Assembly (NCBI RefSeq): GCF_902788255.1
Contig: NZ_CADAJR010000025.1
Location: 1 to 39,004, forward strand
Length of the DNA stretch: 39,004 nt
Direction of reading: 5' to 3'
From: an uncultured Methanobrevibacter sp.
GTDB taxonomy: Archaea; Methanobacteriota; Methanobacteria; Methanobacteriales; Methanobacteriaceae
The notes beneath the pieces are model-generated. The model worked only from the letters and a program-made list of their open reading frames with translations. It was not told the DNA's origin and searched no databases. Each line of letters opens with the position of its first letter. The first letter of the stretch is position 1. Both the position numbers and the translations under genes were made by a program. Below are positions 1-39,004 of the stretch, in pieces.

Positions 1-1
1 A

Positions 2-664
2 GATTTAAAAATTGGGTTATTGGGTGAGAAATACAAGTATTATCAAGATTTCAAGAAGTATTTGATGCAACAGATTTTCGCACAGAAATTAAGATTTAAT
101 TTTGATGATGACTGGAACAAAGTTAATTTGGGTGACATAAGTACAATCGGAAAAGGTTTTACTCCTTCAACTTCCAATCCTAATTATTGGGACGGAGATA
201 TTAATTGGTTATCAATTGCAGATATGAATCAAGGCAAATATATCACTGAAACTAGCAAAAAAATCACTGATGAAGGATGTAAAAATAAAAAAATCGTTGA
301 AAAAGATACCTTAATAATGAGTTTTAAATTAACTATTGGACGATTAGGCATTTTAAAAAAGGATATGTTCACTAATGAAGCCATTTGTAATTTTAAATGG
401 AAAACTAGTGATATCCTAACAGAATATATGTATTATTATTTGAGTTCTATAAATATTTTAAAATATGGCTCTCAGGCAGCAAAAGGAATAACATTAAATA
501 ATGATACATTGAGCACTATTCCAGTTTTATTACCCTCTATCGAAGAACAAGAGAAAATAGTTGATATTCTGTCCAACATGGACACTAAAATTCAATTTAT
601 AGAGACTAATATTGAAGATGTTAAAAAATTCAAAAAAGGTTTGCTCCAACAAATGTTTGTTTAA
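2..664 (+). CDS. hsdS: Type I restriction-modification specificity subunit HsdS (3' part)
   Basis: HsdS gives type I restriction-modification complexes their DNA target; it holds two target-recognition domains (TRDs) separated by conserved helices. The frame is open from base 2, so the gene enters from outside the window. What is visible is the end of the central conserved helix (IGLLGEKYKYYQ, then LMQQIF), one whole TRD (about residues 35-165 of the visible part, with the usual NYWDGDINWLS block and the IPVLLPSIEEQEKIVDILSNMD block after it), and the distal helix ending KKGLLQQMFV. The TTG at 20 is an internal codon, not a start. HsdM and HsdR must lie outside. The next gene is convergent. 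Confidence 0.9.
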   Translation, partial: DLKIGLLGEKYKYYQDFKKYLMQQIFAQKLRFNFDDDWNKVNLGDISTIGKGFTPSTSNPNYWDGDINWLSIADMNQGKYITETSKKITDEGCKNKKIVEKDTLIMSFKLTIGRLGILKKDMFTNEAICNFKWKTSDILTEYMYYYLSSINILKYGSQAAKGITLNNDTLSTIPVLLPSIEEQEKIVDILSNMDTKIQFIETNIEDVKKFKKGLLQQMFV

Positions 665-674
665 AGGTGATGAA

Positions 675-938
675 TTACAATTCTTTCACTATTTCTTCAC
701 CCTTATCTGTCAATCGATATAGTCTACCTTTTCTAGCTTCAGGATTTACACATTCAACAAGTTCGTGTTCTCCTAATTGTTTTAAAACAGCAGACATATG
801 ATTTTGCAAGATTTCTGTATCTTTTGCAATTTGAGTAGGAATTTTTGTTTGTCCGTCAAGAGATTTCATTACTTTTGATCTATATCCTGAGGATATCACA
901 AAGCCCACTTCTTTCCACATTTCATCTGAAAGTTCCAT
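675..938 (-). CDS. Winged-helix transcriptional regulator (ArsR/MarR-like)
   Basis: An 87-residue protein made almost only of a winged helix-turn-helix. About residues 17-30 (YRSKVMKSLDGQTKIP) give helix 1, residues 34-57 the recognition helix-turn-helix (IAKDTEILQNHMSAVLKQL), and residues 60-80 the wing (LVECVNPEARKGRLYRLTDKG). It probably binds a promoter as a dimer; the ligand is unknown and no metal-binding Cys is present. A GAGGGATACA ribosome site and a TATA-like box at 973-981 support this start. It converges on hsdS with a 10-base gap. Small archaeal regulators of this kind are common, so the target cannot be named. Confidence 0.8.
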   Translation of the reverse strand: MELSDEMWKEVGFVISSGYRSKVMKSLDGQTKIPTQIAKDTEILQNHMSAVLKQLGEHELVECVNPEARKGRLYRLTDKGEEIVKEL

Positions 939-972
939 TGTATCCCTCGTTATTATGTTCGTTTTTGGCGTA

Positions 973-981
973 CATATAATT
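973..981 (-). promoter_or_regulatory. TATA-like box for the winged-helix gene
   Basis: On the minus strand the bases read AATTATATG, 35-43 bases before the start codon at 938. This fits an archaeal promoter with a short leader holding the GAGGG ribosome site. Confidence 0.45.
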
Positions 982-1203
982 TTAGTGAATTTTACTGGAA
1001 GTTGATTTTGCAGTGAAAATTTAATCTAGAAAAAATGAGTGCTAAATTTGAATGATACAAGCCATTAAATTAATAGCTATAATATCTGCATTGTCTAGAT
1101 TATACAACTCATTCACTAGATTAATCAAACATATGGAGTTATATTTTCTTGACAGCCTTATCTATATAGAATTAGAATATTTTAGAAAAGATAATAAAAA
1201 TCA

Positions 1204-1334
1204 GTATAAATTGTATCTTTGAAGTAAAATTTGTATAAATAGGAGAATAGAGCCACATTTCCAGGTTCTCAACCATTACCAAATTTAAACAACTTTTTTC
1301 CATATCAAAAAAAGTTCTGGAATATGTGACTCCT
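1204..1334 (+). ncRNA. Candidate structured non-coding RNA
   Basis: This stretch lies in a 460-base region without a gene (939-1401). Three nested complementary pairs can be read by eye: AGGAG at 1241-1245 with CTCCT at 1330-1334; CACATTTCCAG at 1254-1264 with CTGGAATATGTG at 1317-1328 (one bulge); and AACTTTTTT at 1291-1299 with AAAAAAGTT at 1308-1316. A TATA-like GTATAAAT lies at about 1205-1212, so a transcript could begin near the outer stem. A 10-base loop segment (1275-1284, ATTACCAAAT) is complementary to 1383-1392. The strand is chosen from the TATA position only. It could instead be a protein-binding DNA structure beside the integration site. Confidence 0.4.
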
Positions 1335-1375
1335 ACATTTATATTGGTATCTAGTAATTATAAGCCACTTTTCCA

Positions 1376-1387
1376 AGAGAGCATTTG
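1376..1387 (+). repeat. Left attachment-site repeat (candidate attL core)
   Basis: AGAGAGCATTTG occurs here and again at 13755-13766 in the same orientation. This copy sits 14 bases beyond the stop of the last leftward gene of the element. The match stops after 12 bases. The identity core is short but typical in size for tyrosine-recombinase crossover sites. Confidence 0.55.
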
Positions 1388-1401
1388 GTAATCAACAAGA
1401 A

Positions 1402-1629
1402 TTAGTAATTTTCATTAAAATTAAGTGAAAAAAAAAAAAAATATGAATATCTGTTGTTTTCATCTCCTATCCATTCTATAATGCATTCACATGATTTTTT
1501 AAGTTCTTCAAGAATTAATGCTCTTAAACCATTTCTCATTGCCAAGTCATCTTGATCAAGTAAATTCATGACTTGGTATGTTTTACTGACATTTTCATAG
1601 TGTTTTTCAATATCTCCTCTCCATACCAT
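1402..1629 (-). CDS. Small hypothetical protein, last gene of the element
   Basis: A 75-residue protein that I do not recognise. The first 60 residues look like an alpha-helical acidic domain (DLAMRNGLRALILEELKKSCECIIEWIGDE). The tail YSYFFFFSLNFNENY is encoded by a run of 14 identical bases (1428-1441, A on the plus strand), so the true C-terminus is uncertain: slippage in transcription or a sequencing error would change it. The start has a GGAGTGAGATAA ribosome site. It is the promoter-distal gene of the 3259-1402 operon, five bases after the preceding stop. Confidence 0.55.
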   Translation of the reverse strand: MVWRGDIEKHYENVSKTYQVMNLLDQDDLAMRNGLRALILEELKKSCECIIEWIGDENNRYSYFFFFSLNFNENY

Positions 1630-1634
1630 TTATC

Positions 1635-1862
1635 TCACTCCTGCCAATATTCTATCACGATTTTTTCATAACCAGTGTCGATTTTAATGTTTAATGTTAA
1701 ATTGAGGTCATAAGTCCAAGTTTCCATTCTGTCGTTGATAATACCAACCATTTTAATGAAATCGCTGTCATTTCCACCACAGTCAATAATGAAGCTATTC
1801 CTGTCTTCTTCAAAACTAATGCCGTTTTCATTGAGTATTGTTTTCAAGTATCTTCTCACCAT
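1635..1862 (-). CDS. Small hypothetical protein
   Basis: A 75-residue protein of unknown function. A GTG nine bases further upstream (1871) is in frame, but the AGGTGATTACG ribosome site lies directly before ATG at 1862, so I use that start (MVRRYLKTILNENG). The sequence looks like an alternating alpha/beta small domain (ILNENGISFEEDRNSFIID; LTLNIKIDTGYEKIVIEY). It is in a run of short genes with the same spacing and the same type of ribosome site. Confidence 0.6.
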   Translation of the reverse strand: MVRRYLKTILNENGISFEEDRNSFIIDCGGNDSDFIKMVGIINDRMETWTYDLNLTLNIKIDTGYEKIVIEYWQE

Positions 1863-1896
1863 CGTAATCACCTAGAAAATGTTAAAATAAGTGGGA

Positions 1897-2181
1897 TTAG
1901 TCGCCTCCCACTTTTTTATAGATATTAGAAATCAAAATTGATTCTCCACCATTAAAATCATCTACCAACATCATATAGTAACCTCTGCTTCTGAGGTCAT
2001 CTATAAACTCACGGATTTGCCAGTATCCTTTGTGAGATTTGAAAAATACCTCAGCACACCATCTAGGCATTGGAGTTTTGTCAATTTTTGTTACTTCAAT
2101 GAAATCAGTGTTAATTAACACATCGATACATAATTCCATATTTACTTCAGTTCTCACTTCATCGATTGTTTCTCCATACAT
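1897..2181 (-). CDS. Small hypothetical protein
   Basis: About 94 residues, not recognised. The in-frame GTG at 2190 lies inside the AGGTGG ribosome site, so ATG at 2181 (MYGETIDEVRTEVNMEL) is the better start. It has mixed helix and strand with conserved-looking aromatic segments (MPRWCAEVFFKSHKGYWQIREF; RGYYMMLVDDF), suggesting a compact folded domain. Its ribosome site overlaps the stop codon of the gene before it, so the two are translationally linked. Confidence 0.6.
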   Translation of the reverse strand: MYGETIDEVRTEVNMELCIDVLINTDFIEVTKIDKTPMPRWCAEVFFKSHKGYWQIREFIDDLRSRGYYMMLVDDFNGGESILISNIYKKVGGD

Positions 2182-2190
2182 AGTTACCAC

Positions 2191-2328
2191 CTAATACAAA
2201 TCTAATAGCTCTTCAATGAATTCATCACACAATTCATCATCTTCTAACAAAAGTTCATATTCCTCATCTGTTAATTCAACATCATAGACTACTACACAGT
2301 CTTTTTCATCGTAAATGCCGTTTGCCAT
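2191..2328 (-). CDS. Small acidic protein (45 aa)
   Basis: A 45-residue open frame starting at 2328 with a GGTGGGATTAGA ribosome site and ending TAG at 2191-2193. The protein starts MANGIYDEKDCVVVYDVEL and then is extremely acidic (DEEYELLLEDDELCDEFIEELL), probably one amphipathic helix. The tight fit between neighbours, with its stop merging into the next ribosome site, supports a real gene. Function unknown; small acidic proteins of mobile elements often bind or mimic DNA-binding partners, but nothing here shows that. Confidence 0.6.
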   Translation of the reverse strand: MANGIYDEKDCVVVYDVELTDEEYELLLEDDELCDEFIEELLDLY

Positions 2329-2340
2329 TCTAATCCCACC

Positions 2341-2517
2341 TTACATGTTTCCTAGTTCATCGATTTCAGAATCAGTTAATTTTTCACCATCTAAAAGTTT
2401 GGTTTCAAACCAGAGACAAGCATCAATCTCGTCCATGGTTAATCCACCGTTTGCCATCTTCATTTGAACGATTTCGAGCAATTCACTGTTGCTCATTTGA
2501 GATAATGTTCTAACCAT
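2341..2517 (-). CDS. Small hypothetical protein (58 aa)
   Basis: Begins at ATG 2517 (MVRTLSQMSNSELLEIVQMKM), with the ribosome site AGGTGTGATTAAG just before; the in-frame GTG at 2526 is part of that site. It looks all-helical, with a helix-turn-helix-like spacing (SNSELLEIVQMKMANGGLTMDEIDACLWFETKL). Whether it binds DNA or protein cannot be told. It lies in the middle of the small-gene operon. Confidence 0.6.
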   Translation of the reverse strand: MVRTLSQMSNSELLEIVQMKMANGGLTMDEIDACLWFETKLLDGEKLTDSEIDELGNM

Positions 2518-2529
2518 CTTAATCACACC

Positions 2530-2757
2530 TTATTTTATGAAGATTGACTCTTCATCACCTTTGAGAAGTTTGGCACTCATTCCATTTGACATAGCTATTT
2601 TACCATTGATTTTGTAGCCACAGACATTGACCATTGTTACTTCTTTGAGACCGTGTTCTCTCTCCCAGTGAGAGTTGCTATTTTCATCGAAAATGAATGT
2701 AACTTCATCGTTCTCATCGCATTTTTCCAAAATCCTGATTAAATCACCGACATACAT
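2530..2757 (-). CDS. Small hypothetical protein (75 aa)
   Basis: Start chosen at ATG 2757 (MYVGDLIRILEKCDENDEV) after an AGGTGCTTATT ribosome site. The pattern VGDLIRILEKCDENDEVTF resembles a small fold widespread in mobile elements, often beginning 'ixdLiexLkk..pddaeV', in which a helix is followed by strands. The resemblance is weak and carries no known activity. It is the second gene of the 3259-1402 operon. Confidence 0.6.
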   Translation of the reverse strand: MYVGDLIRILEKCDENDEVTFIFDENSNSHWEREHGLKEVTMVNVCGYKINGKIAMSNGMSAKLLKGDEESIFIK

Positions 2758-2782
2758 AATAAGCACCTAAAAATAAAAGAAT

Positions 2783-3259
2783 TTAGCAATCAGCAAGTGC
2801 TGATTGTACTAAATATTTGATTTGTTCTTTTTCACCAAGTTTATCAAATCTACCATCGAATTCATTGGCATAGTGGTTTAAACAACAGTTTAAACAGTCT
2901 TTGTCATCTTCTCTGAAGTCAAACAAGTCTTTGTTATCATCAGTAAAAGCTACATCTAAGCAGTCTACTACAGCTTTGTTGACATTTTCAACTGCTTTTT
3001 TGTTTAGTGCTTTGAAAATTGGTTCGGCAAGTTTTTCTTTTTGCCAGGTGTTGTCTCCACTGACTTTTTCAACGAATTCTGTTACTGTTTCAGAAGTTGC
3101 TACTGCTTTGATAACTGTTAAAGCATCAACGGATTCAAAAAGGCAGGTGTTTCCTTCACAGATGATTTGAGGACAGCCACTCCATTTGTGGTGGTCTTCA
3201 TTTTCATCGATTTCGACAGTCACGGTCAAGTTTTCAATTTTGCTTTCAACTAATTTCAT
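2783..3259 (-). CDS. Hypothetical Cys-containing protein (158 aa)
   Basis: First gene of the distal leftward operon. The start at 3259 has a GGAGAGCTGATAATT leader, and a TATA box lies about 120 bases upstream. The N-terminal 45 residues look like beta-strands (LVESKIENLTVTVEIDEN), followed by a helical part rich in charged residues and a Cys-dense C-terminus (DKDCLNCCLNHYANEF) that could bind metal. I do not recognise the family. A plus-strand open frame inside it is its shadow. Confidence 0.6.
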   Translation of the reverse strand: MKLVESKIENLTVTVEIDENEDHHKWSGCPQIICEGNTCLFESVDALTVIKAVATSETVTEFVEKVSGDNTWQKEKLAEPIFKALNKKAVENVNKAVVDCLDVAFTDDNKDLFDFREDDKDCLNCCLNHYANEFDGRFDKLGEKEQIKYLVQSALADC

Positions 3260-3373
3260 AATTATCAGCTCTCCATTTGGGTTTTACAAATTATCTGCTT
3301 TTAAAACAGAATTTAAGAGGATTTTAAGCTCCCAATTCCGTTTTAACGACAGTTAATTATAGTAGAGCCAATT

Positions 3374-3386
3374 GTACATATAAAGG
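3374..3386 (-). promoter_or_regulatory. TATA box for the 3259-1402 operon
   Basis: On the minus strand the bases read CCTTTATATGTAC, a good archaeal TATA box, about 120 bases before the start at 3259. A transcript would begin near 3350, leaving a leader of about 90 bases with a short inverted repeat (TCTGCTTTTAAAACAGA, 3296-3312). Confidence 0.5.
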
Positions 3387-3420
3387 TATCGTTTTATTAA
3401 ATCGGAAAATGCAGGAATTC

Positions 3421-4089
3421 TTATGAACAGTCCTTACGAACCTGCTCCAAGATGCTATCTGCCGTGGACTCACCTATTCGATAAATTGTCATTAATTCTT
3501 CTTTTTTAAGTGAAATAATGTCTTCTAAATTGTTTAATTTTAACTCGTTTACAATCTTTTCTGCAGTTTTTGAGCCAACTCCCTGACAACAGTAGCACAA
3601 ATATCTGAATGCAGGATTTCCCTCTGACTTGGGGAACACCTTTGCGACAGCTTTGTCATCGAAGCATTTCTTAGACTGTTGCTCCATCACCTCGAATGCG
3701 GTCTTTCTGTTAGGAACACGAAGTACTGTTGTAAAGGTATTTAACCTTGCAATCGCACCGTAGAATTGTGCCTTAGTGAAAGAAACACCTGTAGAATAAT
3801 ATAATTCATCGCAAATCTTTTTTCTGTCATCATCTGTTCCCTCAATTATAACGAAGTGATTGGCAAATTCTCGTTGTTGGTCTATGGCTTGATTGAATAC
3901 TCTTCCTTCTGTTACCGAATTTATGAAATCTGGCATTGTTTTGTACTCGAATACTGCTTTTTGACCATTTTCCTCAAAGATATAATCTCCAGTATCCAGT
4001 TCCTCAATAGATACGCTGTTATTTAATGAAAAATGAAACATTGCAGGTCTTATCCTGTCAGTTTCTCTTGAATCAATTACAACTTTCAT
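3421..4089 (-). CDS. ERCC4-type (XPF-like) nuclease with helix-hairpin-helix domain
   Basis: A 222-residue structure-specific DNA endonuclease candidate. About residues 1-130 form an ERCC4 nuclease fold: VVIDSRE, then TGDYIF, then FEYKTMPDF where XPF proteins usually show ERK, then HFVIIEG. Residues about 165-222 hold tandem helix-hairpin-helix motifs (CCQGVGSKTAEKIVNEL; IYRIGESTADSILEQV) for DNA binding. Start ATG 4089 follows an AGGAGG site overlapping the stop of the gene before; the longer in-frame version from 4140 would overlap that gene. It lacks the helicase part of archaeal Hef/XPF, as in short viral or plasmid versions. Likely role: processing branched DNA during element replication or recombination. 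Confidence 0.85.
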   Translation of the reverse strand: MKVVIDSRETDRIRPAMFHFSLNNSVSIEELDTGDYIFEENGQKAVFEYKTMPDFINSVTEGRVFNQAIDQQREFANHFVIIEGTDDDRKKICDELYYSTGVSFTKAQFYGAIARLNTFTTVLRVPNRKTAFEVMEQQSKKCFDDKAVAKVFPKSEGNPAFRYLCYCCQGVGSKTAEKIVNELKLNNLEDIISLKKEELMTIYRIGESTADSILEQVRKDCS

Positions 4090-4090
4090 A

Positions 4091-4204
4091 CTATTCTGCC
4101 TCCTGATCATTATCCTGTAAATTCTCAAACAATTTCTCAATTATTGCAAAAAATATAATTGCAAAGTATGCAAATAATACTCCACCTAAAACATAGTAAA
4201 ACAT
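4091..4204 (-). CDS. Single-pass membrane microprotein (37 aa)
   Basis: A 37-residue frame, too short for most gene finders, starting at 4204 behind a near-perfect AGGAGGATTAA ribosome site. Residues 1-22 are one hydrophobic segment with aromatic residues (VLGGVLFAYFAIIFFAII); the rest is a short acidic cytoplasmic-type tail (EKLFENLQDNDQEAE). Its TAG stop is one base before the nuclease start, so the two are translated together. Function unknown. The strong ribosome site suggests high expression. Confidence 0.65.
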   Translation of the reverse strand: MFYYVLGGVLFAYFAIIFFAIIEKLFENLQDNDQEAE

Positions 4205-4213
4205 TTAATCCTC

Positions 4214-4429
4214 CTAGTTTCTACTCAATCCACTTATTACGGCATTTATTACTAAAAATATCACGATTGCACTTGCCCACCACAGTATACCATGGAGTCC
4301 AATGTGGGTTGCAATTGCACCTGCAACTACAAAAACTGCAAGTATACGAATGCATATAATTGCAATTATCAAAGCTATGTATCCTAAAATTCCGTATGCA
4401 GTTAAATCTGTCATTTTATCAATCCTCAT
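4214..4429 (-). CDS. Small membrane protein with two to three hydrophobic helices
   Basis: 66-71 residues depending on start: ATG 4429, or ATG 4414 (MTDLTAYGILGY), which has GAGGATTGATAAA before it. Hydrophobic stretches lie at about residues 12-38 (ILGYIALIIAIICIRILAVF) and 48-66 (GILWWASAIVIFLVINAV), with a short loop THIGLH. Its neighbours are the 37-residue membrane protein and the ERCC4 nuclease. Two-helix proteins of this size are also the coat proteins of spindle-shaped archaeal viruses, but size and hydropathy alone do not prove that. Confidence 0.65.
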   Translation of the reverse strand: MRIDKMTDLTAYGILGYIALIIAIICIRILAVFVVAGAIATHIGLHGILWWASAIVIFLVINAVISGLSRN

Positions 4430-4450
4430 GTTGTTCGCTGATGCTCCTTA

Positions 4451-4717
4451 TTAATTTTCAGATTTTATTTTCAAAAACAGAACACGATAATAGCAGTGTA
4501 TTTCACAGGTTACATTCTCCAACTCATCGATTAGTGAATTAATTGTTGAGTTTTCATCTGAAATTGAAGTATATTCGCCATATACAATTTGATAATCGAT
4601 TAACTTCAGTTCTTCAGGGAATTGGTTGATTAACAGTTCTAACTTTCTGCTGCCTTTGGGGTTCACTTCTAAATCAGTGAATTCAATAAAGTGTTCGGTT
4701 TCAATGACTCGTATCAT
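4451..4717 (-). CDS. Hypothetical protein (88 aa)
   Basis: Starts at 4717 behind TAGGAGATAAAATT. It is a compact soluble protein with alternating strands and helices (FIEFTDLEVNPKGSRKLELL; ELKLIDYQIVYGEYTSI; EIHCYYRVLFLKIKSEN). Not recognised. It opens the 4717-3421 cluster together with the two membrane proteins and the nuclease. The region in front of it carries a large inverted repeat (4775-4850). Confidence 0.6.
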   Translation of the reverse strand: MIRVIETEHFIEFTDLEVNPKGSRKLELLINQFPEELKLIDYQIVYGEYTSISDENSTINSLIDELENVTCEIHCYYRVLFLKIKSEN

Positions 4718-4774
4718 AATTTTATCTCCTAAATATTAATTCTAGGTTGAATTTGGCTATTGAAATTATCAATG

Positions 4775-4850
4775 AGTCGATTAATCTAAACAATAGTAGT
4801 TAATACAAGTTTGTTTAGAATTATCAACCCATCCAATAATTTAATCGACT
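4775..4850. promoter_or_regulatory. Nested inverted repeat before the 4717 operon
   Basis: AGTCGATTAA (4775-4784) pairs with TTAATCGACT (4841-4850), and TCTAAACAA (4785-4793) pairs with TTGTTTAGA (4811-4819). The inner hairpin has a 17-base loop, with a 21-base bulge on the right. It sits in the gap between two leftward operons and could be a repressor operator, a processing site or a transcription end signal. Confidence 0.4.
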
Positions 4851-4886
4851 AGATTTTTGTACTAAATCTCACCTAAAAGATATAGA

Positions 4887-5420
4887 TTAATTCAAACTCA
4901 TTTCATCTAGTATTAAATCGACATTGGACTTGTCCCAGCCCATTCTTCTTAATTCATGCACCATATAGATAGCTTGAGCTTCGTGTTTAAACCTATGAAA
5001 AACCACCCTTTCACCATCAATCATTTTCTGCACTGTATAATAACCGTTGACGAAACTGTAATTTTTAGGTTTAATCTTATTTTCATCTATTATTCGATTG
5101 ATTTTGTCTAAATCCCAATTTACTGCCTTACATAATGATACTATCATTTGGGCTGTTGCTTCATCACTGAATCTTCCGACTAACACGGTTTTATTGCCAT
5201 ATTGTTTTTTCACAATATAATCGCCATTTTTAGTCTTGGTATAGAATTTTGCCCCAGTGGTGTTCATGTGTCTAGGAGATGATATATCACCGTTAGACAA
5301 TGCTTCAGCACGTAAATGAGAGTATTGTCTTGCATTTAATCCATTTAATCGTTTAACATCTTCTCCAGTGATGTTAGGATTATTATAGTCTTTTACAAAC
5401 TCTTCATATACATTAATCAT
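4887..5420 (-). CDS. Two-repeat AP2-like DNA-binding protein candidate
   Basis: A 177-residue protein. After an N-terminal helical part (residues 1-50, GEDVKRLNGLNARQYSHLRAEA, helix-turn-helix-like) come two related units of about 50 residues: one starting FYTKTKNGDYIVKKQYGNKT, the other YSFVNGYYTVQKMIDGERV. Each looks like three strands and one helix, with shared Y-x-V-x-K, F-x-x-E-A and W-D positions. This is the layout of AP2/ERF-like DNA-binding domains found in mobile elements. It overlaps the gene before it by 8 bases and follows the leader box AACGAGCTGATAAAT. A role as origin or promoter binder is plausible given the repeat array 420 bases away. Confidence 0.6.
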   Translation of the reverse strand: MINVYEEFVKDYNNPNITGEDVKRLNGLNARQYSHLRAEALSNGDISSPRHMNTTGAKFYTKTKNGDYIVKKQYGNKTVLVGRFSDEATAQMIVSLCKAVNWDLDKINRIIDENKIKPKNYSFVNGYYTVQKMIDGERVVFHRFKHEAQAIYMVHELRRMGWDKSNVDLILDEMSLN

Positions 5421-5823
5421 ATTTATCAGCTCGTTTTTTCAATATTTTTAATATATTTTGTTCTTTTTTTCTTAATTCACGAATTATATTCTCGGTATCT
5501 TTGATCTCTTGAGAAATAACATTATAGTTTAAATCTACAATGACATCATAAGGCTTTATGATGTAATCACCCAAAGCATTGAGTTTTGGAACTTGAACCA
5601 ATTTTCCCTTAATGCAAACTGTTACTGCATATTGTAATTCTCGTATCTCTGTTAATACTTTGAAATAATCATTTTGTCTTTGTTTTAAGTCATCTAAATG
5701 CCTTAGTTCAAAGGTTAATTCTTTTAGCAATGTCGAATATGTTGAATTCATTGGTATTCCAAACTCGCAGGTATGGAAATGCTTACAACAGTGATGATTT
5801 GGATAACATTCACATTTTATCAT
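5413..5823 (-). CDS. Cys/His-rich N-terminus with coiled-coil protein (136 aa)
   Basis: The first 20 residues carry a dense metal-binding candidate (CECYPNHHCCKHFHTC). The rest alternates two charged coiled-coil helices (LLKELTFELRHLDDLKQRQNDYF; IKDTENIIRELRKKEQNILKIL) with a short beta region between them. A zinc-binding dimeric DNA-binding or scaffold protein is possible; I do not recognise the family. The start at 5823 follows the leader box ACGAGCTGGTAAAT, and the AGTAAC repeat array begins 22 bases upstream. The end overlaps the next gene by 8 bases. Confidence 0.6.
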   Translation of the reverse strand: MIKCECYPNHHCCKHFHTCEFGIPMNSTYSTLLKELTFELRHLDDLKQRQNDYFKVLTEIRELQYAVTVCIKGKLVQVPKLNALGDYIIKPYDVIVDLNYNVISQEIKDTENIIRELRKKEQNILKILKKRADKYD

Positions 5824-5844
5824 ATTTACCAGCTCGTTATGTTA

Positions 5845-6140
5845 GGTAACTTAGTAACCTAGTAACTTGGTAATTTATCAAAATAAAGTAACTTAGTAAC
5901 CTAGTAACTTGCCAATAATTAGTAACTCAGTAACCCAGTAACTTACCAATGTAAGCATATTTTTCTAGTATAGGGGTACCACGAAATTGGCTATAAGTTA
6001 CTTTTTTACGAAAAATTTTAAATGAATTTAAACCACTTAATTTATAAAATAAATGGCTTAGAATTCATTAAAATTTTAAGATTTGGTAACTTAGTGCCTT
6101 AGGTTACTTTTTTTCAATGAAGTTACTTCAAGAAATTACC
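5845..6140. other. Iteron-like repeat array, candidate replication origin
   Basis: Three clusters, each of three 8-base units in exact phase: 5845-5868, 5887-5910 and 5921-5944, with unit consensus AGTAACYY (first unit GGTAACTT). Inverted copies follow at 5995-6002 (AGTTACTT), 6085-6109 (GGTAACTT plus AGGTTACTT) and 6119-6128. Between the two sets lies an A+T-rich stretch (6004-6080) with arms AAAATTTTAAATGAATT and AATTCATTAAAATTTT that are near-complementary. Direct repeats beside an A+T-rich segment next to a helicase gene is the usual layout of plasmid and virus origins. It could also, or additionally, be an operator for the 5823 gene. Confidence 0.6.
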
Positions 6141-6143
6141 TGA

Positions 6144-8162
6144 TTAATTATCACCCTTTTCACTTAAATTTGGATATAGAAATGTTAAAAACTTATCAAA
6201 CCTAACTAACATAACCTTTCTAGGTTTATCCAATCTAACAAGTTTATACTTCCAACCTAACAATTCTGCAATCCCTTTTACATCGTAGCAGGCTTGATTG
6301 ACATTATGCATAGCTTTCTTTAATCCACTTGTAAAGCAAACATAATCTTTACCATTCCTAGCATGATGCAAGACCATATACGGTATTAATCGTTCATTAA
6401 TAACATTAAAAACACGGTCTGAGAAGTCTCTTGAGTCTTTAACATTATCACTGAAGAAGTCATCTTGATTCATTGGGAATCCATCTTCGGATGAGTATAC
6501 ACGGATATTTTTATTGTGCTTGTTAATCTCATCAATGAAAAACATTCTAATCTCATCTATTTCCTCATCATCAAGTTCTTCAAGTGTTACTGCTTCTGCG
6601 AATGATAATAGCCACTCAGGACATTGTCTTTCACAGTCTGCATATGCTCTCAGGATTAAGCTGTTGGATAATTCCTGCCAAGGCAATCTTAACAATTCTA
6701 TATCATTGTTTATCTCATTTACTGCGAAATCAGCAAGATATTTCAAACGATGAAAAAGGCATAATTCAGGTGTATCCATTCGGAAATGTTCCATAAATGC
6801 TTTTTTCTCACTATCTGACTTTTTCTCACTATGAGAATACAATAATTGGACAAATCTTCTTGTTAATCCCTCTACATTTGGTAATGCACTATTAGAAGTG
6901 AAAGAAACAGTGGATAATGCGAGGATAGTTGCTAAATTCCTACCCTCATATCTTCTCCTTGCATTTGTTCTCTCAACACAAGTTTTCAATGTTTCTACAC
7001 AGCTTCTGTTGTTAAAAACATTATCAGGTTCATTAACAATTAGACCAAATGTGGATTTTGATATTTGCGCACCTATTCTTGGAACAGTGTCAAATTCAGA
7101 ACCTCCAATGTCGGTTTCACTATTCGGTTCACCATAGAAATATGCCCCAATACGGGCAATTGTAGTTTTACCAGAGCCACCTTTTCCAAAGTGGTAGATG
7201 TACGGTATCAGGTTTTCTAGTGGCAATCCCATCTGTTTTTTAGCAAAACCAAAAGGAACAATCAATGCATGTTTTAGGGTGGTAGCAAGTTTTGTTTCCT
7301 GACCTACAAAGTAATTCTTCAAATCCTCAATTAGATCAAGTGCCATATTCAACTTTTCAAAGTTCACAGGCTTTAATTCAAAATCTATAATGTTTAAACT
7401 TTTAGTAATGTCATTATAATAGAAACCAGGTGTTTCTATGTCATTTTTAATGATAGCTAGCTCATTTTCAATGGCGATTTGAATTAAAGCAGTTACGACA
7501 CCTTTGAAGTGTTTAGGTGAAAGAACATATCCGTGGTCTGTCAGATATTGTTCTATTTCAGGAATACTCATATTTTTGGTATGGAAATGTCCGTCCTTTG
7601 TTGTTACCCACTCTATACTGAATGTTCTACCTGCATCACTGATTGGATTGTCATGGATTGTTATTTGAACAGGATAACAAAGAAGTATCCGAGTATAATC
7701 AGTTACTTCAATGCCTTTCTTCCAGTCAATGATTTGAACAGTAACTTCATTATTTCTGTAATCCATGACAATATACTTGTTAGAACCAATCTGTAATTTG
7801 TAAATCTTGTTGGTGTCATAAGGAATGATTATCTTATTCAAATCACGAATTAGTTCTAATGCAGTCTTTTTATCATGCTTGTCAGTGATAAATTGTTCTA
7901 TACCTTTTAATCCACTATTGGGTTTTGCATCACCAATATAAATGTCATCAAACAATTTTACAATGTCACCTAATGTTTTCTCATGAGAAGGAAGTTGATT
8001 GTATAATTCAATGAGAATTTTCTCTACAACTTCGGAATCAGTGCCTTGAAGATAAAAAGCACTAATTAAGTTTTTAAAGAATGTAAGCTCATAAGATGGT
8101 TTATACACATGCTCTATGGCTTTTTTAATTTGTTTAGCTGAACTTCCTTCATCCATTTTCAA
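6144..8162 (-). CDS. Replication helicase/primase-like P-loop ATPase
   Basis: At 672 residues, this is the largest protein of the element. A P-loop lies at about residues 324-334 (GKGGSGKTTIA), an acidic Walker B candidate at about 370-382 (FGLIVNEPDNVF), a sensor-like polar segment at about 420 (SFTSNSALP), and a possible arginine finger at about 433 (GLTRRF). This order resembles AAA+/superfamily 3 helicases of plasmid and virus replication proteins (D5- or DUF927-like). The N-terminal 300 residues show no primase motif I can name, and the C-terminal 130 residues may be a winged-helix DNA-binding part (GKDYVCFTSGLKKAMHNV). It lies immediately next to the repeat array. The family is assigned by motif order only. 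Confidence 0.75.
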   Translation of the reverse strand: MKMDEGSSAKQIKKAIEHVYKPSYELTFFKNLISAFYLQGTDSEVVEKILIELYNQLPSHEKTLGDIVKLFDDIYIGDAKPNSGLKGIEQFITDKHDKKTALELIRDLNKIIIPYDTNKIYKLQIGSNKYIVMDYRNNEVTVQIIDWKKGIEVTDYTRILLCYPVQITIHDNPISDAGRTFSIEWVTTKDGHFHTKNMSIPEIEQYLTDHGYVLSPKHFKGVVTALIQIAIENELAIIKNDIETPGFYYNDITKSLNIIDFELKPVNFEKLNMALDLIEDLKNYFVGQETKLATTLKHALIVPFGFAKKQMGLPLENLIPYIYHFGKGGSGKTTIARIGAYFYGEPNSETDIGGSEFDTVPRIGAQISKSTFGLIVNEPDNVFNNRSCVETLKTCVERTNARRRYEGRNLATILALSTVSFTSNSALPNVEGLTRRFVQLLYSHSEKKSDSEKKAFMEHFRMDTPELCLFHRLKYLADFAVNEINNDIELLRLPWQELSNSLILRAYADCERQCPEWLLSFAEAVTLEELDDEEIDEIRMFFIDEINKHNKNIRVYSSEDGFPMNQDDFFSDNVKDSRDFSDRVFNVINERLIPYMVLHHARNGKDYVCFTSGLKKAMHNVNQACYDVKGIAELLGWKYKLVRLDKPRKVMLVRFDKFLTFLYPNLSEKGDN

Positions 8163-8173
8163 AACCTACATTT

Positions 8174-8674
8174 TTATTGTACTTGGACATCTTTGATTAA
8201 AAAGCTGTAGTATACATAAGTTCCACTTTTTTCTTTCACCTGAATTGTCATTTCAGTTAATCTGTTCACGAATTCACGGTATTCTGCTAGATTAACATTT
8301 CTGATGATGTTGGATTTGCCAACACTGCCAGGGTTTTCTAATTCAAGAATAGATGTCAGGAAGTCAAATAGAACACTGCCTTTACGGATATTTTTGTGGA
8401 TATCTCCATCGTTTTTAAGGTTGACATTGATTTCAACATATAACTGTTCATCATCTTTGAAAATGAATAATTTGAACCTATTAATTGTTACTTCTTCACC
8501 GTCATCGTCAAAGGTGTAGGAAGTTACAGAGGACATTTCAGGTCTGCCAGTAATGATGGTTCCATCTTCAAAGTCTTTTAATTCAGCTTTTTCATATCCG
8601 TCAGGTATGTCTACAATTTCTTCATAGTCTAGTTCAGTACTAGTGAAAATACTTTGTTTAGTTTCAAAAGTCAT
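8174..8674 (-). CDS. Hypothetical protein, possible single-strand DNA-binding (166 aa)
   Basis: A mainly beta-strand acidic protein (GTIITGRPEMSSVTSYTFDD; NRFKLFIFKDDEQLYVEINV; TYVYYSFLIKDVQVQ). The strand pattern and its place between helicase and annealing-protein genes fit an OB-fold single-strand DNA-binding protein, but I see no diagnostic motif. It ends 11 bases before the helicase start and has no promoter of its own. Confidence 0.6.
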   Translation of the reverse strand: MTFETKQSIFTSTELDYEEIVDIPDGYEKAELKDFEDGTIITGRPEMSSVTSYTFDDDGEEVTINRFKLFIFKDDEQLYVEINVNLKNDGDIHKNIRKGSVLFDFLTSILELENPGSVGKSNIIRNVNLAEYREFVNRLTEMTIQVKEKSGTYVYYSFLIKDVQVQ

Positions 8675-8679
8675 TTTTT

Positions 8680-9054
8680 CTACTCTCCTTGTAATTCTAA
8701 CTCATTTAATCTGATTAAATCATTCATAATTTCAATATCATCTTTTTTAGATGTTATTGTGTGTTTTTTAACATCGATTTTGATTTTTACATCACTTAAT
8801 TTCTCACTAACATATGCATTTCTCATCTTTTCATTGGTTAAGCCCAATTCTTTGAAATCAGTTGTTAATAAGATAATCCTTTCTTTATCAGCTAAATCAT
8901 GTTTAGCATTTAATAAATCAAGTTCAAGTTCTCTTAATTGAATCAAAGCATCTGATTTAGCTTTAATCAATGCTTTTAATCCAAGTTTGAATAATACCGG
9001 CATTTCGCCAATAATATTGATAGTTTGGTCTTTTACAACATTTACATCATCCAT
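8680..9054 (-). CDS. Coiled-coil protein of the replication module (124 aa)
   Basis: Helical throughout: a first helix (MPVLFKLGLKALIKAKSDALIQL) runs into heptad-like stretches (RELELDLLNAKHDLADKERIIL; KKDDIEIMNDLIRLNELELQ). Phage genes beside annealing proteins often encode a host-nuclease inhibitor or helper coiled coil; this is only a positional analogy. Starts at 9054 with GGTGGAATAATT; the next gene follows its stop by five bases. Confidence 0.6.
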   Translation of the reverse strand: MDDVNVVKDQTINIIGEMPVLFKLGLKALIKAKSDALIQLRELELDLLNAKHDLADKERIILLTTDFKELGLTNEKMRNAYVSEKLSDVKIKIDVKKHTITSKKDDIEIMNDLIRLNELELQGE

Positions 9055-9079
9055 AATTATTCCACCATTAAAAATTGTG

Positions 9080-9102
9080 GAGAGTGATTATTGATCACTC
9101 TC
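9080..9102 (-). promoter_or_regulatory. Stem-loop across a stop codon
   Basis: GAGAGTGAT (9080-9088) and ATCACTCTC (9094-9102) form a perfect 9-base stem with a 5-base loop. The stop codon of the annealing-protein gene (9088-9090) lies at the loop edge, and the ribosome site of the next gene is some 15 bases further on. No T-run follows in the leftward direction, so mRNA processing or translational control is more likely than termination. Confidence 0.45.
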
Positions 9103-9651
9103 ATTCAAAAATTTTGAAGATTTGTCAATGCTTCTTCTTTCAGCACCCATCTCTTCAGCTGATACTTCACCAGCACCTATTAACTCTGCAATTGCACGAT
9201 TAGTTGCCCTAGTCTTTGCAGTAGACATAATAGTGTGGTCTGAAACTTTATCTTTGCCTCTTTCACTTCTAGAACATAAGGCATCTGATTCGACAGTTCT
9301 GCCATTAGGAAGTGTTGCTCTGACGCAGTAGTATGCTTCTTTCACTCTTCCCATTTTGGTTCTTTGTAAATCACGGTCTACAATGTGAGTGTCGACATTA
9401 AATGCTCTAGCAAGTTTTTGCCAAGCTGATTTCTTTTTAAAGTGTCTTTTAACACTGACATAGTTGCCATCAGCATCTTTTTCTTTGACTACAATTTCTT
9501 GGTAGTCAGTGTCATTCAACAATCCTTTACAGAGTTTTTGGTAAGCATCCCATTGTTCGATAGCAGTATCCACATCAGGAACACTGTTTACATTGATTAA
9601 ACTGGTATCTTGAGATACTCTTGGACTTTCAATTAATTCGGCTTTTACCAT
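9088..9651 (-). CDS. Rad52-like single-strand annealing protein candidate
   Basis: A 187-residue protein. The central block (KKSAWQKLARAFNVDT, about residues 71-86) and the later block (STAKTRATNRAIAELIGAGE, then VSAEEMG, about 143-170) match the pattern of phage and archaeal proteins of the Rad52/ERF-like annealing group, whose members commonly show 'AxTRAxNRAxxxLxGxGEVSAEE'. Such proteins pair complementary single strands during recombination-dependent replication. It overlaps the gene before it by one base (TAATG) and is followed by helper-like genes and the helicase. Confidence 0.65.
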   Translation of the reverse strand: MVKAELIESPRVSQDTSLINVNSVPDVDTAIEQWDAYQKLCKGLLNDTDYQEIVVKEKDADGNYVSVKRHFKKKSAWQKLARAFNVDTHIVDRDLQRTKMGRVKEAYYCVRATLPNGRTVESDALCSRSERGKDKVSDHTIMSTAKTRATNRAIAELIGAGEVSAEEMGAERRSIDKSSKFLNESDQ

Positions 9652-9917
9652 TATGAATCACCCATTTGTTCAGCGATTTCACCGAGTATTGCTTTATTAA
9701 TGAGGTCTACACGATTACAGATTTTTAATCCAATAATTTCATCTAATTCTGAAATGTATACTCCAATACTATCGGATTTAATTTCAATTAAACTGCCATT
9801 TACACGAACGATGTCATTATTATCAACTAATAATTGACCTCTGTTCCTAAATTCGATGAACATTGCGTTTTCATCGTTTAATTTGTCAAAATATTCTAAA
9901 ATTACATTAGCTTCCAT
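9651..9917 (-). CDS. Hypothetical beta-rich protein (88 aa)
   Basis: A small soluble protein with several strands (GQLLVDNNDIVRVNGSLIEIKSDSI cut into short blocks; VYISELDEIIGLKI). The pattern of short strands with turns is reminiscent of an Sm-like or OB barrel, but I cannot assign it. Start at 9917 with GGTGATTAG; its end overlaps the annealing-protein start by one base. Confidence 0.55.
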   Translation of the reverse strand: MEANVILEYFDKLNDENAMFIEFRNRGQLLVDNNDIVRVNGSLIEIKSDSIGVYISELDEIIGLKICNRVDLINKAILGEIAEQMGDS

Positions 9918-9921
9918 CTAA

Positions 9922-10332
9922 TCACCAACTTGATTGGTAAATATAATATTCAAACTCATCTTTTAACAGTAAATCACGAATTAACTGAACAGTGTATTTT
10001 AAACCATCTAAATAGTATTCAAGTTCAAAATCATCAGTTAAATCAGTTCCGCCAAAGAAAAAGCCATCTACAGTAGGTAATATTTTCATAGCATTTTCCA
10101 CTGTAGGATTTTCTAAAACTGTTTTACATGCCACTAGGAGTTTCTTCAAGCTGTGTTCTGATACATAGTACATAGCACAGTTATCGACATCGTCTTGAAC
10201 ATTTTTTACCATCCAATTGTGGATAGCATTGTGTTTTCTCCAGTAGCCAACTTCTTCAAGTTTAATTTTTGAAGTGCAAGTTTCGGAATCAATTTTATGG
10301 ATTGCACCATAAAGATACATATCTAATCCCAT
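9922..10332 (-). CDS. Phage-type 'MGLDMYLY' conserved protein
   Basis: A 136-residue protein starting MGLDMYLYG, with VGYWRKHNAIHNWMV at about residues 28-42. This N-terminus and the 'YWRKxNAIHNWFV' block define a protein family scattered among phages and bacterial mobile elements; its biochemical role is unknown. The start at 10332 follows a GGAGGGTGTTATAA site. Its presence supports an element origin for the region and suggests exchange with bacterial mobile DNA. Confidence 0.75.
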   Translation of the reverse strand: MGLDMYLYGAIHKIDSETCTSKIKLEEVGYWRKHNAIHNWMVKNVQDDVDNCAMYYVSEHSLKKLLVACKTVLENPTVENAMKILPTVDGFFFGGTDLTDDFELEYYLDGLKYTVQLIRDLLLKDEFEYYIYQSSW

Positions 10333-10367
10333 TTATAACACCCTCCTAACAGGAATATTGGGAATAT

Positions 10368-10508
10368 TCATGCGAATACCCCAATATTTTGAAAAGTCCA
10401 ACCTACAACAAAGAACAACATACCTGTTACTCCACTGCCTAAATACACAAATCGTGGATCAATGGCAATAGGTTCAGGTTTAGGATACAATCTAGCAGGT
10501 TTTGACAT
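10368..10508 (-). CDS. Single-pass membrane microprotein (46 aa)
   Basis: Begins at 10508, overlapping the stop of the preceding gene (TAAATG), with CAGGAG about ten bases upstream. The N-terminal half is soluble and proline-rich (MSKPARLYPKPEPIAIDPRF); residues about 21-40 form one hydrophobic segment (VYLGSGVTGMLFFVVGWTF). The stop is TGA in ATGA, so a 12-codon frame (ATG at 10371) is coupled to it. Function unknown. Confidence 0.55.
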   Translation of the reverse strand: MSKPARLYPKPEPIAIDPRFVYLGSGVTGMLFFVVGWTFQNIGVFA

Positions 10509-10727
10509 TTAAATCAAACTCCTGCGAACACAAATTGCGATAATCAATTCTAAATTGATTATAGTTGTTCTACCATTCTTGCGATGTATTGCCAGTGTTT
10601 TACCGTCAATGAAATGATAATCATCATTTTTATAGAGTCCAAAATCAAAATTATCATTTGCAGAGACAAAAGCAATGTAGCAATCATCTTCTAGATGTAA
10701 TTTCATCTTACGGATTGTTTCTCTCAT
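10509..10727 (-). CDS. Hypothetical protein (72 aa)
   Basis: Starts with a basic helix (MRETIRKMKLHL) followed by a beta-rich acidic/aromatic body (DDCYIAFVSANDNFDFGLYKN; KTLAIHRKNGRTTIINLELI). Not recognised. It is preceded by the leader box AACGAGCTGATAAAA and overlaps the upstream gene by 20 bases. Confidence 0.55.
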   Translation of the reverse strand: MRETIRKMKLHLEDDCYIAFVSANDNFDFGLYKNDDYHFIDGKTLAIHRKNGRTTIINLELIIAICVRRSLI

Positions 10728-11013
10728 TTTTATCAGCTCGTTTTACATTCTTTTTGAAACCGATGATAAAAGCTTCACCGTTTTTAAATTTAATGAAGCC
10801 AGTATCACCTTTTTCAGCATAATGCATTAATGGCAATAGTTTGACATGGATATCAACTGCATAGGCTCTTTTTCTGCCCAACACTAAAACTTTGCCGTTT
10901 TCACTAATATTCAATATTTTTTGTTTTACTCCACCTTTGGCAACCTTAACTTCACCTGAGTGGGTTAGGATACCATCGGTGTTTTCAACAAATGGATTTA
11001 CAGTTTTGGTCAT
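10708..11013 (-). CDS. Hypothetical beta-barrel-like protein (101 aa)
   Basis: Begins MTKTVNPFVENTDGILTHSG with a strong AACGAGGTGGACTAA site. The repeated short strands (KVLVLGRKRAYAVDIHVKLL; GDTGFIKFKNGEAFIIGFK) suggest a small barrel and the Lys-rich tail may contact nucleic acid. The first bases of this gene (ACCAAAACTGTAAA) recur at 11884-11897 after another leader box, hinting at an old duplication of its 5' end. Confidence 0.55.
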   Translation of the reverse strand: MTKTVNPFVENTDGILTHSGEVKVAKGGVKQKILNISENGKVLVLGRKRAYAVDIHVKLLPLMHYAEKGDTGFIKFKNGEAFIIGFKKNVKRADKNERNNP

Positions 11014-11145
11014 TTAGTCCACCTCGTTGGCACTGCCACTTTTGATATCACAATCAAAGGTACAGTTTTCACAGTCATCTTGAGGACAGTCAAATAGTTC
11101 ATCTGCCTCAGGTGGATATACAATATAAGGTGAATAAACTGACAT
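11014..11145 (-). CDS. Four-cysteine microprotein (43 aa)
   Basis: The best start is ATG 11145 (MSVYSPYIVYPPEADELFD), preceded by GGTGAATAGA; a longer frame from 11202 would overlap the 34-residue gene in another frame. The C-terminal half has four Cys in CPQDDCENCTFDC, a spacing that could hold a zinc ion or iron-sulfur cluster. Such single-knuckle proteins in archaeal viruses and plasmids are often regulators, but no partner is visible. Confidence 0.5.
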   Translation of the reverse strand: MSVYSPYIVYPPEADELFDCPQDDCENCTFDCDIKSGSANEVD

Positions 11146-11146
11146 T

Positions 11147-11251
11147 CTATTCACCCATTTTTTCAATTCTATCGAATACATCCCATATTTTCTCCCAAGC
11201 ATCTTTTGGGACTAAAACATGAGGTACACCATCTATTATTTCTTCTTTCAT
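11147..11251 (-). CDS. Microprotein (34 aa)
   Basis: A short frame starting at 11251 directly after the leader box AACGAGTTGACCAAA, ending TAG one base before the next start. It reads MKEEIIDGVPHVLVPKDAWE and then a helix with aromatic residues. Its exact fit between neighbours and the leader box are the only evidence. No function can be named. Confidence 0.45.
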   Translation of the reverse strand: MKEEIIDGVPHVLVPKDAWEKIWDVFDRIEKMGE

Positions 11252-11506
11252 TTTGGTCAACTCGTTTTTAGATTATTTCAAAAATTCGACAGTCTAAGGG
11301 ATTACATGTTGCATAAAGCTTCATTATTCATTAATCCAGTTTCTATTTCTTCAATCTCGTACATCTCAAAGAATTCGTGTTCACTGAGGTTGATTTCAGC
11401 AAGAAATTCTTCAAGGGCTTGGAAGTTAATGTTAGTACACACCACTTCTTTCAAGATTGGCTTGTTTACCCATTTTCTAATTTCGTACATTTTTGGTCAA
11501 CTCGTT
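11251..11506 (-). repeat. Two of three copies of a 16-base leader box
   Basis: TTTTGGTCAACTCGTT (plus-strand reading) occurs exactly at 11251-11266, 11491-11506 and 11894-11909. Read leftward it is AACGAGTTGACCAAAA, immediately before the starts at 11251 and 11490. A sister form, AACGAGCTGATAAAT, precedes the starts at 5420, 10727 and 11967, and AACGAGCTGGTAAAT precedes 5823. They resemble the usual GAGGTGAT ribosome site but with T or C at its third G. Confidence 0.6.
11302..11490 (-). CDS. Acidic microprotein (62 aa)
   Basis: Starts at 11490 (MYEIRKWVNKPILKEVVCTN) right after a 16-base leader box and contains a strongly acidic helix (EFFEMYEIEEIETGLMNNEA). Not recognised. It is the first gene of the long leftward operon that runs to the helicase, which begins downstream of the operator-flanked promoter at 11599-11626. 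Confidence 0.55.
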   Translation of the reverse strand: MYEIRKWVNKPILKEVVCTNINFQALEEFLAEINLSEHEFFEMYEIEEIETGLMNNEALCNM

Positions 11507-11598
11507 CAACTCCTCATTGTCCTTAGAACAAATCATTGGAGATTTTACATTTTCAGATTAACAAAATATAACAAATTATTAATCTAATTCTTATTTTA

Positions 11599-11626
11599 TA
11601 TCGCCATACATATAAATATACCGATA
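11599..11626 (-). promoter_or_regulatory. Promoter with inverted repeat around the TATA box
   Basis: TATCGCCATA (11599-11608) and TATACCGATA (11617-11626) are inverted copies at 8 of 10 positions, flanking a leftward TATA-like TATTTATATG. A transcript would start near 11585 and run into the 11490 gene. The layout fits a repressor operator for the main element operon. Confidence 0.45.
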
Positions 11627-11809
11627 CAAAGATTTTGAGCTCATATTTTCTCAATTGAAGATACAAGAGAGAGTATTAGAAACAGGGTTAAATTGATAAT
11701 TGTCAGGAGTATGGATCAAGAGACAATATTCCTGAAAGTAAGTGTGAAAAATAAAAAAAGTTTGAAAAATAATGTTTTTCCATTCATTCGCCAATAATAA
11801 AAAAATACT

Positions 11810-11838
11810 GATTTCCTATCGTGGAAATCTTTATATAT
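11810..11838. promoter_or_regulatory. Operator-like inverted repeat beside a TATA box
   Basis: GATTTCC (11810-11816) and GGAAATC (11823-11829) form a perfect 7-base inverted repeat with a 6-base spacer, directly against TTTATATAT (11830-11838). For leftward transcription the repeat lies between TATA box and start site, a classic archaeal repressor position. No convincing gene follows in either direction. Confidence 0.45.
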
Positions 11839-12356
11839 TGCTTAATATATACTTATTATTGGGTTAAGTTTAGAAAAATTATTAGTTTTACAGTTTTGGT
11901 CAACTCGTTTAACTTTTTTTTATTCTTCATTTTAACCCCAACTAATAGGATAAAGTAGAAAAATCATATTTATCAGCTCGTTATTCATAAAATAAATATA
12001 ATTTTTTACTTATCATCCTTTTTTATGAACTTTTTATCACTTTTTTTCTCACCACTCTATTTTTGTTACCTTTCATTGAAAAATGATTGTATACATTAAG
12101 TTTCAGTGAAGGTTAATTATACATATGTTTTTTGAATATATAAACCTTTTCCTTTTGATATAATGCTTAATCGTTCATTATTTTTCTTTATTTTATGTTA
12201 AATTGTACACTCGAAAAAATAAAACACCGATGTTTTAAAAATCACTGTTTAACAAAAAATCAGAAATACTATTCAATTGCATAAAATTAATGATATTGGT
12301 ACAAGTATAACATTTCTCCAATATAGAAAAATGAGATTAAATAGTATTATTAATGA

Positions 12357-12366
12357 GTATAAATAT
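12357..12366 (+). promoter_or_regulatory. TATA-like box for the rightward microprotein
   Basis: AGTATAAATA lies about 65 bases before the TTG start at 12426, leaving room for a leader of about 35 bases with the GAGGTGAT ribosome site (12409-12416). Confidence 0.35.
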
Positions 12367-12425
12367 AATAATATTATCGTGTATAAAAAATGTTAATTTA
12401 TAGAAAAAGAGGTGATTTTTTCGTA

Positions 12426-12545
12426 TTGGCATTATTATTTGTAGTATTTCTATTTTGGTTCTTAGTATTTTGTTTAAGTTATAGTATTAAATTATTCTTT
12501 GTAGTAGTGGCAATTATGGGAGTAATACTATTATTAATTCTGTAA
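12426..12545 (+). CDS. Rightward hydrophobic microprotein (39 aa)
   Basis: The only rightward gene in the element. A full GAGGTGAT ribosome site ends nine bases before a TTG start at 12426; the frame ends TAA at 12543-12545 and a T-run follows. The product is almost entirely hydrophobic, with two segments (LALLFVVFLFWFLVFCLSYS; then FFVVVAIMGVILLLIL) joined by a single Lys. It could be a small membrane toxin, a virion or lysis-type peptide, or a membrane regulator. It lies between the integrase and the leftward operon. The non-ATG start lowers certainty. Confidence 0.5.
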   Translation: MALLFVVFLFWFLVFCLSYSIKLFFVVVAIMGVILLLIL

Positions 12546-12567
12546 TTGTGTTTTTTTCTTTTTTAAA
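12546..12567 (+). terminator. T-run after the rightward microprotein
   Basis: TTGTGTTTTTTTCTTTTTT follows the stop codon within a few bases, as in archaeal oligo-T terminators. It also separates this gene from the convergent integrase gene. Confidence 0.45.
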
Positions 12568-12604
12568 CAAAATAATTCAATTTTAATATATTTTTGTCAG
12601 AGGA

Positions 12605-13717
12605 TTATTTACCACCTCCCAAAATTTTCTTTAAACTTGCAATATCTGCCTTCATATCATCTAAATCTGATTGTAATTGTTTATTTTCATTTTCCATCTG
12701 AACAAACTCTGGAGATTTAATGGATAGTTTTTCTACATCTTTATTGATTGTTACAGCATGCAAATGTTTGATATATTCATATTTCAAATCTTCAGGATTG
12801 GTCATGAAGTAAGCTTCATCGGTTTTGTTTTTAGCTTTTCCCTGCAAATCGTTTACATCGTCTTTACTCATACCATCATTATATAATGCAGAAGCATGAA
12901 ATTTCCTAAGCATATGACTTCTAAACCTACTATATTTGCCTACTTTTCCTAATCCAAGCCTATCATTTATTCTTTGAAAATAAGTAATGAAATATGCTCC
13001 ATGCATATTAAATAATTTGCTATCATTTGTTACATTATCATTCCGTGTTAAAATATATGCATTTATGGCTTTTACTGCTTCAGGACTACAATAGGTGGTA
13101 TAATATTTGTTAGTTTTCAATCTTCTAATGTTAAAAGTAGGGATTATATTGTCATTATCATTAAGAAAATCAATTATTTGGTAAATATCCATTCTTCTGT
13201 TTGGTAAATACTCAGACAATGCATCAATATAATCCTGAATTGTCAAACTCAATGTTTCAGCACGACCGCAGCCACTAGAACAAATAAATAAGATTATGGC
13301 TTTCATTTCAGGTGAAACAATTGTTAAAGCTTGTCTTATAACTTCTTTATCAGGTAAATCTTTAAAATAAATAGGAGTTGGTTTTTCGGCAGCCTTTTCA
13401 TTAATTTTTGGTATTTCATATATTTCGATGTCATAAAATTTATAAAATTTGATTATAGCCACCATATGAGTTTTAACAGAGTTTAATGCATATTTTTCAA
13501 ATAATTTTTGTCTATATTCAATTAATCTGATTTTTACTCTGCGATGTTTCCATTTAACTCCTTTATTCTCATCTTCTTCTGCTTCCATCAATAATTCGTA
13601 AAGACTCATGCCAAAATATGTGGAATATTTTGTTAAAGCATGTTTATAGAGTTTTCGTGTCTCCTTTGAATGATTGAATGTATTTGCTAAATTGTTTAAT
13701 AGTTGCTCGTCATTCAT
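12605..13717 (-). CDS. Tyrosine recombinase (integrase)
   Basis: A 370-residue integrase that would insert and excise the element by site-specific recombination. The N-terminal 110 residues resemble a SAM-like core-binding domain (KETRKLYKHALTKYSTYFG). The catalytic part shows the first Arg in SGCGRAETLSL (about residue 150), the HMLRKFHAS box (about 267), the later conserved segment DLQGKAKNKTDEAYF, and the nucleophile in AYF or YEYIKHL (about 302-316). A coiled-coil tail (ENENKQLQSDLDDMKADIASL) may mediate multimer formation. Its promoter (AATTATAAA, 13736-13744) adjoins the right attachment repeat at 13755. Confidence 0.9.
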   Translation of the reverse strand: MNDEQLLNNLANTFNHSKETRKLYKHALTKYSTYFGMSLYELLMEAEEDENKGVKWKHRRVKIRLIEYRQKLFEKYALNSVKTHMVAIIKFYKFYDIEIYEIPKINEKAAEKPTPIYFKDLPDKEVIRQALTIVSPEMKAIILFICSSGCGRAETLSLTIQDYIDALSEYLPNRRMDIYQIIDFLNDNDNIIPTFNIRRLKTNKYYTTYCSPEAVKAINAYILTRNDNVTNDSKLFNMHGAYFITYFQRINDRLGLGKVGKYSRFRSHMLRKFHASALYNDGMSKDDVNDLQGKAKNKTDEAYFMTNPEDLKYEYIKHLHAVTINKDVEKLSIKSPEFVQMENENKQLQSDLDDMKADIASLKKILGGGK

Positions 13718-13735
13718 AATAACACTTTCTTATTG

Positions 13736-13744
13736 AATTATAAA
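13736..13744 (-). promoter_or_regulatory. TATA-like box of the integrase gene
   Basis: On the minus strand TTTATAATT lies 19-27 bases before the integrase start, between it and the right repeat. The transcript would be leaderless or nearly so. Because the box is next to the attachment site, excision would place new DNA upstream of it. Confidence 0.4.
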
Positions 13745-13754
13745 AAAGGTTATC

Positions 13755-13766
13755 AGAGAGCATTTG
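13755..13766 (+). repeat. Right attachment-site repeat (candidate attR core)
   Basis: A second copy of AGAGAGCATTTG, in the same orientation as 1376-1387. It lies 38 bases upstream of the integrase start and 55 bases beyond the SRP19 stop, so insertion left SRP19 intact. No tRNA is involved at this site. Confidence 0.55.
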
Positions 13767-13820
13767 ATTACTAATGTTTTTTATAAGTAACTGATATTTC
13801 AATGGGTAATTGCATATTAA

Positions 13821-14090
13821 TCAGTTTCTCATATTTTTTATTTCTAAGCTAACTTCACGTATAAGTTCAAGTTTTGTTTTGTCCCATTCAACGAGCACCC
13901 TTCCTGATTTTTCATACCATTTTCCAGGATATGAAAACTCCTTTTGCACGCTGTGAGGTAAATTTAGTCTTTTAAGTGCTCTTTCAATTTCATTGAGTGT
14001 TGGTTGTTTAACAGCATACTCCTTGGCTATTTTACGACCTTGCTTTAGGGTTAAATCTTTATCTAAGTATTGTGGCCAAATAGTTATCAT
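13821..14090 (-). CDS. srp19: Signal recognition particle protein SRP19
   Basis: An 89-residue SRP19, the protein that binds SRP RNA helices 6 and 8 and prepares the RNA for SRP54 in co-translational targeting. The typical start (MITIWPQYLDKDLTLKQGRK) and the central ALKRLNLPHSVQKEFSYPG and GRVLVEWDK blocks are all present, and the length is normal for archaea. The start has AGGTGAGAAT, overlapping the end of hemD, so the two form a leftward operon. The integrated element begins 55 bases downstream. Confidence 0.92.
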   Translation of the reverse strand: MITIWPQYLDKDLTLKQGRKIAKEYAVKQPTLNEIERALKRLNLPHSVQKEFSYPGKWYEKSGRVLVEWDKTKLELIREVSLEIKNMRN

Positions 14091-14094
14091 ATTC

Positions 14095-14856
14095 TCACCT
14101 ATCTAATTGCTTGAATAATAGTTCCATCATGTCCGGAACTGTATAAGTGTCTGGGTAAATGTGGGCAATGTCATATTTTTCCAAAACTCTTGCGGTAATC
14201 GGACCTATGCTGACGGTCAGCAGATTGTCATTCAGGAGCTTTGCCAGTTTTTCCTTATCGTCTGCAATCTTGAAGAAATTTTCAACAGTCAGAGGACTTG
14301 TGAATGTTATCGCATCGATTTGTCTGTTTTCAATCTTTGAGATAAGTTCACAAACCTTGGCTTCATCCATCGGAAAGAGTGACTTGTATGCTTCAGCAAG
14401 AATCACTTTATTTCCAAGCTCCTCCAAACCTTCCGGAAGTGTTGATCTTGCAGATGCTGTCCTTGGAATTCCGATGGTTTTGCCTGTGATGTTTCTTTTG
14501 GAGAACTCCTCAACCAAACCTTCGGCAGTAAAGTCATCAGGCATCAAATCAACTTTCAGTCCGTTCTTTTCAGCCAGTTTTCCGGTTTTGTTTCCGATGA
14601 CGGCCAGTTTGCAGTCAAGGTTTTTGATAAAGTCTGGATAAAACTTGTTCAGTGAGACAATTGTTGTTGGGGAGGTAAAGACAATCCAGTCAAGTTCATC
14701 TTTTCTTGCCACCAGTTCCTTTAGGGAATCTGTGTTAACAGGCTTCAAATCAAGTGTGGGTGCAAGAAAAGCTTCACCACCCAGGTTTTCAACAATTTCG
14801 CATGCTTTCTGCGCTCTGTCAATGGGTCTTGTTATTGCAACGACAGGTTTTGACAT
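14095..14856 (-). CDS. hemD: Uroporphyrinogen-III synthase HemD
   Basis: A 253-residue HemD, which closes hydroxymethylbilane into uroporphyrinogen III, precursor of siroheme, cobamides and F430. It has the two similar alpha/beta halves of the family: an N-terminal ITRPIDRAQKACEIVENLGGEA, the linker WIVFTSPTTIVSLNKF, and in the second half AITFTSPLTVENFFKI and VSIGPITARVLEKY. Start ATG 14856 follows GAGGGTAATAAATT, with a TATA-like region near 14885-14895. SRP19 follows with a five-base gap. CobA, the next enzyme, is in the same window at 22978. Confidence 0.92.
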   Translation of the reverse strand: MSKPVVAITRPIDRAQKACEIVENLGGEAFLAPTLDLKPVNTDSLKELVARKDELDWIVFTSPTTIVSLNKFYPDFIKNLDCKLAVIGNKTGKLAEKNGLKVDLMPDDFTAEGLVEEFSKRNITGKTIGIPRTASARSTLPEGLEELGNKVILAEAYKSLFPMDEAKVCELISKIENRQIDAITFTSPLTVENFFKIADDKEKLAKLLNDNLLTVSIGPITARVLEKYDIAHIYPDTYTVPDMMELLFKQLDR

Positions 14857-14949
14857 AATTTATTACCCTCATTTAATTTATTAATGTAATATATTATCTT
14901 TTAAGTTGCTTATATTATTTTTTGAATATGATTGTTGTGAATGTAAACA

Positions 14950-14990
14950 ATTATATATTAGTTGATAGTATCTTATAATTAGGTGATAAA
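14950..14990 (+). promoter_or_regulatory. Promoter and ribosome site of the flavodoxin gene
   Basis: ATTATATATT at 14950-14959 is a good TATA box; AGGTGATAAA (14981-14990) directly precedes the ATG. The gap to the divergent hemD promoter is about 50 bases. Confidence 0.5.
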
Positions 14991-15455
14991 ATGAGTAATG
15001 TTTTAGTTACATATTTCTCAGCAAGTGGCGTTACAAAAAATATAGCTGAAAAGATTGCAAATGAAAACGGATACGACTTATTTGAAATCAAACCTGTTGA
15101 ACCTTACACTTCAGCGGATTTGGATTATAGGGACAAGAATTCACGTTCAACAATAGAAATGAACGACAGGACATTCCGCCCTCCAATTGCTGAAACATGT
15201 GATGTGGAAAAATATGATACCGTTGTAATCGGTTTTCCCGTATGGTGGTATACCGCACCGACAATAATCAATACATTCATTGAAAGCGTTGATTTGAAAG
15301 GAAAAACAATCAAGGCATTCTGCACTTCCGGAGGAACAGGCATTGACGGATGTGTAAGTGACTTGCAAAAGGCTTATCCTGAACTTGACTTTGCAAAAGG
15401 AATGAGATTCAGAGGCAACGTTTCAAATGCTAAAGAGTGGATTGAAGATGAGTAA
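14991..15455 (+). CDS. Flavodoxin
   Basis: A 154-residue flavodoxin that carries electrons on FMN. The phosphate-binding loop is YFSASGVTKNIAEKI (about residues 8-22), followed by GFPVWWYTAPTIINTFI (about 80-96) that shields the flavin ring, and CTSGGTGIDGC near 115. It resembles the single-domain flavodoxins of anaerobes that replace ferredoxin under iron limitation. The stop codon overlaps the next start (ATGAGTAA), so it is translated together with an iron-sulfur flavoprotein. Confidence 0.88.
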   Translation: MSNVLVTYFSASGVTKNIAEKIANENGYDLFEIKPVEPYTSADLDYRDKNSRSTIEMNDRTFRPPIAETCDVEKYDTVVIGFPVWWYTAPTIINTFIESVDLKGKTIKAFCTSGGTGIDGCVSDLQKAYPELDFAKGMRFRGNVSNAKEWIEDE

Positions 15456-15963
15456 AAACGTTGTTGTAATAAGTTCCTCTCCAAGAAAAGGGCAAAATTC
15501 AGATACATTATGTGATGAATTTGTGAAGGGAGCCATTGATGGGGGAAACAGCGTTAAAAAGTATTTCTTGGAAGACATTGAATTTTCATCATGTAAGGCA
15601 TGCTATGCCTGTAAGACTCCTGAAATGAAGTGCATTCAGGATGATGGAATCGCACCGATTCTTGAAGATATGCTTAAAGCTGATGTTATTGTCTATGCAA
15701 CTCCAGTGTACTATTTTGAAATGTGCGGAACCTTGAAGATGTTTTTTGACAGATGCTATCCTATTTTCAGGCATCTGGAAAATGTGGATTACTACATTGT
15801 TCTTGCCGCAGGAAGTGACTGTGGCGATGCATTGACCGGTCTTGAAAGCTTCATCAACTTCTCAGTTAATCCAAACATTATGGAAGTGTTTAAGGCATTG
15901 GGAAATGTAAAATCACAAAAAGATTTGTTAGAAAAAGTTTATAATGCAGGAAAAAACTGCTAA
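15448..15963 (+). CDS. Iron-sulfur flavoprotein (NADPH-dependent FMN reductase fold)
   Basis: A 171-residue protein. The N-terminus (MSKNVVVISSSPRKGQNSD) is the flavodoxin-like FMN reductase fold. The block SCKACYACKTPEMKC (about residues 49-63) is the compact four-Cys motif of archaeal iron-sulfur flavoproteins, binding a 4Fe-4S cluster; YATPVYYFEMCGTLKMFFDR (about 89-108) completes the flavin site. Such proteins in methanogens pass electrons to or from ferredoxin or detoxify oxygen products. The start ATG 15448 overlaps the flavodoxin stop; the earlier in-frame ATG at 15427 is inside that gene. Partner in a two-gene operon. Confidence 0.88.
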   Translation: MSKNVVVISSSPRKGQNSDTLCDEFVKGAIDGGNSVKKYFLEDIEFSSCKACYACKTPEMKCIQDDGIAPILEDMLKADVIVYATPVYYFEMCGTLKMFFDRCYPIFRHLENVDYYIVLAAGSDCGDALTGLESFINFSVNPNIMEVFKALGNVKSQKDLLEKVYNAGKNC

Positions 15964-15994
15964 AAAAAATAAATTAGGAAAGAAATAATCTTTC

Positions 15995-17497
15995 CTATCC
16001 TTTAAAAGGATTTGAACTGTTGTATGTTTGACCATTAACAGTTAATGAGTACTCACCATACTCTATGTTTCCGGATAATTCTAGAGATGAAACGGAACTG
16101 TCACCGCTTAATGTCCATGTTGAACCTTCACCAACATTTACTGTAGTGTTTCCGGTAGAGTTGATAGCTCCCTTAAATTCGGTATTTTTCATTGTCCAGT
16201 TAAGAGAACTTATTTCATCGACAATGACATTTCCATCTATTTTTTCATTGTCGGTATTGAGTTCACAGACTCCTCCGTTTGATCCTTGGGTACCCCACTG
16301 ATTCTGGCCTGATGCCTCTAAAAAAACTCCGCTACCAAAGTTCAATTGTGTATTTTCAAGTTTGACAACACAAGCGGTATTGGTTATGTGGAACATCGGA
16401 GCCTCTTTATAAACTGATGAGTCCTCTGCGATTGACAATGTTGAATCCTTTGCTGTAAACAGGGATGTTCCAACATCAGCGTCACCGCTCATGCTTTGGT
16501 AAATGAACACTCCTCCCAGGTCAACATATTCGTCTCCGTCCTGTCTGTTACCTTCAGCGTAACCAGTCAGCTGTGAATTTGTAACTTCAATGCTGTTTTT
16601 ACCTTCAATACATGCAATCTGTGAAACATGTGATGTACCCTTTGTATTTTCAAGGGTAATGTTTCCTGTTGAATAGATTAAAGGTGAGCCCCTTCCGCTG
16701 GTCTTGCTGACACCAGTATTGATGTCTGAATTTTTAACATGAACTTGACCTTCGCCACGGTCTGTTGCAAGAGCAGCACAGCTTTGACCGTCGGTATTGA
16801 TGACTACATTTTCCGCATTGATAACTCCGTTGTAGGTTGCATCAAGACCTCTTGACTTGTCGGAATGGGTTGTTATTTTCACATTTTTGATGTTTGCCTC
16901 GGTAGAGCCTTCAACGCTACTTTGACCAGGCTGTTCGCCTCCACCATTTCCGCCTTGTGCCCCGCCGGCACCGTCAGAGCCAGGCATTTCCGGAGGTTGT
17001 CCTCCATCTCCTGACCCTTGAGCTTCTGGTGGTTGGCCGCCTTCACCTGATGCTCCACCTGAAGAGTTTCCTGATTCGGAAGCTTCAGCATTTGTTACAA
17101 AAATACCGTTTGATCCTTTGGAATTGGTATTGATTTCAACATCACTGATGTCCAATGTACCATTGGTATTTACGAGAATTGCTGAGTTGACACCATAAAA
17201 ATCAGCATCATCACCGGTAGTTGCAGTGTCTCCTGTTTTGTTGATAATGGATTTTGCCAGTTTGAGGGCGCCTCCATTTTTAATCAGGATTCCGTTTGTA
17301 TCTGCACTGTCAGTGTGATATAGTCCATTGTTTTCGTCCAAACTTTCAGAGTCAACAATGAGGTTTCCTCTGTCCTCTAGTGCATTTGCATCGACATTGA
17401 TTGACGTATTGCTTGTATTACTTGAATTTGTGAGAACAAAAGCACTAGCACTTATTATGACTATTGCAATAAGTGCAATTATTACTTTTCTGTTCAT
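15995..17497 (-). CDS. Secreted beta-helix-like surface protein with Gly/Pro/Glu-rich insert
   Basis: About 500 residues from ATG 17497 (MNRKVIIALIAIVIISASAF, a signal peptide or membrane anchor); an earlier in-frame ATG at 17515 gives six extra residues. The body has repeated short strands with Asn/Thr turns (GTLDISDVEINTNSKGSNG; ANIKNVKITTHSDKSRGLD; GQVHVKNSDINTG), typical of a right-handed parallel beta-helix. Residues about 150-200 are a low-complexity insert with repeated GGQPPE units, a style known from bacterial CotH-associated and surface proteins. Likely an extracellular adhesin or carbohydrate-related protein. Converges on the iron-sulfur flavoprotein gene. Confidence 0.7.
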   Translation of the reverse strand: MNRKVIIALIAIVIISASAFVLTNSSNTSNTSINVDANALEDRGNLIVDSESLDENNGLYHTDSADTNGILIKNGGALKLAKSIINKTGDTATTGDDADFYGVNSAILVNTNGTLDISDVEINTNSKGSNGIFVTNAEASESGNSSGGASGEGGQPPEAQGSGDGGQPPEMPGSDGAGGAQGGNGGGEQPGQSSVEGSTEANIKNVKITTHSDKSRGLDATYNGVINAENVVINTDGQSCAALATDRGEGQVHVKNSDINTGVSKTSGRGSPLIYSTGNITLENTKGTSHVSQIACIEGKNSIEVTNSQLTGYAEGNRQDGDEYVDLGGVFIYQSMSGDADVGTSLFTAKDSTLSIAEDSSVYKEAPMFHITNTACVVKLENTQLNFGSGVFLEASGQNQWGTQGSNGGVCELNTDNEKIDGNVIVDEISSLNWTMKNTEFKGAINSTGNTTVNVGEGSTWTLSGDSSVSSLELSGNIEYGEYSLTVNGQTYNSSNPFKG

Positions 17498-17529
17498 AAA
17501 AGTAATAACTCGCATGTTATATTTAAAAA

Positions 17530-17540
17530 TTTTTATATTC
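17530..17540. promoter_or_regulatory. Shared divergent TATA element
   Basis: TTTTTATATTC lies 20-30 bases before the rightward start at 17561 and 15-43 bases before the leftward starts at 17515 and 17497. The rightward mRNA would be leaderless. The same A+T-rich box seems to serve both genes. Confidence 0.4.
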
Positions 17541-17560
17541 TGACTACTAATATTATTAAT

Positions 17561-18610
17561 ATGGATAAAAGATCTGCATTTTTCATAGTATTCAGTATAG
17601 TTATTTTAATTGTGATGGTGTATTTTGTTGGTATAGATAACCTCATCGAAACTTTAAAGGATGCTGATTTGAATCTGGTTGCATTAGCGGTAGTCATGCA
17701 GATTTTTACTTACTTTTTATATACATTAAGGTGGAAAATACTCAACAATCTTGCCGATATCAATGTCGGATTTAGAAAGCTTTTGCCGATTATGATGGTG
17801 GGGCTGGCAGTAAACAACATCACTCCGTCAGGACGTGGTGGTGGAGAACCCGTAAGGGCTTATATTCTTGCAAAAGAGCATGGATATGAATTAAAAAATA
17901 CCTTTGCAACCGTTGTGGCTGACAGGATGCTTGACACATTTCCATTCATCGTGCTTGCAATAATAACAATCGTTTCAATGATTTTATATTTCGATATCGC
18001 CCAGTGGCTTGTTGTAGTGTTGGTATTATCAGTAATTGTTATTTCTGCAATCCTGTTAATTCTTATTTACATGTGTATAAACCTCAATTTTGGAAGGCGT
18101 GTTGAAGGATGGATTGTCGGTGTTGTTCGAAGGTTTTCCAAAAAGGATTCAAGTGATTTGGAAAACAATGTTCATGAAAACATTTTTGGGTTTCAAAAGA
18201 CAATGAAACTGCTGATTTCTGATAAGAATGTATTGTACACTTCAATTCCATTGTCATTTCTCATTTGGATTATGGAAATCATGAGGGTTTATGTGGTATT
18301 TCTTGCATTTGGTGCAACATTAAATGTCATTGTAATCGGAGAGGTATTTATCCTTGCATCCCTTGTCGGTATGATTCCACTATTGCCGGGAGGTCTTGGT
18401 GCAGTCGATGGACTGATGATAGGATTTTATTCAAAGGCGGGCGTTGCATATTCACTTGCTGCACCAGTTACACTTATAGAAAGGGCAATATCATTCTGGC
18501 TGGCTACAATAATCGGTTTGATAATTTTACCTTATTATGGTTCATCAGTTCTCGATAAGCTTTCTTTAGGTAAAGCTTCCGAAGATTTAAAAAATTCTGA
18601 GGAAAAATAA
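17561..18610 (+). CDS. UPF0104 / flippase-like integral membrane protein
   Basis: A 349-residue protein with about eight hydrophobic helices. The conserved blocks of the UPF0104 (LPG synthase TM / AglD-like) family are visible: LYTLRWKILN (about residues 52-61), VNNITPSGRGGGEPVRAYIL (about 86-105), ATVVADRMLDTFPF, and LLPGGLGAVDGLMIGFY (about 276-292). Bacterial MprF flips lysyl-phosphatidylglycerol with this domain; archaeal members are thought to act on lipid-linked sugars or cell-envelope lipids. The substrate here is unknown. No ribosome site; TATA spacing indicates a leaderless transcript. A strong T-run (18611-18624) follows. Confidence 0.85.
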   Translation: MDKRSAFFIVFSIVILIVMVYFVGIDNLIETLKDADLNLVALAVVMQIFTYFLYTLRWKILNNLADINVGFRKLLPIMMVGLAVNNITPSGRGGGEPVRAYILAKEHGYELKNTFATVVADRMLDTFPFIVLAIITIVSMILYFDIAQWLVVVLVLSVIVISAILLILIYMCINLNFGRRVEGWIVGVVRRFSKKDSSDLENNVHENIFGFQKTMKLLISDKNVLYTSIPLSFLIWIMEIMRVYVVFLAFGATLNVIVIGEVFILASLVGMIPLLPGGLGAVDGLMIGFYSKAGVAYSLAAPVTLIERAISFWLATIIGLIILPYYGSSVLDKLSLGKASEDLKNSEEK

Positions 18611-18624
18611 TTTTTTCTTTTTTT
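18611..18624 (+). terminator. Oligo-T terminator after the UPF0104 gene
   Basis: The stop codon is followed at once by TTTTTTCTTTTTTT, the usual archaeal transcription end signal. Confidence 0.55.
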
Positions 18625-18655
18625 CAATCTAAACTTATTTATTACTCTTTCGACA

Positions 18656-18667
18656 AAAATATATGAT
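18656..18667 (+). promoter_or_regulatory. TATA box of the NSS transporter gene
   Basis: AAAATATATGAT lies 27-38 bases before the ATG at 18694. GATGGGAAATT just before the start acts as ribosome site. Confidence 0.45.
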
Positions 18668-18693
18668 ATAAAATTTTTGATTGATGGGAAATT

Positions 18694-20181
18694 ATGACAG
18701 ATAAAAATGAATGGGGCAGTAACATGTCATTCATACTTGCAATGATAGGTTCTGCTGTTGGACTAGGAAACATTTGGAGATATCCTTATGTGCTTTACTC
18801 CAATGGGGGTGGAGCGTTCTATATTCCATATATCGTGGCTATCCTTTTGATGGGAATTCCGTTTCTGATTCTGGAATATGGTGTTGGATATAACTTCAAA
18901 TCTTCATTTGCAAAGGCGGTAAAAACTATCAACTCCAAATGGGAATATCTGGGGTGGCTTTTGCCGGTAGCTGTTTTTATGATTATGATTTATTACTCAG
19001 CTATTCTAGGCTGGGATGGAATTTATATATTTTTAAGTTTCTTTAAGGGTTGGGGAGCAGATCCTAATGCATACTTCACTACAACCCTTCTTCAATCCTC
19101 CGATTCCCTGAGTGGATTATTAAGTTTCATTCCGTTGATTGCTGTTGCAATGCTTGTCGGTTGGGTAATCATTTGGTTTATTTCACATAGAGATTTGGAA
19201 AAAGGATTGGGTAAGGTTTCAAAAATTCTTGTTCCATTGCTGTTTATAATTATGATTATTATTGTAGGATTTTCCTTGACCCTGCCTGGAGCTTCAGTTG
19301 GATTGGCCGAACTCTTCCATCCTGACTGGTCACTTTTAGGTAATTTCGACATATGGATGGCTGCATTCGGACAGATTGTGTTCTCATTAAGTCTGGGAAT
19401 GTCAATTGCATTTACATATGCAAGCTACACCAAGGATGATTCTGATTTGATTACAAACACCATTTCAATTGCTCTTGCAAACTCATTGTTTGAGAATTTT
19501 GCCGCATTGGGTGTATTTTCAATTCTGGGATACATGTCACTTCAGTCAGGTACCGCAGTGGCGGACCTTGTAACCCAGGGAACCGGTCTGGTATTCATTG
19601 TATATCCTACAGTATTTAATGTATTGGGCAATTGGGCGTATGTATTGGGACCATTGTTCTTTTTTACAGTTTATCTTGCAGGTCTTACAAGCATTTTGTC
19701 CACTATCGAACCGTTGTCATTTTCAATTCAAAACAAATTCGGTATGACAAGAAAAAGGACAATGACCATACTGATTGTTGTAGGTGCGATTATATCCATG
19801 ATTTATGCAACCTCATACGGAAGTTCCGTTCTTGGTTATGTGGATACATTCATCAACCAGATTGCAATATTGTTGGGTGTTATCTTTGAATGTATTATCT
19901 TTGCATGGATATTCAAGGCTGAAAAGCTCATTGACTTTTTAAATTCCAGAAGCAAATCAATAAAGCTCGGCAAATGGTGGATTTTAATAGTCAAATATAT
20001 CCTGCCGATTTTTGTAACTATTGTCTGGATCGGTGGAATGTATGATGTGATACAAAACAGTACTCCTGACCAATTGATATTTACTGTAATTTCAGCTGTA
20101 CTCCTTTTAGGTGCAACACTAGCATTTACATTGTTGCCTTCTAAAAGCCCTAATTGGGAAAATTCAGAAGAGAGAGTCTAA
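18694..20181 (+). CDS. Sodium-dependent neurotransmitter:sodium symporter (NSS) family transporter
   Basis: A 495-residue inner-membrane protein with about 11-12 helices. The diagnostic first helix is at residues 14-31 (LAMIGSAVGLGNIWRYPY), where NSS transporters bind sodium and substrate, followed by YSNGGGAFYIPY. A later helix (FGQIVFSLSLGMSIAFTYAS, about 225-245) holds the second half of the site. Bacterial and archaeal members usually import amino acids such as tryptophan, tyrosine or alanine with sodium. The substrate cannot be told here. It stands alone in its transcription unit. Confidence 0.92.
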   Translation: MTDKNEWGSNMSFILAMIGSAVGLGNIWRYPYVLYSNGGGAFYIPYIVAILLMGIPFLILEYGVGYNFKSSFAKAVKTINSKWEYLGWLLPVAVFMIMIYYSAILGWDGIYIFLSFFKGWGADPNAYFTTTLLQSSDSLSGLLSFIPLIAVAMLVGWVIIWFISHRDLEKGLGKVSKILVPLLFIIMIIIVGFSLTLPGASVGLAELFHPDWSLLGNFDIWMAAFGQIVFSLSLGMSIAFTYASYTKDDSDLITNTISIALANSLFENFAALGVFSILGYMSLQSGTAVADLVTQGTGLVFIVYPTVFNVLGNWAYVLGPLFFFTVYLAGLTSILSTIEPLSFSIQNKFGMTRKRTMTILIVVGAIISMIYATSYGSSVLGYVDTFINQIAILLGVIFECIIFAWIFKAEKLIDFLNSRSKSIKLGKWWILIVKYILPIFVTIVWIGGMYDVIQNSTPDQLIFTVISAVLLLGATLAFTLLPSKSPNWENSEERV

Positions 20182-20207
20182 TTCTCTCATTTCCTTTCTT
20201 TTTTTTT
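20172..20207 (+). terminator. Hairpin plus T-run after the NSS gene
   Basis: GAGAG (20172-20176) and CTCTC (20184-20188) form a short stem across the stop codon, followed by a T-rich tract ending in nine T at 20199-20207. Confidence 0.5.
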
Positions 20208-20215
20208 AAATTAAA

Positions 20216-20419
20216 TCAAGTAAAAAACCTGTCAAGAGCGTTGCTTTCATTATTTTCGGGGGTAATGGTCAAATCACTGTCATCATCCATGGAAATTGAG
20301 TCTGCATCGCTGTCCTGTGAGTTGTCAGAGGAAACGTCTGAAGTATAGTAAACTCCAAGAATTAGTCCCAAAACGGATAATAAAAATATTAAAAGTATGG
20401 CAGTGTTTTTCATATTCAT
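20216..20419 (-). CDS. Small membrane-anchored acidic protein (67 aa)
   Basis: An N-terminal hydrophobic segment (ILLIFLLSVLGLILGVYYTS, about residues 8-27) followed by a Ser/Asp-rich exposed tail (SSDNSQDSDADSISMDDDSD). No ribosome site is present, but a TATA box at 20441-20451 lies at the distance expected for a leaderless transcript, which supports the gene. Function unknown; similar anchored acidic tails are common in Methanobrevibacter envelope proteins. Confidence 0.55.
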   Translation of the reverse strand: MNMKNTAILLIFLLSVLGLILGVYYTSDVSSDNSQDSDADSISMDDDSDLTITPENNESNALDRFFT

Positions 20420-20440
20420 ATGTATGATATTAATTTTTGA

Positions 20441-20451
20441 AATATATAAAG
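20441..20451 (-). promoter_or_regulatory. TATA box for the leaderless 20419 gene
   Basis: On the minus strand CTTTATATATT lies 22-32 bases before the ATG, placing the transcript start at or next to the start codon. Confidence 0.45.
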
Positions 20452-20516
20452 ATAATAGAAAAGTATTTTAATGTCATGGTTCAAATAACTATTGAAAAGC
20501 TAAACGAGGTGAAAAT

Positions 20517-20897
20517 ATGAAAGGCTTTATTTTAGCTATATTGGCAATAATTGTAGCAGTATTGGTCATTGGTGGCGTAGGTGCAATTCATGTCATGAAT
20601 GAAATGGGAATAAGTCTTGGTGACTTAAATCCTGATACAGTAGGTGATGTTATGGATAAAGTAAGTAATGTTGGATCTTCAGATGGTTCCTCTTCAGGCA
20701 GTTCTGATGGTTCTGTAGTTAATAAAGTTGGCGATATCGTCAAAGAGGAAGTTAAAGATAATAAACAAAATGGTGAGGGTCAGTACCGTGAAGTGACATA
20801 TTCCGATGGAGGATTCCGTCAGTATGATACTAAAACCGGTGATTTAATCGGTTCATCATATGATTCAGACCAGGATAAGCTTCCTAGTATGGAGTAA
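20517..20897 (+). CDS. Membrane-anchored hypothetical protein (126 aa)
   Basis: N-terminal hydrophobic helix (ILAILAIIVAVLVIGGVGA, about residues 5-23), a Ser/Gly/Asp-rich linker (SSDGSSSGSSDGS, about 54-66), then a small exposed domain (QYREVTYSDGGFRQYDTKTG, about 89-108) whose pattern suggests beta-hairpins. The AACGAGGTGAAAAT site gives a clear start. The next gene starts two bases after its stop, so the pair is an operon. Function unknown. Confidence 0.65.
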   Translation: MKGFILAILAIIVAVLVIGGVGAIHVMNEMGISLGDLNPDTVGDVMDKVSNVGSSDGSSSGSSDGSVVNKVGDIVKEEVKDNKQNGEGQYREVTYSDGGFRQYDTKTGDLIGSSYDSDQDKLPSME

Positions 20898-20899
20898 AA

Positions 20900-21184
20900 A
20901 TGATATTAAAAGACATTCTTGATCATTTCGCTATTGAGGCCGTTCTTCCGGATTATCTTTTAAACCAGACCTTCAATGAAGTGTTTCTCGATGGTGAATT
21001 TACTGTTGAAGAGGATAATTATGAAATAGTGGTTAGGACACGTCAGAATGTCAAACATCAAATGTTTATAAGGCCTGATGAGGAGTTTCCAGTCATTATA
21101 ATGTCTGAACTTCCAAATGGCATTTTAAATGGGATGAAATTTCCAAGAACTGAAAGTGTTGGAATTCCAATCAACAAATTATGA
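20900..21184 (+). CDS. Conserved-looking hypothetical protein (94 aa)
   Basis: A soluble, beta-rich small protein (FNEVFLDGEFTVEEDNYEIV; HQMFIRPDEEFPVIIMSELP; MKFPRTESVGIPINKL). It has GGAGTAAAA overlapping the upstream stop and is probably co-translated with the membrane-anchored protein. Not recognised. A long T-rich tract (21186-21230) ends the unit. Confidence 0.6.
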   Translation: MILKDILDHFAIEAVLPDYLLNQTFNEVFLDGEFTVEEDNYEIVVRTRQNVKHQMFIRPDEEFPVIIMSELPNGILNGMKFPRTESVGIPINKL

Positions 21185-21185
21185 T

Positions 21186-21231
21186 TGCAATTTTTTAACA
21201 ACTATTTCTTTTATCTTTTTTTTTCGTTTTT
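21186..21231 (+). terminator. T-rich terminator after the 20900 gene
   Basis: Several T-runs, including a TTTTTTTTTT stretch near 21217, lie between this unit and the purC promoter. Confidence 0.5.
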
Positions 21232-21260
21232 ATCTAATGAAGTTATTATTAAAAAACTAT

Positions 21261-21270
21261 TTTTATATAA
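21261..21270 (+). promoter_or_regulatory. TATA box of the purC operon
   Basis: TTTTATATAA lies 46-55 bases before the purC ATG, with a GATGATATC ribosome site immediately before the start. No second promoter is obvious before purS, purQ, cobA or glmS. Confidence 0.45.
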
Positions 21271-21315
21271 TATTAAAACTAAAAATTATATTATAATAAT
21301 TTATTTGATGATATC

Positions 21316-22044
21316 ATGGATAAAAAAGAGTTAATTAATAGTGGAAAAGTGAAAAGCGTATTCACTACCGACAATGATGATGAAGTCATAATCGAGTTTA
21401 GAGATGACATGACTGCCGGTGACGGTGAAAGAAAAGAGGTAATGAACGACAAGGGAGCATATAATGCTATAATTTCCGCTAAAATCTTTAAGGTTTTAGA
21501 GGAAAATGGTGTTGCAACCCAGTTCATTGACCTGCCTGAACCTAACGTGATGCTTGCAAAAAAACTTGATATGATTCCAATCGAGGTCATTGTAAGAAAC
21601 ATTGCAACAGGCAGTCTTGTTCGCAAATATCCTATTGCAGATGGTACCAGACTTGAACCTCCAATCGTTCAAATGGATTTCAAGGCTGATGAATATCACG
21701 ATCCTATGTTAAATGATTCAATCATCAAGGCATTGGGAATCGCTACTCAAGAGGAAATCGACATCCTAACCGAAAAGGCATTGAAAATCAATGAAATCTT
21801 AACCAAGTTCTTCCTTGATGCAGGTATAATTCTGGTTGACTATAAGGTTGAGTTCGGTAAGGACAAGGATGGAAACATTCTTTTAGGTGATGAGATTTCA
21901 CCTGACGGATGCAGACTGTGGGACAGCGAAACATTGGAAATGCTTGATAAGGAACTGTTTAGAAAAGGAAAAGATGATGAGGTAATGGAAGCCTATATTG
22001 AAGTTTATAATAGAATTATTCCTGATGATGAAAAGGTGATTTAG
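21316..22044 (+). CDS. purC: Phosphoribosylaminoimidazole-succinocarboxamide synthase PurC
   Basis: A 242-residue PurC, which joins aspartate to CAIR using ATP to give SAICAR in purine synthesis. Landmarks: IEFRDDMTAGDGERKEVMNDKG (read as two blocks, about residues 24-45), VIVRNIATGSLVRKYPI, and near the end ILVDYKVEFGKDKDGNILLG and DEISPDGCRLWDSET, which bind ATP and metal. Length is standard. It opens an operon; purS starts on the base after its stop. Confidence 0.95.
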   Translation: MDKKELINSGKVKSVFTTDNDDEVIIEFRDDMTAGDGERKEVMNDKGAYNAIISAKIFKVLEENGVATQFIDLPEPNVMLAKKLDMIPIEVIVRNIATGSLVRKYPIADGTRLEPPIVQMDFKADEYHDPMLNDSIIKALGIATQEEIDILTEKALKINEILTKFFLDAGIILVDYKVEFGKDKDGNILLGDEISPDGCRLWDSETLEMLDKELFRKGKDDEVMEAYIEVYNRIIPDDEKVI

Positions 22045-22311
22045 ATGTTATTTGATATTGAAGTAAAAATCTCACTTAAAAGCGGTATGTTAAACCCTGA
22101 AGCGACAACAATTGAAAGATCTCTTGATTTACTCGGTTATGAAGTTAAAAACGTTAAAACCGATGAAATCATTAAATTCCAAATGGAAGGAGAAGACAGG
22201 GAAGTTATAAGAGAAAACGTCACTGACATGTGTGAAAGATTGCTCTGTAATCCTGTAATTCATGATTATAAAATAAATGTTATTCCACAGAACATGGCTT
22301 GCGGTAAATAG
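22045..22311 (+). CDS. purS: Phosphoribosylformylglycinamidine synthase subunit PurS
   Basis: An 88-residue PurS, the small bridging subunit that holds PurQ and PurL together in the FGAM synthase of archaea and Gram-positive bacteria. The start (FDIEVKISLKSGMLNPEATT) and IERSLDLLGYEVKNVKTDE are characteristic. It directly abuts purC and precedes purQ by nine bases. PurL is not in the window. Confidence 0.93.
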   Translation: MLFDIEVKISLKSGMLNPEATTIERSLDLLGYEVKNVKTDEIIKFQMEGEDREVIRENVTDMCERLLCNPVIHDYKINVIPQNMACGK

Positions 22312-22320
22312 GTGTAGAAA

Positions 22321-22965
22321 ATGAAAATTGGAGTAATAAGATTTCCAGGAACCAACTGTGACCGTGATGTGGCACAGGCATGTGAACTCGCAGGTCTAGA
22401 ACCGGAATACGTTTGGTGGAGCGAGGAAAAGCTCACAGACTATGATGGAATTGTCATTCCTGGCGGATTTTCATATGGGGATTATTTAAGGGCAGGTGCT
22501 ATGGCATCCATCACACCTGTAATAGATGGAATCAAAGCATTGGTTGCTGAAGAAAAACCAGTCTTAGGAATATGTAATGGGGCACAGATTTTAGGTGAAA
22601 TCGGACTTGTTCCGGGCGTTTTCATTACAAACGAAAATCCTAAATTCAATTGTGAATGGGTTGACCTCAAGGTTTCAACCAACAGGACTCCGTTTACAAA
22701 GGCATTTAAAAAGGACCAGACTATTGCGCTTCCAATCGCTCATGCTGAAGGAAGATTCTACACAGAAGACATCGACCTTCTAAAAGATCAGGATCAAATC
22801 GTATTGCAGTTTGAAGGCAAAAACCCTAACGGTTCCATGGAAGCAATTACAAGTGTATGTGATGAATCAGGTCTTGTATGTGCAATGATGCCTCACCCTG
22901 AAAGGGCATGTGAGGAAATATTCGGTTCAGACGATGGTTTAAACTTCTTTAAAGGATTTTTATAA
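22321..22965 (+). CDS. purQ: Phosphoribosylformylglycinamidine synthase, glutaminase subunit PurQ
   Basis: A 214-residue class I glutamine amidotransferase that supplies ammonia to PurL. The nucleophile Cys is in [15 protein letters not shown] (about residues 81-95), and the catalytic His/Glu pair is in [15 protein letters not shown] near the C-terminus. The N-terminal [19 protein letters not shown] is typical. Ribosome site AGGTGTAGAAA. Confidence 0.95.
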
Positions 22966-22977
22966 TAAAGTGATTAT

Positions 22978-23694
22978 ATGGTAGTTTATTTAATTGGTGC
23001 AGGACCTGGAGATGCTGATTTAATAACTCTTAAAGCTGTAAAGGCTCTAAATAAAGCTGATGTTGTATTGTATGATTATTTGGCTAATGAGGAAATATTA
23101 GCTCATGCTCCCGAAACTGCAGAAAAAATTTATGTCGGTAAAAAGGCAGGGGAACATTACAAGACTCAAGATGAAATCAATGAGTTAATAATCAAACAGG
23201 CTCAAAGCCATGAAAATGTTGTAAGGCTTAAGGGGGGAGACCCTTTTGTCTTCGGTCGTGGAGGAGAAGAGATATTGGCTTTAATGGAACATGATATCAA
23301 ATTTGAAGTAATTCCAGGTGTAACTTCAGCTATTGGAGCACCAACTTCTCTTGGACTACCAGTAACTCACAGGGCAGTGGCAACATCCCTGACAATTGTA
23401 ACCGGTCATGAGGACCCGACAAAACCTGAAAGTCAGGTGCATTGGGATTATACTGCAGATACTTTAGTAATCCTTATGGGAATAGGCAATATTAAGGAAA
23501 ATACTTCAGAAATCATGAAATATCGCTCAGCTGACACTCCAGTATGTGCCATTGAAAGCGGCACATTGCCTGATGAAAATCTGGTGTTCGGAACATTGGG
23601 AGATATTTCAGATAAAAAAATCAACACCCCTGCAATTTTAATAATTGGGGATGTTGTAAAGATGTATAAGGAAATTTACGATTATCAAAGGTGA
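22978..23694 (+). CDS. cobA: Uroporphyrinogen-III C-methyltransferase CobA/CorA
   Basis: A 238-residue SUMT that adds two methyl groups from SAM to uroporphyrinogen III, giving precorrin-2 for siroheme, cobamide and F430. Seen are the SAM-binding start [20 protein letters not shown], the segment [16 protein letters not shown] (about residues 80-95), [20 protein letters not shown] (about 112-131) and [11 protein letters not shown]. It lacks the CysG dehydrogenase part, as normal in methanogens. It lies between purQ and glmS with small gaps (12 and 4 bases), so it may be read through. Confidence 0.93.
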
Positions 23695-23698
23695 TTAG

Positions 23699-25483
23699 AT
23701 GTGTGGAATTGTAGGGTGTATACTAAAAGAGGATAAGAATGTAGCACCAATTCTTTTTGACTGCATATCCAAGCTGGAATATCGTGGATATGACTCTATA
23801 GGACTTGCTACATACAGTGAGGATAATATCCACATTAAAAAGGATAAGGGTAAAATCAAGGAAGTGGATAAAAGCTTAAATCTCACTGACATGCCTGGAA
23901 GCTTTGGTATAGCACATGTAAGGTGGGCAACACATGGTGATCCGTCAAAATTAAATGCACACCCTCATATTGATGAGGAAAAAACTGTGGCAGTTGTTCA
24001 CAACGGTATTATTGAAAATTATTTGGAAATTAAGGAAAAGTTAATGCTTGAAGGTCACGTATTCAAATCAGACACTGACACTGAAGTTATCCCACATTTG
24101 ATTCAAAAGTTCATGGCGGAAAAATTCGACCTTGAGCATGCGGTCAGAAAAACTATTGGAATTATTGAAGGTGCCTATGCGATAGCCGCAATTAGTTTGA
24201 ATGAACCTGATAAGATTGTTGCAACACGTAAGGACTCACCGCTGATTGTTGGAATAGGTGAGGAAGGTTATTACCTGGCATCTGATTCTCCGGCCATATT
24301 AAAATATGCTCGTGACATCATATATCCTGAAAAGGGTGAAATTGTCATTCTGGACAGGGAAGGTGTTGTTGTTCATGATGAATTTGACAATGTGGTAAAC
24401 AAGGATATAGAAACCATTAACTGGACACCTGAAATGGCTGAAAAGGAAGGTTATGATCATTTCATGATTAAGGAAATCAATGAACAGGGCATTGCTGTTA
24501 GAAATACTCTGACTCAAAGGGATAACATTCAGGAAATCATTGATGATGTCGGTGATCTTCAAAGAATCTGTTTTGTTGCATGCGGAACATCATATCATGC
24601 GTCACTTACAGGTAAATATCTGATTGAATCCCTTGCAAGCATTCCTACCGATGTCATTCTGGCATCAGAGTTCAAGTATTCAGCTAATACATTGAATGAC
24701 AAGACATTGGTTATATTCATTTCTCAATCTGGTGAAACCGCAGATTCCCTTAAGGCATTGGATGTGGCTAATGAAACATCTCCTACTTTGGGTATAGTCA
24801 ATGTTGCGGGTTCATCAATTACAAGAAGGGCAAAATATGTCATTCAAACCCAGGCGGGTCCGGAAATTGGAGTTGCCGCAACCAAGACATATGTTGCGCA
24901 GTTGACTGCAATCTATCTGTTTGCCGCACTTATTGCTAAAAATCAGGAGCTCCTGAATGAACTTGACAAGGTTCCTGAATTCATTGAAGATGCTTTGGAA
25001 AGTGTTGATCTGGTTAAGGAACTGTCAAAAAGATACAATTATGCACGTGACTTCTTCTATTTGGGAAGGGGATATTCCTATCCTACAGCTCTTGAAGGCG
25101 CTTTGAAACTTAAGGAAATCACATATATTCATGGTGAAGGTTATGCTGCCGGTGAGCTTAAGCATGGTCCTTTGGCCCTGATAGATGAGGGAATTCCCGT
25201 TGTGGTAATTATTCCTCCGGGAGATAACTACAGAAAAACAATGAGTAACTTGGAAGAGGTCAAATCCCGTGGTGCTAATGTATTGGCAATTGGTTCTGGA
25301 GATGACGATTCACTTAAGGCTAAAGCAAATGATGTTATTGCAATCAACAAGGATGTCAAGGAAATTATTGCACCGTTGGTTTACATTGTGCCTTTACAAC
25401 TGATTGCTTATTACATCACTCTTGAAAAGGGTCATGACCCTGATAAGCCTAAAAATTTAGCTAAATGTGTAACTGTAGAATAG
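23699..25483 (+). CDS. glmS: Glutamine-fructose-6-phosphate aminotransferase GlmS
   Basis: A 594-residue enzyme that makes glucosamine-6-phosphate from glutamine and fructose-6-phosphate, the entry to amino sugars for pseudomurein and glycans. Residues 1-230 are a class II glutaminase with Cys2 as nucleophile (MCGIVGCILKEDKN; YRGYDSIGLATY; HVRWATHG). Two SIS sugar-isomerase domains follow (ACGTSYHASLTGKYLIE; FISQSGETADSLKAL; YLGRGYSYPTALEGALKLKE), and the C-terminus has the usual KCVTVE. Ribosome site AGGTGATTAG. No glmS ribozyme is seen before it. Confidence 0.95.
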   Translation: MCGIVGCILKEDKNVAPILFDCISKLEYRGYDSIGLATYSEDNIHIKKDKGKIKEVDKSLNLTDMPGSFGIAHVRWATHGDPSKLNAHPHIDEEKTVAVVHNGIIENYLEIKEKLMLEGHVFKSDTDTEVIPHLIQKFMAEKFDLEHAVRKTIGIIEGAYAIAAISLNEPDKIVATRKDSPLIVGIGEEGYYLASDSPAILKYARDIIYPEKGEIVILDREGVVVHDEFDNVVNKDIETINWTPEMAEKEGYDHFMIKEINEQGIAVRNTLTQRDNIQEIIDDVGDLQRICFVACGTSYHASLTGKYLIESLASIPTDVILASEFKYSANTLNDKTLVIFISQSGETADSLKALDVANETSPTLGIVNVAGSSITRRAKYVIQTQAGPEIGVAATKTYVAQLTAIYLFAALIAKNQELLNELDKVPEFIEDALESVDLVKELSKRYNYARDFFYLGRGYSYPTALEGALKLKEITYIHGEGYAAGELKHGPLALIDEGIPVVVIIPPGDNYRKTMSNLEEVKSRGANVLAIGSGDDDSLKAKANDVIAINKDVKEIIAPLVYIVPLQLIAYYITLEKGHDPDKPKNLAKCVTVE

Positions 25484-25878
25484 GGTATTTTTAACCTTAT
25501 TCATTTTTTCTTTATTTTGGTTATATTGCCTTTGTTTTTAAAGTGACTCTTTTAAAATTCTTTTTTTTAATGCTTTGTTAAATTTGTTTGAATTAGCTTT
25601 GATTTCCATTATTCTTAATAATTCATAGTGAAAACGTTGTTTTAATAATTTTTAAGCATTTTTATAAGACTTTTAAATTTTTCATATTTGATTTTTAATG
25701 TAAAATTGTCTTTTGTTGTAAAATTTATATAATTATGGGTATTTATCCAATTTATCAAATGATTTAAAGTTATTTTATTTAAATTAGGCTTATTTAAACT
25801 TAGTTTGAAAATCAAAAGCTTTTTATACAAAAAGTTAAAAAGATTTTATCACGAACAACTGTTAAATGGAGTTAACGT
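25484..25878. other. A+T-rich intergenic region with terminator and promoter
   Basis: T-runs at 25494-25520 end glmS transcription. The middle is very A+T-rich with no coding signal I trust; a minus-strand frame of 62 codons starts with TTG, has no ribosome site, and reads mostly as Asn, Lys, Leu and Ile. The right end holds TTTTATACAA (25821-25830), a TATA box, and GGAG (25868-25871) before the adhesin-like gene. Confidence 0.5.
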
Positions 25879-27750
25879 ATGTTTTTTAAGAAAATAAATT
25901 TAGTTTTAATAATGATGGTTTTCATACTTTCATTGGGTTTTGTTTGTGCTGAAGATACAAACTCAACCGATGATATGTTGACCAATGATGTAGATGATGA
26001 GCCCCCATCGGGGGTAGAAGATTTATCTACAGGGGAGAATGTCGCTACTTCTGGAGCTTCTGGAAATTACACTCTTGATGGTAGTGATGTGAAAATGTAC
26101 TATAAAGGAAATGCGAGTTATGATGTGGTATTATCTCAGAATTCACATCCTGTTAACAATGTTTCTTTAATCGTTAAGATTAACGGTGTGAGTTATAATA
26201 AAACCACTGATTCAAATGGTAAGGTTTCAATTCCTTTAGATTTAAATACAGGAACTTTTACAGCTTCCGCTTTTTACAGTAATATTGCCAACATTACAAA
26301 TAAGATTAATGTATTGCCTGTAATCACTGCAAAGGATATTACAACAACCTATAAGAGTACTAAGTATTATTCCGCAAAATTTTTAGACAGTGATGGTAAC
26401 TTACTGAATAACACTAAAGTCAAATTCAAGGTCAACGGTAAAACCTATACCAAAAAGACAAATTCTAAAGGTATAGCCACCCTGAATTTAAATTTAAAAG
26501 TTGGTAAATACACAGTTTATGCTATTCATCCTAACGGATATCAGATTTCCAACAGGATAACCATTAAGACATCTGTTGAAGCATCCAACATTAAGAAGTA
26601 TTATAAGGGATCCCAAAAGTTCTCTGCCAAGTTTTATGGTAAAAACGGAAATGTCCTTAAAAATAAATACATTAAGTTTTATACTAAAGGAGATTATTTC
26701 AATGTAAAAACTAATTCAAAGGGTGTTGCAAGTATTGAGGTTATTTCTAAACCAAGTACATTTAAGATTAAATCAATCAATCCACAGACTGGTGAGAAAA
26801 GAACCAATACAATTAAAGTATTGTCTCCAATATCTGCAAAGTCAATGACTGTATTTACCGGCACCACTTCCAAATTCAAGGTAACCCTTCACAAGACCGA
26901 TGGTAAATTGGCTACCAATAAGAAAATGAAAGTCTATGTGGACGGTTCCAAAAAGACAGTTAAAACAAATTCCAAAGGTGTTGCAACTGTTAAATTTAAA
27001 TTGGATAAGGGAACTTATATCTTCAAAAGTGTTGATCCATATACCGGTTATACAGTAAGCAAAAAGGTCACTGTTAAATTGGCTTCAATCAATGCCCATG
27101 ATATAGGTGCAATAGATAACGAGGCATCATACTATGAGGCACAGCTTTTAAATCAGGACGGTAAGCCTGCAAAATATACAAAAATGCAGATTACCATTGA
27201 TGGTGTAAAGCACATTGTCAAAACCAATTCAAAGGGTTTTGCAAAAGTTAACTTTAAATTCCCTGTTGGACATTATTCTGTAGAGTGTAAGGATTTGGAA
27301 ACAGGTTATACTGTTAAATGCAAAATCACTGTTATGGAAGACAGAATGGGTTTCTCCTACAATAAATATGGTGTTTCCGATGATGGGAAAACCATTCTTG
27401 CAGTTGGTAGGCCGTCAGCTCCGGGTGAAGAGTCCAAATACGGATGGGCATGGTACATGTGTGAAATGGAAAGAACATGTCCGTACTGTGGAAGTCATGA
27501 CTTGTACTGGGATGTCTTCTGGGCTGGAGATGAAACAACCGAAGTTGGAATATTCTCTGCAACCGGTCGTAAAGAACCTGGAAGTACTGAAGGTATGATT
27601 TTCTGTGATCGTTGTGACGCTGACTTTTCAATATTCGGTTTGGAACATATTACCAATAATCCTAAACATCTTAAGGTAGTCAGCGGACCGGTCAAGTCAT
27701 CAAAAGAAGTGGCGTATATACTTAAAAGTGGAAATCATGTAAAAATTTAA
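25879..27750 (+). CDS. Adhesin-like surface protein with Ig-like repeats and zinc-ribbon C-terminus
   Basis: A 623-residue secreted protein. A signal peptide covers residues 1-25 (KINLVLIMMVFILSLGFVCA), then an acidic Asp/Ser/Thr region. From about residue 70 to 490 there are five or six Ig-like repeats of about 80 residues, each with the KTNSKGxAxxxxx strand (KTNSKGIATLNLNLKVGKYT; KTNSKGVATVKFKLDKGTYI; KTNSKGFAKVNFKFPVGHYS). The last 120 residues differ: a CPYC pair (about 534) and a CDRC pair (about 576) form a zinc-ribbon-like unit. Methanobrevibacter and Methanosphaera use such proteins to attach to other cells or surfaces. No C-terminal membrane anchor is seen; the repeats probably bind the wall. 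Confidence 0.8.
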   Translation: MFFKKINLVLIMMVFILSLGFVCAEDTNSTDDMLTNDVDDEPPSGVEDLSTGENVATSGASGNYTLDGSDVKMYYKGNASYDVVLSQNSHPVNNVSLIVKINGVSYNKTTDSNGKVSIPLDLNTGTFTASAFYSNIANITNKINVLPVITAKDITTTYKSTKYYSAKFLDSDGNLLNNTKVKFKVNGKTYTKKTNSKGIATLNLNLKVGKYTVYAIHPNGYQISNRITIKTSVEASNIKKYYKGSQKFSAKFYGKNGNVLKNKYIKFYTKGDYFNVKTNSKGVASIEVISKPSTFKIKSINPQTGEKRTNTIKVLSPISAKSMTVFTGTTSKFKVTLHKTDGKLATNKKMKVYVDGSKKTVKTNSKGVATVKFKLDKGTYIFKSVDPYTGYTVSKKVTVKLASINAHDIGAIDNEASYYEAQLLNQDGKPAKYTKMQITIDGVKHIVKTNSKGFAKVNFKFPVGHYSVECKDLETGYTVKCKITVMEDRMGFSYNKYGVSDDGKTILAVGRPSAPGEESKYGWAWYMCEMERTCPYCGSHDLYWDVFWAGDETTEVGIFSATGRKEPGSTEGMIFCDRCDADFSIFGLEHITNNPKHLKVVSGPVKSSKEVAYILKSGNHVKI

Positions 27751-28955
27751 TTTCCTTCCTTTATTTTTTTTAATCTTTTTTTCATTTCAAGAATTCTGTT
27801 GGTTGAATTGTTTTTTTCGTCTTGTTTTTCGGTGTATGAATCCTCAACTTCAACGATGTAGAAAGCTTCAGGAGAGGTTGTTGAAGGAATGTTCATTTTC
27901 AAGAGATTGCGCTCAACACGTCTTTTCAGTTTTTCATCATCCATTTCGTCCCCCAGAAATATCGGTGTTTTAACGGCTGATGATATTTTGGTGTTGTGGC
28001 GTGCAAGATGCCTTTCTTCAGTTCTTGATTCAAGAATGAATTCGCTTGAATTATTCAAACCGGGATCCCTGAATGGAATTCCCACATCTGACAGTGCAAT
28101 CCTTATCTCATCGTTTTTTGGAAGTGAGGTGTCAAGCATTGACGGATTTGGACTTGCAAGGGTTCCTCCCTGTTTTCTTCCGAATATTGGTCCAAGTCCG
28201 ATATAGAAGTCGGCTTCAATAAAACCTGCCCTTATCGGTGCGGCTGAAGTGTAGGTTGCAACGATTCCGTCATCTTTTATGACGCGTCTGAATTGCCTGA
28301 AAAATTCCAGTGAAAACAGTTCGGGAGCCATGTTCTGGCTGAAGGGATCCAAAAATATTGCATCATATGTGTTGTCCTTTAGTTTTTGGACGGTTTGTCT
28401 TGCATCTTCGATAAAAACATTTATATCAATGTTTTCAGGTATTTCACACTCCTCAAGGCTCAGGGTTGCATAATTCTGCTTTATCAGTTCATCTTCGATT
28501 GCCTTTTTGGTTATGTCATGTGCGGGGATTGGTGAAGGTACTAGAAGTCCGCATGCCAGAGTGGCCTTTGATATTTCAACCATGTCGATTGTGAGATTTG
28601 CATTTGAATTTTTCATGAAATCATCAATTGCAGCTGAGGAATTGTAGCCCAGTCCTGCGCATATGTCGAGAATGGCAATGTCTTCGTCATAATTGAATTT
28701 CATCGGTTTGATAAATTTTTCAAATGACTCACTTATTGCCCCTGTAGATGTATGTAGGGTTTCAACTTTATGGTTTATTTCCTTTGAATTAATAGAATAT
28801 GATCCATCATCTGTTAAAACGAAATAATTGTTGTAAGTATCAAAAAAATTAACCCTATCTTCAATATTTTTACTACTTTTTTCCCTGGCAAAAAGTTCAT
28901 TCACCAAATCAAAAATATCATCATTAATTATTCTAGCACTGTTTTCATAACTCAT
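27747..28955 (-). CDS. MnmC-like SAM-dependent methyltransferase (DUF752 type)
   Basis: A 402-residue enzyme. The SAM-binding motif I is ILDICAGLGYNSSAAID (about residues 94-110). The MnmC signature follows: AIFLDPFSQNMAPELFSLEF (about 205-224), then IVATYTSAAPIRAGFIEADF and a GRKQGG segment. Bacterial MnmC finishes the wobble uridine modification mnm5U in tRNA. The archaeal role is not established; only the methyltransferase half is present, plus a C-terminal coiled-coil-like tail (EMKKRLKKIKEGN). It converges on the adhesin gene with a four-base overlap. A TATA-like box lies near 28984-28992. Confidence 0.8.
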   Translation of the reverse strand: MSYENSARIINDDIFDLVNELFAREKSSKNIEDRVNFFDTYNNYFVLTDDGSYSINSKEINHKVETLHTSTGAISESFEKFIKPMKFNYDEDIAILDICAGLGYNSSAAIDDFMKNSNANLTIDMVEISKATLACGLLVPSPIPAHDITKKAIEDELIKQNYATLSLEECEIPENIDINVFIEDARQTVQKLKDNTYDAIFLDPFSQNMAPELFSLEFFRQFRRVIKDDGIVATYTSAAPIRAGFIEADFYIGLGPIFGRKQGGTLASPNPSMLDTSLPKNDEIRIALSDVGIPFRDPGLNNSSEFILESRTEERHLARHNTKISSAVKTPIFLGDEMDDEKLKRRVERNLLKMNIPSTTSPEAFYIVEVEDSYTEKQDEKNNSTNRILEMKKRLKKIKEGN

Positions 28956-29050
28956 TGTATCAAGGATATTTTAGTTGCTATAACTTTAAATACTTGGCTA
29001 TTTTACCAAATTGTAATTTTTCTAAAAGCTAAAATTACCCAATGAGCAAA

Positions 29051-29060
29051 AATTTATATA
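29051..29060 (+). promoter_or_regulatory. TATA box of the tgtA operon
   Basis: AATTTATATA lies 48-57 bases before the ATG at 29108, and AGGTTAAATAA directly precedes it. Confidence 0.45.
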
Positions 29061-29107
29061 ATTTTTAATTTAAAAGTTATTTTAAAGAATTATATAAGGT
29101 TAAATAA

Positions 29108-31087
29108 ATGTTTGAAATTAAGGCAAAAGATGGAAAAGGCCGTGTTGGTGTTTTAAAAACCAATCATGGGGATGTAAAAACCCCTGCACTGATGCCGGTA
29201 ATTCATCCTCGTAAACAGGCGCTGGATGTAGGCAAATATGGTGCAGACATTGTTATTACTAATGCATATCTGATTTATAAGGATGATGAGTTGAAGCAGA
29301 AGGCAGTCGATGAAGGCTTGCACAAACTAATCAACTTTGACGGTCCGATAATGACCGATTCAGGTTCATTTCAGCTGTCAGTTTATGGGGATGTGGAAAT
29401 AACAAACAAGGAAGTTATTGAGTTTCAGGAACTGATCAAGACAGACATCGGAACAAGTCTCGATATTCCGACAGCCCCGTTTGTGGACCGTGAAAAGGCT
29501 GAAAGTGATATGGAAATCACTTTGGAAAGGGCACGTGAAGCGATATCCTACAAAAAGGAACAGAATATGGAAATGCTATTGAATTCTGTTGTTCAGGGTT
29601 CAACATTCCTTGATTTGAGACGTGAATGTGCAAGGGAGCTTTCCAAACTGGACGCCGATTTATATCCGATTGGCGCTGTGGTTCCTCTGATGGAATCCTA
29701 TCACTACAAGGATCTTGTGGATGTTGTGATGAACTCAATGAAGGAACTCTCAGATACCGTTCCCCGCCATCTGATGGGAGCCGGACATCCTATGATATTT
29801 GCCCTGTGTGTGGCAATGGGATGTGATCTGTTTGACTCAGCGGCTTATATACTGTATGCTGAAGATGACAGGCTTTTATCAACAAGAGGGACATTCAAGC
29901 TTGAAAACCTTCAGGAAATGCCATGCTCCTGTGAGGTATGTACCAAATACACTCCAGATGAGCTAAGGGCGATGCCGAAAGAGAAAAGAAGGGATTTGAT
30001 TGCACAGCACAACCTGCATGTTTCATTTGCAGAGCTCAGATTAATCAGACAGGCAATATATGATGGAAACCTGATGGAACTGGTGGAAGAGCGCTGTCGT
30101 GCACATCCGGCACTTCTTGAAGCGGTTAGACATTTGGGCGAATATTGCGATGATTTGGAAAAGTATGACCCGAGAAGCAAAAGATCCGCATTCTTCTACA
30201 CAGGCCCCGAATCCCTTAAAAGGTCTGAAGTCATGAGGCACATGGAAAAGCTTCGTCAAATGCCTAAAAAACGTGATTTGATTATACTTCCTCCATCAAG
30301 AAAACCTTATTCAAAGTTCATTTCAGGAAAGCTTGGGGAATTTTATGTCTATGGTGATGAAAAGGAAATCGACCTTGAAAACAGTGATTTCATGGTATTG
30401 GACATTCCATTCGGATTGATACCACTGGAAATCGATGAGGTCTATCCGTTAAGTCAGAATGATGCACCAAAAACCCGTGATGTTGACAGTATAGAGTTTA
30501 TAGAAGATTTCATCAACGAGTTCGGTGAATATTATGACCAGGTTCTAATCCATTCAAGAGTAATCAAAACCCTGGACTGGGATGTTGAGGATAAAACCGT
30601 CATTTCAGATGAAATCAGGTATCAAAAGGATGATGTCAAAAAGGTCAAGGCCATTGCAGACTATCAGTTCGGCTTTGGTGCGGGCGATGCGATATTTGAA
30701 GGAAACATCAACATTGAAAAGAGTAAGAAGACTGGAAAAATCAGACACATCTATGATGGAAAGACCCTGCTTGTGAACATGAGGGCATCAGATTCATACC
30801 TGATACTGTCAAAAGAGGGTGCAAAAAGGCTTCATGCAAACATTCCATATCCTCAAAACAGGGTTGTGGTAAACAAGGATTCAGAACCCTTTGCACTTGA
30901 CGGTAAAAGCGTGTTCTGTAAATTCGTAGTGGACTGTGACGATAACATCAGGGCAAAGGATGAGGTTTTGATAGTCAATGAAGAGGATAAACTGCTTGCC
31001 TATGGTAAGGCATTGCTTGGAGCATGTGAAATTGAACAGTTCCAGACAGGCCAGGCAATAAAAACCCGTAAGGGAATGAAAAAGTGA
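29108..31087 (+). CDS. tgtA: Archaeosine tRNA-guanine(15) transglycosylase TgtA
   Basis: A 659-residue archaeal TGT that swaps guanine-15 in the D-loop of tRNAs for preQ0, on the way to archaeosine. Seen are the TIM-barrel catalytic blocks (MTDSGSFQLSVYGDVEI with the first catalytic Asp, about residues 79-95; SLDIPTAPFVDRE; NSVVQGSTFLDLR; PIGAVVPLMESY), the zinc-binding CSCEVC with a following Cys and His (about 277-310), and a C-terminal PUA domain from about 580 that binds tRNA (VNKDSEPFALDGKSVFCKFV; LLAYGKALLGA). Length agrees with other archaeal TgtA. The next methyltransferase starts four bases after its stop. Confidence 0.95.
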   Translation: MFEIKAKDGKGRVGVLKTNHGDVKTPALMPVIHPRKQALDVGKYGADIVITNAYLIYKDDELKQKAVDEGLHKLINFDGPIMTDSGSFQLSVYGDVEITNKEVIEFQELIKTDIGTSLDIPTAPFVDREKAESDMEITLERAREAISYKKEQNMEMLLNSVVQGSTFLDLRRECARELSKLDADLYPIGAVVPLMESYHYKDLVDVVMNSMKELSDTVPRHLMGAGHPMIFALCVAMGCDLFDSAAYILYAEDDRLLSTRGTFKLENLQEMPCSCEVCTKYTPDELRAMPKEKRRDLIAQHNLHVSFAELRLIRQAIYDGNLMELVEERCRAHPALLEAVRHLGEYCDDLEKYDPRSKRSAFFYTGPESLKRSEVMRHMEKLRQMPKKRDLIILPPSRKPYSKFISGKLGEFYVYGDEKEIDLENSDFMVLDIPFGLIPLEIDEVYPLSQNDAPKTRDVDSIEFIEDFINEFGEYYDQVLIHSRVIKTLDWDVEDKTVISDEIRYQKDDVKKVKAIADYQFGFGAGDAIFEGNINIEKSKKTGKIRHIYDGKTLLVNMRASDSYLILSKEGAKRLHANIPYPQNRVVVNKDSEPFALDGKSVFCKFVVDCDDNIRAKDEVLIVNEEDKLLAYGKALLGACEIEQFQTGQAIKTRKGMKK

Positions 31088-31091
31088 TATT

Positions 31092-31760
31092 ATGAGTGAT
31101 AACGATAAGGTAAATACTGGTCATCATATTGAAGATAAGGAATTAATCAAAAATGCAAGAAAGCCTGTTGGTGAACTTGGCCATCAGATTCTAGACAGGA
31201 TGAACAGGTCCCATGAGTCAATGGCGCAGTGGGGAGTAAGCCACTTTGAAGTTCGCCCGGACAGCAAGATCCTGGATATCGGATGTGGAGGTGGAAGAAA
31301 CATCGAAAGGTTTGCAGCACAGATCTCTGAAAACGGAAGGGTTGTTGGATTGGACTATTCCGAGGTTAGTGTTGAAAAATCAACCAAATTGAACCAGGAA
31401 GCCATCGATAAGGGTATAGTCAATGTATTGCAGGGTTCAGTTTCCGACATGCCGTTTTATGATGAGACATTTGATATCGTAACCGGTTTTGAGACAATCT
31501 ATTTCTGGCCCGACTTTATCAATGACCTTAAGGAAGTAAATCGTGTATTGAAAAGGGACGGTCTTGTATTTTTCTGTAACGAAGCAGTTTACAGGGAAGG
31601 CGAAATGGAAAAATATGATGATTTGGTAGAACTCTTGGATATGAAAATCTATTCAGAAGATGTTTTAAAGGAATCTCTTGAAAAAACCGGATTTAAGGAT
31701 TTCAAGGCATTTGTCAATGAAGAAAATGATTGGATTTGTATTCTTGCAAGAAAAATCTAA
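31092..31760 (+). CDS. Class I SAM-dependent methyltransferase (222 aa)
   Basis: A methyltransferase with motif I at about residues 57-71 (ILDIGCGGGRNIERF), the acidic strand VVGLDYSE (about 83), and the FDIVTGFETIYFWPD block (about 123-137) that often marks small-molecule or lipid/quinone-type methyltransferases (UbiE/COQ5 superfamily). The substrate is unknown. It is cotranscribed with tgtA (four-base gap), which makes a tRNA role possible but does not prove it. Confidence 0.85.
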   Translation: MSDNDKVNTGHHIEDKELIKNARKPVGELGHQILDRMNRSHESMAQWGVSHFEVRPDSKILDIGCGGGRNIERFAAQISENGRVVGLDYSEVSVEKSTKLNQEAIDKGIVNVLQGSVSDMPFYDETFDIVTGFETIYFWPDFINDLKEVNRVLKRDGLVFFCNEAVYREGEMEKYDDLVELLDMKIYSEDVLKESLEKTGFKDFKAFVNEENDWICILARKI

Positions 31761-31775
31761 TTTTTTTCCTTTTCA
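31741..31775 (+). terminator. Hairpin and T-run ending the tgtA operon
   Basis: The palindrome TTCTTGCAAGAA (31741-31752) lies in the last codons, followed by TTTTTTTCC from 31761. Confidence 0.5.
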
Positions 31776-31791
31776 TTATTTTTAGCGAAAC

Positions 31792-31802
31792 ATTTATATA
31801 TA
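31792..31802 (+). promoter_or_regulatory. TATA box of the tRNA-Gly pair
   Basis: ATTTATATATA lies about 36-46 bases before the first tRNA base. The two tRNA genes are 10 bases apart and probably share this promoter. Confidence 0.55.
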
Positions 31803-31837
31803 ATTAAAACATAAGTTTATTTGTTGTTAGTTTTCAT

Positions 31838-31911
31838 GCGGTGTTAGTCCAGCCTGGTTAAGACTCTAGCCTGCCACGTTAGAGACCCGGGTTCAAATCC
31901 CGGACGCCGCA
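31838..31911 (+). tRNA. tRNA-Gly (anticodon GCC)
   Basis: The acceptor strands GCGGTGT and ACGCCGC pair (one G-T), and the T-arm is CCCGGGTTCAAATCCCGG. The anticodon stem is CTAGC/GTTAG with loop CTGCCAC, giving anticodon GCC, which reads GGC and GGT. The discriminator base is A and CCA is not encoded. Confidence 0.95.
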
Positions 31912-31921
31912 TTTTTTATAA

Positions 31922-31995
31922 GCAGTCGTGGTATAGTCTGGTTATTACTTGGGCCTTCCAAGCCTACAACCCGGGTTCGAATCCCGGCGACTGCA
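31922..31995 (+). tRNA. tRNA-Gly (anticodon UCC)
   Basis: Acceptor GCAGTCG pairs with CGACTGC; the T-arm is CCCGGGTTCGAATCCCGG. The anticodon stem TGGGC/GCCTA closes loop CTTCCAA, so the anticodon is UCC (reads GGA and GGG). Discriminator A, no encoded CCA. T-runs at 32007-32030 follow. Confidence 0.95.
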
Positions 31996-32006
31996 TTTTG
32001 AATATC

Positions 32007-32031
32007 TATTTTTTTTTGAAAATCTTTTTTT
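32007..32031 (+). terminator. T-runs after the tRNA pair
   Basis: TTTTTTTTTG and CTTTTTTTCTTT lie 12-36 bases after the second tRNA, ahead of the next promoter. Confidence 0.5.
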
Positions 32032-32060
32032 CTTTAAATAATCCTATTTTTTTAGTTACT

Positions 32061-32070
32061 TTTATATAAT
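32061..32070 (+). promoter_or_regulatory. TATA box of the HMG-CoA synthase operon
   Basis: TTTATATAAT lies about 75 bases before the ATG at 32141; AAGGTGATTTA is the ribosome site. The leader of about 45-50 bases is A+T-rich. Confidence 0.45.
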
Positions 32071-32140
32071 AATAAGAATATAATATTAATAATTAAATTA
32101 ATTTTTAATTTTGTTTAAGATTATAATTTAAGGTGATTTA

Positions 32141-33178
32141 ATGGTAGGAATAGTAGGATATGGGGCACATGTGCCGTCATATAGAATAAAGGTAGAAGAA
32201 ATTGCTAAAGTATGGGGGGATGACCCTGTAGCTTTATCAAACGGATTAGTAGTTAATGAAAAATCCGTACCTTCTCCTGATGAAGACACTGCAACCATTG
32301 CAGTAACTGCTGCAAGATATGCACTTGCAAGAGCTCAAATTGACCCATCAAAAATTGGTGCTGTTTATGTTGGTTCAGAATCACATCCATATGCAGTAAA
32401 ACCAACCGCTTCCATTGTTGCTGAAGCAGTTTGTGCAACACCAAAATTAACCGCTGCAGATTTGGAATTTGCTTGTAAAGCAGGAACCGCAGGTATTCAG
32501 ATGACAATGGGTCTTGTTGAGTCAGGAATGATTGAATATGGTTTGGCTATTGGTGCCGACACTTCACAAGGTGCACCTGGTGATGCATTGGAATACACTG
32601 CATCCGCTGGTGGGGCAGCTTACATCATCGGTAAAGAAAACACAATTGCTGATATAAACCACACTTGCAGTTTCACAACCGACACTCCTGATTTCTACAG
32701 AAGAGAAGGTCAGGACTATCCATCTCACGGTGGACGTTTCACAGGTGAACCAGCTTACTTCAAACATGTTTTAAGTACTGCAAAAATGTTATTCGAGGAA
32801 ACTGACTCAAAACCTGAAGATTACGATTATGCATGTTTCCACCAACCTAACGGTAAATTCTACTTAAGAGCTGGTAAAAAATTAGGATTCACATCAGATC
32901 AAATTAAACAAGGATTATTAACTCCTAACATTGGAAACACTTACTCCGGTGCTGTACCATTAGCATTATCCAATATTTTGGATGTTGCAAAACCAGGAGA
33001 CAAGATATTTGTTGTTTCATACGGTTCAGGTGCTGGAAGTGACGGTTTCACAATAACTGTTAAGGATGAAATTGAAGAAAGAAGAGAATTAGCTCCAAAA
33101 ACACAAAGCATCATTGATCAAAAGACATATGTTGATTATGCTGTTTATGCTAAATTCAAAGGTAAAATTAAAATGTAA
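32141..33178 (+). CDS. Hydroxymethylglutaryl-CoA synthase (archaeal)
   Basis: A 345-residue HMG-CoA synthase that condenses acetoacetyl-CoA with acetyl-CoA in the mevalonate route to archaeal isoprenoid lipids. It is the short archaeal type ([20 protein letters not shown]). The catalytic Cys is in [13 protein letters not shown] (about residue 113), the catalytic His in [13 protein letters not shown] (about 234), and the conserved [14 protein letters not shown] segment is about 266-280. Thiolase follows after 12 bases, so acetoacetyl-CoA can pass between the two enzymes. Confidence 0.95.
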
Positions 33179-34348
<1,170 letters not shown>

Positions 34349-34372
34349 TCTCTTTTACCTTTTCTTTTTTTC

Positions 34373-35296
34373 ATGATAATCAATACTGGTTCAAGAACCG
34401 ATATTCCAGCTTTTTTTCACAAATGGTTCCTTAACAGGGTTGATGAGGGTTTTGTTTGCTCTAAAAATCCGTATAATGATGATATTTATAGATATCCGAT
34501 TAACCCTAAGACAACTGATTGCATGTGTTTTACTTCTAAAAATCCAAAGCCTTTAGTCAAAAATATCGATAAGTTGGATGAATACAATCAGTTCTGGTTT
34601 ATAACAATCAATGCATATGATAAAGACATTGAAGTCAATGTTCCATCTTATAAACGGGTAATTAAAACATTCAAGTCATTATCCGATTATCTGGGGAGTA
34701 ACTGCGTTGAGTGGAGATATGATCCAATTTTTATCACAGAAAAATATGATTTGGATTTTCACATTGATAGATTTGAAGAGATAGCATCACAACTGTCCAC
34801 ATACAATGATTATTGCACAATAAGTTTCATTGATTTGTATAAGAAGGTTTTAAGGAATTTTCCTGATGCAAAAGAGGTTACAATTGAGGAGCAATTAATC
34901 ATCGGTGAAAACTTTTCAAGAATTGCTCGTGAAAACGATATCCAGATAAAAACATGTCTTGAGGGAACTTTGCTTGATCAGTTCGGCTGTGACTCATCAG
35001 GATGCATGACCCAGCAGGTGATTGAAAGAGCTATTGGAAATAATTTGAAATTGCCTAAAGGAAAATACCAGAACCGTGAATGCAACTGCATATTTGGAAG
35101 GGATATTGGAGCATATAATACTTGCATGCATGGATGCAAATATTGCTATGCCAACAGCAACATGAAGCTGGTTAAAAAGAACCAAAAGTTGCATAATCCT
35201 AATTCGCCATTGCTGATTGGTGAGGTAAAAGAGAGTGATGATGTAAAGGAAGTTAATGAACCTAGCTATATGGATTTACAAACTAAGTTGTTTTGA
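34373..35296 (+). CDS. DUF1848 family protein with Cys cluster
   Basis: A 307-residue protein of the DUF1848 family, whose biochemical role is not known. The N-terminus (IINTGSRTDIPAFFHKWFLN) and the TIM-barrel-like middle (YNQFWFITINAYDKDIE; WRYDPIFITEKYDLDFHIDR) are typical. The C-terminal third has a dense Cys cluster: CDSSGC, CNCIFGRDIGAYNTC and CMHGCKYCYAN (about residues 252-259). The last one is CxxxCxxC, as in radical SAM enzymes, so an iron-sulfur cluster is likely. A TATA-like ATTTATAATC about 28 bases before the ATG indicates a leaderless transcript. Its last 51 codons recur, diverged, at 38274-38426. Confidence 0.8.
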   Translation: MIINTGSRTDIPAFFHKWFLNRVDEGFVCSKNPYNDDIYRYPINPKTTDCMCFTSKNPKPLVKNIDKLDEYNQFWFITINAYDKDIEVNVPSYKRVIKTFKSLSDYLGSNCVEWRYDPIFITEKYDLDFHIDRFEEIASQLSTYNDYCTISFIDLYKKVLRNFPDAKEVTIEEQLIIGENFSRIARENDIQIKTCLEGTLLDQFGCDSSGCMTQQVIERAIGNNLKLPKGKYQNRECNCIFGRDIGAYNTCMHGCKYCYANSNMKLVKKNQKLHNPNSPLLIGEVKESDDVKEVNEPSYMDLQTKLF

Positions 35297-35328
35297 CTTT
35301 TAGTTTTTTTTTAAAAAATAATTCATAA

Positions 35329-35661
35329 TTAATGTAAGCTCATTTTTGAGAATAGATTTAGCACCCCTACACCTATAATGATAAGTAAAAGTCCAAGGAT
35401 AGCAGCCCAATCAGGGGTCTGTTTGAAAGCGATAATCCCTACAATTGTCACAAGCACGATTCCCAATGCTGACCAAATGGCATATGCAACTCCTATTGGT
35501 GCTGTTTTTAGGCAGTTGATGAGACAGTAAAATGATAATATGTATAATATGATTGATGCTATTGTTGGCAAATGGTTTAGTGAAACCTTCAGCAACTTTT
35601 AACAGTGATGTGCACTGGTTTCAAATAGAATTGCAAGTAAAAGATAAGCAATATTATTCAT
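35329..35661 (-). pseudogene. Small multidrug resistance (SMR/EmrE-type) transporter, frameshifted
   Basis: SMR proteins are four-helix proton-coupled exporters of about 105-110 residues. ATG 35661, coupled to the HxlR stop (ATGA), starts the expected first helix (MNNIAYLLLAILFETS). After GCA the frame fails: one base is missing near 35605-35613, so translation hits TAA at 35599-35601. The correct continuation (TSLLKVAEGFTKP) runs in another frame until one extra base near 35571-35577, after which the original frame resumes (LPTIASIILYILSFYCLINC; VGVAYAIWSALGIVLVTIVG style). The two shifts cancel. It is a recent pseudogene or a doubled sequencing error; the 88-residue frame from 35595 is not a full transporter. 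Confidence 0.75.
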
Positions 35662-36044
35662 TTTTGGTTTCCCCCATATTTTAACTGTTCAAATTCTTTT
35701 TTAATTTTTTCCAGTTCCTCGCCATGATATTTCTCTTCAAGATTGAAAATGGCGAGTTCGTATAATATGTTTTGAAGCCTGTGGCCTTTTTCAGTCAGGT
35801 GATATGATGTTTCATTATCTTTGATGTTTTTTTCGATGATGTTGTTTTCTTCCAGTTCCTTAAGTCTTTGTGTTAGGATTTTATTGGACAGTTCAGGCTT
35901 GTCCTCTTTGAAATCGCTGAAATATTTTTTTCCAAGAATCATGTCCCTTAAAATGTATACTGTCCATTTGTTTTTAATAAGATTCAGACTTTTTTCAAAT
36001 TGACAGTATGGGGGCAGTTTATCAAATTTTCTTTTAATTGTCAT
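35658..36044 (-). CDS. HxlR-family transcriptional regulator
   Basis: A 128-residue HxlR-type winged helix protein. The family start (CQFEKSLNLIKNKWTVYILRDM, about residues 14-35; HxlR proteins carry one Cys here), the LSNKILTQRLKELEENNIIEK recognition helix and hinge (about 52-72), and the wing ETSYHLTEKGHRL (about 78-90) are all visible. HxlR proteins sense electrophiles or other stress through that Cys and usually control a neighbouring gene, here the broken SMR transporter with which it overlaps by four bases. Ribosome site AGGTGCAAA. Confidence 0.92.
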   Translation of the reverse strand: MTIKRKFDKLPPYCQFEKSLNLIKNKWTVYILRDMILGKKYFSDFKEDKPELSNKILTQRLKELEENNIIEKNIKDNETSYHLTEKGHRLQNILYELAIFNLEEKYHGEELEKIKKEFEQLKYGGNQK

Positions 36045-36213
36045 TTTGCACCTATTGTTAAATTTAAACCTTTTCCTTTAAATATTTTTAAAAAGTATTA
36101 CTTTAAAGAGGATATCACACTGTTACTTATTATTTTTGTTACTTTTTTGTTACAAAACCTTTTAATTGTAGTTTATTTATAATTTAAAACACAAATTATG
36201 GAAAGTGAACTAA
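36045..36213. promoter_or_regulatory. Divergent promoter region with palindrome and GTTAC repeats
   Basis: AAGTATTACTT (36093-36103) is a perfect palindrome next to the likely TATA box of the HxlR gene (36079-36090, TAAAAATATTTA on the minus strand) and is a candidate HxlR operator. Three GTTAC copies at 36122-36126, 36138-36142 and 36149-36153, spaced 16 and 11 bases, precede the CooC gene. TTTATTTATAATT (36172-36184) is the rightward TATA box, about 35 bases before the ATG. Confidence 0.45.
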
Positions 36214-37014
36214 ATGAAAGAAAAAATATTTATCAATGGAAGAGGAGGATGTGGAAAGAGCACATTCATATCATTAATTGCAAAGGAATTGTCAAAAAAC
36301 AATAAAGTATTAATAATTGATATGGATGAGGGAAACCTCGGATTGAACAAGATGCTTAATGTTGATGTTGCAGACACTTCATTAATGGAATATTATGGTG
36401 GAAGAGATAAGATAATGGGTGAAATTTTAAAAGTAGGAATTAAAGGTATGGTTTTAGAAAAGATCAACCTGAAAGATGACGCCGCCTCCGATTCAATAGA
36501 TATTTTGGATAATATGAAATTATCAGATTTACCTTCCGATTATGTGACATGGAACGGAAATATAGGATTCATTGAATCCGGAAAAATCAACGACCCTGAT
36601 GAAGGCTGTGCCTGTCCGATGGGAAATCTTACAAGAGACTTCCTAAATCACATTGAATTACAAGACAATGAAGTAATATTGGTCGACACCTCAGCGGGAA
36701 TAGAACACATTGGAAGAGGAGTAATTGAGTCTGCAGACAAACTCATTTCAATAGTTGACCCGTCAAGCGATGCAATATTGTTGGCAAATAAAATAGGATC
36801 ATTATCAAAAGAGGCATCCAAAGAATATATGGTAATATTGAATAAAATTGATGAAAATACTAAAGATTTGGTATTGGAACAATTGGATGATGACATATCT
36901 GTCGTTGGGGAACTTGAATATAATTCACACATAGCTCAAAGCAACCTTTCCCAAAAAGAAATTAACCTTGAGGAAGTAGAAGGTGAAATTAAGGAAATCT
37001 GTGCAAAAATTTAA
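36214..37014 (+). CDS. CooC-like P-loop ATPase (nickel insertion type)
   Basis: A 266-residue MinD/NifH-class ATPase. The deviant Walker A is NGRGGCGKSTFISL (about residues 8-21, with the signature Lys pattern), followed by LIIDMDEGNLGLN (about 36-48) and VILVDTSAGIEHIGRG (about 152-167). EGCACPMGN (about 130-138) is the CxC motif by which CooC binds nickel for the active site of carbon monoxide dehydrogenase. CODH/acetyl-CoA synthase genes are not in the window. The gene before it is HxlR (divergent); a TauE-type transporter and a ferredoxin follow in the same direction. Confidence 0.85.
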   Translation: MKEKIFINGRGGCGKSTFISLIAKELSKNNKVLIIDMDEGNLGLNKMLNVDVADTSLMEYYGGRDKIMGEILKVGIKGMVLEKINLKDDAASDSIDILDNMKLSDLPSDYVTWNGNIGFIESGKINDPDEGCACPMGNLTRDFLNHIELQDNEVILVDTSAGIEHIGRGVIESADKLISIVDPSSDAILLANKIGSLSKEASKEYMVILNKIDENTKDLVLEQLDDDISVVGELEYNSHIAQSNLSQKEINLEEVEGEIKEICAKI

Positions 37015-37059
37015 AGATTTGATTAAGATTTAAATTTCAATAGGGCGCATGGTGCAATA

Positions 37060-37887
37060 ATGGATTTGCTTTTTTATGTTGTTTTGCTGTTGATTGGAGG
37101 TTGCTTTGCAGGTTTCATGGCAGGCCTTTTGGGGATTGGCGGTGGAATTGTAATCACTCCAATCCAATATTATCTTTTAACCTCAATTGGATGTGATCCT
37201 AAAACGTCCCTAACGGTTACCTTTGCAACAGGTCTTGCAGTTATCTGTGTCACGATGATAAACAGTACACGAAAGCACAAACAAAACAATCTAATAGTAA
37301 AACAGCACCTAAAACCAATGATGGTCTTTGGTTTTGTAGGTGCCATTCTGGGTGCAGTCATATCTCAATACATAGATGTTGAGGTTTTAAAGATTTTGTT
37401 TGGTGTAATATGTATAGTATCAACAGTATTTTTAGTTTTAATAAAATCTCCTACCTCTTTAGATAATATTAAAACTGATGCAGGATTATTTTACTCTATT
37501 GCATTTGCATGTGGTCTTGCAAGCGGATTGATAGGTCCCGCAGGAGGAGCATTTATCATACCGATTTTTGTGGCATACTTGAGATATCCAATAACAAATA
37601 CTATCGGAACAACTTCAGCATTAAGCATCGCAACCACACTTGCAGGGGTAATCTGTTATATTGTTTTAGGTTGGGGTGTTCAAGGATTGCCGGATTTTTC
37701 ATTAGGTTATGTCAACTTGCTTCAATTCGTATTTTTAACAATAACCAGCATTATTGTATCTGGATATGCTGCTAACCTATCTAAAAAAATCAATCCTACA
37801 AAATTAAAAGCGCTGCAGGTAATCGTAATATCATATATTGGCCTTCAAATGATGGGGGTATTCGACATAATATTAAGCATAATATAA
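37060..37887 (+). CDS. TauE/SafE-family membrane transporter
   Basis: A 275-residue protein with about eight hydrophobic helices. The two GLLGIGGG-type family repeats are AGLLGIGGGIVITP (about residues 22-35) and SGLIGPAGGAFIIPIFV (about 154-170), each followed by a helix with TT/TS residues (TSLTVTFATGLA; TIGTTSALSIATTLAG). Family members export sulfite, sulfoacetate or other anions; the substrate here is unknown. A GGTG element precedes the start, and it lies 45 bases after the CooC gene. Confidence 0.88.
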   Translation: MDLLFYVVLLLIGGCFAGFMAGLLGIGGGIVITPIQYYLLTSIGCDPKTSLTVTFATGLAVICVTMINSTRKHKQNNLIVKQHLKPMMVFGFVGAILGAVISQYIDVEVLKILFGVICIVSTVFLVLIKSPTSLDNIKTDAGLFYSIAFACGLASGLIGPAGGAFIIPIFVAYLRYPITNTIGTTSALSIATTLAGVICYIVLGWGVQGLPDFSLGYVNLLQFVFLTITSIIVSGYAANLSKKINPTKLKALQVIVISYIGLQMMGVFDIILSII

Positions 37888-37898
37888 TTTTGATTTGT

Positions 37899-38117
37899 AT
37901 GTATAATGTATGGAAAAATTGTATTGGTTGTGGGGAATGTGCAAAGGCATGTGATTTTAATCTGATTCAAACATTTGATGATTATATTCTGATGGATATT
38001 GAAAAGTGCAGGCATTGCTCAAAATGTGTAGAAACTTGTCAAAACAATGTTTTTACAAAATCAGTTATTTTTAAACACTTTTTATATCTATTATATTATA
38101 AGATTAAAAAATCTTAG
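37899..38117 (+). CDS. Short 4Fe-4S ferredoxin-like protein
   Basis: 72 residues from ATG 37899 (MYNVWKNCIGCGECAKACDF). Two clusters of Cys, CIGCGECAKAC and CRHCSKCVETC, each have the CxxCxxCxxxC spacing for one 4Fe-4S cluster, separated by 22 residues. The tail beyond the second cluster (VIFKHFLYLLYYKIKKS) is hydrophobic and basic and looks like run-on sequence or a membrane-contact helix. No ribosome site is seen; it may be translated from the transporter transcript. It could be a remnant of a longer gene. Confidence 0.6.
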   Translation: MYNVWKNCIGCGECAKACDFNLIQTFDDYILMDIEKCRHCSKCVETCQNNVFTKSVIFKHFLYLLYYKIKKS

Positions 38118-38273
38118 GATAATTGAAAAATTGATGAGTATTTCATAACAGTTAAGATTTTTATATAGGTTAATGGTTTGTATGTCCAATTTTTGTAAGG
38201 CATTTGACAAGTTATATTTGTTTGTTAAATGTGGAAACAAAATTCACTAAAAAGTAGTAGATAATTTAAAGTG
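38118..38273. other. Gene-poor stretch between ferredoxin and DUF1848 fragment
   Basis: An A+T-rich region with a TATA-like TTTTTATATAGG near 38158-38169 but no convincing gene; the longest frame after it is about 25 codons (ATG 38173). It borders the abrupt start of the DUF1848 tail fragment, so it probably marks a recombination scar. Confidence 0.4.
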
Positions 38274-38426
38274 TGTTACGCCAATGCCAACATGAAGCTG
38301 GTCAAAAAGAATCAAAAGTTGCATAATCCAGATTCACCATTGCTGATTGGTGATGTTAAGGAAAGTGATGTTGTAAAAGAGGTCAATGAACCCAGTTATA
38401 TTGATTTACAGCAAAAATTATTTTAA
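38274..38426 (+). pseudogene. Duplicated 3' fragment of the DUF1848 gene
   Basis: 153 bases that align without gaps to 35144-35296, the last 51 codons of the DUF1848 gene (CYANANMKLVKKNQKLHNPD here). I count 28 base differences, of which most are silent: 44 of 50 residues are the same. Upstream of TGT at 38274 the similarity stops at once, so there is no start and no cluster region before it. It is a non-functional remnant of a second, already diverged copy or of an allele from another strain. Confidence 0.85.
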
Positions 38427-38493
38427 ACTGATACATTTGGACTGTCACTTTTGTGTTTTTTATCATATATGCCGTCGGGTTTGTTGCCATAAA

Positions 38494-38503
38494 ATTTATA
38501 TAG
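38494..38503 (+). promoter_or_regulatory. TATA box candidate of pdxS
   Basis: TTTATATAGA lies about 110 bases before the pdxS ATG, which would give a leader of about 85 bases containing AAGAGGGCCCTTTT (38553-38566). A nearer TATA-like TTTAATATATG (38565-38575) would give a short leader instead. Confidence 0.35.
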
Positions 38504-38611
38504 ATAAAATATATACTAATAATTGTTATTATAACTATTGTTATATTAACGTTTAAGAGGGCCCTTTTAATATATGCCCTTCAAACAATTCAGAAATAGG
38601 AGAACAAAAAA

Positions 38612-39004
38612 ATGATAGAAAAAGGAACAAAAGTACTAAAAGAAGGTTTTGCAAAAATGACAAAAGGGGGCGTCATCATGGATGTGGTAAATGCTGAACA
38701 AGCTATTATCGCAGAGGATGCCGGTGCTGTGGCTGTAATGGCACTTGAAAAAGTCCCTGCGGATATTCGTGCAGCAGGCGGAGTTGCAAGAATGGCGGAC
38801 CCAACAATAGTTGAGGAAGTGGTTGATGCAGTCTCAATTCCAGTAATGGCAAAGGCCAGAATTGGTCATATTGCAGAGGCACAAATTCTTGAAACTTTAG
38901 GTGTGGACATGATTGATGAAAGTGAAGTGTTGACACCTGCAGATGAAGAATATCACATTAACAAAAAGGAATTTACAATACCATTCGTATGTGGTGCACG
39001 TAAC
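38612..39004 (+). CDS. pdxS: Pyridoxal 5'-phosphate synthase subunit PdxS (5' part)
   Basis: The first 131 codons of PdxS, which with the glutaminase PdxT makes vitamin B6 from ribose-5-phosphate, glyceraldehyde-3-phosphate and glutamine. The start ([20 protein letters not shown]) is preceded by TAGGAGAAC. The conserved [20 protein letters not shown] (about residues 44-63) and [18 protein letters not shown], with one catalytic Lys, are typical; the visible end [11 protein letters not shown] is the family's '[13 protein letters not shown]' block. The rest lies outside the window. Confidence 0.95.

Follow-up and report, generated by a model that had tools for sequence, protein, structure and literature searches.

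A probable iteron-type replication origin beside the initiator helicase gene of an integrated Methanobrevibacter-type mobile element

How do helicases of the pRN1 type find their origin of replication? The authors who mapped the pRN1 origin recognised no iterons and obtained no specific binding of Rep to the origin in vitro (PMC4234260), and the pT26-2 survey found no conserved origin consensus (PMC6972569). The question is raised anew by a 320-bp intergenic region (5824-6143) in the stretch of DNA analysed here, hereafter the window, which comprises 39,004 nucleotides from an uncultured Methanobrevibacter sp. The region lies between the start of a gene for a Cys/His-rich protein and the stop of a helicase gene, both on the minus strand, and had been proposed from its phased repeats to be a candidate replication origin. 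For this region we determined the sequence features, the linkage to the helicase (hereafter Rep), the conservation of spacing and the concerted change of the repeat word, and we modelled the fold of Rep. The proposal gains support from the arrays found beside homologous helicases, together with a match in position and stem-loop to the mapped origin of pRN1, and we consider it very likely that an integrated mobile element of the Methanobrevibacter type has its replication origin at 5845-6143, where its own Rep binds.

Layout of the repeats and the stem-loop

The words GTAAC and GTTAC occur 13 times in the intergenic region, against 0.42 occurrences expected at the rate of the rest of the window. 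Read in the direction of the helicase gene, inverted iterons (6134, 6122 and 6103) are followed by a stem-loop (6093-5994), a CCTATA-type element (5981-5965), which is possibly a promoter TATA element or a priming site, and three triplets (5944-5921, 5910-5887 and 5868-5845) of 8-bp units with the pattern GTTACYNN (table 1). The nine 8-base units in three triplets of the original prediction are therefore real, with the correction that the first unit starts with G and not A, and the inverted copies that it placed beyond the A+T-rich inverted repeat are indeed present between the array and the helicase stop (GTTAC at 5997, 6103 and 6122, and degenerate ATTACC near 6134); the GTAAC word at 6086 has the opposite orientation to these GTTAC words. 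The 8-base phase is perfect inside each triplet but does not extend across the array, since successive triplets start at intervals of 42 and 34 bp. The idea that a protein would sit on repeated faces of the helix proved wrong for 8-bp steps: a helical turn is not 8 bp long, and the units within a triplet consequently face different sides. The array contains a gap of 26 bp, compared with 18 in relatives, because of a degenerate fourth unit at 5869-5876. It lies 21 bp from the start of the Cys/His-rich gene and about 200 bp from the helicase stop.

Table 1. Positions of the features discussed, numbered from the first letter of the window.
Feature	Position	Strand	Remarks
Cys/His-rich small protein gene	5413-5823	minus	follows the putative origin; conservation by tblastn mostly within the Methanobrevibacter group
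Iteron triplet 3 (distal)	5845-5868	minus	GGTAACTT AGTAACCT AGTAACTT on + strand
Degenerate fourth unit after triplet 3	5869-5876	minus	GGTAATTT on + strand
Iteron triplet 2	5887-5910	minus	AGTAACTT AGTAACCT AGTAACTT on + strand
Iteron triplet 1 (nearest the stem-loop)	5921-5944	minus	AGTAACTC AGTAACCC AGTAACTT on + strand
GGTACCCCTATACTAG-type stretch	5965-5981	minus	CCTATA-type element at the same place in many close relatives
A+T-rich (83%) stem-loop, 100 nt	5994-6093	minus	starts 50 nt after the helicase stop
Inverted iteron GTTAC, helicase side	6103-6107	+	
Inverted iteron GTTAC, helicase side	6122-6126	+	
Degenerate inverted iteron ATTACC	6134-6139	+	
Rep, SF3/D5-like initiator helicase, 672 aa	6144-8162	minus	
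Rep C-terminal winged-helix domain, residues 577-662	6177-6434	minus	proposed iteron-binding domain

The arms of the stem-loop themselves carry inverted iterons (5997-6001 and 6086-6090), which enclose an A+T-rich inverted repeat with 33-nt arms that are 76% complementary (6012-6077). Folded as DNA, the stem-loop has a z-score of -4.8, or -3.7 after correction for the choice of window. In the alignment of relatives, four of the eight pairs at the stem base show changes on both sides; pairing and protein binding are inseparable at this place, because the base pairs are also iterons, and only the stem base aligns adequately, the alignment of the inner stem-loop being too poor to support a claim of covariation there. 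The stem-loops are significant in most of the Methanobrevibacter members tested (L022 being an exception), and those of several distant relatives are not significant. No HUH endonuclease of the rolling-circle kind was found among the neighbouring proteins scanned with Pfam and PHROGs.

Across all 12 elements compared, the word in the right stem arm and the initial unit of the first triplet lie 57-59 bp apart, with 59 bp in the window itself. This spacing is kept while the repeat word varies among elements (GTTAC, ATTAC, GTAAC or GTTGA) in such a way that both flanks change together: L029 has ATTAC in all words of both flanks, L022 and L031 have the words flipped, and Drs3 retains the arm-to-triplet spacing despite its GTTGA word and 9-bp units. 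The concerted change on both flanks points to a single trans-acting binder encoded by the element. The distance between the two stem-arm words takes values of 59, 67-69, 79 or about 90 bp, which are compatible with steps of roughly one helical turn. A phase test of these values, which were hand-picked from few and partly related lineages, returned p = 0.006 with 8 values and p = 0.022 with 10, at best periods of 11.2 and 10.8, and is suggestive; any helical phasing would lie between the stem arms. A second element in the same genome (G000:C12:21388-23397; L022, L141) carries flipped GTAAC triplets, with a Rep that is 80% identical and an integrase that is 63% identical.

Linkage of the arrays to Rep and the probable binder

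Helicase homologs are present in 17 of the 139 family genomes, as well as in virus contigs and in Nitrososphaerales contigs (scanned with alignment A2, which is narrower than A1), and named records with a homolog include vir080, Drs3, HAV2, pORA1, pTI1, pT26-2, pGE2 and a Methanothermobacter plasmid. We searched 45 distinct loci for triplets of exact 5-mers with a period of 7-12 lying no more than 500 nt 3' of the gene. Such triplets occur at 33 of these loci, many of which are close relatives and a few of whose distant matches are of low complexity (e.g., L067), and 25 loci have at least two; the 5' control stretches, some of them shorter, contain triplets in none of 45 cases, and dinucleotide shuffles in 0.4%. 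When the 139 family genomes were searched with the repeat alone, GTTACNNNGTTACNNNGTTAC matched 24 times in 11 genomes, and in all 24 cases a helicase homolog has its 3' end no more than approximately 300 bp from the GTTAC triplet, with no hit for the reversed-pattern control. The repeat pattern alone also retrieved double triplets from 13 IMG/VR contigs (L131 and L095 being one contig), nine of which have the helicase adjoining; the remaining four are L124, a simple bacterial tandem repeat, and the bacteriophage group L132, L133 and L135. Similar arrays next to homologous helicases, which the original prediction had asked to be looked for, thus extend well beyond the genus. Homologs standing without an array, the observation it had named as adverse, are found in a minority, namely L087 and L090-L092 (Rep 48-52% identical), where no array was seen beside Rep, whereas most loci carry one. 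Doublets or weak units only are present at L018, L019, L041 and L042, and no array was seen at L084.

Several of these contigs have further features of their own. A long way from its Rep gene, the contig of L087 (record L152) contains a GTTACATT array that resembles iterons and is located in non-coding DNA of very high A+T content. IMGVR_UViG_3300021295_000003 (104.7 kb) encodes two different Rep homologs, L089 and L091, one with an array and one without, and is possibly a chimeric assembly or two replicons. In the bacteriophage group (L132; L133, 4541-4896; L135), an A+T-rich stretch is flanked by GTAAC/GTTAC words of 8 bp, in two clusters that are inverted and separated by about 275 bp; there is no helicase of the Rep family on the stretch examined, and the clusters possibly represent a convergent origin.

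Window Rep obtained no useful name from Pfam or PHROGs, and Pfam detects no Prim-Pol domain in it; the same database places such a domain in the homologs of pORA1 and HAV2. By tblastn, window Rep is related to that of pORA1 (E = 5e-40), with 28% identity in the part that aligns, and to the HAV2 primase/polymerase (E = 1e-37); the Rep relative of Drs3 matches DUF5906 over the curated cut-off. An AlphaFold2 model built on a 13-row alignment (pLDDT 80.5, pTM 0.55) has a C-terminal winged helix at residues 577-662, approximately, in a region that is alignable across the family. The top fold match of the model in the PDB is SCCmec Cch (5dgk; E = 4.5e-10), with low whole-chain TM-scores (0.30-0.38), and is followed by poxvirus helicases of the D5/E5 type; PriRep1 bound to double-stranded DNA also ranks high. 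Among PDB sequences, a single-sequence phmmer search with Rep returned no match at all, SaPI Rep and Cch included, and a profile search produced P-loop noise alone. On the strength of its predicted fold, Rep is probably a self-loading initiator helicase, and by analogy with SCCmec Cch2 and SaPI Rep, as presented in the passages on these proteins in PMC7581432, we infer that its C-terminal winged helix may be the iteron binder.

Rep is the sole gene common to all array-bearing elements. This bears directly upon the possibility, which we regard as rather unlikely, that the region is an origin at which not Rep but another protein, either a small one encoded by the element or one of the host, binds the iterons. 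It would accord with the absence of specific origin binding by pRN1 Rep in vitro (PMC4234260) and with the AP2-like repeats, recognised by eye and accompanied by a weak HNH match, of the protein encoded at 4887-5420; however, the gene for the latter and the Cys/His-rich gene were each not found in several array-bearing elements, and a host binder is difficult to reconcile with the presence of both GTTAC and ATTAC in one genome bin (G077), unless that bin is mixed. By tblastn, the Cys/His-rich gene was not found in Drs3, L094, L134 and Nitrososphaerales. Binding of the array by the 4887-5420 protein, as suggested earlier, is unsupported, and we rejected this protein as a general binder because its gene was not found in the array-bearing elements L141, L143, L075, L078 and L080. 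Within its 177 residues, the 4887-5420 protein contains two repeats that look like DNA-binding domains of the AP2 type, and its relatives are scattered among these elements.

Under the preferred reading of an origin bound by Rep, we infer that the protein, encoded just upstream, would bind the GTTAC iterons on both sides of the stem-loop via its C-terminal winged helix and assemble as a ring or double ring; it would then melt the A+T-rich stem-loop and unwind the DNA, a primase would start synthesis, and the region would thereby act as an origin. Nucleotide skews of eight complete replicons give weak results in this respect (Fisher p = 0.04 with GC skew and p = 0.02 with TA skew, in two tests), with close agreement in pGE2, pTI1 and vir080 only.

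Comparison with known origins

In pRN1, a stem-loop of about 100 bp starts 54 bp after orf904, and the origin was mapped there by deletion (PMC4234260, PMC3869888); the stem-loop is necessary, is sufficient together with the replication operon and keeps its function after relocation within the replicon (PMC4234260). The present region resembles the pRN1 family of Sulfolobales in having its putative origin 3' of rep, with a 100-nt stem-loop 50 nt after the stop, in keeping its structure while the sequence diverges, and in the related SF3 helicase domain and C-terminal winged helix of its initiator. It differs from pRN1, which we compared by its published description, in having iterons, none of which are reported in the pRN1 papers, and also in that orf904 has an N-terminal Prim-Pol domain which is missing from the 672-residue window Rep.

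A second likeness is with SaPI Rep and SCCmec Cch and Cch2, where an iteron array equally lies directly downstream of the initiator helicase gene. According to the passages of PMC7581432 that deal with these proteins, Cch2 uses its C-terminal domain to bind three 5-nt iterons contained in 23 bp of DNA immediately after its gene, and SaPI Rep is said to bind iterons beside its own gene in a similar way. The helicase fold with a C-terminal putative DNA-binding domain is common to both systems, and iteron binding by that domain in window Rep would follow by analogy. In contrast, the SaPI and SCCmec systems are bacterial, they resemble Rep in fold only, with sequence similarity undetected, and those passages of PMC7581432 describe for them no 100-nt stem-loop whose arms carry iterons. 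The region is thus not a plain member of the pRN1 type, because Prim-Pol is missing, or of the SaPI/SCC type, because sequence homology is missing; judged by analogy, its design is that of an origin working in a SaPI/SCC-like manner combined with the stem-loop of pRN1.

For pT26-2 of Thermococcales, the origin was placed by GC skew in the intergenic region between t26-20 and t26-21 (PMC6972569). This gap contains CTATGACAT repeat clusters, and the corresponding gap of pGE2 contains GTAAC triplets; t26-22 of pT26-2 is a distant Rep homolog. The pT26-2 family therefore shares with the window a related helicase and repeat clusters in the intergenic region of the GC-skew origin, but its array lies upstream of rep and uses other words or spacing (GTCAT in pT26-2, GTAAC at 10 bp in pGE2). 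Short direct repeats adjoining an A+T-rich region are also typical of classical iteron plasmids of the RepE/RepA type, the Rep of which has a winged-helix fold and lacks a helicase domain, whereas here Rep is the helicase itself.

A search of the open-licence literature retrieved no paper on these archaeal arrays. It is an evenly balanced proposition that archaeal viruses and plasmids with pRN1-like initiator helicases share one not-yet-described origin design, consisting of inverted iterons, an iteron-armed stem-loop and triplets, in which the spacing is fixed and the word changes with the helicase. If true, the origins of pRN-type replicons would be iteron-based in the manner of SaPI, which would link the archaeal and bacterial replicons that depend on self-loading helicases. 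Spacing that obeys a common rule while the word changes would also make origins in archaeal viruses and plasmids findable by computation, and would point to the minimal replicon needed for methanogen vectors.

Other possible functions of the array and possible ends of the element

The triplets might instead serve mainly as an operator, at which Rep or another protein represses the promoter of the 5413-5823 gene. Their position 21 bp from its start codon, downstream of a possible TATA-like element, would suit this function, and autoregulation by Rep at iterons is common in bacterial plasmids. We nevertheless find it improbable, given that the downstream gene varies (a cytosine-methyltransferase-like gene in Drs3, others in L094, L096 and L134), that HAV2, pTI1, the Methanothermobacter plasmid and the Nitrososphaerales contigs have arrays unconnected with a gene start, and that the array lies upstream of Rep in pT26-2 and pGE2; an operator would also leave the inverted copies on the far side and the stem-loop unexplained. 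Although short phased repeats also act as plasmid centromeres, a partition site is highly improbable, as no ParA-type or ribbon-helix-helix partner was seen among the neighbouring proteins scanned with Pfam and PHROGs, and the same holds for an accessory site of the integrase, from which the array is far removed while tracking Rep. That the hairpin and repeats act as RNA, in a leader or terminator, is equally hard to credit: the region, lying between two co-directional genes, may be transcribed, but an Rfam scan of 5400-6500 gave zero matches, no terminator pattern was found, and the words flip orientation without loss of spacing, as expected of sites in double-stranded DNA.

The integrase gene is located at 12605-13717. 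The 12-mer AGAGAGCATTTG occurs at 1376-1387 and at 13755-13766, the second copy being 38 bp from the integrase start, and is also present beside the integrase in L142; the two window copies might be the sites of attachment of an element of 12.4 kb in which no capsid genes are recognised. The genome contains 22 copies of AGAGAGCATTTG, against none of the reversed word, and therefore the integrase may target a repeated site.
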